DNA of 64,000 bases. It comes from Pseudomonas urmiensis (GTDB lineage Bacteria > Pseudomonadota > Gammaproteobacteria > Pseudomonadales > Pseudomonadaceae). The notes beneath the pieces are model-generated. The model ran no database searches. It was not told where the DNA came from and worked only from the letters and a program-made list of their open reading frames with translations. Where the stretch lies: NCBI RefSeq assembly GCF_014268815.2, contig NZ_JABWRE020000001.1:687001-751000 (forward strand), in the 5' to 3' direction. This document shows positions 1 through 64,000 of the stretch, in pieces. The stretch's first letter is position 1. Each line of letters begins with the position of its first letter. Both the position numbers and the translations under genes were made by a program.

Positions 1-348
1 GGCTGGGACGACCAGGCCCTGGAGTTCTTCGCTTGGGGCGCCCAGAGCTGGGTGTGCGCCGGCTCCAACTTCATCCCGCGCGAGCACGTGGCCCTGTATG
101 AGGCGTGCGTGATCGACAAGGACTTCGACAAAGGCCGGCGCATCATGGGCGCGATGATGCCGCTGATGGACTTCCTCGAAGGTGGCAAGTTCGTCCAGTC
201 GATCAAGTACGGCGTGGCCCTGAACGGCCTGAGCACCGGTGGCGTGCGCAAGCCGCTGTCCGAGCTGGACGCTGCCGAGAAGCAAGCGCTTGAGCGCGTC
301 GTGAACGAACTCAAGCGCAACATCGCACAGATCACCGGGGGAGCCTGA
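1..348 (+). CDS. DapA-family aldolase/dehydratase, C-terminal part (5' end outside window)
   Basis: The reading frame is open from base 1, so this is the last ~115 residues of a longer gene. The segment AQSWVCAGSNFIPREHVALY followed by helices ending in a lysine-rich tail matches the C-terminal part of dihydrodipicolinate-synthase/N-acetylneuraminate-lyase family proteins, which use a Schiff-base lysine to cleave or dehydrate 2-oxo acids. That lysine lies upstream and is not visible. The stop is two bases before the next ATG, with a strong ribosome site (GGGGGAG, 338-344), so the two genes are translationally linked. Pairing with an aldehyde dehydrogenase suggests a sugar-acid or hydroxyproline-like pathway ending in a semialdehyde; this is inference. 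Confidence 0.8.
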   Translation, partial: GWDDQALEFFAWGAQSWVCAGSNFIPREHVALYEACVIDKDFDKGRRIMGAMMPLMDFLEGGKFVQSIKYGVALNGLSTGGVRKPLSELDAAEKQALERVVNELKRNIAQITGGA

Positions 349-350
349 CC

Positions 351-1841
351 ATGGCCCAATTGCTGAGCAAGGACCAATACGCGGCCATCGCCGCCGACCT
401 GCAACTGCGTACCCAGGCGTTCATCGACGGTGAGTTCCGTGATGCCATCTCGGGCCGCACCTTCGTCACCACCAACCCGGCCACCGGCAAGCAGCTGGCC
501 GAAGTCGCCGCCTGCGACGTGCAGGACGTGGTTGTCGCCGTGGCGGCCGCCAAGCGCGTGTTCGAAGACGGTTCTTGGTCCAAGCTGCAACCGGGTGAGC
601 GCAAGCACATCCTGCTCAAGTTCGCCCAGCTGCTAGAAGACCACAGTCACGAGCTGGCGGTACTGGAAGCGCTGGACAGCGGCAAGCCGGTCAGCGAGTG
701 CCAGAACGTCGATGTTCCAGAAACCATCCACACCATCCGTTGGCACGCCGAGCTGATCGACAAGATCTACGACAACACCGCGCCGACCGGCAACGCCGCC
801 GTGACCATGGTGGTGCGCGAGGCGATTGGCGTGGTCGGCCTGGTGCTGCCGTGGAACTTCCCGCTGCTGATGCTGGCCTGGAAGATCGCCCCGTCACTGG
901 CCGCCGGTTGTTCGATCGTGGTCAAGCCGGCCAAGGAAACCACCCTCAGCGCCCTGCGGGTGGCCGAGCTCGCCCATCAGGCGGGTGTCCCGGCCGGGGT
1001 GTTCAACCTGGTGCCTGGGGGTGGCCGTGAAGTAGGCGAGGCCATTGGCCGGCACATGGACATCCCCATGGTCAGCTTCACCGGCTCCACCGACACCGGC
1101 CGCTTGTTCCTCAAGTACGCGGCCGAGTCCAACCTCAAGCGCATCGTCCTCGAGCTGGGTGGCAAGAACCCGGCTGTGGTGATGAACGACTGCGAAGACT
1201 TGGATGAAGTGGCCCAGTTCGTCACCGCCGGTGCGTTCTGGAACATGGGCGAGAACTGCTCGGCGTCGTCGCGGCTGATCGTGCACAAGGACGTCAAGGA
1301 TCAACTGCTGAGCTTGATTGCCAAGCACCTGAAGGAATGGAAACTCGGCGATCCCCTCGACCCGGACAACCGCCTCGGGGCGATGGTCAGCAAGTCGCAC
1401 TTCGACAAGGTCAAGTCCTACCTGGAGTACGCCGCCGAGCACAAGCTCAACGTGGTGCAGGGTGGCCAGACCGAGCAGGGTGTGTTCGTGCAGCCGACCA
1501 TCGTCGATGGCGTGGCGCGCGATAGCCGCCTGTTCGTCGAGGAGATCTTCGGGCCCGTGCTGAGCGTTACCTCGTTCGAGACCATCGAGCAGGCCATCGA
1601 GCTGGCTAACGACACCATCTACGGCCTGGCGGCTTCGGCCTACACCGGCAGCCTGCGCAATGCCCTGCGCCTGTCGCGGGAGATTCGCGCGGGCGTGGTC
1701 ACGGTCAACTGCTTCGGCGAAGGCGATGCGTCGACGCCGTTCGGTGGTTACAAGGAGTCCGGCTTTGGTGGGCGCGACAAGTCGATCTGGGCGCATGACC
1801 AGTACACCGAGCTCAAGACCATCTGGATCAACGCGGCGTAA
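351..1841 (+). CDS. NAD(P)-dependent aldehyde dehydrogenase (PuuC-like)
   Basis: This 496-residue protein has the usual length and motifs of the ALDH superfamily: PWNF with Asn169, the general base Glu268 in VLELGGKNP, and the nucleophile Cys303 in GENCSAS. The family oxidises an aldehyde to the acid with NAD(P)+ in the cytoplasm. Overall it resembles gamma-glutamyl-gamma-aminobutyraldehyde or semialdehyde dehydrogenases. It directly follows a DapA-family gene with a 2-bp gap, so its substrate is probably the semialdehyde made by that enzyme rather than a polyamine intermediate, although puuA/puuB homologues do lie 58 kb downstream. The exact substrate cannot be read from the sequence. Confidence 0.9.
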   Translation: MAQLLSKDQYAAIAADLQLRTQAFIDGEFRDAISGRTFVTTNPATGKQLAEVAACDVQDVVVAVAAAKRVFEDGSWSKLQPGERKHILLKFAQLLEDHSHELAVLEALDSGKPVSECQNVDVPETIHTIRWHAELIDKIYDNTAPTGNAAVTMVVREAIGVVGLVLPWNFPLLMLAWKIAPSLAAGCSIVVKPAKETTLSALRVAELAHQAGVPAGVFNLVPGGGREVGEAIGRHMDIPMVSFTGSTDTGRLFLKYAAESNLKRIVLELGGKNPAVVMNDCEDLDEVAQFVTAGAFWNMGENCSASSRLIVHKDVKDQLLSLIAKHLKEWKLGDPLDPDNRLGAMVSKSHFDKVKSYLEYAAEHKLNVVQGGQTEQGVFVQPTIVDGVARDSRLFVEEIFGPVLSVTSFETIEQAIELANDTIYGLAASAYTGSLRNALRLSREIRAGVVTVNCFGEGDASTPFGGYKESGFGGRDKSIWAHDQYTELKTIWINAA

Positions 1842-1880
1842 ACCGAGCATTTTGGGGCCGCTTTGCGGCGGTTCGGCGCC

Positions 1881-1964
1881 CCGACAAGCCCGCTCCCACA
1901 GGTACAGCGCCGTTCTGAAGATGAGCGCTATCCCTGTGGGAGCGGGCTTGCCCGCGAAGAGGCC
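1881..1964. repeat. REP pair (REPIN) downstream of the aldehyde dehydrogenase
   Basis: Two inverted REP copies: CAAGCCCGCTCCCACAGG near 1885 and TGTGGGAGCGGGCTTGCCC near 1935, separated by about 30 bp. The second copy ends with the CGCGAAGAGGCC tail typical of pseudomonad REPs. Confidence 0.85.
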
Positions 1965-2178
1965 GGATCAGACACAACCTAGACACACAACCTACAGACA
2001 CATCCCGCTTCACAGCGAATAAGCAGCACGGCTCGGCAATGAGCTAGACAAGGCTGCGGCGCTGACGGCCACCGGGACACCGGTGGCCACACATTCCCTG
2101 AAACCAAGAAAAACCCGTGCACAGGTCCACTGGGGAGTGGCTGCGTGCGCACCTAAAATCTTTTGTGAGTCGACTGCC

Positions 2179-3090
2179 ATGATCGTTTCCCAAGCCAGCG
2201 CGCTTGCGCCTGCGCTATCCCATCGCAACGCCCTGATCGTTGCCCATATCGCCGCCGTGCTGTTCGGTCTGACCGGCATTCTCGGCGCCCTGATCCATGC
2301 TGACGCCACGGTTATTACCGCCGGCCGCGCGGTGTTCGCCGTGCTGGCCCTGGGGTTGGTGGCGCTGGTGCAGCGCAAGGCCCTGTTCCATGGCCTAAGT
2401 GGGCGCAAGTTCGCCGTGATGCTGTTCACCGGAGCCATGTTGGCAGCGCACTGGGTGACATTCTTCATTGCCATCAAGGTCGGCGGGGTAGCGGTGGCGA
2501 CCCTGGGCTTTGCCAGCTTCCCGGCGTTTATCGCGCTGCTCGACCTGCTGGTGTTTCGCGAGCGTCTGCACCTGCGTGAAGCGCTGTTGCTGGGCTTGGT
2601 GACGCTGGGGTTGGTGCTGGTGGTGCCGTCGTTCGACCTGCTGGACCAGGGCACGCTGGGGCTGCTCTGGGGCTTGGCCTCGGGTCTGTCGTTCGCCTTG
2701 CTGGCAATCGCCAATCGGCGTGCCGCGCGGGGCATGGATGCGCTGCAGGTGGCGTTCTGGCAGAACCTGACGGTGGCCGTGCTGGTAGCGCCGTTTGCGC
2801 TGAACCAGTTGATGGTGCAGGGCTTGCAGGTCGCGGATTGGGTCTACCTGGCGCTGCTCGGGGTGTTTTGCACGGGATTGTCGCAGTTCTTGTTCGTCAA
2901 GAGCCTGGAAGGGCTGCAGGCGCGTAGCGCGGGGATGATCATTGCCCTGGAGCCGGTGTATGCAATTGCCTGTGCCTGGGTGCTGTTCGCCGAGCAGCCG
3001 TCGCTGCGGATGCTGGCGGGGGCGGCGCTGGTGATCGTGGCGACGGTGCTGTCGGCCTGGAGCAAACCTGCCAGTGAGCGTCTGGCTTGA
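2179..3090 (+). CDS. DMT-superfamily (EamA) transporter
   Basis: The 303-residue hydrophobic protein has about ten predicted transmembrane segments in two repeats, the pattern of EamA/RhaT-type drug-metabolite transporters of the inner membrane, usually exporters of small metabolites. The frame is open back to 2083, but residues before 2179 (Thr/Lys/Arg-rich, then WGVAACAPKIFCEST) do not look like a family N-terminus, so the ATG at 2179 (MIVSQASALAPAL) is preferred. No strong ribosome site is seen at either. It is a single gene between REP-bearing spacers. Substrate unknown; this is one of three DMT transporters in the window. Confidence 0.85.
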   Translation: MIVSQASALAPALSHRNALIVAHIAAVLFGLTGILGALIHADATVITAGRAVFAVLALGLVALVQRKALFHGLSGRKFAVMLFTGAMLAAHWVTFFIAIKVGGVAVATLGFASFPAFIALLDLLVFRERLHLREALLLGLVTLGLVLVVPSFDLLDQGTLGLLWGLASGLSFALLAIANRRAARGMDALQVAFWQNLTVAVLVAPFALNQLMVQGLQVADWVYLALLGVFCTGLSQFLFVKSLEGLQARSAGMIIALEPVYAIACAWVLFAEQPSLRMLAGAALVIVATVLSAWSKPASERLA

Positions 3091-3100
3091 GATTTTGCGG

Positions 3101-3236
3101 CCGCTTCGCGGCCCATCGCAGGCTGTCGCCAGCTCCCACGAGGGGCACAATTGCCCATGGGTGGACTGCCCCCAACCCATCCAGCTTTCAGGCGGCAGTC
3201 CACTGCGTGGGAGCGGGCTTGCCCCGCGATGAGGCC
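3101..3236. repeat. Degenerate REP pair
   Basis: The right copy (about 3204-3236) is a good REP, GCGTGGGAGCGGGCTTGCCC plus CGCGATGAGGCC. The left part (3101-3165) keeps only fragments such as the GCGGCCGCTTCGCGGCC hairpin and AGCTCCCACGAGG. It separates two convergent genes. Confidence 0.65.
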
Positions 3237-3244
3237 AGCCCTGC

Positions 3245-3715
3245 CTACTTGAATTTGGGCCCGGAGCGCGTATTGAGCCCCTTGGCCAAGCGGTCATACA
3301 GCACCACATTGACCGTCGCCGCCAAGTTCATGCAGCCCTCGGTTGGGATATAGATGGTCTCTTCACACCACGCCCGCACGCTCTCGTCGAGCGTGCCGTC
3401 TTCAGGCCCGAAGATGTAGATGGCGCGATCCGGGTGGGTGTACTCAGGCAGCGGCCGAGCACCTTCGACCAGCTCCACCGCCACCGGCGTGCAGCCCAGG
3501 GGAATGATGCGCTGCAGGTCATCGATTCCGATCAGCGGAATGTCGTAGTGCACCCGCTTGGTATCGGTGACGAAATCGCGCGCGCGCTCATAGCGCTTGC
3601 CGGTGTAGAACACTGAGTTGACGCCGTAGCAACCCGCTGCGCGCATCACCGAGCCGACGTTCTCCGGGGACTTGGGATTGAACAGGCCGATGCAGCTGTA
3701 CCGTTTGTTTGCCAC
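3245..3715 (-). CDS. SpoU/TrmH-family RNA 2'-O-methyltransferase
   Basis: This 156-residue protein has the minimal SPOUT fold. Motif 1 is NPKSPENVGSVMRAAG with the catalytic-type Arg, motif 2 is FGPEDGTL, and motif 3 is the knot segment GCMNLAATVNVVLYDRLA. Members transfer a methyl group from S-adenosylmethionine to the 2'-OH of a tRNA or rRNA nucleotide. It is short like TrmL but not close enough in sequence to name it so. The start codon is GTG at 3715 (MANKRYSCIGLF) with no strong ribosome site; no better upstream start exists. Expressed alone, divergent from nothing close. Confidence 0.85.
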   Translation of the reverse strand: MANKRYSCIGLFNPKSPENVGSVMRAAGCYGVNSVFYTGKRYERARDFVTDTKRVHYDIPLIGIDDLQRIIPLGCTPVAVELVEGARPLPEYTHPDRAIYIFGPEDGTLDESVRAWCEETIYIPTEGCMNLAATVNVVLYDRLAKGLNTRSGPKFK

Positions 3716-3774
3716 GTGCCGGGGCCCTTCGCAAAAAAAACGCGATTATACGGGCTTGCCGGCAGTGATGGGGA

Positions 3775-4140
3775 TCAGTCTTTCTTCAGCAAACCGGCCA
3801 ACCCGGCGAACGGATTGTGAGTGGCCTTGGCGATGCTCGGCGTGCTGGTCGAGCCTTCGCTGAAGTACTGCTGGTCGGTATAGCGCGAGTGCTCGTTGTC
3901 GTGGCAATACAGGCACAACAGCTCCCAGTTCGAGCCATCCTGGGGGTTGTTGTCGTGGTTATGGTCACGATGGTGCACGGTCAGCTCCGACAGGCGTTTG
4001 CCGGAGAACTCACGGGCGCAGCGGCCGCAGACATGGGGATACATCTTCAGGGCCTTGTCGCGGTAGCCCATTTCCTTGTCGCGCTTGGCGTCGGCAAGGA
4101 TGCGGTCGAGGCGGGCGGTGGCCGATAGGGTGGAACTCAT
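3775..4140 (-). CDS. yajD: YajD-family HNH nuclease
   Basis: The 121-residue protein has the HNH zinc-finger nuclease core: a CGRC pair, then LTVHHRDHNHDNNP with the catalytic-type His, then LLCLYCHDNEHSRY. This order and length match the small YajD group of E. coli and pseudomonads, whose biological role is unknown. The C-terminal tail (HNPFAGLAGLLKKD) is conserved-looking. It lies 59 bp upstream of the methyltransferase gene on the same strand and could share a transcript. Confidence 0.85.
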   Translation of the reverse strand: MSSTLSATARLDRILADAKRDKEMGYRDKALKMYPHVCGRCAREFSGKRLSELTVHHRDHNHDNNPQDGSNWELLCLYCHDNEHSRYTDQQYFSEGSTSTPSIAKATHNPFAGLAGLLKKD

Positions 4141-4272
4141 GGTGTTACCTTTATTGTATTCAGGCGAATGACGGTTATAGCCTTGAGTCTAGCGCGCCTG
4201 CAGGCCACGCGGACAGGCAAAAACCTGCAGATGGGCGTAGCCTGTAGAAAGATTCCCGACAGGAGGTTGCAG

Positions 4273-4551
4273 ATGTTGCATGCGATCCTCGCCGCATTGA
4301 TCGTGGTTGCCGCGCCCTTGGCGCACGCCGCTGGCCAGCAGCCCCGGATCACCACGCCGGTGCCTGGCGCACCGGGCACCGCCACGCCCACGCCCTATCC
4401 ACAGATCACCCCGAGCGCACCGCCCAAGGCCTACGACCGCCAGCCCGGTGCACCGCTGTTGCCGCCGATGCCCGTGCCTGGGCCGCCCCGCGATCAGCCG
4501 CTGCCGGGCCTTTCGCAAGAGCCGCCGCGACCACCGGCCAAGGACGATTAG
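4273..4551 (+). CDS. Small exported proline-rich protein, function unknown
   Basis: The 92-residue product begins with a clear signal peptide (MLHAILAALIVVAAPLAHAA), then a mature part of about 72 residues that is roughly one third proline (PGAPGTATPTPYPQITPSAP). The frame is open to 4168, but ATG 4273 has an excellent ribosome site (AGGAGG, 4261-4266) and starts the signal peptide. Such low-complexity Pro-rich periplasmic or secreted proteins are common in Pseudomonas and unnamed. Its stop overlaps by 4 bp the stop of the convergent cyclic-nucleotide-binding gene. Confidence 0.75.
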   Translation: MLHAILAALIVVAAPLAHAAGQQPRITTPVPGAPGTATPTPYPQITPSAPPKAYDRQPGAPLLPPMPVPGPPRDQPLPGLSQEPPRPPAKDD

Positions 4552-5015
4552 ACCTGGGCCAGGCGCTGACCGTCTTGCATGCGCAAGCGCTTCGATAGCG
4601 CCACAGCCAGTGCGCGGATGATCCGCGCAGCGATGCGTGGCGCTTCGTTGAGCATCTTTTCCAGCGAGTCCTTGCCCAGGGTCAGCAGTTGGCAGTCGCT
4701 GGCCGCCACGCAACTGGCCGAGCGGCGCTCACCGTCGAGCACGGCCATTTCGCCAAACGCGCCGCGGCGCAGCACGGCGATTTCCACCGCCTGGCCGCTG
4801 CCATCGGTCTTGCGCACCGAGACTTGGCCGCGGTGCAGGATACACATGAAGGTACCGGCGTCGCCTTCCTGGAAAATCGTCTCGCCGGCAGTCATATGGG
4901 CCAGGCTGAAGTAGCCGGCCACGGCGTGGAAGTCGGTCGGTTGCAGGGCGTCGAACAGGCCGCAGTCCATGAGCATGTCGCGGATTTCGGCGTTGAGCTG
5001 GGAGGCGTCTGGCAT
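4548..5015 (-). CDS. Cyclic-nucleotide-binding-domain protein
   Basis: The 155 residues are essentially one cNMP-binding beta-barrel: the N-terminal part GETIFQEGDAGTFMCILHRGQVSV and the phosphate-binding cassette FGEMAVLDGERRSASCVA, with the Glu and Arg that contact the ribose and phosphate in Crp-type domains. There is no DNA-binding domain, no kinase and no channel, so it is a stand-alone sensor-like domain; the C-terminal helix (IRALAVALSKRL) could mediate contacts. Ligand and partner are unknown. Confidence 0.85.
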   Translation of the reverse strand: MPDASQLNAEIRDMLMDCGLFDALQPTDFHAVAGYFSLAHMTAGETIFQEGDAGTFMCILHRGQVSVRKTDGSGQAVEIAVLRRGAFGEMAVLDGERRSASCVAASDCQLLTLGKDSLEKMLNEAPRIAARIIRALAVALSKRLRMQDGQRLAQV

Positions 5016-5077
5016 GTGTTGTTCTTCTGTCTTGGACGGTGGATCGTTGGCTGGCGTCTTTCAAGCGCAGTTTTTGT

Positions 5078-5201
5078 CGCCAGTGCTGGCCTCTTCGCGG
5101 GCAAGCCCGCTCCCACAGGGATCGTGCAGACCCCTATCAATTGTGTGATCGACTCGGCCCATGTGGGAGCGGGCTTGCCCGCGAAGAGGCCAGCACTGGC
5201 G
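5078..5201. repeat. REPIN with perfect 40-bp arms
   Basis: Arms at 5078-5117 and 5162-5201 are exact reverse complements over 40 bp, including CGCCAGTGCTGG flanks outside the REP core. The 44-bp centre is not palindromic. It lies between the convergent-side end of ptrB and the start of the cNMP-binding gene. Confidence 0.9.
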
Positions 5202-5249
5202 AGGCAAAGCCCGCGGACAAATCCACCCTAAGACAACAAAAAAACCGAT

Positions 5250-7301
5250 TTACACCACGCCCAGTTCATTGAAGACGAACGCATACTCCAACGCCACGTC
5301 CTTGAGGCCTTGGTACCGGCCGCTCATGCCGCCGTGACCCGCGCCCATCTCGGTCTTGAGTAGCAGCAGGTTGTCGTCGGTCTTGCGCGTGCGCAGGCGC
5401 GCGACCCACTTGGCTGCTTCCCAGTACTGCACGCGGCTGTCGTTGTAACCGGCCACTACCAGCATGGCAGGGTAGGCCTGGGCCTTGACGTTCTCGTATG
5501 GCGCATAAGCCTTGATCCGTGCGTAAACCTCCGGCTCCTCGGGGTTGCCCCACTCGTCGTACTCGGTCACGGTCAGCGGCAGCTCGGGGTCGAGCATGGT
5601 GTTGAGCACGTCGACGAACGGCACTTCGGCAATCGCGCAACGGAAGAGATCCGGACGCTGGTTGAGTACCGCGCCAATCAGTAGGCCGCCGGCGCTGCCG
5701 CCGCTGATCGCCAGGCGTTCGCGGCCGGTGACGCCCTCGGCGATCAGGTGTTCGGCGCAGGCGATGAAGTCATCGAAGCTGTTCTGCTTGTGTTGCTGCT
5801 TGCCAGCCCGGTACCAGGCCTCGCCCAGCTCGCCGCCGCCACGCACATGGGCGATGGCGAAAGCCACGCCGCGTTCGAGCAAGCTCAGCCGGGCGTGGGA
5901 GAACCATGGATCGAGGCTTTCGCCATAGGCGCCATAGCCGTACAGATAGAGCGGCACTGTCTTGTCCAGATCCTCGCGGCGGCGGACCAGGCTGATCGGC
6001 ACCTGCGTGCCATCCTTGGCGGTCGCCCACAGGCGCTGGCTGACATAGGCGTCGGCATCGAACGCGCCAAGCACTGGCGTCTCTTTGAGCACCTGCTGAG
6101 CACCGCTGGCCAGCTCCAGTTGGCGCACCTGGGCCGGGCGGTTGAGCGCTTCGTAACGCAGGCGAATGCGGCTGCTGGAAAACTCCAGGCTGTCTTGCAC
6201 ATACAGGCTGTAGGCCGCATCCGGCAGCTCCACGCGGTATGTCGGCAAACCTTGCGGGCGCACTTCGATGACCGGCAGGCCACCTTCGCGCAGGCTCAGT
6301 GCCAGCGCGCTGGCATTGAGGCTCAGGCCTTCGAGCATGATCGTCTCGCGGTGCGCCACCAGCACCTGCCACTGCGCGCGGCCCGGCACCTGCTCGGCAG
6401 GGGCGTGGAACAGGGCGAAGTTGATCCCGTCCTGGTTGCTGCGGATGAACCAGCGCCACTGGCCATCGAGCTGGCCGTGATCGGGGTAGTACTCGTGATT
6501 TTCCTCACGTGGCGCCAGGCAGGTGAAGTCGGCCTGTGGGGTGCTGGCGTCGAGCACCCAGGCCTCGCTGGTGGTCTTGCTGTTGAGCAGCAGGATCAGC
6601 TGGCGCTCGGAGCTGGCGCGGTAGCAGTGCAGGAAGAACCGTCCATCGGCTTCCTCGAACACGGTCTGCGCGTCAGCCTCGCCCAAGGTAAAGCGGCGCA
6701 GGCGCCAAGGGCGATGGGTGTCGTCCAGTTCGGCGAAGAACAGCGTCTGGCTGTCGTTGGCCCAGGTCATGCTGCCGTCGCAGTCTTCGAAGGGCAGGGT
6801 GGTGATGCTGCCGCTGGCCAGGTCCTTGACGTACAGGGTGTAGGTTTCTTCGCCGTTGGTGTCGAGGCTGTAGGCCAGCAGGCGGTGGTCGGGGCTGACA
6901 TTGAACGCGCCCAGCGCCAGGAAGCCGCCAGCGGCCAGGGCGTTGGGGTCGAGCAGCAATTGTTCGCGGCTTTCATCGACCGTGTTGGAGTCGTCGGCCG
7001 GACGCGGGCAGCGGTAGTGGCGCGGGTATTCGTCGCCGGCGGTGGTGCGTGTGTAGTACAGCCAAGGGCCCCAGGGCGAGGGCAACGACAGGTCGGTTTC
7101 CTTGATGCGGCCCTTGATCTCTTCGAACAGTTGCTCGCGCAACGGCGCCTGGTCGGCCAGGCAGGTTTCCTGGTAGGCGTTTTCGGCGTGCAGGTAGGCC
7201 AGCACCTCGGGGGTGTCGCGCTCTTGCAGCCAGGCGTAGGGGTCGGCGCCTGGGGCCTGATGGGCTATTGGAGCTTTAGCGGCGGTAGCGGTGGCTGGCA
7301 T
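5250..7301 (-). CDS. ptrB: Oligopeptidase B (S9 family serine peptidase)
   Basis: The 683-residue protein has an N-terminal beta-propeller (about residues 70-400) and a C-terminal alpha/beta-hydrolase. The nucleophile Ser is in ISGGSAGGLL, the Asp in VAGYNDSRVQYWE and the His in EMGAGHGGMSGR. The segment HVRGGGELGEAWYRAGK precedes the catalytic part as in the prolyl-oligopeptidase family. Oligopeptidase B cleaves short peptides after Arg or Lys in the cytoplasm. Length and motifs are complete. It is monocistronic between a REPIN and the IS110 insertion, and the insertion does not touch the coding sequence. Confidence 0.92.
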   Translation of the reverse strand: MPATATAAKAPIAHQAPGADPYAWLQERDTPEVLAYLHAENAYQETCLADQAPLREQLFEEIKGRIKETDLSLPSPWGPWLYYTRTTAGDEYPRHYRCPRPADDSNTVDESREQLLLDPNALAAGGFLALGAFNVSPDHRLLAYSLDTNGEETYTLYVKDLASGSITTLPFEDCDGSMTWANDSQTLFFAELDDTHRPWRLRRFTLGEADAQTVFEEADGRFFLHCYRASSERQLILLLNSKTTSEAWVLDASTPQADFTCLAPREENHEYYPDHGQLDGQWRWFIRSNQDGINFALFHAPAEQVPGRAQWQVLVAHRETIMLEGLSLNASALALSLREGGLPVIEVRPQGLPTYRVELPDAAYSLYVQDSLEFSSSRIRLRYEALNRPAQVRQLELASGAQQVLKETPVLGAFDADAYVSQRLWATAKDGTQVPISLVRRREDLDKTVPLYLYGYGAYGESLDPWFSHARLSLLERGVAFAIAHVRGGGELGEAWYRAGKQQHKQNSFDDFIACAEHLIAEGVTGRERLAISGGSAGGLLIGAVLNQRPDLFRCAIAEVPFVDVLNTMLDPELPLTVTEYDEWGNPEEPEVYARIKAYAPYENVKAQAYPAMLVVAGYNDSRVQYWEAAKWVARLRTRKTDDNLLLLKTEMGAGHGGMSGRYQGLKDVALEYAFVFNELGVV

Positions 7302-7375
7302 GAATGATCTCTTGGTGTGCTGTTACGGGCTTTGCCGGCCCTATCGCCGGGCAAGCCCGCTTGTATGGTTAGACT

Positions 7376-7536
7376 TGAAGGGGTGGTGGGACTAAATGCC
7401 CGATTCTGACTGTTCGCAGCAGTACAGACCGTGGGAGACATCGCCCCACCCCTTCCACCAAAGCGCCGATAAAGAATGCATCGTTTGCAAGCGACGATAG
7501 AAGCAAGCCAGCGCCTCTTGGTGAAACCCCTTCAAG
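7376..7536 (+). ncRNA. Candidate bridge RNA of the IS110 element
   Basis: The region upstream of the transposase folds into two loops. A perfect 10-bp stem (GAAGGGGTGG 7377-7386 with CCACCCCTTC 7446-7455) encloses a target loop containing GCCCGAT (7398-7404), matching the left REP flank GCCCGCT (7355-7361) at 6 of 7, and GTGGGAG (7431-7437), the exact complement of CTCCCAC at the right junction. A second stem (CACCAA 7456-7461 with TTGGTG 7518-7523) encloses a donor loop with AGAAT (7473-7477), identical to the element's right end, and TGCAAG (7486-7491), pairing with core CT plus the left end TGTA with one G-U. This is the known layout of IS110 bridge RNAs; the 3' end is approximate. Confidence 0.82.
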
Positions 7537-7571
7537 CCGAAAAACCTTAACGTGGAGAACCGCCCATCGCA

Positions 7572-8522
7572 ATGCAGGCAGGCAAACTGATCGTGGGTAC
7601 GGACGTCGCAAAGGCTGAGTTGGTTATCCATCACGACGCTAGTGATGAGGTAATCAAACTGAAAAATTCAAAACCCGACATCAAGCGATGGTTGAAACAA
7701 CAGCCGCTCAACACGGCTATCGCAGTTGAAGCGACCAACGTCTATCACTTGGACCTGGTCGAGTTAGCCCATGGTGCGGGTCTTGAGGTTTATGTCATTG
7801 ATGGCTTTCAACTGAGCAACTATCGGAAAAGTGTTGGAGGACGAGTCAAAACTGACCCTTCTGATGCGAGATTGTTGTCCCGGTTCTTGAGAAACGAAGG
7901 GGAAGATCTTCGCCCCTGGAGCCCCCCTCCCGCCGTCTACGGCAAGGTCCAGAGCCTTCTGCGACGCAGAGCTGCCTTGGTGACAGCGCGCACTGCAATG
8001 ACTCAGAGCTGGGCCAATGAAAGCCTTTTGAAGAGCGCCTTCGAAGTGTTCGTCAAATCGATAGACCGCCTCGATTTACTGATTCAGAAAAAACTTAAGG
8101 ACGTGCTCCGAGAAGCCGGACTACAAGAACAAGTGGCTCGCTGCCAAGCCGTAGAAGGAATTGGTTTTCTGACCGCTGCGGCATTAGTCATGGCCTTTGT
8201 CAGAGGCGAATTTAAAAACAGTGACTCCTTCATCGCATTCCTTGGAATGGACCTGCGAGTTAATGACTCTGGGCAGACGAATGGACGTCGTCGCCTGACA
8301 AAGCGGGGATGTTCAGAGATCCGTCGTTTGCTGCACAACGCGGCAATGTCCGCCAGCAGGTCGGCCGCTTGGAGAGACCTTTATGAGCAGCATCGAAACA
8401 GCGGTAAAGCAACAACCCAAGCCTTGGTCATCTTGGCTCGAAAGCTTGCCCGCGTGGCTTTCGCCCTGATGAAAAATCAGGGCGAATACATCACCAGAGC
8501 TATGAAATTGGCTTGCCCATAA
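7572..8522 (+). CDS. IS110-family transposase (DEDD recombinase)
   Basis: The 316-residue protein has the RuvC-like DEDD_Tnp_IS110 domain with Asp11 (VGTDVAKA), Glu53 (AVEATN), Asp95 and Asp98 (TDPSDAR), a middle helical coiled region, and the C-terminal Transposase_20 domain (VEGIGFLTAAALV, then TNGRRRLTKRGCSEIRRLL) with serines 260 and 262 as candidates for the catalytic Ser. IS110 recombinases use a bridge RNA to join donor and target DNA. The protein looks intact, so the element may be active. It shares little codon bias with neighbouring Pseudomonas genes. Confidence 0.93.
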   Translation: MQAGKLIVGTDVAKAELVIHHDASDEVIKLKNSKPDIKRWLKQQPLNTAIAVEATNVYHLDLVELAHGAGLEVYVIDGFQLSNYRKSVGGRVKTDPSDARLLSRFLRNEGEDLRPWSPPPAVYGKVQSLLRRRAALVTARTAMTQSWANESLLKSAFEVFVKSIDRLDLLIQKKLKDVLREAGLQEQVARCQAVEGIGFLTAAALVMAFVRGEFKNSDSFIAFLGMDLRVNDSGQTNGRRRLTKRGCSEIRRLLHNAAMSASRSAAWRDLYEQHRNSGKATTQALVILARKLARVAFALMKNQGEYITRAMKLACP

Positions 8523-8651
8523 CCATAGAATCTCCCACGCTGGCAGTGTTCTATCAAACAGCACGTGGGAGCGGGCTTGCCGCGCGATAGGGGCGCCTAG
8601 GCCCAAATGTGTTTATCATAGGCGTCTCTTTGCCTGGCTTGCACGAACACC

Positions 8652-9146
8652 ATGACCGAGAACGACTATACCCTCGCCTGGGGCCTCTATGCCGTGGCCG
8701 CCCTGGGCTGCCTGCTGGTGGGCTTCAAACTCACCGGCTGGATGTGGCGTTGGCTGCGCGAACCGCTGCGGGTGATCATCGCGGTGCTGCTGCTGACCCC
8801 AACCATCGTCGATCCGGTCAAGGAAAGCTTCGCCCCGGCCATCGCCATCAGTGCCTTGGATATCGCCTTCAAGGTCGGTAACAACGCTTGGCGCGCCGCC
8901 TCGGACCTGGCCATGTACGGCATGATCGCCTTTGCCCTGTATCTGCTCTTCGTGCTGATCCGCTGGCCGCTGGAAAAACGCGCCCGCGAGCGCCGCGAGC
9001 AGGCCGAAGCCGCCGCCCAGCGCCAGGTCAACGAAGATGACCAGGTGCTGGTCGAGGCGTCGGTTGCCGCCGATCGCAATGACCGTTATCGCAACGACCC
9101 GCCGCCAGCGGCCCCTGGCCGCGGCCGGGTCGAGCCCCGTCTGTAA
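8652..9146 (+). CDS. Small inner-membrane protein, conserved hypothetical
   Basis: The 164-residue product has three or four hydrophobic segments (about residues 9-28, 36-55 and 86-105), then a charged, Arg/Glu-rich cytoplasmic-type tail (EKRARERREQAEAAAQRQ) and a Pro/Arg-rich end. I do not recognise a named family. It heads a three-gene run with a class II amidotransferase and a DUF2937 protein (gaps of 14 and 9 bp), so the three are probably one operon. No strong ribosome site precedes ATG 8652. Confidence 0.75.
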   Translation: MTENDYTLAWGLYAVAALGCLLVGFKLTGWMWRWLREPLRVIIAVLLLTPTIVDPVKESFAPAIAISALDIAFKVGNNAWRAASDLAMYGMIAFALYLLFVLIRWPLEKRARERREQAEAAAQRQVNEDDQVLVEASVAADRNDRYRNDPPPAAPGRGRVEPRL

Positions 9147-9160
9147 AGGAAGCCGCGCAT

Positions 9161-9934
9161 ATGTGCGAACTGCTGGGCATGAGTGCCAACGTCCCCACTG
9201 ACATTGTCTTCAGCTTCTCCGGGCTGATGCAGCGCGGCGGCCGCACCGGTCCGCACCGCGATGGCTGGGGCATCGGTTTCTATGAAGGGCGCGGCCTGCG
9301 TCTGTTCCAGGACCCGGCAGCGAGCAGCGAATCGGAAGTGGCCAAGCTGGTCCAGCGCTATCCGATCAAGAGCGAGGTGGTCATCGGTCATATTCGCCAG
9401 GCCAACGTCGGCAAGGTCTGCCTGTCCAATACCCACCCGTTCGTGCGCGAACTGTGGGGGCACAACTGGTGTTTCGCGCACAACGGCCAACTGGCTGATT
9501 TCAGCGGACAGAAAACCTTCTATCGGCCCGTTGGCGACACCGACAGCGAAGCGGCCTTCTGCGACCTGCTCAACCGCGTGCGTAGCGCCTTCCCGGAGCC
9601 GGTCAAGGTCGAGCAACTGTTGCCCGTGTTGGTCGAGGCCTGCGCCGAGTACCGTGGCAAGGGCGTGTTCAATGGCTTGCTGAGCAACGGCGACTGGCTG
9701 TTCTGCTTCTGTTCGACCAAGCTGGCGCACATTACCCGTCGCGCACCGTTTGGCCCGGCCAGGCTCAAGGATGTCGACATGATCGTCGACTTCCAGGCAG
9801 AAACCACTCCCAATGACGTGGTCACGGTGATTACCACCGAGGCCCTGACCGAAAACGAAACCTGGCACCGTTATGAGCCCGGCCAATGGGCGCTGTGGCG
9901 CCATGGCGAGTGCATCGCCCACGGGCAAAGCTAA
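9161..9934 (+). CDS. Class II glutamine amidotransferase (YafJ-like)
   Basis: The mature N-terminus would expose the nucleophile Cys2 (MCELLGMSAN). The fold residues of Ntn glutaminases follow: RTGPHRDGWGIGFY, VVIGHIRQAN, CFAHNGQL and the GDTDSEAAFC loop. The 257-residue length fits the stand-alone YafJ group, which has only the glutaminase domain and no synthase partner in the same chain; its acceptor is unknown. The ribosome site AAAGGA is 10 bp before the ATG. Middle gene of the 8652-10465 operon. Confidence 0.88.
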   Translation: MCELLGMSANVPTDIVFSFSGLMQRGGRTGPHRDGWGIGFYEGRGLRLFQDPAASSESEVAKLVQRYPIKSEVVIGHIRQANVGKVCLSNTHPFVRELWGHNWCFAHNGQLADFSGQKTFYRPVGDTDSEAAFCDLLNRVRSAFPEPVKVEQLLPVLVEACAEYRGKGVFNGLLSNGDWLFCFCSTKLAHITRRAPFGPARLKDVDMIVDFQAETTPNDVVTVITTEALTENETWHRYEPGQWALWRHGECIAHGQS

Positions 9935-9943
9935 GGACGCTGC

Positions 9944-10465
9944 ATGTTCAGAAGTTACCTGCGGTTGCTGCTGTTCACCTTCGGCCTGTTGGCCGGTATT
10001 CAGGTCCCGGGCGTGGTCAAGGACTACAGCCAGCGGGTCGAGGCGCATGTACTGGAGTCGCGCGAGGCGCTGTCGGGCTTCCAGGAGACCGCCGAGCGCT
10101 TCTTCAAAGGCGATTTGCAGGCGCTGGTGCGCCACTATCGCAGCAGTGACGATCCAGTGTTTCTCAGCGACGCCAACAGCATCGAGAGCCTGCTGATCCG
10201 CAATCAGTTGCTCGAACGCGAGTGGCAGGCGTTGCAAGGGTCGTGGTTGAGCCGTAGTTGGCATGTGCTGGTGCAGGCCGATCCACAGCTGCGCGATGAA
10301 ACCCTCAAAGGCTACAGCTACCAGATTCTGCTGGTGCCAGAGGCGATTGGCTGGGGCCTGGGGGCGGGGTTCTTGCTGGCCTTGGTGGTCGAGAGTGTGT
10401 TGCTGCTGGTCGGCTGGGTGATTCTTGGCGGGCGGCGCAAGGCGGTCAAGGAGAGCTGGCGCTAA
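9944..10465 (+). CDS. DUF2937 family membrane protein
   Basis: The 173-residue protein has an N-terminal hydrophobic segment (LRLLLFTFGLLAGIQVPGVV), a soluble helical middle (about residues 28-125, Glu/Arg-rich), and a C-terminal hydrophobic stretch (IGWGLGAGFLLALVVESVLLLV). This arrangement matches DUF2937, found mainly in proteobacteria and without known function. Ribosome site AAGGA precedes the ATG; it is the last gene of the run and is followed by a REPIN. Confidence 0.8.
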   Translation: MFRSYLRLLLFTFGLLAGIQVPGVVKDYSQRVEAHVLESREALSGFQETAERFFKGDLQALVRHYRSSDDPVFLSDANSIESLLIRNQLLEREWQALQGSWLSRSWHVLVQADPQLRDETLKGYSYQILLVPEAIGWGLGAGFLLALVVESVLLLVGWVILGGRRKAVKESWR

Positions 10466-10480
10466 GTTTGGCGGCGCCTT

Positions 10481-10565
10481 TGCCAGCTTTATCGCGGGGC
10501 AAGCCCGCTCCCACGCAGTGCAAGAAGACGCGTGGGAGCGGGCTTGCCCCGCGATGAGGCCGGCA
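10481..10565. repeat. REPIN between convergent genes
   Basis: Inverted REP copies at 10481-10516 and 10530-10565 share the outer TGCC...GGCA flanks and the core ATCGCGGGGCAAGCCCGCTC. It sits between the stops of the DUF2937 and VWA genes. Confidence 0.88.
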
Positions 10566-10568
10566 AAT

Positions 10569-11747
10569 CTACTTGGACAGATATTTCATCGCATCCTCCA
10601 ACCCCTGCAAGGTCAGCGGATACATCTTGTCTTCGACCAGGTCGCGGATCAGGTGGGTCGAAGCGGTGTAGTCCCAGGTCTGCTTGGGGTACGGGTTGAT
10701 CCAGACGATCTTCTTGAATTTCTCCTTGAAGCGCTGCATCCACACATAGCCGGCTTCCTCGTTCCAGTGTTCGACACTGCCGCCAGGCTGGGTGATCTCG
10801 TAAGGCGCCATGGCCGCATCGCCAACGAACACCACCTTGTAGTCATCGCCGTACTTGTGCAGCAGGTCGAAGGTGGCAAAACGCTCTGACGTGCGGCGCA
10901 GGTTGTTTTTCCACACCGACTCGTACACGCAGTTGTGGAAGTAGTAGTACTCCAGGTGCTTGAACTCGGTCTTGCAGGCCGAGAACAGCTCTTCGCAAAC
11001 CCGCACATGGGCGTCCATCGAGCCGCCGATGTCGAACAGCAGCAGCAACTTCACCGTGTTGCGCCGCTCTGGGCGCATCTGGATGTTCAGCAGCCCGGCA
11101 TCGCGGGCGGTGTGGTCGATGGTGCCATCGATGTCCAGCTCTTCAGCCGCACCTTGGCGGGCGAACTTGCGCAGCCGGCGCAGGGCCAGCTTGATGTTGC
11201 GCGTGCCCAGTTCGACCTGATCGTCGAGGTTCTTGTACTCGCGCTGGTCCCAGACCTTGACCGCCTTGCCCTGGCGTTTGCCGGCCTCGCCGACCCGGAT
11301 GCCTTCAGGGTTGAAGCCACCTGAGCCAAACGGGCTGGTGCCGCCGGTGCCGATCCACTTGTTGCCGCCGGCGTGGCGTTCTTTCTGCTCTTCGAGGCGT
11401 TTCTTGAACTCCTCTATCAGCTTGTCCAGGCCACCGAGCGTTTGGATCTGCGCGCGCTCCTCATCGCTGAGCGAACGCTCGAACTCCTTGCGCAGCCAGT
11501 CTTCGGGGATCAGCGCTTCCAGGTGTCGGTCGAGGTTCTCCAGGCCCTTGAAGTAGGCGCCGAAGGCCCGGTCGAACTTGTCGAAGTGCCGCTCGTCCTT
11601 GACCAGAATCGCTCGGGCGAGGTAGTAGAACTCGTCCATGTCGGCGAACACCACTCGCTGCTGCAGGGCCGCGAGCAGGTCGAGCAGTTCGCGCACCGAG
11701 ACCGGCACCTTGGCCGCGCGCATTTCGTTGAACAGGTTGAGCAGCAT
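10569..11747 (-). CDS. VWA-domain (CoxE-like) protein
   Basis: The 392-residue protein has a helical N-terminal part and a C-terminal von Willebrand A domain starting near residue 225, with the metal-binding site LLLFDIGGSMDAHV (DxGxS-type MIDAS). The pattern ELGTRNIKLALRRLRKFARQ precedes it, as in CoxE-like proteins. Such proteins work with MoxR AAA+ ATPases as chaperones for metal insertion or complex assembly. The MoxR gene is immediately upstream (12 bp), and the ribosome site AGGAG supports the ATG at 11747. The client protein is not evident nearby. Confidence 0.88.
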   Translation of the reverse strand: MLLNLFNEMRAAKVPVSVRELLDLLAALQQRVVFADMDEFYYLARAILVKDERHFDKFDRAFGAYFKGLENLDRHLEALIPEDWLRKEFERSLSDEERAQIQTLGGLDKLIEEFKKRLEEQKERHAGGNKWIGTGGTSPFGSGGFNPEGIRVGEAGKRQGKAVKVWDQREYKNLDDQVELGTRNIKLALRRLRKFARQGAAEELDIDGTIDHTARDAGLLNIQMRPERRNTVKLLLLFDIGGSMDAHVRVCEELFSACKTEFKHLEYYYFHNCVYESVWKNNLRRTSERFATFDLLHKYGDDYKVVFVGDAAMAPYEITQPGGSVEHWNEEAGYVWMQRFKEKFKKIVWINPYPKQTWDYTASTHLIRDLVEDKMYPLTLQGLEDAMKYLSK

Positions 11748-11759
11748 GACCGGCTCCTG

Positions 11760-12605
11760 TCAGCGATTGCCGCGTCGGCTCATGAACGCCAGGCGCTCGA
11801 GCAGTTGCACGTCCTGCTCGTTCTTGACCAGGGCGCCGGCCAGCGGCGGGATGGCCTTGGTCGGATCGCGCTCGCGCAACACCGCTTCGCCGATATTGTC
11901 GGCCATCAGCAGCTTGAGCCAGTCGACCAGCTCGGAGGTGGAGGGCTTCTTCTTCAGGCCCGGCACCTTGCGCACATCGAAGAACACATCCAGCGCCTCG
12001 CTGACCAGCGACTGCTTGATGTTCGGGTAGTGCACATCGACGATCTTCTGCAGGGTATCGCGGTCGGGGAAGGCGATGTAGTGGAAGAAGCAGCGGCGCA
12101 GGAACGCGTCGGGCAGCTCTTTTTCGTTGTTCGAGGTAATGATGATGATCGGCCGCTGCTTGGCCTTGATGGTCTCGTCGATTTCGTAGACGTAGAACTC
12201 CATCTTGTCGAGCTCTTGCAGCAGGTCGTTGGGGAACTCGATGTCGGCCTTGTCGATCTCGTCGATCAGCAGGATCACCCGCTCTTCAGACTCGAACGCC
12301 TCCCACAGCTTGCCCTTCTTCAGGTAGTTGCGCACATCGTGGACCTTGTCCACGCCCAGCTGCGAGTCGCGCAGACGGCTCACTGCGTCGTACTCGTAGA
12401 GGCCCTGGTGGGCCTTGGTGGTCGACTTGATGTGCCAGGTGATCAGCTTGGCGCCGAAGGATGCCGCCAGTTGCTCGGCGAGCATGGTCTTGCCGGTGCC
12501 CGGCTCGCCTTTGACCAGCAGTGGGCGTTCCAGGGTAACCGCCGCGTTGACCGCCAGTTTCAGGTCGTCTGTGGCGACGTAGTCGCGGGTGCCTTCGAAC
12601 TTCAT
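11760..12605 (-). CDS. MoxR-family AAA+ ATPase
   Basis: The 281-residue ATPase has Walker A at residues 33-40 (GEPGTGKT), Walker B VILLIDEIDKAD, sensor 1 IIIITSNNEKELPDAFLRR with the Arg finger, and a short lid domain. An in-frame extension to 12731 would translate a REP sequence (NAWERACPAMRPP), so the ATG at 12605 (MKFEGTRDYV) is the start. It is the upstream partner of the VWA protein. MoxR/VWA pairs act together in protein-complex remodelling. Confidence 0.9.
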   Translation of the reverse strand: MKFEGTRDYVATDDLKLAVNAAVTLERPLLVKGEPGTGKTMLAEQLAASFGAKLITWHIKSTTKAHQGLYEYDAVSRLRDSQLGVDKVHDVRNYLKKGKLWEAFESEERVILLIDEIDKADIEFPNDLLQELDKMEFYVYEIDETIKAKQRPIIIITSNNEKELPDAFLRRCFFHYIAFPDRDTLQKIVDVHYPNIKQSLVSEALDVFFDVRKVPGLKKKPSTSELVDWLKLLMADNIGEAVLRERDPTKAIPPLAGALVKNEQDVQLLERLAFMSRRGNR

Positions 12606-12636
12606 CAACCTATCCTCTGTGCGGGGTGTCAGTGGC

Positions 12637-12716
12637 GGCCTCATCGCGGGGCAAGCCCGCTCCCACGCATTCTGTGTGTAGCGCGGCGTGGGAGCGGGCG
12701 TGCCCTGCGATAGGGG
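12637..12716. repeat. REPIN upstream of the MoxR gene
   Basis: Inverted REP copies at 12637-12668 and 12685-12716. The second is slightly degenerate (GGGCGTGCCCTGCGATAGG). Confidence 0.82.
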
Positions 12717-12821
12717 CGGCCCAGACAACATTGTCTATGTGTGTCAGCGACTATACCCCGGCCCTAGGCACGTGCAAACGCAGACCGGGTATTCAGTCCC
12801 TGAATGGCCCGTCACGCAGGC

Positions 12822-13895
12822 TCAGTCGGAATCAGGCGCAGGTTGCTCATATCGTGCATTGGACGCCTGCACGAAACCGTTACGCAGAATCTGCAAAAAG
12901 GCCTCAAACCCGCTGATGTCCTGCTGATGGACACTGCCGCTGAGTTCCACGCGGGTGGCGAACTGGTTTTTCGGCTGGTTTTTCAGCACGGTTTCCGAGG
13001 CGCCGACCAGCGCCTCCCAGATCGAACGGAAGAAACCCTTGTCCTTGTTCTCGACATCCTGCTGCCAATTGAACACATCCACATCGCGCAGCAGCGGCTT
13101 GATATAGCCATTGAGCCGACCCTTCTCGGCCTGGGCCTCGATCACCACATCGCCGTGGCCGGCGTTGAAGTCGAACTTGCCGTAGGCGCTGGCGAAATCG
13201 TTGAGTCGACGCAGCTGGATGCCCGTAGCACGCAGGCGGAACTCAAAGTCGTCGAAGTCGCTGAACGGATCGAAGGTCGCCCGGCTTTCCACCTTGGCGT
13301 CACCAAGCAATAGCGCAGAACCTTCGAAGCTGGCATCACGCCGACCTTTGTCGTCGCGCACATTGGTCAGGTTGCGGATACTCGCTTGCAATCGAGTGGC
13401 CTTGAGCTCGACGGGCGGCTTGGAGTTGTAATTGCGAAAGGTCAGCGTGCCATTGTCGATGCGCACTTCATTGAGGGTGATCGGCAGCAGCTTTTCCAGC
13501 TGCTGACGCCAGTCGGTGCCACGACCGGTCTGCGAATTCTGCTTGTTGCCGCCGTCGACGAAGTTCAGCTCTGGGCGGACGAACACCACTTCGGCCACCA
13601 CGGCCCGGTCGTACCACAACGCGTGCCAACTCACCGACAGGTCGATCAACGGCGCATCGACAAACGGCACTGGCACTTTGCCGGTGGTCTTGACGATCTT
13701 CAGCCCATTGATCTGGTAGGCCCCTCGCCACCAGGCCAAGTCGACATCGGTGATCTGGCCACGGTACTCGCCCATGTCGGCGAGCTTGTCGTTGAGGTAG
13801 TCGCGCACCAGGTAGGGCAGCGCCAGATGCAGCGCCACCAGCAGCACGACCAGGCTGGCCAGGCCGACCAGCGGCCAGCGATAACGCGCTTTCAT
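12822..13895 (-). CDS. DUF748 (AsmA-like) protein
   Basis: The 357-residue protein has an N-terminal membrane anchor (WPLVGLASLVVLLVALHLAL) and a long periplasmic part rich in beta-strand repeats (GQITDVDLAWWRGAYQINGL and onward), matching DUF748, which is related to the AsmA/TamB lipid-transport-like family. Proteins of this type are linked to envelope lipid movement or outer-membrane assembly in Gram-negatives, but the role of this short version is unknown. Monocistronic, divergent from cysK. Confidence 0.82.
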   Translation of the reverse strand: MKARYRWPLVGLASLVVLLVALHLALPYLVRDYLNDKLADMGEYRGQITDVDLAWWRGAYQINGLKIVKTTGKVPVPFVDAPLIDLSVSWHALWYDRAVVAEVVFVRPELNFVDGGNKQNSQTGRGTDWRQQLEKLLPITLNEVRIDNGTLTFRNYNSKPPVELKATRLQASIRNLTNVRDDKGRRDASFEGSALLLGDAKVESRATFDPFSDFDDFEFRLRATGIQLRRLNDFASAYGKFDFNAGHGDVVIEAQAEKGRLNGYIKPLLRDVDVFNWQQDVENKDKGFFRSIWEALVGASETVLKNQPKNQFATRVELSGSVHQQDISGFEAFLQILRNGFVQASNARYEQPAPDSD

Positions 13896-14020
13896 CGAAG
13901 GCTCTCCAATCGAGGATGTCCGGTTGACCGCAGGCCCGTCGAGGGAGTTCGAACGGGCTTTACGCTCCCGCCGGGCAGGCTTACCCTTGAAGCTTTCCCC
14001 GCTCGGTTAAGGACCCTGCC

Positions 14021-14995
14021 ATGAGCCGTATCTACGCAGACAACGCCCATTCCATCGGCAACACGCCGCTGGTGCAGATCAACCGTATCGCCCCGCGCGG
14101 GGTGACCATCCTGGCCAAGATCGAAGGGCGCAACCCTGGCTACTCGGTCAAGTGCCGGATCGGCGCCAACATGGTCTGGGACGCCGAAACCAGCGGCAAG
14201 CTCAAGCCGGGCATGACCATTGTCGAGCCGACCTCGGGCAACACTGGTATCGGCCTGGCCTTCGTCGCCGCCGCCCGCGGCTACAAGCTGCTGCTGACCA
14301 TGCCCGCCTCGATGAGCCTGGAACGGCGCAAGGTGCTCAAGGCTTTGGGCGCCGAGCTGGTGCTGACCGAGCCTGCCAAAGGCATGAAGGGCGCGATCGA
14401 GAAGGCCAACGAAATCGTCGCCTCCGACCCTGCCAAGTACTACCAGCCGGGCCAGTTCGACAACCCGGCCAACCCGGCGATCCACGAAAAGACCACCGGC
14501 CCGGAGATCTGGAACGACACCGATGGCGCGGTCGACGTGTTGGTCGCAGGCGTCGGCACCGGCGGCACCATCACCGGCGTGTCGCGCTATATCAAGAACA
14601 CCCAAGGCAAGCCGATCCTGTCGGTTGCCGTCGAGCCTATCGCCTCGCCGCTGATCAGCCAGACCCTGGCCGGCGAAGAGCTCAAGCCCAGCCCGCACAA
14701 GATCCAGGGCATCGGCGCAGGCTTCGTGCCGAAGAACCTTGACCTGTCGCTGGTCGACCAGGTCGAGACGGTCAGCGACGAAGAGTCCAAGGCCATGGCG
14801 CTGCGCCTGATGCAGGAAGAGGGCATCCTCTGCGGGATTTCCTGCGGCGCGGCGATGGCCGCGGCGGTGCGCCTGGCCGAGAAGCCGGAGATGCAGGGCA
14901 AGACCATCGTGGTGATCCTGCCTGATTCGGGTGAGCGCTACTTGTCGAGCATGCTCTTCGCCGATCTGTTCACCGAGCAGGAAAACCAGCAGTAA
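14021..14995 (+). CDS. cysK: Cysteine synthase A (O-acetylserine sulfhydrylase)
   Basis: This 324-residue PLP enzyme has the Schiff-base Lys44 in [14 protein letters not shown], the substrate loop [12 protein letters not shown], the PLP-phosphate loop [14 protein letters not shown] and the C-terminal SCGAAMAAA motif. It makes L-cysteine from O-acetylserine and sulfide. The length is typical for CysK rather than CysM. The ribosome site TAAGGA lies 8 bp before the ATG. A REP pair follows the stop. Confidence 0.93.
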
Positions 14996-15009
14996 GCCTT
15001 CAGTCAGTG

Positions 15010-15082
15010 CCAGCCTCTTCGCGGGCAAGCCCGCTCCTACACGTACCGCGCAGTTCGGTAGGAGCTGGCTTGCCTGCGATGG
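15010..15082. repeat. REP pair downstream of cysK
   Basis: Left copy CAGCCTCTTCGCGGGCAAGC begins at 15011; the right copy, GGTAGGAGCTGGCTTGCCTG near 15057, is degenerate. Confidence 0.78.
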
Positions 15083-15262
15083 GCTGCATAGCAGTCGCCA
15101 ATGAGCGATTGCCTGACCCGGCGCAATAGCCAGCCACGGCCTTTATTACAAAATCTTCAACATTGCTATCCGACCCAAGTTGTTTTTACCCGCGTCGGAT
15201 GGGTTTATGATGTCCGGCTATCTGGAAGCGATGGCCTGATTTCCTATTCCAAGGAGTGTTGC

Positions 15263-16198
15263 ATGACCTTTTCCTTTGTCGCCAAGGCGGGTGTTCTGCT
15301 GGTGTTCTTCGGCAGCGTGCTGTTCGTGCACCTGCGCGGCAAGGCCCGGCTGCCGGTGCTACGCCAATTCGTCAACCATTCGGCGTTGTTCGCTCCCTAC
15401 AACAGCCTGATGTACCTGTTCTCCGGCGTGCCGTCCAAACCCTACCTGGACCGTCAGCGCTTCCCTGAGCTCGATGTGCTCAAGGACAACTGGCAAGTGA
15501 TCCGCGAAGAGGCCATGCGCCTGTTCGACGAGGGTTACATTCGCGCCGCCGAAAAAGACAACGACGCAGGCTTTGGCTCGTTCTTCAAGAAAGGCTGGAA
15601 GCGGTTTTACCTGAAGTGGTACGACAAACCGCTGCCTTCGGCGCAAGCCCTGTGCCCCAAGACCGTCGAGTTGGTCAGCAGCATTCCCAACGTCAAGGGC
15701 GCGATGTTCGCCCTGCTGCCCGGCGGCAGCCACCTCAATCCACACCGCGACCCGTTCGCCGGTTCGCTGCGTTACCACCTGGGCTTGTCCACGCCTAACT
15801 CGGACAACTGCCGCATCTACGTCGACGGCCAGCCGTATGCCTGGCGCGACGGTGAAGACGTGATGTTCGACGAGACCTTCGTGCACTGGGTGAAGAACGA
15901 AACCGAGGTGACTCGGGTGATCCTGTTCTGCGACGTCGAGCGCCCGCTCAACAGCCCGCTGATGACCCGCATCAACCGTAAGGTCAGCGCCTTCCTCGGC
16001 CGCGCCACCGCGCCGCAGAACACCGATGACGAGCGGGTTGGCGGCATCAACCAGGCGTACGCCTGGAGCAAGCGCTTCAGCAACAAGATCAGCACCCGGG
16101 TCAAGCAGTTCAAACGCGCCAATCCCAAGGCTTATCGAGTACTGCGGCCGGTGTTGGCAGTGGTGGTCGCTTACCTGCTGTATCGCTGGTTGTTCTGA
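15263..16198 (+). CDS. lpxO: Fe(II)/2-oxoglutarate-dependent lipid A hydroxylase (LpxO-like)
   Basis: The 311-residue protein has an N-terminal membrane helix (VAKAGVLLVFFGSVLFV), the aspartyl/asparaginyl beta-hydroxylase domain with iron ligands His161 and Asp163 (HLNPHRDPF) and His208 (ETFVHWVKN), and a C-terminal helix (VLRPVLAVVVAYLLYRWLF). LpxO adds a 2-hydroxyl to a secondary acyl chain of lipid A at the inner membrane. The frame is open to 15101, but ATG 15263 has the ribosome site AAGGAG (15251-15256) and starts the membrane helix. Pseudomonads often have two LpxO paralogues; which one this is cannot be told. Confidence 0.85.
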   Translation: MTFSFVAKAGVLLVFFGSVLFVHLRGKARLPVLRQFVNHSALFAPYNSLMYLFSGVPSKPYLDRQRFPELDVLKDNWQVIREEAMRLFDEGYIRAAEKDNDAGFGSFFKKGWKRFYLKWYDKPLPSAQALCPKTVELVSSIPNVKGAMFALLPGGSHLNPHRDPFAGSLRYHLGLSTPNSDNCRIYVDGQPYAWRDGEDVMFDETFVHWVKNETEVTRVILFCDVERPLNSPLMTRINRKVSAFLGRATAPQNTDDERVGGINQAYAWSKRFSNKISTRVKQFKRANPKAYRVLRPVLAVVVAYLLYRWLF

Positions 16199-16218
16199 GC
16201 CCAGCATCGCCGGGCCAA

Positions 16219-16250
16219 GCCCTGTGGGAGCGGGCTTGCCCCGCGATGAG
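16219..16250. repeat. Single REP
   Basis: CCTGTGGGAGCGGGCTTGCC followed by CCGCGATGAG. A decayed partner (ATCGCCGGGCCAAGCCCTG) is just upstream, at 16205-16223. Confidence 0.7.
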
Positions 16251-16296
16251 CGCAACGCTATAGTCAAACCCATTCACCTCACCCAAGAGCCTGTGC

Positions 16297-16464
16297 ATGT
16301 CCGCCATCCCTGTCAGCAACGCCTTTGCCATCGCGCCTGTCGCGGGCATGGTCGTGCGTGGTAGCCAGCAGCCGGTCATGCTCAGTCACTACCCACCACC
16401 ACCTGTCAGTGGCGTTGCCGGGGGCGTAGTAACCGCGCCTCCTTGTGTGGTCGTGCTGGGCTGA
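16297..16464 (+). CDS. Candidate 55-residue small protein, unknown function
   Basis: An ATG at 16297 opens a frame to TGA at 16464 that encodes MSAIPVSNAFAIAPVAGMVV and then a Pro-run (YPPPPVSG) and a Val/Ala-rich end. Third codon positions are strongly G/C, as in real genes here, and AAGAG lies 10 bp upstream. It is too small for family assignment, has no evident signal peptide, and nothing adjacent suggests a role. Confidence 0.45.
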   Translation: MSAIPVSNAFAIAPVAGMVVRGSQQPVMLSHYPPPPVSGVAGGVVTAPPCVVVLG

Positions 16465-16577
16465 TCGGCGTCTTGCCGAACCCTCCCGCACCCGCACGCT
16501 ACTGAACACGGTCGGCACCTTCGCTCGCTGAAGCACACGCCCGCCGTTTGGCTTATTTGCCTGCATACAGGTGGCAT

Positions 16578-17471
16578 ATGTTCGTCTTCAATAAAGCATC
16601 CGTGGCCTCGGCGGCCACTACCAGCCTGTTCGTCCTGCTGTGGAGCAGCGGGGCGATCGTCTCCAAACTCGGCCTGGCGCATGCCAGCCCGTTCGCGTTT
16701 CTCTTGTTGCGCTCAGCCTTGGCGCTGTGTGGCTTGTTGCTGATCGGGCCGCTGCTGGGCCTGCGCTGGCCGCGTTCACTGCGGGCCATCCTGCAGGCCC
16801 TGGGCACCGGTTGCGTGTTGCTCGGCGCCTACCAGATCTTCTACCTGCTGGCGTTGAGTACCCATGTCACCCCAGGGGTGATGGCCACGGTGATGGGCGT
16901 GCAACCGATCCTCACCGTGGTGCTGATGGAGCGTCAGCGCTCCTGGAGCCGCTTGTTCGGCCTGGGCTTGGGCTTGGCCGGGTTGATCATGGTGGTCTAC
17001 CAGGGCATCAACCTGGGCGGGGTGTCCCTGGTCGGGATGCTGTTCGCCTTGCTGGCGCTGGCGAGCATGACCATTGGCTCGATCCTGCAAAAGCGCATCA
17101 CTGACAACCCCATGGGCACCTTGCCGTTGCAGTACCTGGCCGGGGTTGTTTTGTGCGCGTTGTTCGCGCCGTTGCAAACCCTGGAGGTGGATTTCAACAC
17201 AGGCTTCATCGGTGCGTTGTTGTGGATGAGCCTGGTGGTCTCGCTGCTGGCGACGCTGTTGCTCTACCGGCTGATCGCCCGGGGCAACCTGGTCAATGTC
17301 ACAAGCCTGTTCTACCTGGTGCCGGCTGTGACTGCGGTGATGGACTTGCTGATCTTCGGTAACCGCCTGGCGCCGCTGAGCTTGCTGGGGATGGGGCTGA
17401 TCGTGATCGGCTTGCTGTTCGTGTTCAGGAAGCCTGCGACGCGCCTGGCACAGGCCAGTCGAGAAGCGTAA
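16578..17471 (+). CDS. DMT-superfamily (EamA) transporter
   Basis: The 297-residue protein has ten hydrophobic segments in two EamA repeats, beginning ATTSLFVLLWSSGAIVSKLG, a classic first helix of this family. It is an inner-membrane transporter, usually for metabolite export. The frame extends upstream to 16548, but ATG 16578 (MFVFNKASVAS) fits family N-termini better. Substrate unknown. Confidence 0.87.
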   Translation: MFVFNKASVASAATTSLFVLLWSSGAIVSKLGLAHASPFAFLLLRSALALCGLLLIGPLLGLRWPRSLRAILQALGTGCVLLGAYQIFYLLALSTHVTPGVMATVMGVQPILTVVLMERQRSWSRLFGLGLGLAGLIMVVYQGINLGGVSLVGMLFALLALASMTIGSILQKRITDNPMGTLPLQYLAGVVLCALFAPLQTLEVDFNTGFIGALLWMSLVVSLLATLLLYRLIARGNLVNVTSLFYLVPAVTAVMDLLIFGNRLAPLSLLGMGLIVIGLLFVFRKPATRLAQASREA

Positions 17472-17507
17472 GGGTTGGCCAGGCCATCGGCAGACGATGG
17501 CCTGGTA

Positions 17508-17978
17508 TCACAGAAACTCTGCGGGGATGGTGTGGCGCAACACGCCTTCCTCGAACTCCAGGGTACCGGCTTCGCGCTGGGTCAACAGGTAGTAGAGCAG
17601 GGTATCGAGCGACAGGCTTGGGGGCACGTGCACGGCGAGCATCTTCACGGCTTGCTCGACTTCGCTGGGGCAGCCGAAATCGCTTAAGGCCGCGCGGACC
17701 TGTTCAAACGCGCCTGGCGCCTTGACCACTATCCGAAAGACCGATGCACCGCCATTGCCGTGCAGGGCGGCAAACCAGGTTTGCTCACCCTCGTCGGTGA
17801 CGCTGATGGTGTCGCCGGGTGCAATGCCGTAGGTATAAAACGGGATGCTGTCGATCAGGTAGCCGGCGTCGACCTGTTTGGCCCACAGGCCCTCGACCGA
17901 GGCGGGTGGGTAGCCTTGGGCGTCCTGCTCCAGGCGAAACAGGATTTTCTTGAAATGGGGCTGGGGTTGGACGGTCAT
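17508..17978 (-). CDS. DUF4265 protein
   Basis: The 156-residue soluble protein matches DUF4265: KKILFRLEQDAQGYPPASVE at the start, then EGLWAKQVDAGYLIDSIPFYTYGIAPGD split by the typical Asp/Tyr positions, and GGASVFRIVVK. The domain occurs in immunity-like and stand-alone proteins without a known activity. The open frame runs to 18227 through a REPIN, so the ATG at 17978 (MTVQPQPHFKK) is the real start. Convergent with the DMT gene. Confidence 0.8.
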   Translation of the reverse strand: MTVQPQPHFKKILFRLEQDAQGYPPASVEGLWAKQVDAGYLIDSIPFYTYGIAPGDTISVTDEGEQTWFAALHGNGGASVFRIVVKAPGAFEQVRAALSDFGCPSEVEQAVKMLAVHVPPSLSLDTLLYYLLTQREAGTLEFEEGVLRHTIPAEFL

Positions 17979-18046
17979 GGTTGGGGCTGCAGGGGTGGAC
18001 TGCTGGACATCGTACGGCGGATTGGCCAGGGTGTCTGTAGCGACGT

Positions 18047-18121
18047 CATCGCGGGGCAAGCCCGCTCCCATGCAGAACCACCAGGTAGAGTTCTGCATGG
18101 GAGCGGGCTTGCCCCGCGATA
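18047..18121. repeat. REPIN with near-perfect arms
   Basis: ATCGCGGGGCAAGCCCGCTC at 18049 and its inverse ending at 18120. The match continues inward through CCATGCAGAA and TTCTGCATGG, so the whole 73-bp unit can fold as one long hairpin. Confidence 0.88.
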
Positions 18122-18126
18122 GCGAC

Positions 18127-19356
18127 TTAGAAGTAGTAGCCGATGTTGATGTTGGTCCGGTAGTACCAGTCATTGCTGCCGACGGAACTGGTACTGGTCC
18201 AGCCGGTGCCATTTTCCGCCCCGCCAAATGGGTTGGCGTTGCGCGCCCAGGTCAGGTCGATCCAGGCCATGATCGGCATCGCCAGGAACTGCGCCCCGAC
18301 CGTGAACATCTGCGAATCATCCCAGCCGCTTTTGTCTTTCATCATCCGGCTGTAGTCGGTGTACAGCTTGATCTTCTTCAGCTGGCCAAGCCTTGGCGTG
18401 TACACGTCATAACCCAGGTTGACCGCGGCAATGGTTGCTTTCGAGGCGATCAGGTAGGCCGGCGTCAGGCCGTTGCCGCCCATCAGCACCGCATCGTCGC
18501 TGACCCCTGCGGGGTTGCTCGGGTCATACTCATAGCGAATCGCCTGGCCGGTCACGGTCCAGGGGCCATGATTGAACAGGGCGTGCACACCGCCTGCCCA
18601 ATAGTCGCCATCATCGTCAGTGGTGGCGTTGTACAGCTGGGCGGCGGCCAGCGAGGCGCCGATCTCGGTCTTCCAGCCCTCGCCGGTGAAGGTTCGGGCA
18701 ACGCGGGCGTTGAGCTGGTTGCGCTTTTCGTTGTCCTGGCGCGACTGGGTGAAGGGCACGGCGTTGTCGTTGAGGTCGGCATAGCGGCCGACCTCCGGCG
18801 AGTAGCGCAGGCTGGAGGGCAGCATGCGGGGGAAATAGCCCAGTTGCAGGTCCCAGTCCTGATCCTTGTAGCTGTACTTCAGGCCCGTACCAGCGCTGAC
18901 CCCGTAACCCATGAAGAACGGGATGTGGTAGCTCCAGCCAAACTGTGGGTAGGGCTCAAGGCCGAACGGCTTGAACGGTGCACCGAGTTGCAGGTTGGAC
19001 TGGGGGTTGAAGCGATAGCCAATGTAGCCACGGTCGATGGAACGCTTGCCGTCGTCCTGGAACCAGTAGCCGACATCGCTGAACAGCTGCCGGTGGCTGG
19101 CCTGGACATCCAGGCGGAAAGTGTCGAACAGGAACCGACCGTTGTTCTCGGTGGTGTCCCAGTGCTCGTCGCGGTAGTTGATACGCAGGGCGCCGCCGAT
19201 ATCCAGGCTGCTTTGGCCGTCATCGCTGCGCCAGGCGATATGCGGGAATGGCTTTTTTACCGCTGGCGGTTGGTCGGGGGCAGCTGGGCCGGGTTCGGAG
19301 GCGAAGCTGGCACAACTGCTGACGATCAGACCGAGGCTTATCACATATCTGTTCAT
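18127..19356 (-). CDS. Outer-membrane porin
   Basis: The 409-residue protein has a signal peptide (MNRYVISLGLIVSSCASFAS), a short Pro-rich linker and a beta-barrel with alternating aromatic strands (GALRINYRDEHW, GYWFQDDGKRSIDRGYIGYR), ending in NINIGYYF with the C-terminal Phe used for barrel insertion. It resembles substrate-specific porins encoded beside aromatic or carboxylate catabolic genes. It lies downstream of the operon terminator on the same strand, and its upstream region shares AT-rich motifs with the operon promoter region, suggesting it serves the same substrate. An upstream ATG (19407) would precede the signal peptide and is less likely. Confidence 0.82.
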   Translation of the reverse strand: MNRYVISLGLIVSSCASFASEPGPAAPDQPPAVKKPFPHIAWRSDDGQSSLDIGGALRINYRDEHWDTTENNGRFLFDTFRLDVQASHRQLFSDVGYWFQDDGKRSIDRGYIGYRFNPQSNLQLGAPFKPFGLEPYPQFGWSYHIPFFMGYGVSAGTGLKYSYKDQDWDLQLGYFPRMLPSSLRYSPEVGRYADLNDNAVPFTQSRQDNEKRNQLNARVARTFTGEGWKTEIGASLAAAQLYNATTDDDGDYWAGGVHALFNHGPWTVTGQAIRYEYDPSNPAGVSDDAVLMGGNGLTPAYLIASKATIAAVNLGYDVYTPRLGQLKKIKLYTDYSRMMKDKSGWDDSQMFTVGAQFLAMPIMAWIDLTWARNANPFGGAENGTGWTSTSSVGSNDWYYRTNINIGYYF

Positions 19357-19541
19357 ACCATGCCCTGCAAGGTTGGGGCGTTTCTGCGGGCAAAACGGGG
19401 GCGTCATCCACAGTGGGATGTGTGCGAGGCAACCTGTTTTTACCGGCGGATAACGGGTGGAGTTGGTTTTATTGTTTTAGGGGCGATACGGTGTTTCAAG
19501 TGTGAATGCCTAAGGGCTAGAGCAGGTTTTGTGCCAGTGTT

Positions 19542-19588
19542 GTTAATTAATTAAATTATCAGTTAAAACAATTATTTATATTTGAAAC
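19542..19588. promoter_or_regulatory. AT-rich region upstream of the porin with motifs shared with the operon promoter
   Basis: Contains GTTAATTAA (19542-19550) and TTTATATTTGAAAC (19575-19588). The region upstream of the ABC operon has GTTAATTAA (33723-33731) and TTTATATATGAAAC (33782-33795) in the same order and orientation; the second pair matches 13 of 14. Both genes read leftward. A common regulator is possible but not shown. The rest of 19357-19670 holds no gene. Confidence 0.4.
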
Positions 19589-19670
19589 GCGGCAATTTGT
19601 ATCGCCCTCGAAACAGCACCTGAAAGCAGTTACGTAAATGCCCAGAGATTGCGCATAAGTGCACGATGCG

Positions 19671-19734
19671 TGGCCTCATCGCGGGGCAAGCCCGCTCCCA
19701 CGAAGCCCGGTGCTGGCTTGCCCCGCGATGAGGC
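19671..19734. repeat. Compact REPIN
   Basis: Inverted REPs GCCTCATCGCGGGGCAAGCC and its complement lie only a few bases apart (64 bp in all), with the inner TCCCACG partly lost on the right arm. Confidence 0.85.
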
Positions 19735-19748
19735 CCGTTCATCGGGCC

Positions 19749-19775
19749 AAAAAAAACCGGCCACCAAGGGCCGGT
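19749..19775 (-). terminator. Rho-independent terminator of the catabolic operon
   Basis: Read on the minus strand: a 7-bp perfect stem ACCGGCC/GGCCGGT (19769-19775 and 19756-19762), a 6-nt loop, then eight T residues (19749-19756). It lies 30 bp past the stop of the reductase gene, marking the end of the 15-gene operon. Confidence 0.88.
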
Positions 19776-19804
19776 CAACTGCGCGTGCGAGCAATGGGGT
19801 CAGT

Positions 19805-20764
19805 TCACAGATCAAGCACCAGGCGGCGACTCTTGCACCCGGAAACACACACCATCATCGAGCCATTGGCCGCTCGCTCGGCCTTGGTCAGCACGCCATC
19901 GCGATGATCGATATCACCTTCCAGCACGCGTGTCTCGCAAGACCCGCACACCCCTTCACGGCAGCTGTACTCGATATCGCAACCGGCCTCGAGCAACACA
20001 TCGAGCAGGTTCAACCCTGGCTCGATATGCAGCGTCTTGCCCGACTTGCTCAGCTCGACGCTGTAGCTGTCCTGGGCATCCTCCGCTGGCGGTAACTCGG
20101 CGGCAGTGAACCGCTCGATGTGCGCATGCGCATAGCCCAAGTTCTCACAGGCGCTCTCGAACGCATCGAGCATCGGCGTCGGCCCGCAGCAATAGAAGTG
20201 GGTGTCTGCCGGGCGCCCGGCCAGATACCCGGGCAGATCCGGCAAGGCATCTTTTTCATCGTTGAAGTGATAGATCACCTTGGCCCCGAGCTCGGCGATC
20301 TGTTCCAGCAACGCTGCCTCGCGACGCGAGCGGGCGCAGTAGATCAGCTCGGCCGAGCGACCCAGCGCCAGCAACTGGCGGAACATGCAGTAGATCGGCG
20401 TGATGCCGATGCCGCCAGCCACCAGCACGCTGTGGCTGGCGCGGCTGTCGAGGGCGAAGTTGTTGCGCGGCTGGGAGATCTTCAGCTCTGTGCCCACGCG
20501 CAGGTGTTCGTGGACAAAGCGCGAGCCGCCGCGGCTGTTGCGATCACGCAGGATGCCGACCACATAACGGCCTTGGTCGCTCGGCGAGTTGAGCAGCGAG
20601 TAGCTGCGCACCAAGCCGTTGGGCAAATGCAGGTCGATGTGCGAGCCGGCCTCGAACGGCGCGAACACGGTATCGCCCCAGGGACGCAGCTCGACGCTGA
20701 TGATCCCTTCGGCTTCATGGCGCAGGGTGTGCACCAGCGCGCTGATGGTGGAGGAGTTGGACAT
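19805..20764 (-). CDS. VanB-like oxygenase reductase (FMN/NAD/2Fe-2S)
   Basis: The 319-residue protein has three domains: a flavin barrel (VRSYSLLNSPSDQGRYVVGI), an NAD domain (VLVAGGIGITPIYCMFRQLL, FYCCGPTPMLDAFE) and a C-terminal plant-type ferredoxin with its cysteines in CDIEYSCREGVCGSCETRV and a distal CVSGC. This is the phthalate-dioxygenase-reductase/VanB type that passes electrons from NADH to a Rieske oxygenase. The oxygenase gene is 22 bp upstream in the same operon, so the two form one two-component monooxygenase. It is the last operon gene. Confidence 0.92.
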   Translation of the reverse strand: MSNSSTISALVHTLRHEAEGIISVELRPWGDTVFAPFEAGSHIDLHLPNGLVRSYSLLNSPSDQGRYVVGILRDRNSRGGSRFVHEHLRVGTELKISQPRNNFALDSRASHSVLVAGGIGITPIYCMFRQLLALGRSAELIYCARSRREAALLEQIAELGAKVIYHFNDEKDALPDLPGYLAGRPADTHFYCCGPTPMLDAFESACENLGYAHAHIERFTAAELPPAEDAQDSYSVELSKSGKTLHIEPGLNLLDVLLEAGCDIEYSCREGVCGSCETRVLEGDIDHRDGVLTKAERAANGSMMVCVSGCKSRRLVLDL

Positions 20765-20786
20765 CGGTCACCTCAGGTTCAATAGC

Positions 20787-21821
20787 TCAAGGCAGTTGCT
20801 TTGCGTCGATCAGGGCCAGTTGTTCTTTGGCCTTGCCTTTGAGGTAGCGGCGCAGGCGCACTACGCCCAAGTCATGCTGGTAGAGGTTCTCGCGCTGGTT
20901 GGCGTCGAACTCCATGAACTCCAGCAGCACCCGGTCCTGCTCCAGCACCGCCCAGTGGCGCGCTTCCAGGCGGTTCTTGTAGAGGAAGCGCCAGGTGTCA
21001 CGCTGCCAGCCGGTCAGCGGCCGCGCGCGCCAGTGGAATACCGCCGACAGGGCGCGGCTGCTTGGGGTGTAGCTGCCGATGATGGTGAAGTTGCCGCCTG
21101 GGCCGCCGGTCTTCGGGTAGGGGATTTCCAGGCGCAGCCAATGGCAGCCGTTATCGAGGAACTCAGTCCAGTCGAAGTTGACGCCGCGCTGGCCTTCTTT
21201 TTCGAAGAAGAAACCCTGCTCGGTGTCGCGGGTGACGAACTTGGCGGTGGCCTCGCCCTCGCTCATCGAGTGCGACATCTTGTGCAGGTAGGTGCCGTGC
21301 ATCGGGTCCATGACGTTGTCGAGCACGTAGCGGTAGTCGCCTTTCCACTCGGTGTAGCAAAGGAAGCTGCTCCACTCGGGCGAAGTCAGCTGCTCGGGCA
21401 GCACCAGCTCGGGTGGCATCTCCAGGTGCGGGTCGGTGGCGTTGAACAAAAAGATTGCGCCTGCCGCTTCACGGGTATGGAACATCCGCGTCGGTCGGCT
21501 GCCTTCGAGCTTGCAGCCAGGGCTGCCGGGCACCTTGGTCACGGTGCCGTCGTAGCGCACTTCGACGCCGTGGTACGGGCACTGCAGGCGATCGCCCAGC
21601 ACCGGCCCTTGCGACAGCGGCGCGCCGCGGTGCGGGCAGTGGTCTTCCAGGGCATGGACGCTGCCGTCGTTATCGCGCCACAGGGCGATCTTGTAGCCCA
21701 GGCGGCGAATCGACACCGGTTTATCGCTCAGCAGATCCGACGGCAGGACCGGGAACCAAAGGTCTTTCAGGCCATTGGCCAGGTGTTGTTCAACAGGGTC
21801 GACGGTTACGTGCATATTCAT
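20787..21821 (-). CDS. Rieske non-haem iron oxygenase (VanA-like)
   Basis: The 344-residue protein has the Rieske site Cys62-x-His64 (CPHRGAPLSQG) and Cys81-x2-His84 (CPYHG), and the catalytic iron site Asp172-x2-His175-x4-His180 (DPMHGTYLH). Its length and single-subunit form fit the VanA/phthalate type, which demethylates or hydroxylates aromatic acids, rather than ring-dihydroxylating alpha/beta enzymes. Electrons come from the adjacent VanB-like reductase. Substrate unknown; it may expose or create the diol opened by the VOC dioxygenase encoded just upstream. Confidence 0.92.
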   Translation of the reverse strand: MNMHVTVDPVEQHLANGLKDLWFPVLPSDLLSDKPVSIRRLGYKIALWRDNDGSVHALEDHCPHRGAPLSQGPVLGDRLQCPYHGVEVRYDGTVTKVPGSPGCKLEGSRPTRMFHTREAAGAIFLFNATDPHLEMPPELVLPEQLTSPEWSSFLCYTEWKGDYRYVLDNVMDPMHGTYLHKMSHSMSEGEATAKFVTRDTEQGFFFEKEGQRGVNFDWTEFLDNGCHWLRLEIPYPKTGGPGGNFTIIGSYTPSSRALSAVFHWRARPLTGWQRDTWRFLYKNRLEARHWAVLEQDRVLLEFMEFDANQRENLYQHDLGVVRLRRYLKGKAKEQLALIDAKQLP

Positions 21822-21841
21822 TTTGTTTTACCTCCGGTGGG

Positions 21842-22069
21842 TCATGCGCCCAGCCGCGCCATCAGGGTTTGGTAGGCCTCTGCAGTCCACTCGCCGCTGG
21901 TCAGCGGGCAGGGCGGGCCGGCCAGGTTGAGGTGGGCGAGCAAGTCGCCCAGCTCGCTCACGCCATTGCCGAAGGCGCGTTCGATGGAGTCGCCGAGCAG
22001 GTCTTCGAACGGCGTGTTGGGGCGTTTGCGCGCCTGGTGCGGTTGCAGGTAAACCTCGGGTGTGCTCAT
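21842..22069 (-). CDS. Small operon protein, possible helix-turn-helix fold
   Basis: The 75-residue acidic protein (MSTPEVYLQPHQARKRPNTP, then EDLLGDSIERAFGNGVSELG and a C-terminal WTAEAYQTLMARLG) has two or three helices that could form a helix-turn-helix-like bundle. The frame is open to 22171 inside the VOC gene, but ATG 22069 with 10 bp spacing fits the operon. Small proteins of this kind seem to accompany similar oxygenase genes; I cannot assign a function. A subunit or assembly factor for the oxygenase is one guess. Confidence 0.65.
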   Translation of the reverse strand: MSTPEVYLQPHQARKRPNTPFEDLLGDSIERAFGNGVSELGDLLAHLNLAGPPCPLTSGEWTAEAYQTLMARLGA

Positions 22070-22079
22070 GGGATCGACC

Positions 22080-23048
22080 TCAGTTGTTCTTGGGCTTGTC
22101 GGTGAGGAATTTGCCTTGTGGCGCCTCGACGTGTTGCTGGCGCCGGGTGTTGCCATCGATGCCGCCGGCAATCGCCCACTCGGCGAACACGGTCGGGCCG
22201 GGTTCGAATTCGCGTGGTTGCCATTCGCCGGTCAGTTGGTCTTCATCGGCGTAGTACTCGACCAGGGCGCCGGCTGGGTTCTTGAAGTACCAGAAGAACG
22301 CCGACGACACCGGGTGGCGGCCCGGGCCGATTTCAGTGGCCCAGCCGCAGCGCGAGATGTGCATGCCGCCGCCGAACACTTCATGCAGGTCGCGCACGGT
22401 GAAGGCGACGTGATTGAGCCCGGCGCGGGGCGCTGGCAACTGCAGCATGAACAGGTCGTGGTGACCGCCTTCCTCGGCGGTGCGCAGGAAGGCGCCGCGG
22501 TTGGGGTAGCGGTCCGAGGCCTGGAAGCCGAAGCGCTCGTGGTAGAAGGCCTCGCAGGCGTTGACGTCCTTGACGAAGAACACCACATGGCCCACTTCGA
22601 TGGGAGTGGCACGTTCGTAGACTGGCGCCGGCTTGTTGATCCGGCCTTTGCTCTGCCAGGTGTTGTGGCCGCTGCATTCGATGTCCAGCGCGCGCTTGCG
22701 GGTGACCTGCAGGCGGATCGCCAGGCCGTTGGGGTCGGTGCAGCCAATGCGCCCGTCACCTTCGACAAAGCCTGGGTCGTTGGCAATACGCTGGCTGTAC
22801 AGCTGCAGATCGGCCTGGCTGGCCACGCCCCAGACCACTTCGCGCACGGTCGAACCGGGCTCGATGGCCGGCGGCAGGCCGGGTTTGTCGATGGCCGCCA
22901 GCACCACCCGGCAGCCATTGAGGGTTTCGAAGATCACCTGGTCGGGTTGCTCGCTGACCTTGCTCAGGCCCCAGTCGGCGAAGAACCGCACGCAGCTGTC
23001 GAGGTCTTCCACACCATAGGTGACTTCGTCGATGCCCAGTACGCTCAT
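22080..23048 (-). CDS. VOC-family, extradiol-dioxygenase-like protein
   Basis: The 322 residues form two vicinal-oxygen-chelate modules, like type I extradiol dioxygenases. The C-terminal module shows the likely metal ligands: His in IEVGHVVFFVKD, His in GLNHVAFTVRD and Glu in AGALVEYYADE. Such enzymes open catechols or related diols with O2 and Fe(II). The stop overlaps the aldehyde dehydrogenase start region by 4 bp in the reverse sense of reading (23045-23048), showing tight coupling. Together with the Rieske oxygenase and the hydrolase it forms a plausible hydroxylate-cleave-hydrolyse series. Confidence 0.85.
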   Translation of the reverse strand: MSVLGIDEVTYGVEDLDSCVRFFADWGLSKVSEQPDQVIFETLNGCRVVLAAIDKPGLPPAIEPGSTVREVVWGVASQADLQLYSQRIANDPGFVEGDGRIGCTDPNGLAIRLQVTRKRALDIECSGHNTWQSKGRINKPAPVYERATPIEVGHVVFFVKDVNACEAFYHERFGFQASDRYPNRGAFLRTAEEGGHHDLFMLQLPAPRAGLNHVAFTVRDLHEVFGGGMHISRCGWATEIGPGRHPVSSAFFWYFKNPAGALVEYYADEDQLTGEWQPREFEPGPTVFAEWAIAGGIDGNTRRQQHVEAPQGKFLTDKPKNN

Positions 23049-24535
23049 TGCCCTGCCTCCACGCCGGCCCAGGCCAGCGGCTGTTGGTTCATGCCCCAGT
23101 AGAGGCTTTTCTGTTCCATGTATTGCAGGATGCCCAGACGGCCTTTTTCACGGCCCAGGCCGCTGTCGCGCCAGCCGCCGAACGGGGTCGAGATGGAGAA
23201 CTGCTTGTAGGTGTTGATCCACACCGTGCCGGCCTGCAACTTGCGCCCCAGGGCCCAGGCGCGCTTGTAGTCGCGGCTCCAGATGCCAGCGGCGAGGGCA
23301 TACAGGCTGTCGTTGGCCTGCTCGATCAATTGCTCTTCGCTGTCGAAGGGCAGGGCCACCAGCACCGGGCCGAAGATTTCTTCCTGGCACACCTGCTGGT
23401 GATTGCCCAGGCCTTCGAGAATGGTCGGCGGGTAGAAGTAGCCCTGGTCGAACACGCCGCCGCTGGGGCGCTCGCCGCCCAGGCGCAGGCGGCCACCTTC
23501 GGCCAGGCCCAGGGCCACGTAGCGCTCGACCGACTCGCGGTGAGCGGCGCTGATCAGCGGGCCCATCTGCGTGCGCTCATCGGCCGGATCACCCAGGCGC
23601 AGTTGTGCGGCGGCAGCGCTCAGGCGAGTCATGAAAGGCTCGTACAGGGCGCGGGCGACGAACAGCCGGGAGCCGGCGATGCACGCCTCGCCCGAGGAGC
23701 TGAAAATGCCATACAGCACCCCGGCCACGGCGTGGTCGAGGTCGGCGTCGTCGAGGACGATGGTCGGCGACTTGCCGCCCAGCTCCAGCGATACCGGCAT
23801 CATCTTGTCGGCGGCGATATGGGCGATGTGCTTGCCGGTGCGGGTGCCGCCGGTGAACGACACACGCTTGACCAGCGGGTGGCGGGTGAGGGCATCGCCG
23901 AGCAGCGAACCTTTGCCCGGCAGCACGCTGATCAGCCCCTTGGGCAGGCCGGCGTCCTCGCAGATCTGGGCCAGTTGCAGGGCCAGCAGCGGGGTGATCT
24001 CCGCCGGTTTGATCACCACCGCATTGCCCCCGGCCAGGGCCGGGGCGACCTTCTGCGCTTCGCTGGCAATGGGCGAGTTCCACGGCGTGATCGCCGCGAC
24101 CACGCCCATCGGCTCATAGACGCTCATGCTGAGGAAGTCGCCACGCGAGGGGGTGATGGTTTCTTCCAGGGTTTCGCACGCTGCGGCGAAGAACTGGAAG
24201 GTGCCGGCGGCACTGGCGACCAGGGCGCGGGTTTCGTTGATCGGCTTGCCGTTGTCCTGGCGTTGCAGCTGGGCCAGTTCTTCGGCGCGTTGGCGAATCA
24301 GCTCGGCGATGCGGTACAGCACGGCGGCGCGTTCGTGCGGTTTGCGCTGGGCCCAGCCGCTGTGCACGTAGGCCTGGTGCGCACCCTGCACAGCGGCCTC
24401 GACATCGTCCAGGCTGGCGGCATTGAGCCAGGCCACAGGCTCGCCGGTGGCCGGATAGCAGCTGGCGTAGCGCTCACCAGCGCCCAGGCGCCAGGTGCCG
24501 GCGATGCAGATGGGTAAGGTCTGTTCCAGTGTCAT
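23045..24535 (-). CDS. Aldehyde dehydrogenase of the catabolic operon
   Basis: The 496-residue protein carries Asn153 (PWNSP), Glu251 (SLELGGKSP) and Cys285 (GEACIAGSR), so it should be an active NAD(P)-dependent aldehyde dehydrogenase. It resembles the betaine-aldehyde/hydroxymuconic-semialdehyde subgroups more than the ALDH at 351. The open frame reaches 24577, but that would overlap the upstream gene; ATG 24535 leaves a 10-bp gap. Its position next to a ThDP enzyme suggests it oxidises the aldehyde made by 2-oxo-acid decarboxylation, or a ring-cleavage semialdehyde. Confidence 0.9.
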   Translation of the reverse strand: MTLEQTLPICIAGTWRLGAGERYASCYPATGEPVAWLNAASLDDVEAAVQGAHQAYVHSGWAQRKPHERAAVLYRIAELIRQRAEELAQLQRQDNGKPINETRALVASAAGTFQFFAAACETLEETITPSRGDFLSMSVYEPMGVVAAITPWNSPIASEAQKVAPALAGGNAVVIKPAEITPLLALQLAQICEDAGLPKGLISVLPGKGSLLGDALTRHPLVKRVSFTGGTRTGKHIAHIAADKMMPVSLELGGKSPTIVLDDADLDHAVAGVLYGIFSSSGEACIAGSRLFVARALYEPFMTRLSAAAAQLRLGDPADERTQMGPLISAAHRESVERYVALGLAEGGRLRLGGERPSGGVFDQGYFYPPTILEGLGNHQQVCQEEIFGPVLVALPFDSEEQLIEQANDSLYALAAGIWSRDYKRAWALGRKLQAGTVWINTYKQFSISTPFGGWRDSGLGREKGRLGILQYMEQKSLYWGMNQQPLAWAGVEAGQ

Positions 24536-24545
24536 TGACAGTCCC

Positions 24546-25349
24546 CTAGATGGAAATGGCATGGGCGTGGTTGCCAAGGGCGCGAACCACGCTGTAGACG
24601 GTCAGCGCCGAAGTCTTCGGGTTGGCCGGCAGCGGCTTGCCGCGCAGGCTCATCTCGAAGCCGCCGAAGGCGCCACGGGCTTGAAACTGATGGACGTTGT
24701 CCTCGCTCAGCGGGTCGGCGATCAGCGTCACCCGGGTGCGGTCCAGGCCCAGGCCGGCCAGCGACAGGGTCGCGGCGACGTTGGCGTTCTTCGGATACAG
24801 CCGCGCCGCTTCACGGGCGCTGCCTTCGAAGATCACGGTCGGCTCGCTGAGGCTGTCCAGCTCGCACAGCTGCTCGGCCGGGGTGTTCTTCCAGGCCCGT
24901 GCTGGCTTGCGCCCGATATAGTCGACCGAGTCCAGGCCACCGACCTTGGCGGCCGACAGCGCATCGATGCCGCCGATTGCTCCCGGGAGCAGCTCGATGC
25001 GGGTGTTGCCGCGCGCCGCTGCCGCTTCCAGGCGTTCGACCAGGCCGATCTCGGACAGCGCACCGACCGAGACGATCAGGCAGGCGATGCCGCGCTCCAG
25101 GGCCGGCAGCACGTGTTCTTCGATGGCCTTGTGGCCGGCGCACTCGACCAGCAGGTCGGGGCGCGCATCGGCCGGCAGCGCGGTGAGCACCTGGGGTGGC
25201 TGGCGGAAACTGGCCAGGCGCTGGCGCACCAGCTCTGCCGAACCTGCCGAGGCGATCACCGCGTCGACGCACAGCTGCGGGTCTTGCTCCAGCAGTTCGA
25301 GTACGCCGACGCCAATCGCGCCACAGCCGATCATGGTGATATGCAACAT
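24546..25349 (-). CDS. L-aspartate-dehydrogenase-family enzyme (NadX-like)
   Basis: The 267-residue protein has an N-terminal Rossmann motif (MIGCGAIGVGVLELLE) and the DUF108 catalytic domain with KNANVAATLSLAGLGLDRTR and DPLSEDNVHQFQARGAFGGF, where the His aligns with the catalytic His of aspartate dehydrogenases. Those enzymes interconvert L-aspartate and iminoaspartate with NAD(P). No NAD-biosynthesis genes are near, so here it probably acts on an amino or imino intermediate of the catabolic pathway; that is inference. Start chosen at 25349 (MLHITMIG); upstream frame lies inside the ThDP gene. Confidence 0.82.
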   Translation of the reverse strand: MLHITMIGCGAIGVGVLELLEQDPQLCVDAVIASAGSAELVRQRLASFRQPPQVLTALPADARPDLLVECAGHKAIEEHVLPALERGIACLIVSVGALSEIGLVERLEAAAARGNTRIELLPGAIGGIDALSAAKVGGLDSVDYIGRKPARAWKNTPAEQLCELDSLSEPTVIFEGSAREAARLYPKNANVAATLSLAGLGLDRTRVTLIADPLSEDNVHQFQARGAFGGFEMSLRGKPLPANPKTSALTVYSVVRALGNHAHAISI

Positions 25350-25359
25350 GACAGACTCC

Positions 25360-27042
25360 TCAGGCGGTGGCCTTCTGCGCCTTGGTTTCGCTGTTGGGCG
25401 GGCCTGCGAACTGGGTGGCGAAGCCGCCGACGCTGAGCATGTCGACTTCCAGCAGGAACGGGCCTTGTTCGCCAAGGGCGCCATCGAGCACGCTGCCGAA
25501 ATCCTTCAGGTCGCTGACCAGGCCATGGCGCAGGCCGAGCGATTCGGCCAGCTTGCTGTAGTCCGGGGTGTGCAGTTCGACGTAGGCGTGGCGGGCGCCA
25601 TAGATGGCGTCCTGGATGTTGCGGATGACGCCGTAGCGCTGGTCGTTCATCAGCAGGATGACCACGTTGGCCTTTTCCTGGACCAGGGTCGCCAGCTCGC
25701 CGAGGTTGAGGATGAAGCCGCCATCGCCAGCCAGGACGAATACCTTGCGCCCCGGCGCGGTTTCCGCTGCCGCTACCGCCGCGCCAATGCCCATCGCCAG
25801 GCCTTGGCCGATACCGCCGCCCAGGGCGTGTACGCCAGACAGCGGGTGATACAGGTTGAGCAGGCGGTTGCCCCAGATGCTGTTGGACAGGGTCACATCG
25901 CGCACCCAGGTGAAGTTGCGCCCGGTCTGCGCCTGCAACTGCTCGACCATCGCCGAGTACGGGCCAAGGTCGGCGACCAGCTGCTTGCGCGCTTGCTCGC
26001 GCACCACCTTGAGTTCAGCGAGGAAGTTGGGGTCGATGTTCAGCCGCCCTTGCAGGCGGTCGGCCAGGCCATCCAGGGCCAGCGCCGCATCGCCGCAGAT
26101 GAACAGGTCGCTGGGGTAGCTGCGGCCTTCGATGGCCGGGTTGACGTCGATGCGCAGGGTGGTGCGCGGCAGTTTCAGGGCGTACTTGAAGGTTTCGTTG
26201 CTGCGCAGGCGCGAACCGGCCACCACCAGCGCATCGCAGGTCTGCATGAAGCCTTCGACCAGCTTGTTCTGGGAGAACGCGCCCAGGCAGCGCTCATCGT
26301 CTTCGTTGACCACGCCACGGCCCTGGGTCGAGGTGATCACGCCGACGCCCATGTCCAGCAGGCGCTTGACCTGCGCGCCGGCATGGCGCGCGCCGCCGCC
26401 CAGCCAAAGCAGCGGGCGGGTGGCGCTGGCTAGGCGTTCGGCGACCAGGTCGAGCGCTTCTGCGGCAGGTGCGGCGACCGGGATCGGCAGCGGCGAGAGG
26501 TCGCTGGGCATGGGGATGTAGGTCGACTGGATGTCGATCGGGATCTCCACGCTGACCGGGCCGGTCGGCGCGGTCAGGGCCGTCTGCACGGCCAGCTTCA
26601 GGGTACTCAGGGCGGTCTCGACACTGCGTACGCGGAATGCCGCCTTGGACACCGCCTTGAGCATGGTCAGTTGATCACGCGCTTCGTGGATGTAGGCCAG
26701 CTCCTGGTCCAGGTACGGCGTTTCGATCTGCCCGGTGATGTGCAGCAGCGGGGTGCCGGCGGTCAGCGCTTCGACCATCGCCCCGGCGGCGTTGCCGGCG
26801 GCGGTGCCGGTGGAGGTCAGGCACACGCCCAGGCCGCCGCTGCTGCGCGCATAGGCATCGGCCATGTTGGTCGCCCCGGCTTCGCCGCGGGCCATGACGA
26901 AGCGGATGTTGCCGCGTACGGCGAAGGCATCGAGGATCGGCATGTTGTGGATCGAGATCACGCCGAAGGCCGCCTTGACCTCGCATTGCTCAAGGAACGC
27001 AGTGATCACGGCACCGACGGTGACAGTGTTTTCGTTACGCAT
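25360..27042 (-). CDS. Thiamine-diphosphate-dependent enzyme (acetolactate-synthase-like)
   Basis: The 560-residue protein has the three-domain AHAS/benzoylformate-decarboxylase architecture. The activating Glu is in MARGEAGATNMADAYARSSG, the central domain includes RPLLWLGGGARHAGAQ, and the ThDP motif runs GDGGFILNLGELATLVQE to MNDQRYG. Members decarboxylate 2-oxo acids, sometimes ligating the product to another carbonyl. In this operon it sits beside an aldehyde dehydrogenase, which favours decarboxylation to an aldehyde followed by oxidation. Branched-chain amino acid synthesis is unlikely, since no small subunit is present. ATG 27042 preferred to 27066. Confidence 0.87.
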   Translation of the reverse strand: MRNENTVTVGAVITAFLEQCEVKAAFGVISIHNMPILDAFAVRGNIRFVMARGEAGATNMADAYARSSGGLGVCLTSTGTAAGNAAGAMVEALTAGTPLLHITGQIETPYLDQELAYIHEARDQLTMLKAVSKAAFRVRSVETALSTLKLAVQTALTAPTGPVSVEIPIDIQSTYIPMPSDLSPLPIPVAAPAAEALDLVAERLASATRPLLWLGGGARHAGAQVKRLLDMGVGVITSTQGRGVVNEDDERCLGAFSQNKLVEGFMQTCDALVVAGSRLRSNETFKYALKLPRTTLRIDVNPAIEGRSYPSDLFICGDAALALDGLADRLQGRLNIDPNFLAELKVVREQARKQLVADLGPYSAMVEQLQAQTGRNFTWVRDVTLSNSIWGNRLLNLYHPLSGVHALGGGIGQGLAMGIGAAVAAAETAPGRKVFVLAGDGGFILNLGELATLVQEKANVVILLMNDQRYGVIRNIQDAIYGARHAYVELHTPDYSKLAESLGLRHGLVSDLKDFGSVLDGALGEQGPFLLEVDMLSVGGFATQFAGPPNSETKAQKATA

Positions 27043-27832
27043 GGCGGGACAGGCCTCCGGATACATCGATATGACTGCCAGTGGTGTAGGCCGACAGCGG
27101 TGAGGCGAGGAACAGGATCGCCTGCGCCGCTTCTCTCGGCAGGCCCAGGCGGCCCAGGGGAATGTGTTTGCGTTGGGCGAGCTGCTGGGTCCATTGCGAC
27201 CAGTCCAGTTCGCGCTCCTCGCGGGCTTCGAAGCGGCGGCGCCATTGGCCGGATTCGACCAGGCCGATAAGAATGCCGTTGACCCGGATGTCGTGTTCGG
27301 CGAACTCGTACGCCATCGAGCGCACCAGGTTCTTCAGCCCGGCACGCGCCGCGGAAGTGGCGACCATGTGCGGCTCGGGCTGGCTGGCCAGCAGCGAGTT
27401 GACGCAGACGACCGAGGCATTCGGCTGGCCCTGCAACTGAGCCATGAAAGCGCGCACCGGGTTGATCACCGAGAAGAATTTAAGCTGCAGTTCCTCGTTC
27501 CAGGCCTCGTCGCTGGTGTCGGCAAAGGTCGACACGCGGCCTTGCCCGGCGTTGTTGACCAGCACCTGGGCCGGGCCGAGCGCGGCCAGGCTGGCGGCGG
27601 CAAAAGCCCGCACGGATTGGGCGTCGAGTACGTCGCACACCTGGGCCAGCAGTTGCGCCTGGGGGAAGCGCTGGCGCAGGCGCGCTTCGGCGCTGTGCAG
27701 GCGGTCTTGATTGCGGCCGCAGAAGGCCACCCGCGCGCCGGCTTCGAGCAGCAGTTCGACGCAGGCGTAGCCGATGCCGGACGAGCCGCCGGTGACGATC
27801 GCCGTGCGCTCATGAAGTTGGTAGGGATTCAT
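27035..27832 (-). CDS. SDR-family protein with altered catalytic residues
   Basis: The 265-residue protein has the NAD(P)-binding TGGSSGIG and LVNNAGQG motifs of short-chain dehydrogenases and the catalytic-position Ser146 (VCVNSLLAS). However the usual YxxxK is TSAAR: Thr159 replaces the catalytic Tyr and Arg163 replaces the Lys. The C-terminus (DVSGGLSRH) is normal. It may be a non-classical or inactive SDR, or use another acid. Its end overlaps the ThDP gene start by 8 bp; the IclR gene is 1 bp upstream. Confidence 0.87.
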   Translation of the reverse strand: MNPYQLHERTAIVTGGSSGIGYACVELLLEAGARVAFCGRNQDRLHSAEARLRQRFPQAQLLAQVCDVLDAQSVRAFAAASLAALGPAQVLVNNAGQGRVSTFADTSDEAWNEELQLKFFSVINPVRAFMAQLQGQPNASVVCVNSLLASQPEPHMVATSAARAGLKNLVRSMAYEFAEHDIRVNGILIGLVESGQWRRRFEAREERELDWSQWTQQLAQRKHIPLGRLGLPREAAQAILFLASPLSAYTTGSHIDVSGGLSRHA

Positions 27833-27833
27833 C

Positions 27834-28661
27834 TCAGTCCCTCATCAGCGCGGTGACGCGGCCGTGGCCTGCGTTGGGGGTGTAGTTGAGCAGCCGCGAC
27901 AACTCATCGGCGCTGCCGCGTACCTGGCCGAGCAGGTTGGCGAAATTGACGTGACCGATCTGCACGGTGGGGATGGTCAGGCCGAGCGCGGCGACCACCT
28001 GGCCGCTGGCGTCGCGCACCGGCGCGGCGACCGTGGAGATGGTCGATTCGAAGAAGCCTTCGCCGTTGACGTAACCGCGCACGCGGTCGGCCTGAACCAG
28101 GTCGAACAGCTCCAGCACGGTCTTTGGTGTGCACGGCGAGAACTGTTCCAGATGTTCTTCCGGGTACAGCTCGCGCAGCTCGTTCAGGCTCAGGTCGGCC
28201 AGCAGGATGCGCCCCAGTACCGTGGCATGGGCCGGCAGGCGAGTACCGACGGTGACCGCGCTGGAGAACACCGACGGCGGCGAGACCTTGGCCACGTAGA
28301 CGATCGAGCGGCCATCGCGCACCACCAGGTTGCTTGGGTAGTTGAGGTGATCGCACAGCCGCGCCAGCAGCGGCTGGCCCAATTCGGTCAGCTCCAGCGA
28401 GGCCAGGTATTCGAAGCCCAGGCGCAGCACCGACATGCCCAGGCGGTACTCGTTGCCGCTGCGGGTGACGAAGCCCATGGTTTCCAGGGTGGTCAGCAGA
28501 CGGAAGATGGTCGAGCGCGGTAGCGACAGCCGCCGGGCCAGTTCGGGGGCGGTCAGGGTGCGGTTCTGCCGGCTGAATTCGCACAGCAGGAGCAGGCCGC
28601 GTTCCAGGCCAGGGACGATGTACTTGTCCTGGTTTTCCTTTAACGAATCCGTATCGTTCAT
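27834..28661 (-). CDS. IclR-family transcriptional regulator
   Basis: The 275-residue regulator has the N-terminal winged helix (YIVPGLERGLLLLCEFSRQN, then LTAPELARRLSLPRSTIFRLL) and the C-terminal GAF-like effector domain (VTVGTRLPAHATVLGRILLA and STISTVAAPVRDASGQVVAAL). IclR proteins commonly control aromatic and organic-acid pathways in response to a pathway metabolite. It lies inside the operon on the same strand, between the hydrolase (4-bp overlap) and the SDR, so it would be co-transcribed and probably regulates the promoter upstream of 33644. Confidence 0.92.
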   Translation of the reverse strand: MNDTDSLKENQDKYIVPGLERGLLLLCEFSRQNRTLTAPELARRLSLPRSTIFRLLTTLETMGFVTRSGNEYRLGMSVLRLGFEYLASLELTELGQPLLARLCDHLNYPSNLVVRDGRSIVYVAKVSPPSVFSSAVTVGTRLPAHATVLGRILLADLSLNELRELYPEEHLEQFSPCTPKTVLELFDLVQADRVRGYVNGEGFFESTISTVAAPVRDASGQVVAALGLTIPTVQIGHVNFANLLGQVRGSADELSRLLNYTPNAGHGRVTALMRD

Positions 28662-29629
28662 AGCACGCTACCTGTGAGAGAGGCGTCCAGTGCCCGGGCC
28701 AGTAGCCCGATCACGGTGTGTGGTTGTTCGATGGCGCAGGCGTGGCCGGCACCGACAATCAGGCTGAAAGGGGCGCCCAGGCTTTGCGCCAGGGCCTGGC
28801 AGTCGTCAGGGCGGGTGATGCCGTCGACGCTGCCGCAGTGCACTTCGCAGGGTGGCGTATCTGCTGTCCGTTCCGGCGCTGTCGCGGGGCAAGCCCGCTC
28901 CCACGCAACGCTACGGCGGGCTGCGTGGGAGCGGGTTTGTCCCGCGATAGCGTCAGCACTGCCAGGCGCATAGCGCAGCAGGTGATCGCCACACAGCAGC
29001 TCGATGGCCTGGCGATAGCCGTGGGGCAACAGCCGCGCCATGTTCCACTGCACCCAAGCCAGGGCCATTGCGCTGGCGCTGGGCGACAGCAAGTGCGCGC
29101 TGCGTTCGCGGGCCAGCTGCGCAATGCCCAGCAGCTCCAGGCTATGCAAGCGCTTGTCGCGCACCACTCGGCCCTGTTCGGCCAGCTCCGGCGCGCCGTA
29201 ACCGCGTGCGGGGCTGAGCAATACCAGGCGGCTGACCCGTTGCGGATGAGCCTGGGCAAATGCAGCGGCGGTCAGTGCGCCGAGCGAGTGGCCGACCAGC
29301 AGGCAGCGCTCGATACCCAGGGCATCCAGCATCTGCAACAGCCGCCCGGCGTAGTCCTGGGCACTGGGCTTGGCCATCGGCAACGGCGCCGACTGGCCGT
29401 AGCCGGGTGCATCCCAGGCAATCACCCGCGCCCGCTCGCTCAAACCCAGGGCCACCTGCAGCCAACTGGCGGCGCCCGAGCCGATGCCATGCAGCAGCAC
29501 CACGGCCTCGCCACTGCCGGCTTCGCGCAGCGCTTGCTGACCGTCGTGCAGACGCAGCAGGCGTTCGCAAAAGCGCTGCTCGAGTTGGCCGAGCAGCGGC
29601 GCCAGGAGGTTGTCGGTGACCGTTGTCAT
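28658..29629 (-). CDS. Alpha/beta hydrolase with an in-frame REP insertion
   Basis: The 323-residue enzyme has the oxyanion HGIGSG motif, nucleophile Ser115 (VGHSLGALT), Asp269 (GSVDGIT) and His296 (GAGHACAIEQ), like meta-cleavage-product hydrolases and enol-lactonases. Residues ~224-256 are a translated REP pair: AIAGQTRSHAARRSVAWERA and onward, about 30-33 extra residues placed directly before the strand that carries the catalytic Asp. The reading frame stays open through the repeat. Whether the enzyme still works is unknown. In the operon it follows the cupin gene by 4 bp. Confidence 0.85.
   Translation of the reverse strand: MTTVTDNLLAPLLGQLEQRFCERLLRLHDGQQALREAGSGEAVVLLHGIGSGAASWLQVALGLSERARVIAWDAPGYGQSAPLPMAKPSAQDYAGRLLQMLDALGIERCLLVGHSLGALTAAAFAQAHPQRVSRLVLLSPARGYGAPELAEQGRVVRDKRLHSLELLGIAQLARERSAHLLSPSASAMALAWVQWNMARLLPHGYRQAIELLCGDHLLRYAPGSADAIAGQTRSHAARRSVAWERACPATAPERTADTPPCEVHCGSVDGITRPDDCQALAQSLGAPFSLIVGAGHACAIEQPHTVIGLLARALDASLTGSVL
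28870..28958. repeat. REP pair inside the hydrolase coding sequence
   Basis: GTCGCGGGGCAAGCCCGCTC at 28880 and CGTGGGAGCGGGTTTGTCCC at 28924 are inverted REPs with a ~15-bp spacer, entirely within the open reading frame at 28658-29629 and preserving its frame. Confidence 0.88.
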
Positions 29630-29633
29630 CGGC

Positions 29634-30173
29634 TTACCCGCGCTTGATCGAGGCCAGCGGGTGGGCTGGCGGATAGGTGGGGGTGACCGGCTTCTTGGCG
29701 CCGAGCATCACGCACATCAGCGCGTCTTCGTCACCGATGTTGATCTCTTCGCGGTACACCCCTGGCGGCACCGAAATCAGGTCGCGGTCGGTGAGGATGG
29801 TCTCGAAGCGCTCGCCGTCTTTCTCGATGATCACCTTGAGCTTGCCGCGCAGGACGAAGAACACCTCTTCCACGTCGGTATGCAGGTGCGGTGGGCCTTC
29901 GTGGCCCGCCGGGATGACCATGGTGGAGAAGGTGAAGTGCTCGGACGGGATGGTGTTCATGTCGCTGTTCACACCGGTGCCGCCAGTGCCCACATAGCGC
30001 ATCTGTGCGCGGCGGAACTTGGGGTCGTAGTCGGCCTGGAACTTCAGCGCGTCCCAGTCGTAGCGGCGGGTCTGGTAGCGGGCGATGCGGGTCTGCATCC
30101 AGCTGGCCAGGTCGGCTCCGGCGGGGCGCTCCCAGGTTTTCGGGGTGGCGTGTTGCAGATTAAGGTCGGTCAT
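29634..30173 (-). CDS. Cupin-domain protein
   Basis: The 179-residue protein has one cupin barrel: motif 1 GPPHLHTDVEEVFFVLRGK with two His and a Glu for metal, and motif 2 DLISVPPGVYREEINIGDED, in which the usual His is not obvious. Single cupins of this size include dioxygenases, isomerases and sugar or organic-acid binding proteins. In this operon an Fe-dependent dioxygenase or an isomerase step is possible, but the sequence does not decide. Between the SDR and the hydrolase genes, with gaps of 15 and 4 bp. Confidence 0.82.
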   Translation of the reverse strand: MTDLNLQHATPKTWERPAGADLASWMQTRIARYQTRRYDWDALKFQADYDPKFRRAQMRYVGTGGTGVNSDMNTIPSEHFTFSTMVIPAGHEGPPHLHTDVEEVFFVLRGKLKVIIEKDGERFETILTDRDLISVPPGVYREEINIGDEDALMCVMLGAKKPVTPTYPPAHPLASIKRG

Positions 30174-30188
30174 GAACAGTCTCCTTGC

Positions 30189-30956
30189 TCAGGGCATGAC
30201 GAACCCGCCGTTGACCGGCAGGGTTTGTCCAGTGATGAAACGCGACAGGTCGGACAGGGCGAACAGCACCGCGCCACTGACGTCATCGGGCAGTTGCGGG
30301 CGCTGGATCGCGCGTTGTTCGGTGTACAGGCGGTGACGGGCCTCGGGCACGTAGGCGGTGGCCTCGACCAGCACCAGGCCGGGGGCGATGGCGTTGACGG
30401 TGATGTTGGCGTTGCCCAGCTCGCGAGCCAGGCTGCGGGTCATGGCGATCACCGCGCCCTTGCTGGCGACATAGGCGAGCAGGTTCGGCGCGCCCCACAA
30501 CGGCGTGTCGGAGGCCAGGTTGATCACCGCGCCCCGGCCACTTTCGCGCAGTGCCGGCAGGGCCGCGCGGGTCATCAGCCAGGTGCCACGCACATTGACC
30601 TGCATGACCTGGTCCCAGGTTTCGATGTCCAGCTGTTCACAGCTCTTGCCGCCGGAGTTGGTGATCGAGGCGTTGTTGACCAGGCCATCGAGGCCGCCCA
30701 GGCGCTTGACGGTGCGTTCCATGCAGGCGTCGATGGAGTCTGGGCTGGCCAGGTCCAGGGTGACCCCGCTGACATCCAGGCCCCGTTCGCTCAGTTCGCA
30801 GGCCGCTTGTTGCACACGCCCGGCGAGCACGTCGGCGATTACCACTCGGGCGCCGGCCTGGGCGATCGCTTGGGCGAAGGCATAGCCCAGGCCACGGGCG
30901 CCACCGGTGACCAATACGCGGCGGCCTTCGAGCAAGTTGTTGAAGGAGCTCATCAT
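30189..30956 (-). CDS. SDR-family oxidoreductase with intact catalytic site
   Basis: The 255-residue enzyme has TGGARGLG for the cofactor, LVNNAS, Asn121, Ser149 (INLASD), and Tyr162/Lys166 in AYVASKGAV, so it is a complete classical SDR, probably an NAD(P)-dependent alcohol or dihydrodiol dehydrogenase. The start is one of two tandem ATGs (30956 or 30953), which overlap the stop of the ABC permease gene. It contrasts with the second SDR of the operon (27035-27832), whose Tyr and Lys are replaced. Confidence 0.88.
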   Translation of the reverse strand: MMSSFNNLLEGRRVLVTGGARGLGYAFAQAIAQAGARVVIADVLAGRVQQAACELSERGLDVSGVTLDLASPDSIDACMERTVKRLGGLDGLVNNASITNSGGKSCEQLDIETWDQVMQVNVRGTWLMTRAALPALRESGRGAVINLASDTPLWGAPNLLAYVASKGAVIAMTRSLARELGNANITVNAIAPGLVLVEATAYVPEARHRLYTEQRAIQRPQLPDDVSGAVLFALSDLSRFITGQTLPVNGGFVMP

Positions 30957-31729
30957 TGGGTACTCAACATGGCTTTGGGGAGGTAGTGCAGAACGCGTTT
31001 CTCGGCCCAGACCACCGCGCCGTAGGCCAGCACGCCGATCAGGGTGAGCATGACGATGGCGACGAACACCCCAGCGGTGTTGCCCTGGCCTTCGGCATCG
31101 ACCAGCAAGAAGCCCAGGCCCTGGTTGCCGCCGACCAGCTCGCCGACGGTGACGCCGATCACCGCCAGGGTCGAGGCGATGCGCAAGCCGGAGAACAGCG
31201 CGGCCATCGCCGAAGGGAACTCGACCAGGCGGAAGATCTGCCAGCGGCTGGCGTTCATGGTGCGCACCAGGTTGATCATGTCCGGGTCGACCGTGCGAAT
31301 CGCCGAGAGCACGTTGATCATCACCGGGAAGAACACGATCAGGATGGCGATGAGGATCTTCGGGTAGATGGTGTAGCCCAGCCACATCACGAACAGCGGG
31401 GCGAAGGCCACCTTGGGCGCGATCTGCAGCGCCAGGATGTATGGCGAGAGCATCGCTTCTGCCGATGGCGACAAGCCCAGCGAGACGCCGATGGCCACCC
31501 CCAGCAGGGCGCCCAGGGCGAAGCCGACGATGATCTCGAAGGCGGTGATCAGGGTGTGTTCGAGCAGGTTGCCGGACTGCCACATCAGCAGGCCTTCCTG
31601 GGCCACGCGGCTTAGTTGCGGCATGACGAACTCCGGCATGCCGAGCAGCCCCGGGCCCCATTGCCAGAGCACCAGGAACAGCACCAGCAGGGCCACGCTG
31701 CCGGCGACGGACGGGTTGAGGTTTCTCAT
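30953..31729 (-). CDS. ABC transporter permease (NitT/TauT type)
   Basis: The 258-residue membrane protein has about six transmembrane segments and the cytoplasmic EAA loop ASRWQIFRLVEFPSAMAALFSGLRIA, which docks the ATPase. The family (SsuC/TauC/NrtB) imports sulfonates, nitrate, pyrimidine precursors and aromatic acids such as phthalate. It is third in the operon, after the binding protein and the ATPase. Confidence 0.9.
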   Translation of the reverse strand: MRNLNPSVAGSVALLVLFLVLWQWGPGLLGMPEFVMPQLSRVAQEGLLMWQSGNLLEHTLITAFEIIVGFALGALLGVAIGVSLGLSPSAEAMLSPYILALQIAPKVAFAPLFVMWLGYTIYPKILIAILIVFFPVMINVLSAIRTVDPDMINLVRTMNASRWQIFRLVEFPSAMAALFSGLRIASTLAVIGVTVGELVGGNQGLGFLLVDAEGQGNTAGVFVAIVMLTLIGVLAYGAVVWAEKRVLHYLPKAMLSTQ

Positions 31730-31759
31730 CGGGCGATTACCTTGTCGTTATCCACGCGG

Positions 31760-32761
31760 TCACTTGGCCGCAGTGCTGGTTTCGATGAACTGGTTGCTGT
31801 ACAGCTCGTCGAGCTTGGGCTCGCGCGGCACGATGCCTTCGCTGACATAGAACTTGCGCACTGCATCCAGCCGCGCCGGGTCGATGCGGCCTAGCACCGG
31901 CTGGCCGGCATAGACGTACTCGACGTACAGGCGCAGGGTTTTCTCCAGCGAGGCTTCTTTGCCGGCGTAGGCGGGCACCGCGCGGGCGAAGCTGGCGGCG
32001 GCGGCCTTGGGGTCGTCGATGATGTCCTGCAGGCCGCGCAGGGTGGCCTGGACCACGCCGCGGACGATCTGCGGGTGGTTTTCGATGGCGTCGTCGGACG
32101 CCAGGATCGCTTGGGCCATGCTCTCGAACACTTGCTCGCGCGGGATCAACTCATACTTCAGGCCGGCGTCCTCGGCGTTGATCACCCAGTCCGGCACGCC
32201 GGCCATGGCCTGGGCCTTGTTGGCCGAGAACAGCTGCCACACGCCCGAGGGGCCAGCGGCCTGGATATCGACATCGTCCTTGTTCAGCCCCGCCTTGCGC
32301 AGCGAGGCGAGCAGGGCGTAGTAGGTGGTGTCGGAGTACGACATCACGGTCAGGGTCTTGCCCTTGAGCTGGCGGATCGAGCGGATCCTCTCGTCGGCGT
32401 TGGTGGCGATCATGGTCACCCCGCCGCCGCCGAGCACAGCCACGGCGCGCACCGGGATGCCATTGGGGCGCACGATGATCGGCGTGTCACCGATGGCGCC
32501 GCCGACCAGCGAATTGCCAGCACCGATCTGCTTGGCGACATCAACACCGCCCTTGGCGGCGATGAAGGTCAGGTCCAGGTCCTGCGCCTGGTAGTAGCCC
32601 TTTTCCTTGGCGATGATCCACGGGGCGAAGGCCGGCAGGCTCGGCGGCGCGGGTAGCAGATAGGTGACCTTGGTCGGTGCGGCCTGGGCCTGGACGGTCA
32701 GGCTCAGGGCGAGGGCGGCCAGGGCGGTGTGGGCCACGCGCTTGATAGAGGTGGTGAACAT
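31760..32761 (-). CDS. ABC transporter substrate-binding protein (NitT/TauT type)
   Basis: The 333-residue protein has a signal peptide (RVAHTALAALALSLTVQAQA) and a type II periplasmic binding fold of the NMT1/SsuA kind: PSLPAFAPWIIAKEKGYYQA, LKGKTLTVMSYSDTTYYALL. No lipobox is present, so it is a soluble periplasmic receptor. Members bind sulfonates, taurine, thiamine precursors or aromatic carboxylates. The start at 32761 (MFTTSIKRV) is preferred to one four codons upstream. It should set the substrate specificity of the operon. Confidence 0.9.
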   Translation of the reverse strand: MFTTSIKRVAHTALAALALSLTVQAQAAPTKVTYLLPAPPSLPAFAPWIIAKEKGYYQAQDLDLTFIAAKGGVDVAKQIGAGNSLVGGAIGDTPIIVRPNGIPVRAVAVLGGGGVTMIATNADERIRSIRQLKGKTLTVMSYSDTTYYALLASLRKAGLNKDDVDIQAAGPSGVWQLFSANKAQAMAGVPDWVINAEDAGLKYELIPREQVFESMAQAILASDDAIENHPQIVRGVVQATLRGLQDIIDDPKAAAASFARAVPAYAGKEASLEKTLRLYVEYVYAGQPVLGRIDPARLDAVRKFYVSEGIVPREPKLDELYSNQFIETSTAAK

Positions 32762-32792
32762 GCTAACTCCCAAGTGATGAGTGGGGCGTCGA

Positions 32793-33644
32793 TCAGTGCA
32801 GGTCGAGGTCTTCGCCGACCTTCAGCAGATCCATCAGGCGGCCAGCCAGCGGGCCGATTTCCGGCAGCTTGCGGCGCTCCAGCGGGTTGTCGCGAAACGG
32901 CAGGTCGATCTCGATTTCTTCGATGATGGTGCCGGGGCGGGCGCTCATCACCAGCAGGCGGTCGGACAGGGCGATGGCCTCGACCAGGTCGTGGGTGATG
33001 AACAGCGCGGTCTTTTTCTCCTCGAAGAGCATCCGCGCCAGGTCCTGCTGGAGGATCATCTTGGTCTGCGCGTCGAGCGCCGAGAACGGCTCGTCGAGAA
33101 ACAGCACCTGTGGGTCGATGGCCAGGGTGCGCGCCAGGGCTGCGCGCTGGCGCATGCCACCGGACAGCTGGAACGGGTAATGGTCGGCAAAGCCTTGCAG
33201 GTGGCAGCGATTGAGCAGATCTTCGGCAATCGACTTGCGCTGGGCGGCGGCCATGCCCTGGATCTCCAGGCCCAGCTCGACATTGCGACGAATGCTGCGC
33301 CAGGGCATGAGCAGGTCTTTTTGCAGCATGAAGGCGACTTTCGGCACCGGACCGTTGACCGCTTCACCGCTGACCATAACCTCCCCTTCGGTGGGGCGGT
33401 ACAGACCAGAGCCCATATTGAGAATGGTGCTCTTGCCACAGCCGGACGGGCCGATGATCGACACCACTTCACCACGGCGGATCTTGAAGTTGACGTCACG
33501 GATGGCAAACGGCGCCTCGGCCTGGCCCTTGGCCTTGAAAGCCTTGCCAACGTTGCGGAATTCGATTTCCGCCGGCGCCTGATCGTCCTTGGAGCGCGGG
33601 GTATTCCACTGCGGGGCGATTGCGTACATCTCTTTCACAGCCAT
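32793..33644 (-). CDS. ABC transporter ATP-binding protein (NitT/TauT type)
   Basis: The 283-residue ATPase has Walker A at 65-73 (GPSGCGKST), the Q-loop FMLQKDLLMPWR, signature LSGGMRQRAALAR, Walker B VLFLDEPFSALD and switch His in LFITHDLVEA. It energises the adjacent permease. It is the first gene of the 15-gene leftward operon, preceded by a ~380-bp AT-rich spacer that must hold the operon promoter. Confidence 0.92.
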   Translation of the reverse strand: MAVKEMYAIAPQWNTPRSKDDQAPAEIEFRNVGKAFKAKGQAEAPFAIRDVNFKIRRGEVVSIIGPSGCGKSTILNMGSGLYRPTEGEVMVSGEAVNGPVPKVAFMLQKDLLMPWRSIRRNVELGLEIQGMAAAQRKSIAEDLLNRCHLQGFADHYPFQLSGGMRQRAALARTLAIDPQVLFLDEPFSALDAQTKMILQQDLARMLFEEKKTALFITHDLVEAIALSDRLLVMSARPGTIIEEIEIDLPFRDNPLERRKLPEIGPLAGRLMDLLKVGEDLDLH

Positions 33645-33970
33645 GGGAGAGTTCTCTGGTCTGTTTTATAGGTGATACGCGGTTTAGTGCATGAACAATG
33701 CCAGTTATAGGAAAATTCTAATGTTAATTAAAAGTCTATATTTATTAATGGGTTAGTGTTTTTTGGCAAAGTTGCTATTGTTTTATATATGAAACATGGT
33801 TTTTTATGTGGCACAAATATGCACAGCAACTGCGCATCTGAATTGATCAATGCGAGGCAGTTGGGCATTTGCGGTAACGAGAGGAGAAAGGCTGGTTTCA
33901 TGGGTGAAACGCAGGATGGGAAGGCGCGGGCAAAGCTCGCTCTTTAGCGTCAACCTTGAGAGCGGCGCTA
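33645..33970 (-). promoter_or_regulatory. Upstream region of the catabolic operon
   Basis: This AT-rich, gene-free stretch lies between the operon's first gene and the end of the next leftward gene. It has GTTAATTAA (33723-33731), TTTATATATGAAAC (33782-33795) and an imperfect inverted repeat around TGCA (GTTTAGTGCATGAAC near 33682). I cannot assign a sigma-70 box pair with confidence. The 63-codon frame at 33756-33947 looks random. Confidence 0.5.
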
Positions 33971-34002
33971 GCCCTGTGGGAGCGGGTTTGCCCGAGAAGG
34001 GC
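33971..34002. repeat. Single REP
   Basis: GCCCTGTGGGAGCGGGTTTG followed by CCCGAGAAGGGC; no inverted partner nearby. Confidence 0.7.
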
Positions 34003-34024
34003 TGCGAAGCAGCCCCAGGCACGA

Positions 34025-34909
34025 TTACTGCGGCGTCTTTCGCGCCGGCTTGAGCACCAACCACAACGCCAAGCCAATCAACACCCCACCATACAGGTGG
34101 CCCATGGACAGCGATTCGTCCAACAGCCACGCCCCCCACAGCACGCCAAACACCGGAATCAGGAAGGTCACGGTACTGGCCTTGACCGGCCCAATCTCGG
34201 CCAGCAAGCGGAAATACAGAATGTAGGCAAACGCCGTGCACAGCAGGCCCAGGCCCAGCAGCGACAGCCACACCTGCCAGCCACCCCAGCTGGCCGGCGG
34301 TTGGCTCAGGGCGCTCCAGGCGAACAGTGGGGTCATCATCAAGGTGGCGCCGAGCATGCTGCCCAGCGCCGACAGGCGGCTGTCCAGCCCACTGATCCAG
34401 CGGCGGGCGAGGAACCCGGCAAAGCCGTAGCAAGTGGTCGCCGCCAAGCAGGCCAGCGCCCCTTGCAGCAGGGCCAGATCCAACGCCACTGGGCCAGCAC
34501 CACTGAGAATGCCGACGCCGAACAGGCCGAGGAAGATCCCGCACAGCTTGAGCACGGTCATCGGTTCGCGGAAGAACAAGGCGCCAATCAGCACGCCCAT
34601 CAGCGGCGTGGTGGCGTTGAAGATTGCCGAATAGCCCGCCGGTAGCACTTGTGCTGCTACTGAATAAAAGGTGGCTGGGATCCCCGAGTTGATCATCCCC
34701 AGCACCAGGCAGGCGCCGAGTTTGCCGTTGAAGTCCCAGCGCACCCGCGCCACGGCGAGGATGGCGATCAGCCCCAGGCAGGCGATCGACACCCGAAAGA
34801 ACGCGGTCGGCACGGTGCCAAGCTCGGGGGCGATGATGCGCATGAACAGAAAGCTCGCGCCCCAGACGGCGGCAAGGGTCAACAGGCGGGCAAGGGCGAT
34901 GGGGCTCAC
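34025..34909 (-). CDS. DMT-superfamily (EamA) transporter
   Basis: The 294-residue protein has ten hydrophobic segments in two EamA repeats (LLTLAAVWGASFLFMRIIAP is the first; PVFGVLWGAWLLDESLSMGH lies in the second). GTG at 34909 has GGAGA just upstream; a TTG at 34924 would add five residues. It is the third such exporter in this window. It is on the same strand as the catabolic operon but separated by ~380 bp, so membership is unlikely. Substrate unknown. Confidence 0.85.
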   Translation of the reverse strand: MSPIALARLLTLAAVWGASFLFMRIIAPELGTVPTAFFRVSIACLGLIAILAVARVRWDFNGKLGACLVLGMINSGIPATFYSVAAQVLPAGYSAIFNATTPLMGVLIGALFFREPMTVLKLCGIFLGLFGVGILSGAGPVALDLALLQGALACLAATTCYGFAGFLARRWISGLDSRLSALGSMLGATLMMTPLFAWSALSQPPASWGGWQVWLSLLGLGLLCTAFAYILYFRLLAEIGPVKASTVTFLIPVFGVLWGAWLLDESLSMGHLYGGVLIGLALWLVLKPARKTPQ

Positions 34910-35002
34910 AACGGTCTCCGGCAACAGGGCAGGGCGGCAGTGTACGGCACGGGGCTGAGCGGTTCTTGTGCTTTCTTGCTATGTATATCTGTGATTTTGA
35001 GG

Positions 35003-35124
35003 GCGCTATCGCGGGGCAAGCCCGCTCCCACGCCATTCTGCGCGGCGAAGAGCGTGGTGCCAGTTTCCACGCCACATCCCAGCCTGCACAGCGCATACGT
35101 GGGAGCGGGCTTGCCCCGCGATAG
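35003..35124. repeat. REPIN upstream of aceK
   Basis: GCTATCGCGGGGCAAGCCCG at 35005 and CGTGGGAGCGGGCTTGCCCC at 35098 are inverted; the spacer of ~65 bp is longer than usual. Confidence 0.85.
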
Positions 35125-35195
35125 TGGCCTGGAGTTCACCAAACAGGCGCAGAGTGGCTAAGCTCAGCGCTTGAACCCCGCGCGGAGGCTCTTGT

Positions 35196-36914
35196 ATGAC
35201 CCAGCACTGGCCGGCCAGCGAGATCGCCCGGATGATCCTCGATGGCTTCGACAACTACCGCGAGCACTTTCGCCGCATCACCCTGGGTGCCCGCGAGCGC
35301 TTCGAGCAGGCGCAGTGGCAGCAGATCCAGCGCGCTGCCGCTGCGCGTATCAATCTGTATGAGTCGAAGGTGGGCGAGGTCAATGGCTGGTTGCGCGATG
35401 CCTTCGATGAAGACGTGTTGCTGGACGTCGAGCAGTGGCCGTTGGTTAAGAGCGCCTACATCCGCCTGATCGATCCGCGTTTGGACGATGAGCTGTCCGA
35501 GACCTGGTACAACTCGCTGTTCTGCAGCCTGTTCAGTCACGACCAGATCAGCGATGGCTGCATGTTCATCCACACCACCCGGCCGGCGATGCGCAGCCAC
35601 GAGCGTGCGGCGCAAACCCGAACCTATCGACTCGGTGAAGGCGGCCTCAAGGGGCTGCTGCGGGCGCTGTTCGCGGATTACCCGTTCAGCGTTGCCTATG
35701 GCGACCTGGAAGGTGATCTGGTACGGCTGGAGGAGCAGTTGCGCGACTGTCTGCCGGATTGGGTGTGCAAAGACCCGGCGCTGGCCATCGAGCTGTTCTC
35801 ACCGGTGTTGTATCGCAACAAAGGTGCCTATCTGGTCGGACGCCTGTATACCCAGGATGAGCAGTGGCCGCTGGTCATCCCGCTGTTGCACCGCGAGGGG
35901 CATGGCATCGAGGCCGATGGCTTGATCACCGATGAAGCCGAGGTGTCGATCATCTTCTCGTTCACCCGCTCGTACTTCATGGTCGATGTGCTGGTGCCAG
36001 CGGAGTTCGTCACTTTCTTGAAGCGCATCTTGCCCGGTAAGCACATTGCCGAGCTGTATACCTCGATCGGGTTCTACAAGCATGGCAAGTCGGAATTCTA
36101 CCGGGCATTGATCAACCACCTGGCCAGTACCGACGACCGCTTCATCATGGCGCCAGGGGTGCGTGGCATGGTGATGACGGTGTTTACCCTGCCGGGCTTC
36201 AATACGGTATTCAAGCTGATCAAGGACCGCTTCTCGCCGTCGAAAACTGTCGACCGCGCCACGGTGATCGACAAGTATCGCCTGGTGAAGAGCGTCGACC
36301 GGGTCGGACGCATGGCCGATACCCAGGAGTTCGCCGATTTTCGTTTTCCGCAGGGCAAGTTCGAGCCTGAGTGCCTCGCGGAATTGCTCGAGGTGGCGCC
36401 CTCCACCGTGGTGTTGGAAGGCGATACGGTGCTGATCCGCCACTGCTGGACCGAACGGCGCATGACCCCGCTCAACCTGTATCTGGAGCAGGCCAGCGAA
36501 GCCCAGGTGCTGGAGGCGCTGGAAGATTATGGGTTGGCGATCAAGCAGCTGGCTGCGGCCAATATCTTTCCCGGTGACATGCTTCTGAAGAACTTTGGCG
36601 TCACCCGCCATGGCCGTGTGGTGTTCTATGACTACGACGAGATCTGCTATCTGAGCGAAGTGAATTTTCGCCATATCCCGCCGCCGCGCTACCCGGAAGA
36701 TGAGATGTCAGGTGAGCCGTGGTATTCGATTGGCCCCCACGATGTATTTCCTGAAGAGTTTCCGCCGTTTCTGTTTGCCGATATCGGCCAGCGCAGGTTG
36801 TTCAGCCGTTTGCATGGCGAGTTGTATGACGCCGATTACTGGAAGGGGCTGCAGGCGGCGATCGAGGGCGGCAAGGTGATCGATGTGTTTCCGTATCGGC
36901 GTAAGCAAAGGTAA
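35196..36914 (+). CDS. aceK: Isocitrate dehydrogenase kinase/phosphatase
   Basis: The 572-residue protein matches AceK along its whole length: the regulatory N-terminal helical part ([20 protein letters not shown]) and the kinase-like C-terminal domain with [40 protein letters not shown] and the closing [20 protein letters not shown]. AceK phosphorylates and dephosphorylates isocitrate dehydrogenase, directing carbon into the glyoxylate shunt during growth on acetate or fatty acids. It is away from aceA/aceB, as in other pseudomonads. Single gene, convergent with the lipoprotein gene. Confidence 0.94.
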
Positions 36915-36929
36915 TTAGCTGACAGTCCA

Positions 36930-37799
36930 TTAACCTTTCAAACACTTGAGCTCACTGAAGCTGGTGCGCACCTTGACCAACCGCTCCTGTAAGTACTGGC
37001 GCTGGGCAGGGCTGCTTTCGCGCATCAAGTCGACCAACAAGCTACGCGCTTGCAACTCGGAGTTCTGAAACGCGGCGCGATACTCCGGCGTCCACAGACT
37101 TTCCTTACGTTGCAGCAACTGCGCCAGGCGCGGTTCGAAGTTGGGCGTGGCACGCTGCTCCATGGCCAGCACCAACTGCTGCTGCCAGTGGGCGCGGTTG
37201 GCGATCCACTGGCGGTTCTGGTCGCCCAGGGCCTGCGCCCAACTCATGACGCGCTGGCGTTGGGCCGCGTTGAGCTCTCCCAGCCAGGGTGTCAGGCGTT
37301 TCTCCATGCGGTTGGCGCGGTTCTGGATTTGCTTGGGTAGTGGCGTTTCGACGTATTTGCTCTGACGTTCGCGGATATCCTCCCTGAACGCCTGACGCAT
37401 CTCCTCGACTTGCGCATCGTTCATGCCGCGCAGCAGCTCGGTGGCCGATGGGGTGATCGCCTCGGTGACCCGAGCAATCGCCTGGCGCGCTTCGGCGGTG
37501 CGCTGCTGCAGGGCTTGATCGGTGACTTGGTCACGGGCGACCATCTCGCGCATCTTGTCCAACCAGTCCAGATAGCCTGGCAGTTGGGTCTTGCAGTGCC
37601 AGGCCAGGTGCTGCTGCAAGCGCTGGTCGAGCCAGGTTTTTTGCTCGCGGTTCATGTCCAGGTAGTCGCCCAGCGACCACGGCACCAAGGTGTCGAGGTT
37701 GCGATAGGCCAGGTCGATGCGGCTGCAGGCGACGACGGCCACGACAACACTGAGGCCGATCAAGATAGGGCGCAGGGCTTTGGTCAGGCGCTTGAGCAT
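36930..37799 (-). CDS. DUF6279 lipoprotein
   Basis: The 289-residue protein has a lipoprotein signal (ILIGLSVVVAVVAC, lipobox VVAC with Cys25) and a helical, Gln/Arg/Glu-rich periplasmic part with SLGDYLDMNREQKTWLDQRL near the start, as in DUF6279. Asp is not at +2 (Ser-Arg follow), so sorting to the outer membrane is expected. Function unknown. Its stop is 15 bp from the aceK stop (convergent). Confidence 0.82.
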   Translation of the reverse strand: MLKRLTKALRPILIGLSVVVAVVACSRIDLAYRNLDTLVPWSLGDYLDMNREQKTWLDQRLQQHLAWHCKTQLPGYLDWLDKMREMVARDQVTDQALQQRTAEARQAIARVTEAITPSATELLRGMNDAQVEEMRQAFREDIRERQSKYVETPLPKQIQNRANRMEKRLTPWLGELNAAQRQRVMSWAQALGDQNRQWIANRAHWQQQLVLAMEQRATPNFEPRLAQLLQRKESLWTPEYRAAFQNSELQARSLLVDLMRESSPAQRQYLQERLVKVRTSFSELKCLKG

Positions 37800-38054
37800 G
37801 AGCGAATCCTTGCTGAAGACTGGCCAGGGTGTAGACGCGCCGGTGCCCGTGGCGGTTCCTCTGGATCAATCCCCGGTGGTCGTTGCTGTCACTATAGATC
37901 CGGCCACCGTGATTGGCGCAGTGATTGATCAGTGCAGGGATTTCTGACCGGCGTAGGCCCCTATCCAAGCGCTCGTCTGGAGGCTCTGGGCCGGATATGG
38001 CATCATGCCGAGGTTTGGCGTGTAGCCAACGCAAAGCATTGGTACCTGGGTTTT

Positions 38055-39089
38055 ATGCAACCGAATCACTTGTTGTACTTCTTGTACGGTAAAAAAAGTA
38101 TTTACCGGCAAGAAGCGCAGTTCAGCATCCTGTCCGCCCTACGTCATCAGACCCATCGCGAGAGCTTCAGCATTACCGTGCTTACTGATCAGCCACAGGC
38201 ATTGGCTGGCTGGCCGGTTCGCGTGGTGGCATTGGATGAGGCGACGCTCGCCGACTGGATGGGCACTGCAGGGTATGTTCATCGCCGCAAGGCCTGTGCC
38301 ATTCGCCTGGGTCTGGAGCTTGCGCGCAAGTCTATTTTCGTTGATACCGACACCATTTTCCTCCGCGATCCGGCCGCGCTGTTCGAGCGTGTGAGCGATG
38401 ATCAGTGTGTGATGGATCAGTTCGAGTTCCTCTGGCGCGAAGCATCCAAGCGCAAGGATTACACCGGGCTGGTCAGCCAACTAGCGGCCAGCGGCGGTAC
38501 TCCGCCCGCCAGCCTGCGGTTGTATAACAGTGGCATTTGCGGGATGACCGCGCAGGGTGTGGCACAAATGGATCAAGCCATTGGCCTGATCGACCAGTGG
38601 GCGCACCTGCACACTCAGTTGCATACGCTGGAACAGATTGCCGTTTCATTCGTGCTGGCGGACAAGCAGGTAGCTGAGGCACGCGACTGCGTGCACCACT
38701 ACTATTCGCAGAAGGACTACCACCACGCGATGCTGAAGCTGTTTTTCCAGACGCATGGGGAGCACTTCAGTCAGGCCTTGGTGGAAGCGTCAGGCGAGGT
38801 GCCAAGCCATATACCGCCCCTGGGCCTGGTCGACAGGGTAGCCAACAAGTGCAAGCTGTGGCGGTTGCACCCAGACCTGCGCAAGATCGGCAGGTATTAC
38901 CTGCTGGGCCGCACGCCTCGCCCTGGCGCTTATCTGAAGGCTTGTCGAGAAGTGTGGTGGGGCAAGGCCCTGGCGGCACTCGACAAGCAGCAGCCGAGTC
39001 AAAAGAAGCGGGCTCAGTTGGAAAAATTATGGGGGCAGGACCGGGATTTTCGTGCATTTGCCGAGCGTCGGGCCAAACTGGCTGACTGA
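38055..39089 (+). CDS. Putative glycosyltransferase (GT-A-like)
   Basis: The 344-residue soluble protein shows a nucleotide-sugar transferase pattern: an N-terminal strand (QFSILSALRHQTHRESFSIT), RRKACAIRLGLELARKSIFV ending in the metal-binding DTD (IFVDTDTIFLRDP), and a later SLRLYNSGICGMT, as in GT8-type enzymes. The C-terminal half is helical and basic. The frame continues upstream to 37932 but that part has poor coding character; MQPNHLLYFLYG at 38055 is preferred, with a weak ribosome site. No other surface-polysaccharide gene is near, so the acceptor is unknown. Confidence 0.65.
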   Translation: MQPNHLLYFLYGKKSIYRQEAQFSILSALRHQTHRESFSITVLTDQPQALAGWPVRVVALDEATLADWMGTAGYVHRRKACAIRLGLELARKSIFVDTDTIFLRDPAALFERVSDDQCVMDQFEFLWREASKRKDYTGLVSQLAASGGTPPASLRLYNSGICGMTAQGVAQMDQAIGLIDQWAHLHTQLHTLEQIAVSFVLADKQVAEARDCVHHYYSQKDYHHAMLKLFFQTHGEHFSQALVEASGEVPSHIPPLGLVDRVANKCKLWRLHPDLRKIGRYYLLGRTPRPGAYLKACREVWWGKALAALDKQQPSQKKRAQLEKLWGQDRDFRAFAERRAKLAD

Positions 39090-39215
39090 CTGCGCTGGCG
39101 AACACGCGCTCAGCCTGCACCTTTCACCACGCATATCAGCCCTGGCCCCGTGGCCCGGGCATCAATCGACAAGGCGTCCACTGACTGGGTGCCTTGTGAT
39201 GAGGGTTTTTCACAC

Positions 39216-40052
39216 ATGGCTCTACTTGGGCGCTACAACAGTCTGCAAATCGTCAAACATGTCGAATTCGGTCTTTACCTGGATGGCGGCGCGGATGGCG
39301 AGATCCTCCTGCCGCGGCGCTACATTCCCAAGGATACGCCGACCGAGCTCGACGACTGGCTCAACGTGTTCATCTACCTGGACAGCGAAGACCAGTTGAT
39401 CGCCACCACCGAGAAGCCCAAGGTGCAGGTCGGCGAATTCGCCAGCCTCAAGGTCAAGGACATCAACGGCGCCGGTATCTTCCTCGATTGGGGGCTGAGC
39501 AAAGACCTGCTGATGCCTTATTCCGAAGAGCAGCAGCCGCTGAAAATTGGCGATTACTGCGTGATCCACGCCTACCTGGACAAACGCACCCGGCGCATCA
39601 CCGCCACGGCGCGGCTGGACCGTTACCTGGACCGCACCCCGGCCGAGTATGCGGTGGGCCAGCCGGTCGAGCTGCTGGTGGCGGGCGAGACGCCGATGGG
39701 CTTCAAGGCGATCATCAACAACCGCCATTGGGGCCTGATCCACAAGAACGAGGTGTTCAAGTTCCTGCGCTCGGGCATGCACGAGAAGGGCTTCATCAAG
39801 GAAGTGCGTCACGACGGCAAGATCGCCCTGAGCCTGCAGCCGGTCGGCCAAGCCCTGGCCGATACCCTGCAAGAGCAGATCATGGCGCGCCTGGAAGCAG
39901 AAGGCGGCACCCTGGCGGTGTGTGACAAGAGCGATCCGCAGCTGATCAGCAAGCTGTTCAACGTCAGCAAGGGCAACTTCAAGAAGGCCATTGGCGCGTT
40001 GTTCAAGGCGGGCCGGATCGTCATCCATGACGATCGCATCGAACGGGTCTGA
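39216..40052 (+). CDS. cvfB: CvfB-family S1-domain RNA-binding protein
   Basis: The 278-residue protein has the CvfB layout: several S1-like beta-barrels (SLQIVKHVEFGLYLDGGADG, VGEFASLKVKDINGAGIFLD, KIGDYCVIHAYLDKRTRRIT) and a C-terminal winged helix (LISKLFNVSKGNFKKAIGAL). CvfB proteins bind RNA and affect virulence or stress gene expression in other bacteria. ATG 39216 (MALLGRYNSLQIV) matches the family start; the longer frame is not needed. Its TGA is directly followed by the stop of the convergent gene. Confidence 0.87.
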   Translation: MALLGRYNSLQIVKHVEFGLYLDGGADGEILLPRRYIPKDTPTELDDWLNVFIYLDSEDQLIATTEKPKVQVGEFASLKVKDINGAGIFLDWGLSKDLLMPYSEEQQPLKIGDYCVIHAYLDKRTRRITATARLDRYLDRTPAEYAVGQPVELLVAGETPMGFKAIINNRHWGLIHKNEVFKFLRSGMHEKGFIKEVRHDGKIALSLQPVGQALADTLQEQIMARLEAEGGTLAVCDKSDPQLISKLFNVSKGNFKKAIGALFKAGRIVIHDDRIERV

Positions 40053-40433
40053 TCAGACCTGCACGAACGGGCGGAAGTCCAGTTGCTCGCCGCCCGGGCG
40101 GGTGTCGCGCAACAGTGAGTCGCGGTCGGCGCTCAGCGCCAGGCTGATGGTCGAGCGACGCTTGCCGGGCTTGCGCACTTCCATTTGCTCTTGATGGGCA
40201 CGCAGGAAGTTGATCGGCACCTTCAGGTGCTGCAGCTCATCGGATTCGGGGGTGTGCAGCAGCAGGTTGACCCAGTCGGGCTGGCCTTTGCGCAGCAGCG
40301 CCATCGGCACCTCGAACCACCACAGGTTGCGCTTGGTGTCGAGAATGGCGAACAGGGAGTTGTCGCTGTTGAGCACCGGCCGGGCCAACGCTTGGTTGCG
40401 CCGGGCGATGGCGGTGGGTTTGTCGAGTTTCAT
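40053..40433 (-). CDS. Conserved hypothetical protein
   Basis: The 126-residue protein (MKLDKPTAIARRNQALARPV, NLWWFEVPMALLRKGQPDWV, LHTPESDELQHLKVPINFLR) looks like a compact soluble domain with good codon use. I do not recognise a family. Frame upstream of 40433 is REP-like and rejected. The gene abuts cvfB stop-to-stop (TGATCA at 40050-40055). Confidence 0.72.
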   Translation of the reverse strand: MKLDKPTAIARRNQALARPVLNSDNSLFAILDTKRNLWWFEVPMALLRKGQPDWVNLLLHTPESDELQHLKVPINFLRAHQEQMEVRKPGKRRSTISLALSADRDSLLRDTRPGGEQLDFRPFVQV

Positions 40434-40510
40434 GCAGGTTCCTGCGGGTTGACGCTTGGATGACCTGACATTGTGCGGGGTGGCAGGAAACCGAGCAAGG
40501 CATACCGGCC

Positions 40511-40586
40511 GTTTCGCGGGCAAGCCCGCTCCTGCGCTACCTTTCAGCTCTGGGTGGCGTGGGAGCGGGCTTGCCCCGCGATAGCG
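40511..40586. repeat. REPIN
   Basis: TTTCGCGGGCAAGCCCGCTC at 40512 and GCGTGGGAGCGGGCTTGCCC at 40557, inverted, between two leftward genes. Confidence 0.84.
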
Positions 40587-40595
40587 TCAGCCGCC

Positions 40596-42068
40596 TTAGC
40601 GCTTTAACGGCTGACTCAACTCCGAAGTGGCCCCATCAGCAGTCGTCACAGTCGCGGTAAAACTGTGCAACCCCGCGGCATTCTCCAGCAACTGGGCAAA
40701 CTGCGCCCGCCCATGTGCATCGCTGTTGACCAGCACTTCCCCCAGGAACTGCTCCGCTTCCGTGGCGTGGGCAGTGGCATTGCCGAACAGCTCGATGCGC
40801 AACAGGCTCGACGCAGGCCCCTGCACCTCGCCGCGTACCACCTCATTACGCAAGGCGGTCAGCCTCGGTGGCTGCTGGTTGTGATTAGGCAGCGGCTGGC
40901 AAGGCTTGGGCTCACCCTTGGCGTCACAGATGATCGCTTGCTCGGCCTTGGGCAAATCCGCCCCGACGCCGCGCGAACCGACATACAGTGCATGGGCCTG
41001 GGCCGGCACACCGAAGATGATCGCACCGGTGCGCTGATCGGCGACACACGAGCCGCCCGCCTCGCAGCGGCGAATGTCCTGGCTGTTGGCCCAGATGCGG
41101 TTGGCGGTCAGGCGCGTGCGGGTAGTGTCTGGTTCCGGGCGCAGGGCCACGCCGATGCGGTTACCGTGGATCAGGTTGCCATCGAGGATATTGCCCTCGC
41201 CGGTCACGCTGACGCCGATGGAGTTGCCGCTGAAGGTGTTGGCACCCAGGTAATTGCGCTTGCCCCAATTGATCTGCAGGCCGTCGGAGTAGTTCTCGAA
41301 GCGGTTGCGCACCACGCTGTTGTCGTTACCCAACAAGATTTCGATGCCTTGCGAGGGTTCAGGATTGGCCGCGGTCGAACGGAACAGGTTGTCGGCCACC
41401 AGGTTGAACGCGGCACCGCGGGTCAGCTCGAGGCCGTCGCCGTTGTCGATCAGCTGGTTGCGCAAGACCTTGTTGTTGTTCGTGGTTGTGGCGGTGGGGT
41501 TACCGGCGCCGTCATCGCCGGTGAGCATGATCCCGGCGCCGCCTTTGTTGGCAACGATGCGGTTGTCTTCGATGACGTTGCCGCTGGCGCGGTTGACCAG
41601 GATGCCAATGCAAAAGTTACGCACCTCCAGCCCGCTGATCTGCACCCCTTGCGTGTCGCGCAGGACCAGCCCTGGGTGGGTGGTGGTGCGCACGTTGGTG
41701 CCGAACTGGCCGGGCAGGGCGCCAGGGCAGGTGCGGACGCCTTGGTCCTTGATGTAGCCGGAGCCATCGATGGCAATGTACTGGCCGTCGCGTGCCCAGG
41801 AGAGGCCGGTGATGCGCACCGGGCCTTTGATTTCAGGCAGGGCGCGGTTGGGCTTGATGACATAGGGCGGCTGACCGACCGCCGCGATGTCGATCTGGTA
41901 GCGGCCAGGGTTTTCATTGTTGGTCTCGATCGCCCAGCGCAAGCTGCCGGGCTCACCGTCATCGGCGTAGCGGTCGACCTGCAAGGTTTGCGGGGTAATC
42001 TGGGGCGTGGCCAGGGCCGGTAGGGGAAGCAGCGGCAGCAAGGCTGCCAGCACAGGCATTAAGCGCAT
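40596..42068 (-). CDS. Exported right-handed beta-helix protein
   Basis: The 490-residue protein has a signal peptide (VLAALLPLLPLPALA), then about ten parallel beta-helix coils with the usual spacing of N-G-V-D type turns (GLEVRNFCIGILVNRASGNV, NRIVANKGGAGIMLTGDDGA, LIHGNRIGVALRP) and a C-terminal strand-rich domain (LLRIELFGNATAHATEAEQF). This fold occurs in pectate-lyase-like and polysaccharide-modifying proteins and in some adhesins. Catalytic residues are not clear. Four or more cysteines suggest periplasmic disulphides. Confidence 0.82.
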   Translation of the reverse strand: MRLMPVLAALLPLLPLPALATPQITPQTLQVDRYADDGEPGSLRWAIETNNENPGRYQIDIAAVGQPPYVIKPNRALPEIKGPVRITGLSWARDGQYIAIDGSGYIKDQGVRTCPGALPGQFGTNVRTTTHPGLVLRDTQGVQISGLEVRNFCIGILVNRASGNVIEDNRIVANKGGAGIMLTGDDGAGNPTATTTNNNKVLRNQLIDNGDGLELTRGAAFNLVADNLFRSTAANPEPSQGIEILLGNDNSVVRNRFENYSDGLQINWGKRNYLGANTFSGNSIGVSVTGEGNILDGNLIHGNRIGVALRPEPDTTRTRLTANRIWANSQDIRRCEAGGSCVADQRTGAIIFGVPAQAHALYVGSRGVGADLPKAEQAIICDAKGEPKPCQPLPNHNQQPPRLTALRNEVVRGEVQGPASSLLRIELFGNATAHATEAEQFLGEVLVNSDAHGRAQFAQLLENAAGLHSFTATVTTADGATSELSQPLKR

Positions 42069-42311
42069 GGGTGCGGGATTCCAAAACTGTTGTTGTTATC
42101 AATGGGCCACCTGCGGTGGGCGGCCGTTTGCAGGGATTCTAGGGAAGCTGTACCCGCTTGCGCAGGCAGTGCGGCTGAATCGGTGCGGTATTCGCCCGCT
42201 GATTGCCGTTGGGTGGGCGATCAGCAAATCAATTGAAACTCTGGCCAAGGGGCATGAGTCGATCCTATGTCGACACGTTTTCTCGTGTCTTTGCCTCAAG
42301 GAGATTTCCCC

Positions 42312-42491
42312 ATGAGTGGCACCAAAGACAAAGCTAAAGGTTTGGCCAACGAAGCGGTGGGTAACATCAAGCAGGGCGTTGGCAAGGTCACCGGTAACGA
42401 AAAGCTCAAGGGCGAAGGCAAGGCCCAAGAGGTCAAGGGAGAGATTCAGCAAAAGGTTGGCGAAGTAAAGGATGCCGTGAAGAAGCCTTGA
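42312..42491 (+). CDS. CsbD-family stress protein
   Basis: The 59-residue, Lys/Gly/Glu-rich protein ([40 protein letters not shown]) is a typical CsbD protein, small, hydrophilic and usually induced by general stress or in stationary phase. The ribosome site AAGGAGA (42298-42304) fixes the ATG at 42312 rather than 42267. A strong terminator follows. Confidence 0.88.
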
Positions 42492-42506
42492 CCGACTGCC
42501 GTGTAG

Positions 42507-42541
42507 GAAAACGGCTGCCTATAGGTGGCCGTTTTCTTTTT
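42507..42541 (+). terminator. Rho-independent terminator of the csbD-like gene
   Basis: A 9-bp perfect stem (GAAAACGGC 42507-42515 with GCCGTTTTC 42528-42536), a 12-nt loop and a T-run at 42537-42541. It lies 16 bp past the CsbD stop. Confidence 0.88.
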
Positions 42542-42657
42542 GTGCGGCAATGAGCAGCAACGGCGCGCGCGTGGTCTATTAGACTTGCATGCAATCAACA
42601 AGGCCTGCCCGGGTAGTCGGCCTGCCCCAAGATGATCGAGCGGCGAAAGGAGACGCT

Positions 42658-43617
42658 ATGATTTTCCCTGCCCTGCAAGGCCTGCCCTTGCACCGTGTGT
42701 TGGTGCGTACCGTCAGCGAGTTTCTCGATGACGAGATGTCCACCTATGCGTCCGCGCTGGCTTACCAGATGCTTTTTTCGCTGTTCCCGTTCCTGTTGTT
42801 CCTGATCGCCCTGATCGGTTTCCTGCACCTGCCAGACTTTTTCTCCTGGCTTCGCTTGCAGTCCGAGCTGGTGCTGCCGCCGCAGGCGCTGGAGCAAGTC
42901 AATCCGGTGATCGATCAGTTGCAGCAGTCCAAGGGCGGCCTGCTTTCAGTCGGTATCGTGATTGCCCTGTGGACCGCTTCGGCCGGTGTGCGGCTGATGA
43001 TGAGCGCGATGAACGCCGCCTACGACGTGCCAGAAGGCCGGCCGGTCTGGAAGCGCATTCCGCTGTCGATTTTCTATACCGTCGGCATCGCCGGCATGCT
43101 CCTGGCCGCCGCCGCCTTGATGGTCTTGGGGCCGCAGGTAATGGAGTGGATCGCCGCGCAGATCGGCATGCAGGAGTTCATCGTCACCGTGTGGACCATC
43201 CTGCGCTGGCCGGCGATCATCGTTCTGATGATGGTGGCGGTGGCGCTGATCTACTACGTCATGCCGGATGTGAAACAAAAATTCCGCTTCATTACCCCAG
43301 GTTCGGTGCTGGCCGTGGTGGTGTGGATCATCGCCTCTCTGGGCTTTGGCTACTACGTCAAGACATTCGCTGACTACAACGCCATGTATGGCAGCATCGG
43401 GGCGATCATCGTGCTGCTGCTGTACTTCTATATTTCTGCCGCCGTACTCTTGCTCGGTGCCGAGATGAATGCGGTGATCGAGCACATGTCTGCCGAAGGC
43501 AAGGATCCTGGCGAGAAGGATTTCGACGGCAGCAAGCCGCAGGAAACCATCACCGTGCTCGGCCATGAGCATCCTGCCGCAGCCGAACCCCACCAGACCC
43601 GTGAGCCGAACCCCTGA
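42658..43617 (+). CDS. YihY/BrkB-family inner-membrane protein
   Basis: The 319-residue protein has six hydrophobic segments with the family signature [20 protein letters not shown], then [20 protein letters not shown] and the end [16 protein letters not shown], followed by a ~40-residue hydrophilic tail. Function is uncertain (formerly mis-called RNase BN). AAAGGAGA precedes ATG 42658. The TGA shares its A with the ATG of the peptide deformylase gene, so the two are translationally coupled. Confidence 0.87.
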
Positions 43618-44153
43618 TGATCCGTGACATCCTCAAGATGGGCGATGAACGCCTGCTGCGCATTGCCCCACCGGTGCCTGAGCACATGCTTGGCAGTGCC
43701 GAGCTGAAGCTGCTGATCGACGACATGTTCGAAACCATGCGCCATGTTGGCGGTGTCGGCCTGGCGGCGCCGCAGATCGGCATTGATCTGCAACTGGTGA
43801 TCTTTGGCTTTGAGCGCAGCGAGCGTTATCCGGATGCCGAACCGGTGCCCCAGACCATTTTGATCAACCCGCTGATCACCCCGTTGGGGACCGAGATTGA
43901 AGAGGGTTGGGAAGGTTGCCTGTCGGTGCCAGGCCTGCGCGGGGTGGTGCCGCGCTACAAGCACATCAGTTATTCAGGGGTCGATCCCCAGGGCAATCCG
44001 ATCGACCGCTTTGCCGATGGCTTTCACGCCCGGGTGGTTCAGCATGAGTGCGACCACCTGATTGGCCGGCTGTATCCGTCGCGGATCCAGGATTTTTCCA
44101 AGTTCGGTTATACCGAGGTGCTGTTCCCCGGGCTTGACGTCGCCGACGACTGA
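43617..44153 (+). CDS. def: Peptide deformylase
   Basis: The 178-residue enzyme has all three motifs: [18 protein letters not shown] with metal ligand Cys101, and [11 protein letters not shown] with His143, Glu144 and His147. It removes the formyl group from nascent proteins. The Cys within HECDH (in place of Phe or Leu) marks it as a second, accessory-type deformylase rather than the def found beside fmt. It is coupled to the YihY gene; its end overlaps the convergent GNAT gene by 46 bp. Confidence 0.9.
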
Positions 44154-44557
44154 TTGCGCACCATCGCCAGCAGGTTCTTGCTGCGCTGGTAGCGCGCCAG
44201 GCGCATGGCCAGGGCCTCTGGCAGGTTCTGGCAAGGGCTGAAGCCCAGGCGCAAGTAGAACGGCAGCAGATCAGGGTGACAGAACAGCCAGGTAGGGCCG
44301 CCGGTCTGCGCCAGGGCGGCGTCGATCAGTTGGCCTGCAACCCCACGGCCGCGCCATTGCGGGGCGACCAACAGCCCGGTCAGCCAATGGCCTTGAGCAA
44401 CCGGGGTCAGGCTCATGCCGGCAATGATTGCCTGCGCTCGCGCTACCCACAGCTGGCCCTCGGCGGCTGCGCGCATACGTGTGCCGTGTTGCTTGTAGAA
44501 GTGGTCGAGCAAGCGTCGCTGTAGGCCGGTCAAGGGGGTGAATTGGAGGGGGGGCAT
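44108..44557 (-). CDS. GNAT-family N-acetyltransferase
   Basis: The 149-residue protein has the acetyl-CoA loop [20 protein letters not shown] and the closing [14 protein letters not shown] of GNAT enzymes. The substrate is unknown. The last ~15 codons are antisense to the end of the deformylase gene, an unusually long 46-bp convergent overlap; the tail ([13 protein letters not shown]) is low-complexity and probably dispensable. Confidence 0.82.
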
Positions 44558-44878
44558 GGTTTTCCTGGGTGTCAGTGCTGGCCTGGTCGCGGGATGAGGC
44601 CGGCATTGAATACAATTGGAGCTGCTCTAAAACGCGGTTTTCAGCCTATCAGGTCGGAGTATTTTGTCGCAGATTGTTGCAAATCGCGCAAGGGTGATTG
44701 TCCGACTGCGGGGTTCAACTATTGCAGACCAGGCGTAAAATTCAATCATCCCCCCAGCAGTACGACATAGCGGGATCGGTACTTCGTGTCATCTTCGCAG
44801 TTGATGACAACTTCTCCGCGCCATTGACGGCATATTGAAGTCAATCGATCAGCTTGATTGCCTTGAAGGCCACACTCC
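44558..44878. other. Gene-free spacer
   Basis: About 320 bp with lower GC than the flanks. It holds a small hairpin (TCATC...GATGA near 44788-44806) and the ribosome site GAAGG for the next gene. No REP, RNA gene or convincing ORF was found; the frame 44543-44770 overlaps nothing family-like. Confidence 0.5.
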
Positions 44879-45136
44879 ATGAAAGCATTACTGATTCTTG
44901 CATTGGTCGGTATGTCCTCGTTCGCCCTCGCCGATGAGGTCCAGCCTGTTTCCAGCCAGTCTGTCGTCGAGCAGTACGATTACTCAACCAACCTCGACAT
45001 CAAACGCGTGATCAGCCTGTCGACCATCCCCAATGTCTGCGAAGTGGTGCCTGCCACCATGACTTACGAAGACCATCAGGGCCACGTCCACACCATCCAG
45101 TACCGCGCCATGGGTGAAGGCTGCAGCCAGGGCTGA
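44879..45136 (+). CDS. DUF2790 small exported protein
   Basis: The 85-residue protein has a signal peptide (MKALLILALVGMSSFALA) and the DUF2790 domain, a ~60-residue module with LDIKRVISLSTIPNVCEVVP, MTYEDHQGHVHTIQYRAMGE and two Cys that could pair in the periplasm. Pseudomonads carry many paralogues of unknown role. Its TGA directly abuts the stop of the convergent regulator gene. Confidence 0.87.
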   Translation: MKALLILALVGMSSFALADEVQPVSSQSVVEQYDYSTNLDIKRVISLSTIPNVCEVVPATMTYEDHQGHVHTIQYRAMGEGCSQG

Positions 45137-46498
45137 TCAGCCCAGCCCCAAGGCCTGTCGCACGGCTTCCAGCCCTTGTTTGAGTTGTGCCCGGCTGGTA
45201 GCCGCCGACAGACTGATGCGCACGGCCTGCACTTGTTCGACGCCAATTGCGAAGACACTCGCTGGCACCACCTCTACGGCGCGTTCACGGCATTTGCGCA
45301 CCACCGCTTCTGCGCTTTCGCCGGTGGCGACCCAAATATGCGGTGAAGGGATAAGGCCGTTGACCAGCGCCTCGCCCAGCAGACTACGCGCCAAGCGCCA
45401 ACGCACTTGAATTTCTGTGCGATTGCAGGCCAGGCGGCGTGCTGCAGTGCCGTCTTCTAGCCACTGACCGGCGATGCGCAAATTCAAGGGTGAAACTGGC
45501 CAATGGGTGGCTTGGCTGTGCGGATCGATCTGCGCCAGCAGCGCTGGACGGGCAACGATCCAACCCAGGCGCAGACCGGCGGCGACGGTTTTCGACAGGC
45601 TGCTGATGAGGATGCCCTGGCCATCGAGCAAGGGGTACAAGGGCGGTTGATCGGTCAGCGCGCCATACACGTCATCCTCGACCACCAGCAACTTGTGGCG
45701 CTTGACCACCTCGGCGATGGCCTGGCGCCTGGCGGCGTCCATGCAACTGCCGGTGGGATTGTGCAGGGTCGGGGTGATCACCAATAGCCGCGACCCACTG
45801 GCGCGCGCCACGCGGTCCAGCTCATCCGGACGCAGGCCGTGCTCATCCAGGGCCACCCCGTGCACCGGCAGGCGCAACTGGCGACAGGCGGCCTTGATGC
45901 CGGGGGCGGTCAACGCCTCGACCATCACCGGCGCGCCATCGGCACACAGCGATTGCAGCACGCAGCCCAGCGCCTGCTGCGCGCCCCCACACAGCAGCAG
46001 TTCATCGATTGCCAGCGTCAGCCCGCGATTGGCCAGCCAGCGCGCGCCGTGCAGGCGGCCCAGGAGCAATTGCTCGGCGTCCAGGTAATGGTCGAGTAGT
46101 TCACTGGCACCCTGATCGAGCAGGGCGCGCAGACTGTGTTGCAGATCGTGGCTGTGCGGGTCGACCACCGGCACATTGGTCGACAGGTCGATCACCTGCT
46201 GCTGTGCGTCATGCCGCTTGAGGCGAAACAGCGTCGCCTCCTTGCTGCCCGCCAGGACATAGGTGCCTCGGCCCACTGCGCCTGCGACCAGATGGCGCGC
46301 GGCAGCTTCGCGATAGGCTTGCTGGGTGGTGCTGGGGTTGAGCCCCAGTTTCCAGGCCAGGCGCCGCTGCGGTGGCAGGCGCTCACCGACTTTCAATTCG
46401 CCGCGCTCGATCGCCTCGGCAATCGCCTCGACCAGCGCCAGATAGCGCGGCTGGCCATTCTCAGCAAGGTTGGGAATCCACACGAAATTGCTACCCAT
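45137..46498 (-). CDS. MocR-type regulator (GntR HTH plus aminotransferase domain)
   Basis: The 453-residue protein has a GntR winged helix (YLALVEAIAEAIERGELKVG, LPPQRRLAWKLGLNPSTTQQ) and a class I aminotransferase domain with ITPTLHNPTGS and the PLP lysine in ISSLSKTVAAGLRLGW. MocR regulators use PLP and an amino compound as effector and usually control the divergent gene, here a Ser/Thr dehydratase. A start at 46519 adds seven residues; both candidate ATGs lie within a direct repeat that is probably its own operator. Confidence 0.88.
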   Translation of the reverse strand: MGSNFVWIPNLAENGQPRYLALVEAIAEAIERGELKVGERLPPQRRLAWKLGLNPSTTQQAYREAAARHLVAGAVGRGTYVLAGSKEATLFRLKRHDAQQQVIDLSTNVPVVDPHSHDLQHSLRALLDQGASELLDHYLDAEQLLLGRLHGARWLANRGLTLAIDELLLCGGAQQALGCVLQSLCADGAPVMVEALTAPGIKAACRQLRLPVHGVALDEHGLRPDELDRVARASGSRLLVITPTLHNPTGSCMDAARRQAIAEVVKRHKLLVVEDDVYGALTDQPPLYPLLDGQGILISSLSKTVAAGLRLGWIVARPALLAQIDPHSQATHWPVSPLNLRIAGQWLEDGTAARRLACNRTEIQVRWRLARSLLGEALVNGLIPSPHIWVATGESAEAVVRKCRERAVEVVPASVFAIGVEQVQAVRISLSAATSRAQLKQGLEAVRQALGLG

Positions 46499-46524
46499 GC
46501 AATATATCGATTTACCCATACAAT
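46492..46524. promoter_or_regulatory. Direct repeat, likely MocR operator
   Basis: TACCCATGCAAT (46492-46503) and TACCCATACAAT (46513-46524) are identical but for one base and repeat with a 21-bp period, two helical turns. They cover the regulator's start and precede the dehydratase by ~50 bp. MocR proteins are known to bind direct repeats with helically phased spacing. Confidence 0.6.
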
Positions 46525-46575
46525 GCCCTGCGCCTAGGATCGGATCAACCTCAGCCCCGATGAAGGATGATCGCC

Positions 46576-47529
46576 ATGTTCGACCTGCCTGCCCTGCGTG
46601 AAGCCGCCGCTTTCGTGCACCAGCATGTTCCCGCCACCGCTCAGCACGCTTGGCCTTTGCTGGCCGAGCGGGTGGGCTGCAAGGTGTGGGTCAAGCACGA
46701 GAACCATGCCCCTACCGGTGCATTCAAGGTGCGTGGCGGGTTGGTCTATGTGCGCTCGCTGCTGGCCAGCGGCAAGCCGCCACGCGGGCTGGTCACGGCT
46801 ACCCGCGGCAACCATGGCCAGAGCATGGCGCTGGCCGCGCGCCAGGCGGGTATCCCATTGGTGATCGTGGTGCCTGAGGGCAACTCGCGGGAAAAAAACG
46901 CTGCCATGCGCGCGCTGGGCGCCGAGCTGATCGAGCATGGGGTGGACTTTGACGTGGCTCGCGAGGAGGCTGCCAGGCTGGCCGCTGAGCTTGGCTACGA
47001 GATGGTGCCGTCGTTCCACGCTGAACTGGTGCGCGGCGTGGCGACGTACGCGCTTGAGTTGTTCGAAGCAGTGACGGATCTCGATTGCGTCTACGTACCG
47101 ATCGGCATGGGCTCAGGGATCTGTGGCCTGATCCAGGCGCGCAATCTGCTGGGGTTGAAGACGCAGATCGTTGGCGTGGTGTCCAGCGCTGCCGATGCCT
47201 ATGCGCAGAGTTTCGAGCGGGGCCGGATCGTCACCACCGCGACGGCCGATACCTTTGCCGATGGCATGGCGTGCCGTGTACCTCACCCTGATGCCTTCGC
47301 TCTGATCCGCGAACATGCGGCGCGGATCGTGCGGGTCAGCGACGAGGAGATTGCCCAGGCCATGCGCATTTACCACGAGACCACCCATAACACCGCTGAA
47401 GGCGCAGGTGCCGCCGCTCTGGCAGCGTTGCTCCAGGAGCGCGACAGCCAGCAGGGCAAGCGGGTGGCGGTGGTGCTCAGTGGGGCGAATATCGATCGCC
47501 AGCGTTATGCACAAGTGCTGCTGGATTAA
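46576..47529 (+). CDS. PLP-dependent threonine/serine dehydratase
   Basis: The 317-residue fold-type II enzyme has the Schiff-base Lys51 in APTGAFKVRGGL, the substrate loop TRGNHGQSMALAAR and the PLP-phosphate loop IGMGSGICGLIQAR. Family members deaminate threonine or serine, or act on hydroxyaspartate. There is no C-terminal ACT-like domain, so it is the catabolic type. GAAGGA eight bases before ATG 46576 favours it over 46567. It is divergent from the MocR regulator and probably controlled by it. Confidence 0.88.
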   Translation: MFDLPALREAAAFVHQHVPATAQHAWPLLAERVGCKVWVKHENHAPTGAFKVRGGLVYVRSLLASGKPPRGLVTATRGNHGQSMALAARQAGIPLVIVVPEGNSREKNAAMRALGAELIEHGVDFDVAREEAARLAAELGYEMVPSFHAELVRGVATYALELFEAVTDLDCVYVPIGMGSGICGLIQARNLLGLKTQIVGVVSSAADAYAQSFERGRIVTTATADTFADGMACRVPHPDAFALIREHAARIVRVSDEEIAQAMRIYHETTHNTAEGAGAAALAALLQERDSQQGKRVAVVLSGANIDRQRYAQVLLD

Positions 47530-47650
47530 GCCGGCAGGGAGTGGCGCTGCGCGTTAGCGTGTAGAAGGTTTCGGCATCAGCAATTTGTTCCAATACAATT
47601 TGCCGTATCTTCCGTTAGATAGCTGCTTGCCCTTTCGTAGTCGAGCCCCC

Positions 47651-48289
47651 ATGCCTTTTTCCAATGGTTTTCTCCTTAGCCTGTCCCTGTGCCTGGACAT
47701 CGGCATTGCCAATATCGCCATGATCACCCTGGCCATGCAGCGCGGCTTTGTTCAGGGTTTCTGGCTGGGGCTGGGCACCTGCGTGGGTGATTTGGTCTAT
47801 GCCGTTGCAGCGCTGGCGGGGATGACGGTGTTGCTGCAGTTCGAGACTGTGCGCTGGGTCTTGTGGCTGGGCGGCTCGGTGTTGCTGGTGTGGTTTGCCG
47901 TGAAGATGCTGCTGGCGGCCTGGCGCGGTGGGCACATGGATGGCCGGGCCGAGGTGGTGGTGGAGTCGGGCTGGCGCGAGTTTTTGCGCGGGATCTTCCT
48001 GGCCATGTCGTCGCCCAGCGCGATTCTCTGGTTCGCCGCAGTGGGTGGGGTGCTGATCTCCCGTTCAGGGGCCGGCAGCATGCTGGATGCGGGGTTGTTT
48101 CTCAGTGGCTTCTTTGCCGCTGGGTTGCTCTGGTGCGTAAGCCTGTGCGGCATTGCCAGCCATGGCGGGCGTTTGCTGGGGGATCGCTTGCTGACCTGGT
48201 CATACCTGCTGTCGGCGGCGATCTTCTGCTACTTCGCGGTGTATGTGATTGTCTCGGGTTATCGGGAATTCATCCTGGTCGCGGCATAG
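47651..48289 (+). CDS. LysE-family amino-acid exporter
   Basis: The 212-residue membrane protein has six hydrophobic segments with family features: FLLSLSLCLDIGIANIAMIT at the start, GFWLGLGTCVGDLVYAVAAL, and AMSSPSAILWFAAVG. LysE/RhtB proteins export amino acids or related compounds. Start at 47651 (MPFSNGFLL); no strong ribosome site. It follows the dehydratase by ~120 bp and overlaps the convergent AraC gene by 31 bp, an arrangement typical of an exporter with its regulator. Confidence 0.87.
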   Translation: MPFSNGFLLSLSLCLDIGIANIAMITLAMQRGFVQGFWLGLGTCVGDLVYAVAALAGMTVLLQFETVRWVLWLGGSVLLVWFAVKMLLAAWRGGHMDGRAEVVVESGWREFLRGIFLAMSSPSAILWFAAVGGVLISRSGAGSMLDAGLFLSGFFAAGLLWCVSLCGIASHGGRLLGDRLLTWSYLLSAAIFCYFAVYVIVSGYREFILVAA

Positions 48290-49050
48290 CACTGCGGGGT
48301 AACGCCGTGTACGCGGCGATAGGCGGTGATGAAGTGGCTTTGGTCATAAAAGCCCAGGTCCAGCGCGACGTCTCGCGGGTGTAGGCCGATGCGCAAACGG
48401 CGCCGGGCTTCGATCAGGCGCAGTTGCATGTGGTACTGCAAAGGCGCCAGGCCGGTGGCCTTCTTGAAGCAGCGTACGAAATGGTACTTGCTCAGGCCGG
48501 CCGCTTGCGCCAGTTGATCGAGTTCCAGGCGCAGGTCCAGGTGCGCGCGCATCAAGGCCAAGCTGTTGGCGATGGCAACAGAGTGTTCTGCTGGTGATTT
48601 CGATGGTTGCTCCAGCAGTTGGGCGAGTACCAGTAACAGTGCTTGTTCGCGCTGATCATCAGGCGCCTGGGCCAGTTCGAGCAAGGCGCTGAACAGGGCA
48701 GGGTGGTGCAGGATGCCCTGCTCGAAGCTGGGAGGCTGGGTGGTCGAGCGTAGGTTGTTGTCGCCGATGACCTGGCTCATGGCTTGGGTGCTGAGGTGCA
48801 GGCTGATGTACTCGACGCCTCCTTCAGCGAACTCCGAGGCCTGTATTGCCAGTGGGTTGTAGAGCGTGACCTGGCCTGGCGGGACTTCTAGTTCGCGGCC
48901 GTCGAGCCAGATCTGTTCGTGGCCGCTTAGGTTGGCGCCCAGTACGTATTCGTCATGGGTGTGCCTTGCGAAGTGTGCGCTGCCGTTGGCTCGTACCCAT
49001 GAGAGATCGAGCTGCGGGGAGGCGTGCAGGGGTTCGCAGGTCAATGGCAT
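48259..49050 (-). CDS. AraC-family transcriptional regulator
   Basis: The 263-residue protein has an N-terminal cupin-like ligand domain (FARHTHDEYVLGANLSGHEQ, ELEVPPGQVTLYNPLAIQA) and a C-terminal pair of helix-turn-helix motifs (LDQLAQAAGLSKYHFVRCFK, LHPRDVALDLGFYDQSHFIT). Such regulators paired with LysE exporters usually respond to amino acids. ATG 49050 has AAGGAAG upstream, so the longer frame to 49104 is not used. Confidence 0.9.
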   Translation of the reverse strand: MPLTCEPLHASPQLDLSWVRANGSAHFARHTHDEYVLGANLSGHEQIWLDGRELEVPPGQVTLYNPLAIQASEFAEGGVEYISLHLSTQAMSQVIGDNNLRSTTQPPSFEQGILHHPALFSALLELAQAPDDQREQALLLVLAQLLEQPSKSPAEHSVAIANSLALMRAHLDLRLELDQLAQAAGLSKYHFVRCFKKATGLAPLQYHMQLRLIEARRRLRIGLHPRDVALDLGFYDQSHFITAYRRVHGVTPQCYAATRMNSR

Positions 49051-49113
49051 GGGGACTTCCTTGGTGGGTGGTGTAACGCTAGCGGAGCTGGGGTTGGGGG
49101 GCAATGCTGGATT

Positions 49114-49151
49114 TGGTGTTCTGGTGTTCTGGTGTTCTGGTGTTCTGGTGT
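49114..49151. repeat. 8-bp microsatellite (TGGTGTTC, ~4.6 copies)
   Basis: Exact tandem copies of TGGTGTTC just upstream of the AraC regulator start (63 bp), in the region where its promoter must lie. Confidence 0.85.
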
Positions 49152-49191
49152 CGGGGGCTTATCCGTTTTTTGGGGTGCTGCTAATGGCCCC

Positions 49192-49427
49192 TTCCGCCCT
49201 TACGGCGGGTCACTTTTTGGCAAACGCCCCAAAAAGTAACCAAAAAGGTCTGCGCTCCACCATCCGGCCCTCCGCTGCGCTACGGGTCCCTTCGCGCCGG
49301 CGCCTTCCGGGCCCGCGCGGCCTACGATTTGCTGCGCAAATCTACATCTCGCGCCTTCGGCTGCGCCGAAGGGTGCTGGCGCACCTGGCCCTACAGGCAC
49401 CTCTGCTCAGCCTCCTGAAGTCGCGAA
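49192..49427. repeat. Hairpin-rich repeat element, copy A
   Basis: Inverted counterpart of 49721-49950. It contains in order four small hairpins: CCGCC/GGCGG, ACTTTTTGG/CCAAAAAGT, GATTTGC/GCAAATC and CCTTCGGC/GCCGAAGG. It ends at GCCTCCTGAAGTCGCGAA. No coding frame is consistent between the copies. Sequences like this recur in pseudomonad genomes. Confidence 0.8.
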
Positions 49428-49488
49428 TCTGCGGCGCCTGGACTTGCGCGCACGAAAATCAAGAGCAGCGAATCGCTACGCTCTCGCC

Positions 49489-49530
49489 AAAGGCAAAGGC
49501 AAAGGCAAAGGCAAAGGCAAAGGCAAAGGC
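49489..49530. repeat. Hexanucleotide microsatellite (AAAGGC, 7 copies)
   Basis: Seven uninterrupted AAAGGC units between copy A of the hairpin element and the REP pair. Confidence 0.92.
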
Positions 49531-49562
49531 AAGGTTTGAATTTTTCTTTTGTGTTGTTTGTT

Positions 49563-49657
49563 CCGGCCTCTTCGCGGGCAAGCCCGCTCCCACAGGTACC
49601 GCGCGGTTCTTCCGGCTGGCGGTGGACCTGTGGGAGCGGGCTTGCCCCGCGATGGCG
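49563..49657. repeat. REPIN between the two hairpin-element copies
   Basis: TTCCGGCCTCTTCGCGGGCA at 49561 and TGTGGGAGCGGGCTTGCCCC near 49630, inverted, in the centre of the large inverted repeat. Confidence 0.84.
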
Positions 49658-49720
49658 TCCGACTATCCACCACACCTGGCACTATCGCCAGATAACGCCA
49701 GCCCAGTCGCCGCCACTAAC

Positions 49721-49950
49721 TTCGCGACTTCAGGAGGCCGAGCGTAGGTGTCTGGAGGGCCAGGTGCGCAGCACCCTTCGGCGTAGCCGAAGGCGCGAGA
49801 TGTAGATTTGCGTAGCAAATCGTAGGCCGCGCGGGCCCGGAAGGCACCGAAGCGAGGGAACCCGAAGCGCAGCGTAGGGCCGGATGGTGGAGCGCACGGC
49901 TTTTGGTTACTTTTGGCCACGACCAAAAGTGACCCGCCGTAAGGGCGGAA
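49721..49950. repeat. Hairpin-rich repeat element, copy B (inverted)
   Basis: Reverse complement of copy A with roughly 85-90 per cent identity by eye over ~230 bp. The same four hairpins are kept: stems are unchanged or changed on both sides together (ACTTTTGG/CCAAAAGT), while loops differ (TAC for TGC). Confidence 0.8.
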
Positions 49951-49997
49951 AGGTGACTCAGCGCCACCTTCGCCAATGGATATGCTCAAAACTCTAA

Positions 49998-50063
49998 AAG
50001 CCCAAGCCCAAGCCCAAGCCCAAGCCCAAGCCCAAGCCCAAGCCCAAGCCCAAGCCCAAGCCC
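49998..50063. repeat. Hexanucleotide microsatellite (AAGCCC, 11 copies)
   Basis: Eleven exact AAGCCC units, with decayed units after it. It ends 46 bp before the -35 motif of the ECF operon promoter. Translation would give a Gln-Ala or Trp-Ala run with no family likeness, so it is treated as non-coding. Confidence 0.92.
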
Positions 50064-50109
50064 AAGAACCTCCAAGCCCAAGCCGCGAAAAAACAATTCC
50101 CAACCAACC

Positions 50110-50137
50110 TGTCGATTTCTCCCAAGCCCATTCGACC
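50110..50137 (+). promoter_or_regulatory. Candidate ECF42-type promoter
   Basis: TGTCGA (50110-50115), 17-bp spacer, CGACC (50133-50137). ECF42 sigma factors are reported to use TGTCGA at -35 and CGA-type -10 elements. It precedes the four-gene operon by ~60 bp, implying autoregulation by the sigma factor encoded at its end. Found by eye; only this copy was seen near the operon. Confidence 0.6.
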
Positions 50138-50198
50138 AACCATGAAGCCCCAGCAACCTCCTACACCAAGCACTCATGACCGATCGGAGAAACCACAG

Positions 50199-50624
50199 AT
50201 GAACAGCGCAGCCGAAACCGAAATCCGCCAACTGATCGACACCTGGATGCAAGCCGTCCGCGACCGCGACCTAGACGGTATCGCCGCCCCTTACGCCGAC
50301 GACATCCTCGCCTTCGACGCCATCAAAGAGCTGCAATTCAAAGGTAAGGCCGCCTACCGCGCCCACTGGGAAATGTGCATGAGCTTCTGCACCGGCCCGA
50401 TGGTGTTCGAGATGGAACAACTGACCATACATGCCGACGGTGACCTGGGCTTGGCCCATTGGCTCAATCGCTGCGGCCCGTCGGATGACCAAAGCCAGTG
50501 CGGCTTCATGCGCGCCACGGTCGGCTATCGTCGTAGCGGTGGGCAATGGCAGGTGATCCACGAGCATTGGTCAGCGCCGTTCGACATGGAAACCCAGAAA
50601 GCCCTGTTCGACCTCAAACCTTGA
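50199..50624 (+). CDS. NTF2-like (SnoaL/DUF4440) protein
   Basis: The 141-residue protein has the NTF2 fold signature: IRQLIDTWMQAVRDRDLDGI, YADDILAFDAI, QWQVIHEHWSAPFD. Such small domains are ketosteroid-isomerase-like enzymes or ligand binders. ATG 50199 has GGAGA upstream; the frame before it is from the microsatellite side. First gene of the operon with a DGPF protein, an AHSA1 protein and an ECF sigma factor. Role unknown. Confidence 0.85.
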   Translation: MNSAAETEIRQLIDTWMQAVRDRDLDGIAAPYADDILAFDAIKELQFKGKAAYRAHWEMCMSFCTGPMVFEMEQLTIHADGDLGLAHWLNRCGPSDDQSQCGFMRATVGYRRSGGQWQVIHEHWSAPFDMETQKALFDLKP

Positions 50625-50681
50625 ACTGAAAACCCCCGGGTTTATCGCCAAACGCACTGTGCGCAAGCGCTGGAGACGACC

Positions 50682-51026
50682 ATGAAATACCTGTGCCTGG
50701 TCTATTGTGACGAAGGGCTGCTGCACAGCCTGCCCGAGAGCCCGCAAGACGCCGAGTGCCAAGCCTACGCGGACTCATTGCATGGCTCCGGGCGCATGCT
50801 TGCGGCCGAGGCGCTCAAGTCGGTGCAGACAGCCACCACGGTACGCGTGCGCGCTGGCCACATGAGCCTGACCGACGGGCCCTTCGCCGAGACCAAGGAG
50901 CAGTTGGCCGGTTTCTATCTGGTCGATGCTCGCGATCTGAATGAGGCGTTGAACATTGCCAAAGGCATTCCTGCCGCACGCGTGGGCAGTGTCGAGGTGC
51001 GCCCGGTACGCGAACTGCAACCCTGA
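50682..51026 (+). CDS. DGPF-domain (YciI-related) protein
   Basis: The 114-residue protein starts MKYLCLVYCDEGLLHSLPES and contains the diagnostic SLTDGPFAETKEQLAGFYLV. DGPF proteins are the hallmark partners of ECF42 sigma factors, and their biochemical role is not established. It has a good ribosome site (GGAGACGACC before the ATG), with a 57-bp gap from the NTF2-like gene. Confidence 0.9.
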   Translation: MKYLCLVYCDEGLLHSLPESPQDAECQAYADSLHGSGRMLAAEALKSVQTATTVRVRAGHMSLTDGPFAETKEQLAGFYLVDARDLNEALNIAKGIPAARVGSVEVRPVRELQP

Positions 51027-51044
51027 CAGCGGAGCACAATAACA

Positions 51045-51527
51045 ATGACCGACGCCCAACCTGGCCCGCAACACGAACTGTCCATCAGCCGCCTGATCGA
51101 TGCGCCTGCAGCCAAGGTGTTCCGCGCCTGGAGCGAACCGGAGTGGCTTATGCAGTGGTGGGGGCCGCACGGCATGACCACCCCCGAATGCGAGATGCAG
51201 CTGTGGGTTGGCGGTCTGTTCCGCACCCTGATGCGCGCCCCCGATGGTACTGAGTACCCTAACCAGGGCGTGTTCCTGGAGATCGCCGCACCGCGGCGGC
51301 TGGTGTTCACCGATGCCTTCGGGCCGGGCTGGGTGCCATCGGAGAAGGCTTTCATGACCGCTGTGGTGACGTTCGACGACGAGCTGGGCAAGACCCGCTA
51401 CACCGCCCGCGCCTGGCACTGGAATGCTGCCGACTGCCGCGCCCATGAAGAAATGGGCTTTCATCAAGGCTGGGGAGAAAGCCTGGACCGCCTGGTGGAG
51501 GTGGTCACCCAGCGGATGCCTGATTGA
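51045..51527 (+). CDS. AHSA1/SRPBCC-family protein
   Basis: The 160-residue protein shows the START-like pattern of AHSA1 proteins: SISRLIDAPAAKVFRAWSEP, LMQWWGPHGMTTPECEM, and a final amphipathic helix HQGWGESLDRLVEVV. The domain forms a deep hydrophobic pocket for small molecules. It sits between the DGPF and ECF genes, and its TGA shares one base with the ATG of the sigma factor. Confidence 0.88.
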   Translation: MTDAQPGPQHELSISRLIDAPAAKVFRAWSEPEWLMQWWGPHGMTTPECEMQLWVGGLFRTLMRAPDGTEYPNQGVFLEIAAPRRLVFTDAFGPGWVPSEKAFMTAVVTFDDELGKTRYTARAWHWNAADCRAHEEMGFHQGWGESLDRLVEVVTQRMPD

Positions 51528-52765
51528 TGCTTGGCCCAGAGCGCGTACGTGAGCAAGTCGAGGCGGTCTATCGGCGCGACTCGCGGCGCATCCTGGCGAC
51601 CCTGATTCGCCTGTTGGGCGACTTCGACCTGGCCGAGGAGGCCATGCACGATGCCTTCTTCATCGCCGTCGAGCGCTGGCAGCGTGATGGCATGCCGGAT
51701 AACCCGCGCGCCTGGCTGGTCTCGACTGGGCGCTTCAAGGCCATCGATGCCTTGCGTCGGCGCATGCGTTTCGATCGCTCCCAGGCGGATTTGATCATGC
51801 TGCTGGACAGTGAGGGGCGTGATCCCAGTGAGGAGGAGTTACTCGCCGATGACCGCCTGCGGTTGATCTTCACCTGCTGCCACCCAGCCCTGGCGGCCGA
51901 TGCCCAAGTGCCGTTGACCCTGCGCGAGGTGTGTGGCCTGACTACCGAGCAGATCGCCCGGGCATTTCTGCAGAGTCCGGCGACCATCGCCCAGCGCATC
52001 GTGCGTGCCAAGGCGAAGATTCGCGACGCAGGCATTCCGTATCAGGTGCCGGAGATGGCTGAGCTGCCTGAGCGTCTGGAAAGCGTGTTGCGCGTCATCT
52101 ACCTGGTGTTCAACGAAGGTTACCTGGCCTCCTCGGGCGAGGATCTGGTGCAGCGCGAGCTGTGCGATGAAGCCATTCGCCTGGGGCGCCTGCTGGTTCA
52201 GTTGTTGCCCGACCCCGAGGTGCTTGGCCTGCTGGCGCTGATGCTGCTGCAAGCTTCGCGGCAGCGTGCGCGCAGCGATGCGCAAGGAGAGCTGGTGCTG
52301 CTCGACCAGCAAGACCGCAGCCTGTGGGACCGTCAGCAGATCGCCGAAGGCATCCAGCTGGTGGAGCAGGCCTTACGCAGTCGGCAGTTTGGTGGGTACA
52401 GCCTGCAAGCGGCGATCGCCGCAGTGCATGCCCAGGCTGAGCGGGCAGAAGACACCGACTGGCAGGAGATCGTCGGCTTGTATGACGTGCTGCTGCGGTA
52501 TTGGCCGTCAGCTGTGGTCGAGCTCAACCGCGCAGCGGCACTGGCCAAACGCGATGGTGCGCAGGTGGGCTTGGTGGCGGTGCAGGCGATTCTGGATCGG
52601 GGGGAGCTGCGCGATTATCACTTGGCGCATGCGGCCAAGGCAGAGCTGCATGTTCAGTTGGGGCAGGTTAGCAAGGCGCGTGCTGCCTGGCAGCAGGCCC
52701 TGGCGCTTACCCAGCAGGGGCCGCAGCGGCGGTATATAGAGCGGCGGTTGAAGGCGCTGGAATGA
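51527..52765 (+). CDS. ECF42-group RNA polymerase sigma factor with C-terminal helical extension
   Basis: The 412-residue protein begins with region 2 (VYRRDSRRILATLIRLLGDF, AMHDAFFIAVERWQRDGMPD) and region 4 (CGLTTEQIARAFLQSPATIA), then a ~240-residue helical extension with TPR-like repeats (YLASSGEDLVQRELCDEAIR, ELNRAAALAKRDGAQVG). This long form, together with a DGPF gene, defines the ECF42 group, which has no anti-sigma factor; the extension is thought to control activity. The ATG at 51527 is coupled to the previous stop; a TTG one codon earlier is unlikely. Confidence 0.9.
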   Translation: MLGPERVREQVEAVYRRDSRRILATLIRLLGDFDLAEEAMHDAFFIAVERWQRDGMPDNPRAWLVSTGRFKAIDALRRRMRFDRSQADLIMLLDSEGRDPSEEELLADDRLRLIFTCCHPALAADAQVPLTLREVCGLTTEQIARAFLQSPATIAQRIVRAKAKIRDAGIPYQVPEMAELPERLESVLRVIYLVFNEGYLASSGEDLVQRELCDEAIRLGRLLVQLLPDPEVLGLLALMLLQASRQRARSDAQGELVLLDQQDRSLWDRQQIAEGIQLVEQALRSRQFGGYSLQAAIAAVHAQAERAEDTDWQEIVGLYDVLLRYWPSAVVELNRAAALAKRDGAQVGLVAVQAILDRGELRDYHLAHAAKAELHVQLGQVSKARAAWQQALALTQQGPQRRYIERRLKALE

Positions 52766-52782
52766 GCGCAGGGGGGTCAGCT

Positions 52783-52863
52783 CTGGCCTCATCGCGGGAC
52801 AAGCCCGCTCCCACCTGTCCGCCCTATCAGGGAGGCGTGGGAGCTGGCGCAGCCTGCGATGAT
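52783..52863. repeat. REP pair
   Basis: CTCATCGCGGGACAAGCCCG at 52789 and a degenerate inverse (GCGTGGGAGCTGGCGCAGCC near 52835) between convergent genes. Confidence 0.78.
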
Positions 52864-52899
52864 CGCCCGCACAGGCGCCAAATGACGCAATTCAATCAA

Positions 52900-53370
52900 T
52901 CAGCTGGCAACAAAATTCGGCGGCGAAACCAGGTCGACGGTCTGCTGCTTACGTGGCGCGAGGATCTCGGCCTCGCCCGATACCACCAGTTCATCGTTCT
53001 GGTTGTACACATTGGTGGCGATGCGCACCTTGAACTTGGGCAGCTTTTCCAGAATCTCCAGGCGCACGGTCAGGGTGTCGCCAATCTTCACCGGCTTCTG
53101 GAAGCTCATCTGCTGACCCAGGTAGATGGTGCCCGGGCCAGGCAGGGTGCAGGCTACTGCCGCACTGATCAGCGCGCCGCTGAACATGCCGTGGGCAATA
53201 CGCTCGCGGAACATGCTCTTGGCCGCGAACTCGGCATCCAGGTGCACCGGGTTGTGGTCACCGGACATCGCGGCGAACAGCTGAATGTCACGTTCTTCGA
53301 CGGACTTCTCAAAGGTGGCTTTCTGACCCACTTCGAGGGCTTCGTAAGGGGTGTTGGTGACCTGGGTCAT
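52900..53370 (-). CDS. phaJ1: (R)-specific enoyl-CoA hydratase (MaoC/hot-dog)
   Basis: The 156-residue hot-dog protein has the hydratase-2 motif AAMSGDHNPVHLDAEFA with the catalytic Asp and His, then RIAHGMFSGALISAA and PGPGTIYLGQ. It closely follows the PhaJ1 pattern of pseudomonads. It converts trans-2-enoyl-CoA from beta-oxidation to (R)-3-hydroxyacyl-CoA for PHA synthesis. Its neighbours (a lipase-type hydrolase, then divergent fadD2 and fadD1) repeat the order known from P. aeruginosa, supporting the name. Confidence 0.88.
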   Translation of the reverse strand: MTQVTNTPYEALEVGQKATFEKSVEERDIQLFAAMSGDHNPVHLDAEFAAKSMFRERIAHGMFSGALISAAVACTLPGPGTIYLGQQMSFQKPVKIGDTLTVRLEILEKLPKFKVRIATNVYNQNDELVVSGEAEILAPRKQQTVDLVSPPNFVAS

Positions 53371-53403
53371 CAGGGCTTCCTTGTAGGCGGACGAGGGCGC
53401 ATA

Positions 53404-54348
53404 TCATTCACTGCGAGCAGGGCGGCCAAGGGCCAGCGCCTGTTCGAGCCAGCCGAGTATATCGGCGCAGACCTCGTCGCGATTGGTTTCATTGAGCAGC
53501 TCATGCCGCGCCTGAGGGTACAGGCGCAGCTGCACATGTCGATTGCCGGTCGCGCTCAAGGCGGCGGCCAGATCCTTGAGACGCTTGCCGGCACTGACCG
53601 GATCACATTCGCCGCCAATTACCAGGATCGGCAGGTTCGGATCAATCTGCGCCAGGTTACCCGGCTGGCTGATTTGCGCCAGGCCTTGCAGTAGATCGAG
53701 CCACAACTGGTTGCTGCAACGAAAGCCGCACAAGGGGTCGGCGACGTACTTGTCGACCTCTTCAGGGTCGCGGCTGAGCCAGTCGAAGGCGGTACGGTTA
53801 GGCTTGAAGGCCTTATTGAACGAGCCAAACGACAGCCACTCGATCAGCGCACTCTTGCCCATGGCACCTTGGCGCCAGGCTTCGACGCGGGCAATGGCCG
53901 CAGCCGCTCGATAGAGCGCTGGCGGCTGGAAATTCGAACCGCTGAGGATCGCCCCCTGCACACTGGCGCTGTGATGCAGCAGGTAGGCCTGGGCAATGTA
54001 GCTGCCCATACTGTGGCCGAACAGGAACAGCGGAGTCCCCGGATACGTCTGGCCGATGTGCTGGGCGAGCAGGCCGAGGTCGTTGACCACGGCATTCCAG
54101 CCATGATGGCGGGCAAACAGGCCCAAGTGGCCAAGCTCGGCGGTACGCCCGTGGCCGCGCAGGTCAGGGGCGAACAGGGCAAAGCCTGCCTCGCTCAGGG
54201 CATGACCCAGGCGGCGGTAGCGCCCAGCGTGCTCGGCCATGCCGTGGGCCAGCAACACAGCGGCCTTGACCGGTGTAGTTGGCAGCCACTGATGGACGTA
54301 CAGGCTGCAATGCTCGCTGGCAGGCAGCCAGAAGGCGTCATGGGGCAT
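53404..54348 (-). CDS. Monoacylglycerol-lipase-like alpha/beta hydrolase
   Basis: The 314-residue enzyme has the S33 layout: LLAHGMAEHAGRYRRLGHAL, the nucleophile in LFGHSMGSYIAQAYLL, Asp in GGECDPVSAGKRL and His in YPQARHELLNETN. Monoglyceride lipases and lysophospholipases share these motifs. Its place between phaJ1 and the fadD genes suggests release of fatty acids from glycerides for activation. ATG 54348 (MPHDAFWLPAS) is preferred over an upstream ATG. Confidence 0.85.
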   Translation of the reverse strand: MPHDAFWLPASEHCSLYVHQWLPTTPVKAAVLLAHGMAEHAGRYRRLGHALSEAGFALFAPDLRGHGRTAELGHLGLFARHHGWNAVVNDLGLLAQHIGQTYPGTPLFLFGHSMGSYIAQAYLLHHSASVQGAILSGSNFQPPALYRAAAAIARVEAWRQGAMGKSALIEWLSFGSFNKAFKPNRTAFDWLSRDPEEVDKYVADPLCGFRCSNQLWLDLLQGLAQISQPGNLAQIDPNLPILVIGGECDPVSAGKRLKDLAAALSATGNRHVQLRLYPQARHELLNETNRDEVCADILGWLEQALALGRPARSE

Positions 54349-54551
54349 GGCGGGTCCTTTGCGCGCGGGTTCGAGCACAGTTTATGCACAATCGGCCAAA
54401 TTGCAGGAAGGGCACAAATAAGATTCACAATGTTAATGGCAGCACTTGGCGTATTTGCCACCTCCTGCTTACCTGCTAACGTCGGCTGAACGCCTAATTG
54501 CCATCAGGCAATCAGGTCAGGGACGGTCCAGGCAAAGAGGAACAACAATAA

Positions 54552-56240
54552 ATGCAAGCCGATTTCTGGAATGACAAGCGCCCGGCGGGCGTGCCTTCCA
54601 CCATTGATATCCATGCTTACCGCTCCGTCGTCGAAGTGTTCGAGCGCTCCTGCAAGCGTTTCGCCGACCGCCCGGCGTTCAGCAACCTGGGCGTGACCCT
54701 CAGCTACGCTGAGCTTGAGCGCCATTCGGCGGCCTTCGCCGCCTGGCTGCAGCACAACACCGATCTGGCCCCTGGGGATCGCATCGCGGTGCAGATGCCC
54801 AACGTGTTGCAGTACCCCATCGCCGTGTTCGGCGCCTTGCGCGCCGGGCTGATCGTGGTCAATACCAACCCGCTGTACACCGAGCGTGAGATGCGCCACC
54901 AGTTCAAGGATTCCGGCGCCCGTGCCCTGGTCTACCTGAACATGTTCGGCAAGCGCGTACAGGAGGTGCTACCCGATACCGGCATCGAGTACCTGATCGA
55001 AGCGAAAATGGGCGACCTGCTGCCCACGGCCAAGGGCTGGCTGATCAATACCGTGGTGGACAAGGTCAAGAAGATGGTGCCGGCCTTCAACCTGCCGCAG
55101 GCAGTGCCGTTCAAGCAGGTGCTGCGCCAGGGCAGGGAGCTGACCCACAAACCAGTGCCGCTGACCCTCGACGACATCGCCGTGCTGCAGTACACCGGTG
55201 GCACCACGGGCTTGGCCAAGGGCGCGATGCTGACCCACGCCAACCTGGTCGCCAACATGCTCCAGGTGCTCGCTTGCTTCTCCCAGCACGGGCCGGACGG
55301 GCAGAAGCTGATCAAGGAGGGCCAGGAGGTAATGATCGCACCGCTGCCGCTGTACCACATCTATGCGTTCACGGCGAACTGCATGTGCATGATGGTCACT
55401 GGCAATCACAACGTGCTGATCACCAACCCGCGGGATATTCCGGGCTTCATCAAGGAACTGGGCAAGTGGCGTTTCTCGGCTCTGCTCGGTCTGAATACCT
55501 TGTTCGTCGCACTGATGGATCACCCAGGCTTCAAGTCGCTGGATTTCTCTGCGCTGAAGGTCACCAACTCCGGTGGCACGGCGCTGGTCAAGGCCACCGC
55601 CGAGCGCTGGGAGAGCCTCACCGGCTGTCGCATCGTCGAAGGCTATGGCCTGACCGAAACCTCGCCGGTGGCCAGCACCAACCCCTATGGCCAGTTGGCC
55701 CGGCTGGGCACGGTAGGCATTCCGGTGGCAGGCACCGCCTTCAAGGTGATCGACGATGATGGCAACGAGTTGCCGCTGGGTGAGCGTGGCGAGCTGTGCA
55801 TCAAGGGCCCGCAGGTGATGAAGGGCTACTGGCAGCAGCCCGAGGCGACCGCCCAGGCGCTGGATGCCGAGGGCTGGTTCAAGACCGGGGATATCGCGGT
55901 GATCGACCCCGATGGCTTTACCCGCATCGTCGACCGCAAGAAAGACATGATCATCGTCTCCGGCTTCAACGTGTATCCCAACGAGATCGAGGACGTGATC
56001 ATGGGCCATCCACAGGTGGCCAACTGCGCGGCAATCGGCGTGCCGGACGAGCGCTCGGGCGAGGCGGTGAAGTTGTTCGTGGTACCGCGTGAGGGCGGGG
56101 TCAGCGTCGAGGAGCTCAAGGCCTACTGCAAGGCCAACTTCACTGGCTACAAGGTGCCCAAGCACATTGTCCTGCGCGATTCGCTGCCGATGACCCCGGT
56201 AGGCAAGATCCTACGCCGGGAGTTGCGCGACATCGCTTGA
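54552..56240 (+). CDS. fadD2: Long/medium-chain acyl-CoA synthetase
   Basis: The 562-residue AMP-forming ligase has the P-loop YTGGTTGLAKGAMLTHAN, the YGLTETSPV motif, GWFKTGDIAV and the C-terminal hinge IVDRKKDMIIVSGFNVYP with the catalytic Lys in GKILRRELR. It activates fatty acids to acyl-CoA at the inner membrane. In the P. aeruginosa order the gene next to the lipase is fadD2 and the following one fadD1; paralogy with the next gene (about two-thirds identical by eye) fits. ATG 54552 has AGAGGA upstream. Confidence 0.9.
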   Translation: MQADFWNDKRPAGVPSTIDIHAYRSVVEVFERSCKRFADRPAFSNLGVTLSYAELERHSAAFAAWLQHNTDLAPGDRIAVQMPNVLQYPIAVFGALRAGLIVVNTNPLYTEREMRHQFKDSGARALVYLNMFGKRVQEVLPDTGIEYLIEAKMGDLLPTAKGWLINTVVDKVKKMVPAFNLPQAVPFKQVLRQGRELTHKPVPLTLDDIAVLQYTGGTTGLAKGAMLTHANLVANMLQVLACFSQHGPDGQKLIKEGQEVMIAPLPLYHIYAFTANCMCMMVTGNHNVLITNPRDIPGFIKELGKWRFSALLGLNTLFVALMDHPGFKSLDFSALKVTNSGGTALVKATAERWESLTGCRIVEGYGLTETSPVASTNPYGQLARLGTVGIPVAGTAFKVIDDDGNELPLGERGELCIKGPQVMKGYWQQPEATAQALDAEGWFKTGDIAVIDPDGFTRIVDRKKDMIIVSGFNVYPNEIEDVIMGHPQVANCAAIGVPDERSGEAVKLFVVPREGGVSVEELKAYCKANFTGYKVPKHIVLRDSLPMTPVGKILRRELRDIA

Positions 56241-56253
56241 TCACCTGCTGTCC

Positions 56254-56325
56254 TTCGCCATCGCGGGGCAAGCTGGCTCTCACGTATAAAACAGACGTGG
56301 CAGCGAGCTTGCCCCGCGATGGCGT
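56254..56325. repeat. REPIN between fadD2 and fadD1
   Basis: CGCCATCGCGGGGCAAGCTG at 56256 and ACGTGGCAGCGAGCTTGCCC at 56295, inverted, with matching internal changes (CTGGCTCTCACGT against ACGTGGCAGCGAG). Confidence 0.85.
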
Positions 56326-56385
56326 TCAAACCCCTCTAAAATGCGCAATACAGCCCGATTTGCGACATTTTGGTTAAATACTCTA

Positions 56386-56417
56386 AAAATGACTCATATA
56401 ATTCATTGAGTCATTTT
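56386..56417 (+). promoter_or_regulatory. Perfect inverted repeat around a -10 box upstream of fadD1
   Basis: AAAATGACTCA (56386-56396), then ATTCAT-type centre beginning with TATAAT (56397-56402), then TGAGTCATTTT (56407-56417). The arms are perfect 11-bp complements. TATAAT is a consensus -10; a weak -35 (TTAAAT, 56374-56379) lies 17 bp upstream. A repressor bound here would block the promoter. It lies 160 bp before fadD1. Confidence 0.6.
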
Positions 56418-56578
56418 CGTGACCGTCAGGCCTGTTTTGGCCTCTAGGCGACCCCTGGTAAAGCTGTTACTCTCGGCCCGCTTTCAGAGGATACGGTTTG
56501 CAATGAACCGTCATCTCATATCAATAATAAACGCATAAACGCGTGATGAATTCGCTGTTGCTGAAGGAGTGGGCTTCC

Positions 56579-58276
56579 ATGATCGAAAATTTTTGGAAGG
56601 ATAAGTACCCAGCCGGGATTACGGCGGAAATCAATCCTGACGAATTCCCCAATATCCAAGCGGTACTCAAGCAGTCCTGCCAACGCTTTGCCGACAAACC
56701 GGCCTTTAGCAACCTGGGCAAAACCATCACCTATGGCGAGCTGTATGCCTTGTCAGGAGCTTTTGCTGCCTGGCTGCAACAGCACACCGACCTCAAGCCA
56801 GGTGATCGGATTGCCGTACAGCTGCCTAATGTCCTGCAATACCCTGTAGCCGTATTCGGCGCCATGCGCGCTGGGCTGATCGTGGTCAACACCAACCCGC
56901 TGTACACCGCGCGGGAGATGGAGCACCAGTTCAACGACTCCGGCGCCAAGGCCTTGGTGTGCCTGGCCAACATGGCCCACCTGGCTGAAAAGGTCGTGCC
57001 CAAGACCCAGGTCAAGCATGTCATCGTCACCGAAGTGGCCGACCTGCTGCCGCCGATCAAGCGCCTGCTGATCAACAGCGTCATCAAGTACGTGAAGAAG
57101 ATGGTCCCGGCGTACCACCTGCCAGGCGCCGTGCGCTTCAACGATGCCTTGGCCAAAGGCCATGGCCAGCCGGTTACCGAGGCCAATCCGCAGCCCAACG
57201 ATGTTGCCGTGCTGCAGTATACCGGTGGGACCACCGGTGTGGCCAAGGGCGCCATGCTCACCCACCGCAACCTGGTGGCCAACATGCTGCAGTGCCGGGC
57301 ACTGATGGGTGCCAACCTGCATGAAGGGTGCGAGATCCTCATCACCCCGTTGCCGCTGTACCACATCTATGCGTTCACCTTCCATTGCATGGCCATGATG
57401 CTGATCGGTAACCACAACGTGCTGATCAGCAACCCGCGCGATTTGCCGGCCATGGTCAAGGAACTGGGCAAGTGGAAGTTCAGCGGTTTCGTTGGCCTCA
57501 ATACCCTGTTCGTGGCCCTGTGCAACAACGAAGCCTTCCGTGCTTTGGATTTCTCGGCGCTGAAGATCACCCTGTCTGGTGGCATGGCCTTGCAACTGAG
57601 CGTGGCCGAGCGCTGGAAGACCGTCACCGGCTGCGCCATCTGTGAAGGCTACGGCATGACCGAGACCAGCCCGGTAGCAGCGGTCAACCCGGCCGAGGCC
57701 AACCAGGTCGGGACCATCGGCATTCCGGTGCCCTCGACCCTGTGCAAGGTCATCGATGACAACGGCCAGGAGCTTGGCCTGGGTGAAGTCGGCGAGCTGT
57801 GCGTGAAGGGCCCGCAGGTGATGAAGGGCTACTGGCAGCGCGAAGACGCTACCGCCGAGATCCTCGACGCCGACGGCTGGCTGAAGACCGGCGACATTGC
57901 CCTGATCCAGCTCGATGGCTACATGCGCATCGTCGATCGCAAGAAAGACATGATCCTGGTCTCGGGCTTCAACGTGTACCCCAACGAGCTCGAAGACGTC
58001 CTGGCCGGTTTGCCGGGCGTGCTGCAGTGCGCTGCGATTGGCGTGCCGGACGAGAAGTCGGGCGAGCTGATCAAGGTGTTCATCGTGGTCAAGCCAGGCA
58101 TGACCCTGACCAAGGAGCAGGTGATGGAGCACATGCGCGCCAACGTCACGGGCTACAAGGTGCCGCGCTACATCGAGTTCCGCGATGCGTTGCCGACCAC
58201 TAACGTCGGCAAGATCCTGCGCCGTGAGTTGCGTGACGAAGAGCTGAAGAAGCAGGGCTTGAAGAAGATCGCCTGA
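56579..58276 (+). CDS. fadD1: Long-chain acyl-CoA synthetase
   Basis: The 565-residue ligase has YTGGTTGVAKGAMLTHRN, YGMTETSPVAAVNP, GWLKTGDIALI and IVDRKKDMILVSGFNVYP, with Lys in GKILRRELR. It is the closest paralogue of the preceding gene. The frame extends to 56543, but GAAGGAG (56562-56568) marks ATG 56579. A 338-bp leader with its own promoter-like palindrome separates it from fadD2, so the two can be regulated apart. Known as the main long-chain fatty acid ligase in pseudomonads. Confidence 0.92.
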   Translation: MIENFWKDKYPAGITAEINPDEFPNIQAVLKQSCQRFADKPAFSNLGKTITYGELYALSGAFAAWLQQHTDLKPGDRIAVQLPNVLQYPVAVFGAMRAGLIVVNTNPLYTAREMEHQFNDSGAKALVCLANMAHLAEKVVPKTQVKHVIVTEVADLLPPIKRLLINSVIKYVKKMVPAYHLPGAVRFNDALAKGHGQPVTEANPQPNDVAVLQYTGGTTGVAKGAMLTHRNLVANMLQCRALMGANLHEGCEILITPLPLYHIYAFTFHCMAMMLIGNHNVLISNPRDLPAMVKELGKWKFSGFVGLNTLFVALCNNEAFRALDFSALKITLSGGMALQLSVAERWKTVTGCAICEGYGMTETSPVAAVNPAEANQVGTIGIPVPSTLCKVIDDNGQELGLGEVGELCVKGPQVMKGYWQREDATAEILDADGWLKTGDIALIQLDGYMRIVDRKKDMILVSGFNVYPNELEDVLAGLPGVLQCAAIGVPDEKSGELIKVFIVVKPGMTLTKEQVMEHMRANVTGYKVPRYIEFRDALPTTNVGKILRRELRDEELKKQGLKKIA

Positions 58277-58301
58277 GGTCCAGACGACTTCGAACAGGCG
58301 G

Positions 58302-58330
58302 CATGGGAGCGGGGCAAGCCCGCTCCCATG
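58302..58330. repeat. Single-hairpin REP remnant
   Basis: A perfect 12-bp stem (CATGGGAGCGGG 58302-58313 with CCCGCTCCCATG 58319-58330) and a 5-nt loop. It looks like a collapsed inverted REP pair and may stop transcription from both sides, since it lies between the convergent ends of fadD1 and puuB. Confidence 0.8.
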
Positions 58331-58336
58331 AGGGCT

Positions 58337-59644
58337 CTAGCGTAGTTTTTCCAGCATCTGGTAGTACCACATCCCGGCCGCCAACAGCGGATTGCCCAAC
58401 AGATCCCCCATCGGCACCTTGATGTGCTTGCACGCCGCAAAGGTGTCGAACTTCTCCAGCGTCCCCGTCAGTGCCTCGGCCATGATCTCGCCCATGATGT
58501 GACTGGTGGCGATGCCGTGCCCGGAATAGCCCTGGCAGTACCAGACATTCTCCGAAAGCTTGCCCAACTGCGGAATGCGGTTGACCACGATGCCCATCGC
58601 ACAGCTCCACTGGAACTCGATCGGCACGCCCTTGAGCGCGGGGAAGGTGCGCTCGATGCACGGTCGCAGCTCGCCGGCGATATCCCGCGAATCCTTGCCT
58701 GAATAATTGGCGCCACCGCCGAACAGCAAGCGCTTGTCGGCTGTCAGGCGGTAGTAGTCGAGGACGAAGCGGCAGTCGTACACCGCCAGGTCCTCGGGGT
58801 TGATCTGCGCGGCCAGTTCCCCCAGGGGTGCGGTGGTGACGATGCCGCCCATGGCCGGGAAGATCTTGCCCTTGAGCTGGCGCTTTTCCAGCTTGTGGTA
58901 GACATCGCCGGCCAGCATCACCTGGCGGGCCTCGATCAGGCCCTGGGCAGTGACCACCGCCGGGCGCGGGCCGTGGATGATCTCCAGCACTTCGGAGTTT
59001 TCAAAGATCAGCGCGCCCAGGCTGTGGGCGGCGCGGGCCTCGCCCAGGCACAGGTTGAGCGGATGCAGGTGCAGGTTGCGGCGGTTCTTCAGGCCGCCCA
59101 GGTACAGCGGGCTTTGCAGCTGGCGAGCCACCGCTTGGCGATCAAGCAACTCGACTTGATCGCCCATGCCACGACGCTGCGCCTCGGCCTCAAAGCTGCG
59201 CAGCTCGTCCATGTGCGAAGGCTTCATCGCCGCATGCAGATGGCCGCGCTTCAAGTCGCAATCGATGCCATAACGCTGCACTCGCTGCTCGATGATCTGG
59301 TGGCCGCGCCAGCGCAGCTGCCAGATGAAGTCGTCGACTTCGGCGCCGAGCCGATCGCGCATTTGCGTGCGCATCGCTTCATCGCCCGACAGGCTGCCGG
59401 TGACCTGGCCGCCGTTGCGCCCGCTGGCGCCCCAACCAATGCGGTGGGTTTCGACGATCGCCACCTTAAGGCCGCGCTCGGCCAACTCCACGGCGGTGGC
59501 GACGCCGGTGAAGCCACCGCCGATGATCGCCACGTCGACCTGATGGGTGCCCTGCAGGGTCGGGTATTGGGTCGAATCGTTGAGGGTGGCGCTGTAGTAG
59601 GACGGCGCGCGCTGGGCCGCGCCGTTGTTCAGTGCTGCGTTCAT
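58337..59644 (-). CDS. puuB: Gamma-glutamyl-polyamine oxidase-type FAD oxidoreductase
   Basis: The 435-residue DAO-fold flavoprotein has the ADP-binding VDVAIIGGGFTGVATAVELA, ETHRIGWGASGRNGGQVTGS, and a C-terminal GYSGHGIATSHIMGE for FAD. This matches PuuB, which oxidises gamma-glutamylputrescine to the aldehyde with H2O2. It follows the glutamine-synthetase-like gene by 30 bp in the same operon, which gives the substrate. Other amine or sarcosine oxidases share the fold, so the polyamine is not certain. Confidence 0.85.
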   Translation of the reverse strand: MNAALNNGAAQRAPSYYSATLNDSTQYPTLQGTHQVDVAIIGGGFTGVATAVELAERGLKVAIVETHRIGWGASGRNGGQVTGSLSGDEAMRTQMRDRLGAEVDDFIWQLRWRGHQIIEQRVQRYGIDCDLKRGHLHAAMKPSHMDELRSFEAEAQRRGMGDQVELLDRQAVARQLQSPLYLGGLKNRRNLHLHPLNLCLGEARAAHSLGALIFENSEVLEIIHGPRPAVVTAQGLIEARQVMLAGDVYHKLEKRQLKGKIFPAMGGIVTTAPLGELAAQINPEDLAVYDCRFVLDYYRLTADKRLLFGGGANYSGKDSRDIAGELRPCIERTFPALKGVPIEFQWSCAMGIVVNRIPQLGKLSENVWYCQGYSGHGIATSHIMGEIMAEALTGTLEKFDTFAACKHIKVPMGDLLGNPLLAAGMWYYQMLEKLR

Positions 59645-59674
59645 GGTGGTTCCTTGACAGAAAGAGGGTAGGGC

Positions 59675-61039
59675 TCAGGCCTGGTGCAGGTACCAGCGCC
59701 AGTCCTGCTCGCCGACTTCGGCCATGAACTGGCGATACTCGGCACGCTTGACCTTCAGGTACACACCGAGGAAGGCCTCGCCCAGCGCTTCTTTGGCCCA
59801 GCTCGACTGCTCCAGGGCATCGAGCACGGTCAGCCAGTCAGTGGGCAGGTGCTCGGTAGCCTGGGCATAGCCGTTGCCTTGCACGGGCGCGCCGGGGTCG
59901 AGCTGTTGGCGGATGCCTTGGTGGCTGGCGGCGAGGATCGCGGCGGCGGCCAGGTAGGGGTTGGCATCGGCGCCGCAGATGCGGTGCTCGACATGCCGGC
60001 TGTTGGCCGGGCCGCCCGGCACGCGCAGGCTGACGGTGCGGTTGTCGACGCCCCAGGTCGGCGCCAGCGGCGCATAGCTGTTGGCCTGGAAGCGCCGGAA
60101 CGAGTTGGCGTTGGGGCAGAACAGCAACAGCGATTCGTGCAGGTGGCACAGCATGCCAGCGACTGCCTGGCGCAGCAGCGGGGTGCCTGCCGGATCGCTG
60201 CTGGCGAACAGATTGTTGCCTTGCTCATCGGCCAGGCTCAGGTGCATGTGCATGCCGGTGCCGGCCAGATCCGAAAACGGTTTGGCCATGAAGCAGGCCT
60301 GCATGCCGTGGGCATGGGCGATGCCCTTGACCAGGCGTTTGTAGCGCACCGCCTGATCCATCGCCGCCAAGGCGTCGCCATGCTCCAGGGTGATCTCCAC
60401 CTGGCCGGGGGCGTATTCGGAAATCGCCGTGCGCGCCGGGATGCCCTGGGCTTTGCAAGCCGCGTACAGGTCGGCGAGGAACGGCTCGATCTGCTCCAGT
60501 TCGCGCAGGCCATAGACCTGGGTGGCGCGTGGCCGGCCGCCGTCGTTGTCCAGCGCTGGCTGCGGGCGGCCGTGGGCATCGCGCTGCTGGTCGAGCAGGT
60601 AGAACTCAAGCTCACAGGCCATCACCGGATGCAAGCCATCAGCCTTGAGCGCCTCGATGGTGCGCAGCAGTACGTGGCGTGGATCGGCAACGCTGGCGGG
60701 TAGGCCTTCGCTGGGGTGCATGCTGACTTGCACAGCAGCGGTAGGCACACGCCGCCACGGCAGACGGACCAGGCTACCGTCGAGCGGGTAGGCGCGGCAG
60801 TCGATATCGCCGACGTCCCAGACCAGCCCGGAGTTCTCGACATCATCGCCATTGAGGGTCAGGCCGAGGATGGTACTGGGCAATGGCCGGCCACTTTCGT
60901 ATACCGCCAACAGCTCATCGCGGTGCAGCAGCTTGCCGCGTGGCACGCCGTTGGCGTCGAGGATGAACAGCTCGATCAGGTCGATATCAGGGTTGTCGGC
61001 CAAAAAGCGTTCGGCCTGCTCGATAGGAGCAAAGTGCAT
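59675..61039 (-). CDS. puuA: Gamma-glutamylpolyamine synthetase (glutamine-synthetase family)
   Basis: The 454-residue protein has the GS fold: LPSTILGLTLNGDDVENSGL, the metal and ATP sites in GTGMHMHLSLADEQGN, PNANSFRRFQANSYAPLAPT and VEHRICGADANPYL. It lacks the adenylylation loop of GlnA, as in PuuA/SpuI enzymes that ligate glutamate to putrescine or related amines. It precedes puuB in one operon. Pseudomonads have several paralogues; the preferred polyamine cannot be told. Confidence 0.88.
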   Translation of the reverse strand: MHFAPIEQAERFLADNPDIDLIELFILDANGVPRGKLLHRDELLAVYESGRPLPSTILGLTLNGDDVENSGLVWDVGDIDCRAYPLDGSLVRLPWRRVPTAAVQVSMHPSEGLPASVADPRHVLLRTIEALKADGLHPVMACELEFYLLDQQRDAHGRPQPALDNDGGRPRATQVYGLRELEQIEPFLADLYAACKAQGIPARTAISEYAPGQVEITLEHGDALAAMDQAVRYKRLVKGIAHAHGMQACFMAKPFSDLAGTGMHMHLSLADEQGNNLFASSDPAGTPLLRQAVAGMLCHLHESLLLFCPNANSFRRFQANSYAPLAPTWGVDNRTVSLRVPGGPANSRHVEHRICGADANPYLAAAAILAASHQGIRQQLDPGAPVQGNGYAQATEHLPTDWLTVLDALEQSSWAKEALGEAFLGVYLKVKRAEYRQFMAEVGEQDWRWYLHQA

Positions 61040-61120
61040 GATGGATTCGCTCGCGCACAGGACCTGCGCACAACAGGCGCCAGGTCATACTGGGTCAGCC
61101 GGCCGGTGGGCCGGAATGGG

Positions 61121-61285
61121 TCAGTCAAGCGTGAGTAAAGCATCCGGTGGGCGCGCGTGACGGCAGTGCCACAAGGCCCAGAAGGCGAGGATGATGTGCA
61201 CCAGCGGATTTTCGCCAGCGCAGGCCCGGACCTTCGGGAAGGAAGGGCGTGACGGCGGCTGGGCGATGCTGGGGAGGAGGATCAT
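61121..61285 (-). CDS. Candidate 54-residue small protein upstream of puuA
   Basis: ATG at 61285 (reverse strand) with GGGAG 9 bases before it opens a frame of 54 codons: MILLPSIAQPPSRPSFPKVR, then a hydrophobic run LVHIILAFWALWHC and a basic tail. It lies 81 bp before puuA on the same strand, so it could be a leader peptide, a single-span membrane peptide, or chance. The remainder of 61040-61545 holds only a REP pair. Confidence 0.4.
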   Translation of the reverse strand: MILLPSIAQPPSRPSFPKVRACAGENPLVHIILAFWALWHCRHARPPDALLTLD

Positions 61286-61385
61286 GGCTCGATACTCCCA
61301 TGGGCTGTAAGGTTGATTAAATCAGTGAATGGCTACCTTCAGTTCGCGCTTGGCTAAACAAATGCAGCCACCTTGTAGGATGTTG

Positions 61386-61452
61386 GCGTGGCAGCGGGCT
61401 TGCCCCGCGATAGCGGGTAAAGGGCTATCGCGGGGCAAGCCCGCTCCCACGC
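61386..61452. repeat. REP pair in reversed arrangement
   Basis: GCGTGGCAGCGGGCTTGCCC (61386) faces GCTATCGCGGGGCAAGCCCG (61424). Here the ATCGCGG ends point inward and the GTGGGAG ends outward, opposite to every other pair in the window. Confidence 0.85.
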
Positions 61453-61545
61453 GAACCTCCATAAAGCGCTACGTTATGCGACAATCGCAGCCCTTCGAAT
61501 GCCGATCATGCACAAGCAGGCTCACCTGCATCATTAAAAAGCCCC

Positions 61546-64000
61546 ATGACAGACCACGCCATCGACCAGCTGCTGAACAACCTCGACCACGCCATGATCG
61601 CCGACCGCCATCGTCTGCGTCGGCAATTGCATGAGCTGCGCAAGCGCCCTGACGAGGCCAAGCTGGCGCAGTGGGTGGACAAGGTCCAGGCCTCGTTCGC
61701 CCAGGTCACTGCGCGCCAGCAAAGCGTGCCGAGTATCCGCTACGACGATAATCTGCCGATCGCCGCCAAACGCGACGAGATCAAGAAGGCCTTGAGTGAA
61801 CACCAGGTCCTGGTGATCGCCGGCGAAACCGGTTCGGGCAAGACCACTCAGTTGCCCAAGATCTGCCTGGAACTGGGCCGTGGCAGCCACGGCCAGATCG
61901 CTCACACCCAGCCCCGGCGGATCGCCGCACGCAGCGTTGCCGCGCGGGTCGCGGAAGAACTCGGCACGCCGCTGGGCGCGCTGGTCGGCTACCAGGTGCG
62001 GTTCGAGGATCAGAGCGATTCCAACACCCTGGTCAAGCTGATGACCGATGGCATCCTGCTCGCCGAAACCCAGCATGATCGGTTTCTTGAGCGCTACGAC
62101 ACGATCATCGTCGACGAGGCCCACGAGCGCAGTCTGAACATCGACTTCTTGCTCGGTTATCTGAAGACCTTGCTGCATCGCCGGCCCGAGCTGAAGCTGA
62201 TCATCACTTCAGCGACCATCGATCTGGAGCGCTTCTCCAAGCATTTCGATAACGCGCCGATCATTGAAGTCTCGGGCCGCACCTACCCGGTAGAAACCTG
62301 GTATCGGCCGCTGACCAGCGAGCAGGACGAGGAAGGCAACCAGGTTGAAGACGACCTGACAGTTGATCAGGCGATCCTGGCTACCCTCGATGAAATCGCC
62401 GCGCACGAACGCAGTGTCGGCAAGGGGCCGGGTGATGTGCTGGTGTTCCTGCCCGGCGAGCGTGAGATTCGCGACGCTGCCGAGATCTTGCGCAAGGCCC
62501 AGCTACGTCACACCGAGATCTTGCCGCTGTACGCCCGGCTGTCGCCGGCCGAGCAGCAGAAGATCTTCCAGTCGCACCCAGGCCGGCGCGTGGTGCTCGC
62601 CACCAACGTGGCCGAGACTTCCCTGACGGTGCCCGGCATCCGCTATGTGATCGACAGTGGCACCGCGCGGATCAGCCGTTACAGCTATCGCGCCAAGGTT
62701 CAGCGCCTGCCTATCGAGGCGGTCTCGCAAGCCAGTGCCAACCAGCGTAAGGGACGCTGTGGGCGGGTCGAGCCGGGCATCTGTGTGCGCCTGTACAGCG
62801 AAGACGACTTCAACGGCCGGCCGGCGTTCACCGATCCGGAGATCCTGCGCACCAACCTGGCGGCGGTGATCTTGCAGATGCTCCACCTGCGCCTGGGTGC
62901 GATTGATGCCTTCCCCTTCATCGAACCGCCTGATGGCAAGGCCATCAGCGACGGTTTCAACCTGCTGCAGGAGCTGTCGGCGGTCAATCGCGAGAACCAG
63001 CTGACCCCGCTCGGCCGGCAACTGGCGCGTTTGCCTATCGATCCGCGGCTGGGCCGCATGCTGCTCGAAGGCGCCCGCTTGGGCAGTCTGCAGGAAGTAT
63101 TGATCGTCACCAGCGCGCTGTCGGTGCAGGATCCACGCGAGCGTCCGCCGGAGCGTCAGCAGGCAGCGGATCAAGCCCACGCGCAGTGGAAAGACGTCGA
63201 TTCGGACTTTGCCGCGCTGGTCAATCTGTGGCGCGGTTTCGAAGAGCAGCGTCAGGCGCTGACCGCCAACCCGCTGCGAAACTGGTGCCGGAAGAACTTC
63301 CTCAATTACCTGCGCCTGCGCGAATGGCGCGATGCCCATCGCCAGTTGTCGCTGATCTGTCGCGACCTGCAACTGACCGTTAATAAAGAACCCATTGACT
63401 ATCAGCGCATGCACAAGGCCATTCTCAGTGGCCTGCTCAGCCAGATCGGCCACAAGACCGAAGAGGGTGACTACCAGGGCGCGCGCCAGCGCCGCTTCTG
63501 GATCCACCCCTCGTCCGGCATCGGCCGCAAGCGCCCGCAATGGGTGATGGCCGCCGAACTGGTCGAAACCACCAAGCTGTATGCGCGCATGGTGGCCAAG
63601 ATCGAGCCAGACTGGATCGAGCCGCTGGCGGGGCACCTGATCAAGAAAAACCACTTCGAGCCGCACTGGGAGAAAAAGCGCGGGCAAGTGGTGGCCTATG
63701 AACAGATCACCCTGTACGGCTTGATCCTGGTCGGCCGGCGCCCGGTGCACTACGGGCCGATCGATCCGGTGGTATCACGCGAGCTGTTTATCCGCGAGGG
63801 TTTGGTTGGCGGTGAGATTCAGTCGCGGGCCAAGTGCCTGGCGGCTAACAAACGCCTGCTCGAACAGCTCGACGAGCTCGAGGCCAAGGCGCGCCGACGC
63901 GACATTCTCGCCGATGAGGAAACTCTCTACGCCTTCTATGAAGCGCGCCTGCCTGCCGAGATTCACCAGACGGCGACGTTCGACGCCTGGTATCGCATGA
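61546..64000 (+). CDS. hrpA: DEAH-box ATP-dependent RNA helicase (3' end outside window)
   Basis: The frame is open from ATG 61546 to the window edge (818 codons seen; HrpA is usually ~1300). Motif I is AGETGSGKTTQLPK (about residue 100), Ia TQPRRIAARSVAARV, II DEAH (VDEAHERSLNIDFLLGYL), III SAT, and V/VI TNVAETSLTVPGIRYVIDSG and QRKGRCGRV. A helicase-associated domain follows. HrpA acts on mRNA and on stalled ribosomes. No strong ribosome site; MTDHAIDQLLNNL fits family starts. Confidence 0.93.
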   Translation, partial: MTDHAIDQLLNNLDHAMIADRHRLRRQLHELRKRPDEAKLAQWVDKVQASFAQVTARQQSVPSIRYDDNLPIAAKRDEIKKALSEHQVLVIAGETGSGKTTQLPKICLELGRGSHGQIAHTQPRRIAARSVAARVAEELGTPLGALVGYQVRFEDQSDSNTLVKLMTDGILLAETQHDRFLERYDTIIVDEAHERSLNIDFLLGYLKTLLHRRPELKLIITSATIDLERFSKHFDNAPIIEVSGRTYPVETWYRPLTSEQDEEGNQVEDDLTVDQAILATLDEIAAHERSVGKGPGDVLVFLPGEREIRDAAEILRKAQLRHTEILPLYARLSPAEQQKIFQSHPGRRVVLATNVAETSLTVPGIRYVIDSGTARISRYSYRAKVQRLPIEAVSQASANQRKGRCGRVEPGICVRLYSEDDFNGRPAFTDPEILRTNLAAVILQMLHLRLGAIDAFPFIEPPDGKAISDGFNLLQELSAVNRENQLTPLGRQLARLPIDPRLGRMLLEGARLGSLQEVLIVTSALSVQDPRERPPERQQAADQAHAQWKDVDSDFAALVNLWRGFEEQRQALTANPLRNWCRKNFLNYLRLREWRDAHRQLSLICRDLQLTVNKEPIDYQRMHKAILSGLLSQIGHKTEEGDYQGARQRRFWIHPSSGIGRKRPQWVMAAELVETTKLYARMVAKIEPDWIEPLAGHLIKKNHFEPHWEKKRGQVVAYEQITLYGLILVGRRPVHYGPIDPVVSRELFIREGLVGGEIQSRAKCLAANKRLLEQLDELEAKARRRDILADEETLYAFYEARLPAEIHQTATFDAWYRM

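Follow-up and report, generated by a model that had tools for sequence, protein, structure and literature searches.

The window, a 64,000-nucleotide stretch of the Pseudomonas urmiensis genome, contains a complete IS110-group insertion sequence of 1170 bp (7362..8531, + strand) that begins with TGTATGG and ends with ATAGAAT. Its ends were set by the divergent flanks of copies in the same genome, independently of end patterns, and comparison of these flanks also places a core dinucleotide CT on either side (7360..7361 and 8532..8533, +). The element disrupts a REP, the left target half being AAGCCCG + CT (7353..7361, +) and the right half of the same REP CT + CCCACG (8532..8539, +). Within the element, 210 bp of non-coding DNA lie 5' of the ORF start used and 9 bp lie 3' of the stop codon. 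The ORF encodes a DEDD/Transposase_20 recombinase of 316 aa (7572..8522, +), which matches PF01548, PF02371 and NF033542 above their cutoffs and is a relative of the structurally characterized recombinases of IS621 and ISCro4. Residues D11, E53, D95, D98 and S233 align with the active site of IS621, in which mutation of the corresponding residues was reported to abolish recombination (PMC11208158). With its DEDD N-terminal and Transposase_20 C-terminal regions, long 5' non-coding region and short right end, the element has the features of the IS110 group.

The genome carries four full and nearly identical copies of the element, which lie in four different REPs at one identical position (...GCCCG CT / element / CT CCCACG...). 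The joined flanks read GCCCGCTCCCAC, of which the genome holds 831 exact copies (both strands) versus 4 for a reversed control pattern. A single base, element position 207 (window 7568), sets the window copy apart from the other three: it has ATC (7566..7568, +) in place of their ATG, in frame and two codons before the ORF start used. Among the 163 distinct rows of the comparison described below this codon is ATG in 140 and GTG in 13, and because the window copy has ATC where its relatives have an in-frame ATG, it may have lost the usual start codon of the family. An ATG is still present at 7572 and the recombinase frame is open; the window copy is possibly weakened, with the recombinase translated less, or from 7572.

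Relatives were found in 59 of 398 genomes of the same genus (E <= 1e-30) and in 9 of 369 genomes of the class, own genome counted (E <= 1e-40); the named loci are the best 80 of 308 relatives found with an alignment as query, whereas a contig search with the single protein as query returned nothing. Together these gave 194 loci with a recombinase match, the loci of the two collections overlapping, from which deduplication left 163 rows, each a distinct combination of element and site, and 75 distinct left ends of 120 nt. The left end was not located in 8 of the 194 loci (L010, L033, L122, L136, L137, L167, L197 and L198) and the right end in 2 (L165 and L192); at L010 the script missed the left end because the donor loop is deleted.

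CT precedes TGTATG in all 186 rows with a located left end (not deduplicated), although the constancy of the ends and of CT at the right is partly built in because they were located by the patterns TGTATG and ATAG[AG]ATCT. There are no long terminal inverted repeats, and none of 8 inverted repeats of at least 10 nt links the two ends of the element. A short subterminal repeat around the donor, ACC...GGT or AAC...GTT, is present in 161 of the 184 rows, not deduplicated, in which both ends were located, the departures being 15 TGTATGCT rows and 8 others. Two kinds of longer right end were also seen. In L026, L063 and L064 (G080; also Pseudomonas sp. KNUC1026), about 190 extra bases separate the stop codon from the ATAGAAT end and, in the three copies read, include a REP-like half-site; flanking DNA may have been taken up at the right end of this element. 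In L104 (G390), a single copy, the right end lies about 160 bases past the projected recombinase end rather than the usual ~10.

Searches with the joined flanks matched at least 22 of 38 genomes, many of them via REPs, and no clean empty REP site was seen among the matches listed; in G015 and G007, the pieces of the outer flanks lie near each other at the orthologous locus, without the element and with none of the listed pieces covering the REP part. A megablast search of the PLSDB plasmids found no copy of the element. The own genome also holds a 40-bp right-end remnant (93%) at C1:177723-177762 (L005 1501-1540), flanked by two near-identical REP-containing repeats, which is perhaps an old copy lost through deletion or recombination.

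A predicted two-loop RNA at the left end

A covariance model (R1), built from 13 sequences that all belong to another subgroup (A3) and do not include the window's element, matched the 5' end of the element at 7374..7536 (+) with 129.1 bits (E 1.4e-27). The same model matched all 79 sources searched, all of which had been picked for containing the left end. In the predicted fold, an outer stem formed by CTTGAAGGGG (7374..7383, +) and CCCCTTCAAG (7527..7536, +; helix 1, repeat I2) closes both a target loop and a donor loop. The target-loop stem pairs GGTGGG (7385..7390, +) with CCCACC (7445..7450, +; helix 2), and a hairpin with arms TCTGACTG and CAGTACAGA (7405..7428, +; helix 3) separates the two target guides. 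The donor-loop stem pairs CACCAA..GCGC (7456..7466, +) with GCGC...TTGGTG (7511..7523, +; helices 4 and 5), and a further hairpin (7480..7498, +; helix 6), which holds TGCAAG (7486-7491), separates the donor guides. Folded alone, 7372-7540 was 3.9 standard deviations more stable than shuffles. The two stem-enclosed loops that an earlier note had read at this 5' end from the sequence alone were therefore borne out by the model match and the fold. At gathering thresholds, Rfam 15 gave no match within the window.

The earlier note had also proposed stem covariation as a check, and the stems do covary. The model-based alignment comprises 80 distinct rows; pairing is seen in 95.7% of its cells and a compensatory change in 41 of 42 pairs, counts that retain three weak extra model matches (L044, L047 and L055) and the L010 row. 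Cells with double changes numbered 338, versus 56.8 in shuffles and 15-55 after sliding by 1-3 columns, and the covariation score was 0.310 versus 0.087 shuffled and <=0.053 in slid versions, scores to be read in light of the alignment having been fitted to the structure. RNAalifold on a plain MAFFT alignment (A1) recovered 33 pairs, 8 of them with double changes. Read by eye, the target and donor stems in A1 were shifted from subgroup to subgroup; for this reason a structure was drawn up for a single subgroup (A3), and the remaining subgroups were aligned with the model.

An alignment-free helix search parsed 76 of 80 distinct left ends. The elements' own target-loop helices averaged 8.8 Watson-Crick pairs versus 7.0 for 600 random pairings of arms across elements, and the stems recovered differ in sequence both at the target loop (GGTGGGAC/GTCCCACC, GGGCGGGAC/GTCCCGCCC and GGGAGGAGGAGGG/CCCTCCTCCTTTC) and at the outer stem (CTTGAAGGGGT/ACCCCTTCAAG, CCTGTCGGGG/TCCCGACAGG and CTTGCCGGGG/TCCCGGCAAG). 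The outer stem was short or absent in some elements in this search, e.g. L163, L112 and L195. Elements of the window's own group instead gave GGGGTGG/CCACCCC as their longest helix at the target loop, in a register competing with the outer stem. This competing register, GAAGGGGTGG with CCACCCCTTC, appeared both in the helix search and in an inverted-repeat search, which returned the two registers side by side (I2, 7369-7384 with 7526-7541; I3, 7377-7391 with 7441-7455). Since I2 and I3 share bases, two alternative folds are possible.

Target guides and donor guides

The left target guide ATGCCCGAT (7396..7404, +; non-core part 7396-7402) and the right target guide CGTGGGAG (7430..7437, +) flank the target-loop hairpin, and A7438 occupies the handshake position after the right guide. 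As had been noticed previously, GCCCGAT (7398-7404) agrees with the left target GCCCGCT (7355-7361) at 6 of 7 positions, and GTGGGAG (7431-7437) is the exact complement of the right target CTCCCAC (8532-8538), core CT included. We compared these matches, and those proposed for the donor, with 20,000 dinucleotide shuffles of the element's first 175 bases. The left target guide pattern recurred in 7.3% of shuffles, GTGGGAG in 1.3% and both in order in 0.035%, while the donor motifs were frequent (AGAAT 21%, T[AG]CAAG 12%, [AG]CAAG 45%). The two target guides followed by AGAAT and [AG]CAAG occurred in that order in 0 of 20,000. Both donor matches are thus frequent by chance, and it is the target matches that carry the statistics.

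We then asked how the guides of relatives compare with their flanks. Since the position of the left guide would otherwise be picked by its best fit to its own site, a blind scan with exchanged targets provides the fair test. Left guides scored 6.13/7 against their own target versus 4.92 against the targets of other elements (n = 21 cluster representatives), and right guides 5.80/7 versus 5.33 (n = 20 cluster representatives). None of 5000 permutations reached the own left or the own right score, with a narrow margin on the right (best permutation 5.74); the clusters were drawn at 90% identity, and shared ancestry was modelled by that clustering alone. Unclustered values were 6.29 versus 5.20 for 75 left ends and 5.69 versus 5.54 for 71 right ends (best right permutation 5.68). 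Compared with the element's left end, the right core plus five bases matched at 7/7 in 149 of 161 sites and at 6/7 in the other 12; the left seven bases, with the guide position picked for each element by best fit to its own sites, matched at 7 positions in 82 sites, 6 in 56, 5 in 20 and 4 or fewer in 5 (163 sites).

Guides changed together with their targets on both sides. Right target/guide pairs in distinct rows were CTCCCAC/GTGGGAG (140), CTCCTAC/GTAGGAG (7), CTCCTAC/GTGGGAG (4) and CTCTCAC/GTGGGAG (1), with a right guide that is neither GTGGGAG nor GTAGGAG in 9 more. Counted by target, the GTAGGAG guide is found in 7 of 11 CTCCTAC rows, among them G094 and G356, and the GTGGGAG guide in 140 of 146 CTCCCAC rows. 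Retuned left guides include ATTCG with an ATTCG target (G018), GCCGG with GCCGG (G385, where one of three sites is GCCAG) and AGCCGCC with AGCCGCC (G080, whose right guide has one mismatch). Matching left guides also occur in other genera, GAAGCCG at L174 and AGTTGCG at L180, and two loci of one genome (G437), L114 and L117, have guides TCCCTGG and TCCTTGG at targets TCCCTGG and TCCTTGG, respectively; the right guide of L114 has one mismatch to its own target. L115, from another genus, has the guide GAGCCGAG for the target CTCGGCTC, and its right target is not REP-like.

Misfits were few. L173 and L025 have the left flank TTGGTAG. In both, the left flank CTCCCACATTTGGTAGCT repeats the right flank and the left junction is unmatched by the guide; because of this repetition, the junction looks rearranged. 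At L100 the guide is one base off register, at L084, L085, L087, L088 and L089 an extra base separates the guide from the hairpin, and L112, L115 and L199 reach at best 5/7, by eye or by scan. The best blind left match lay away from the guide position in some elements, e.g. L103, L108, L173, L195 and L199. Overall, the guides of relatives track their flanking targets rather than staying fixed at unrelated sites. By sequence, the left and right target guides are complementary to the bottom and top target strands, respectively, and covary with the target. The earlier note had named absent stem covariation, and unrelated targets with unchanged loops, among the results that would refute it; neither was seen, and stem covariation and this tracking together support its suggestion of a bridge RNA programmed for pseudomonad REPs.

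Right guides pair with core CT in full. Among the 66 left ends that match at 6/7 or better, the left guide faces the core with AT in 40, CA in 10, CT in 8 and other bases in 8; by eye across 21 clusters, it reads CT in 9, CA in 8, AT in 3 (the window's included) and is unclear in 1.

In the donor loop, the left donor guide AAAGAAT (7471..7477, +) matches the right end ATAGAAT at 6 of 7 positions, and its AGAAT (7473-7477) is, as previously read, identical to the end of the element (8527-8531). The candidate first put forward as the right donor guide, TGCAAG (7486-7491), was rejected: it sits in the variable apical loop of the donor hairpin and is missing from many relatives that have the same ends. 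The invariant CAAG at 7504-7507 fits better. CAAG is unchanged throughout a 44-sequence alignment, with G or A before it in nearly all, and in the window GCAAG (7503..7507, +) could pair with core CT plus TGT with one G-U, leaving C7508 at the handshake position. In IS621, C162-G165 pair with the donor and G161 makes a non-canonical pair with the next base (PMC11208158); conservation and this analogy make CAAG, pairing CT + TG(T), the better candidate. Each donor match alone is weak, the replacement GCAAG included, being common in shuffles, and because [AG]CAAG occurs in 45% of them the weight of CAAG comes from conservation and analogy.

Nearly all rows combine the donor ATAGAAT with a left donor guide AAAGAAT or AAGGAAT, and L115, with donor ATAGGAT and guide AAGGGAT, is the sole covarying donor case. 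As donor ends hardly vary and were partly found by pattern, the donor guides rest on conservation, L115 and analogy. The base after each right guide mostly fits the handshake rule of IS621. A follows GTGGGAG, and the base after CAAG is C with a pre-core target G in 143 distinct rows and G with C in 6 (one strain); the exceptions are C with T (3 rows), C with C (1) and G with T (1), and 9 of 163 rows were unparsed.

Proposed mechanism and relation to known elements

Taken together, these comparisons suggest that this IS110-group element encodes, at its left end, a bridge RNA that directs recombinase-mediated insertion into REPs, a reading that we hold at roughly nine chances in ten (0.92). The anatomy of the predicted RNA and the coupling of guides to targets are established at the sequence level by the comparison of relatives, while transcription, RNP formation and recombination are extended here from IS621. 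According to published work on that element, circularization restores a promoter, the RNA links donor to target, and a tetramer of the recombinase carries out strand exchange at CT (PMC11208160, PMC11208158). By analogy, the joined ends of the excised circle would form a promoter from which the RNA is made. Its first loop would pair with a REP half-site on each strand (AAGCCCG+CT and CT+CCCACG) and its second with the joined ends of the element (ATAGAAT-CT-TGT), and strand exchange by the DEDD/serine recombinase at the CT core would then place the element in REPs. A possible bridge RNA promoter of weak consensus is TTGCCC (8513..8518, +), which lies 17 nt before TATGGT (7364-7369) in the joined circle. 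Across 79 distinct junctions, the commonest bases of the hexamer were T (75), T (60), G/C (40/30), C (53), C (59) and C (57). In the linear window, a sigma-70 scan picked out a single promoter-like site, at 8502-8531, versus 0.6 in shuffles.

The main role of the left end could instead be that of a structured 5' leader on the recombinase mRNA, or of a region under antisense regulation, with the guide matches representing captured REP sequence. ISPpu9, another REP-inserted IS110 element, is described as having small RNAs and a structured 5' UTR that act on tnp expression (PMC8450116), and chance readily yields two of the four short matches. A leader, however, need not mirror the flanking target, whereas the guides change with the target on both sides, even at L115 with its right target unlike a REP, and their order (left guide, hairpin, right guide, twice) is that of IS621 (PMC11208158). 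We therefore regard a leader as a highly improbable explanation of the matches, though one region could serve as both bridge RNA and leader.

It is more plausible, though still unlikely, that the element does encode a bridge RNA and that the window copy, or all copies in its genome, are no longer active. There are just 4 copies for 831 exact target sites, and the in-frame ATG shared by the other three and by 140 of 163 distinct rows is ATC in the window copy alone. Against this, an ATG remains at 7572 and the frame is open, the upstream ATG survives in the other three copies, the only difference among the four is one base in 1170, which lies outside the predicted RNA, and the active-site residues are kept.

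This element is very probably a member of the bridge RNA mechanism published in 2024 and not a new mechanism. Bridge RNAs of the IS110 family have been reported (Durrant et al. 2024, PMC11208160), and the legend of Extended Data Fig. 10c in that paper names ISPpu10 and ISPa11 among six bridge RNAs inspected by hand. A 2006 paper described ISPpu9, ISPpu10 and ISPa11 as inserting into REPs (PMC1525189), and seekRNA elements have been reported to be naturally reprogrammed (PMC11187229). No paper titled for this Pseudomonas urmiensis element appeared among the literature matches listed. ISPpu10 resembles the window's element in recombinase family, in insertion into Pseudomonas REPs with a 2-bp repeat (PMC1525189) and, by the legend's description of its RNA, in predicted target and donor loops (PMC11208160). 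Database proteins named ISPpu10 share 65% identity over the whole length (P0095) or 76% over 83% (P0097, partial) with the window's protein, which indicates that the name is loosely used and that the window element is distinct; one P. putida strain carries a relative 97% identical to P0095. ISPpu9 of P. putida KT2440 is likewise an IS110-family element, inserted in P. putida REPs between the same two bases as ISPpu10 but described as not highly similar to it in sequence (PMC1525189), and carries sense and antisense small RNAs (PMC8450116). The seekRNAs of IS1111/IS110 elements are also RNAs from a non-coding region that match both target strands (PMC11187229), but the elements listed as studied there are ISEc11, ISKpn4, ISPst6 and ISPa11 (IS1111) and ISEc21 (IS110), which are outside the window element's clade.

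IS621 (structure 8wt6) shares the DEDD + S active site, the CT core, an RNA at the left end with two loops that each hold a left and a right guide, and a CAAG right donor guide (PMC11208158), although its recombinase is a distant relative of the window's (phmmer E 5e-22, profile E 2e-32). Unlike IS621, the predicted window RNA lacks a separate 5' stem-loop before the target loop, its outer stem closes both loops, and its left guide faces the core C with A. Outgroup elements have, by eye, a hairpin-like insertion where the window lacks this stem-loop. The surrounding Pseudomonas elements might form a structural variant, with one outer stem and no separate 5' stem-loop, a core C unpaired with the left guide in 3 of 21 clusters, and a target loop repeatedly retuned to the host REP consensus, a proposal that we put forward tentatively and consider unlikely. 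If true, only one strand of the core C would be read in the cluster of the window's element and in two large neighboring ones, and the retuned loops would form a natural series of reprogrammed guides.

More generally, a bridge RNA could be read here from raw sequence and then checked by comparison. The family is compact (a recombinase of 316 aa and an RNA region of about 163 nt, with many naturally retuned target loops directed at CT-core sites) and may be of use for finding orthogonal recombinases and for testing how much core pairing the left guide needs. Guide pairing would also offer a mechanical reason for the occurrence of ISPpu10-like elements at one REP position in Pseudomonas.

A separate observation concerns the relative at L010 2440-2620 (-) in G091 (86% aa), in which the recombinase frame and the target loop are intact and the donor loop is deleted, apparently between two CCCCTTC repeats, leaving a natural half bridge RNA.
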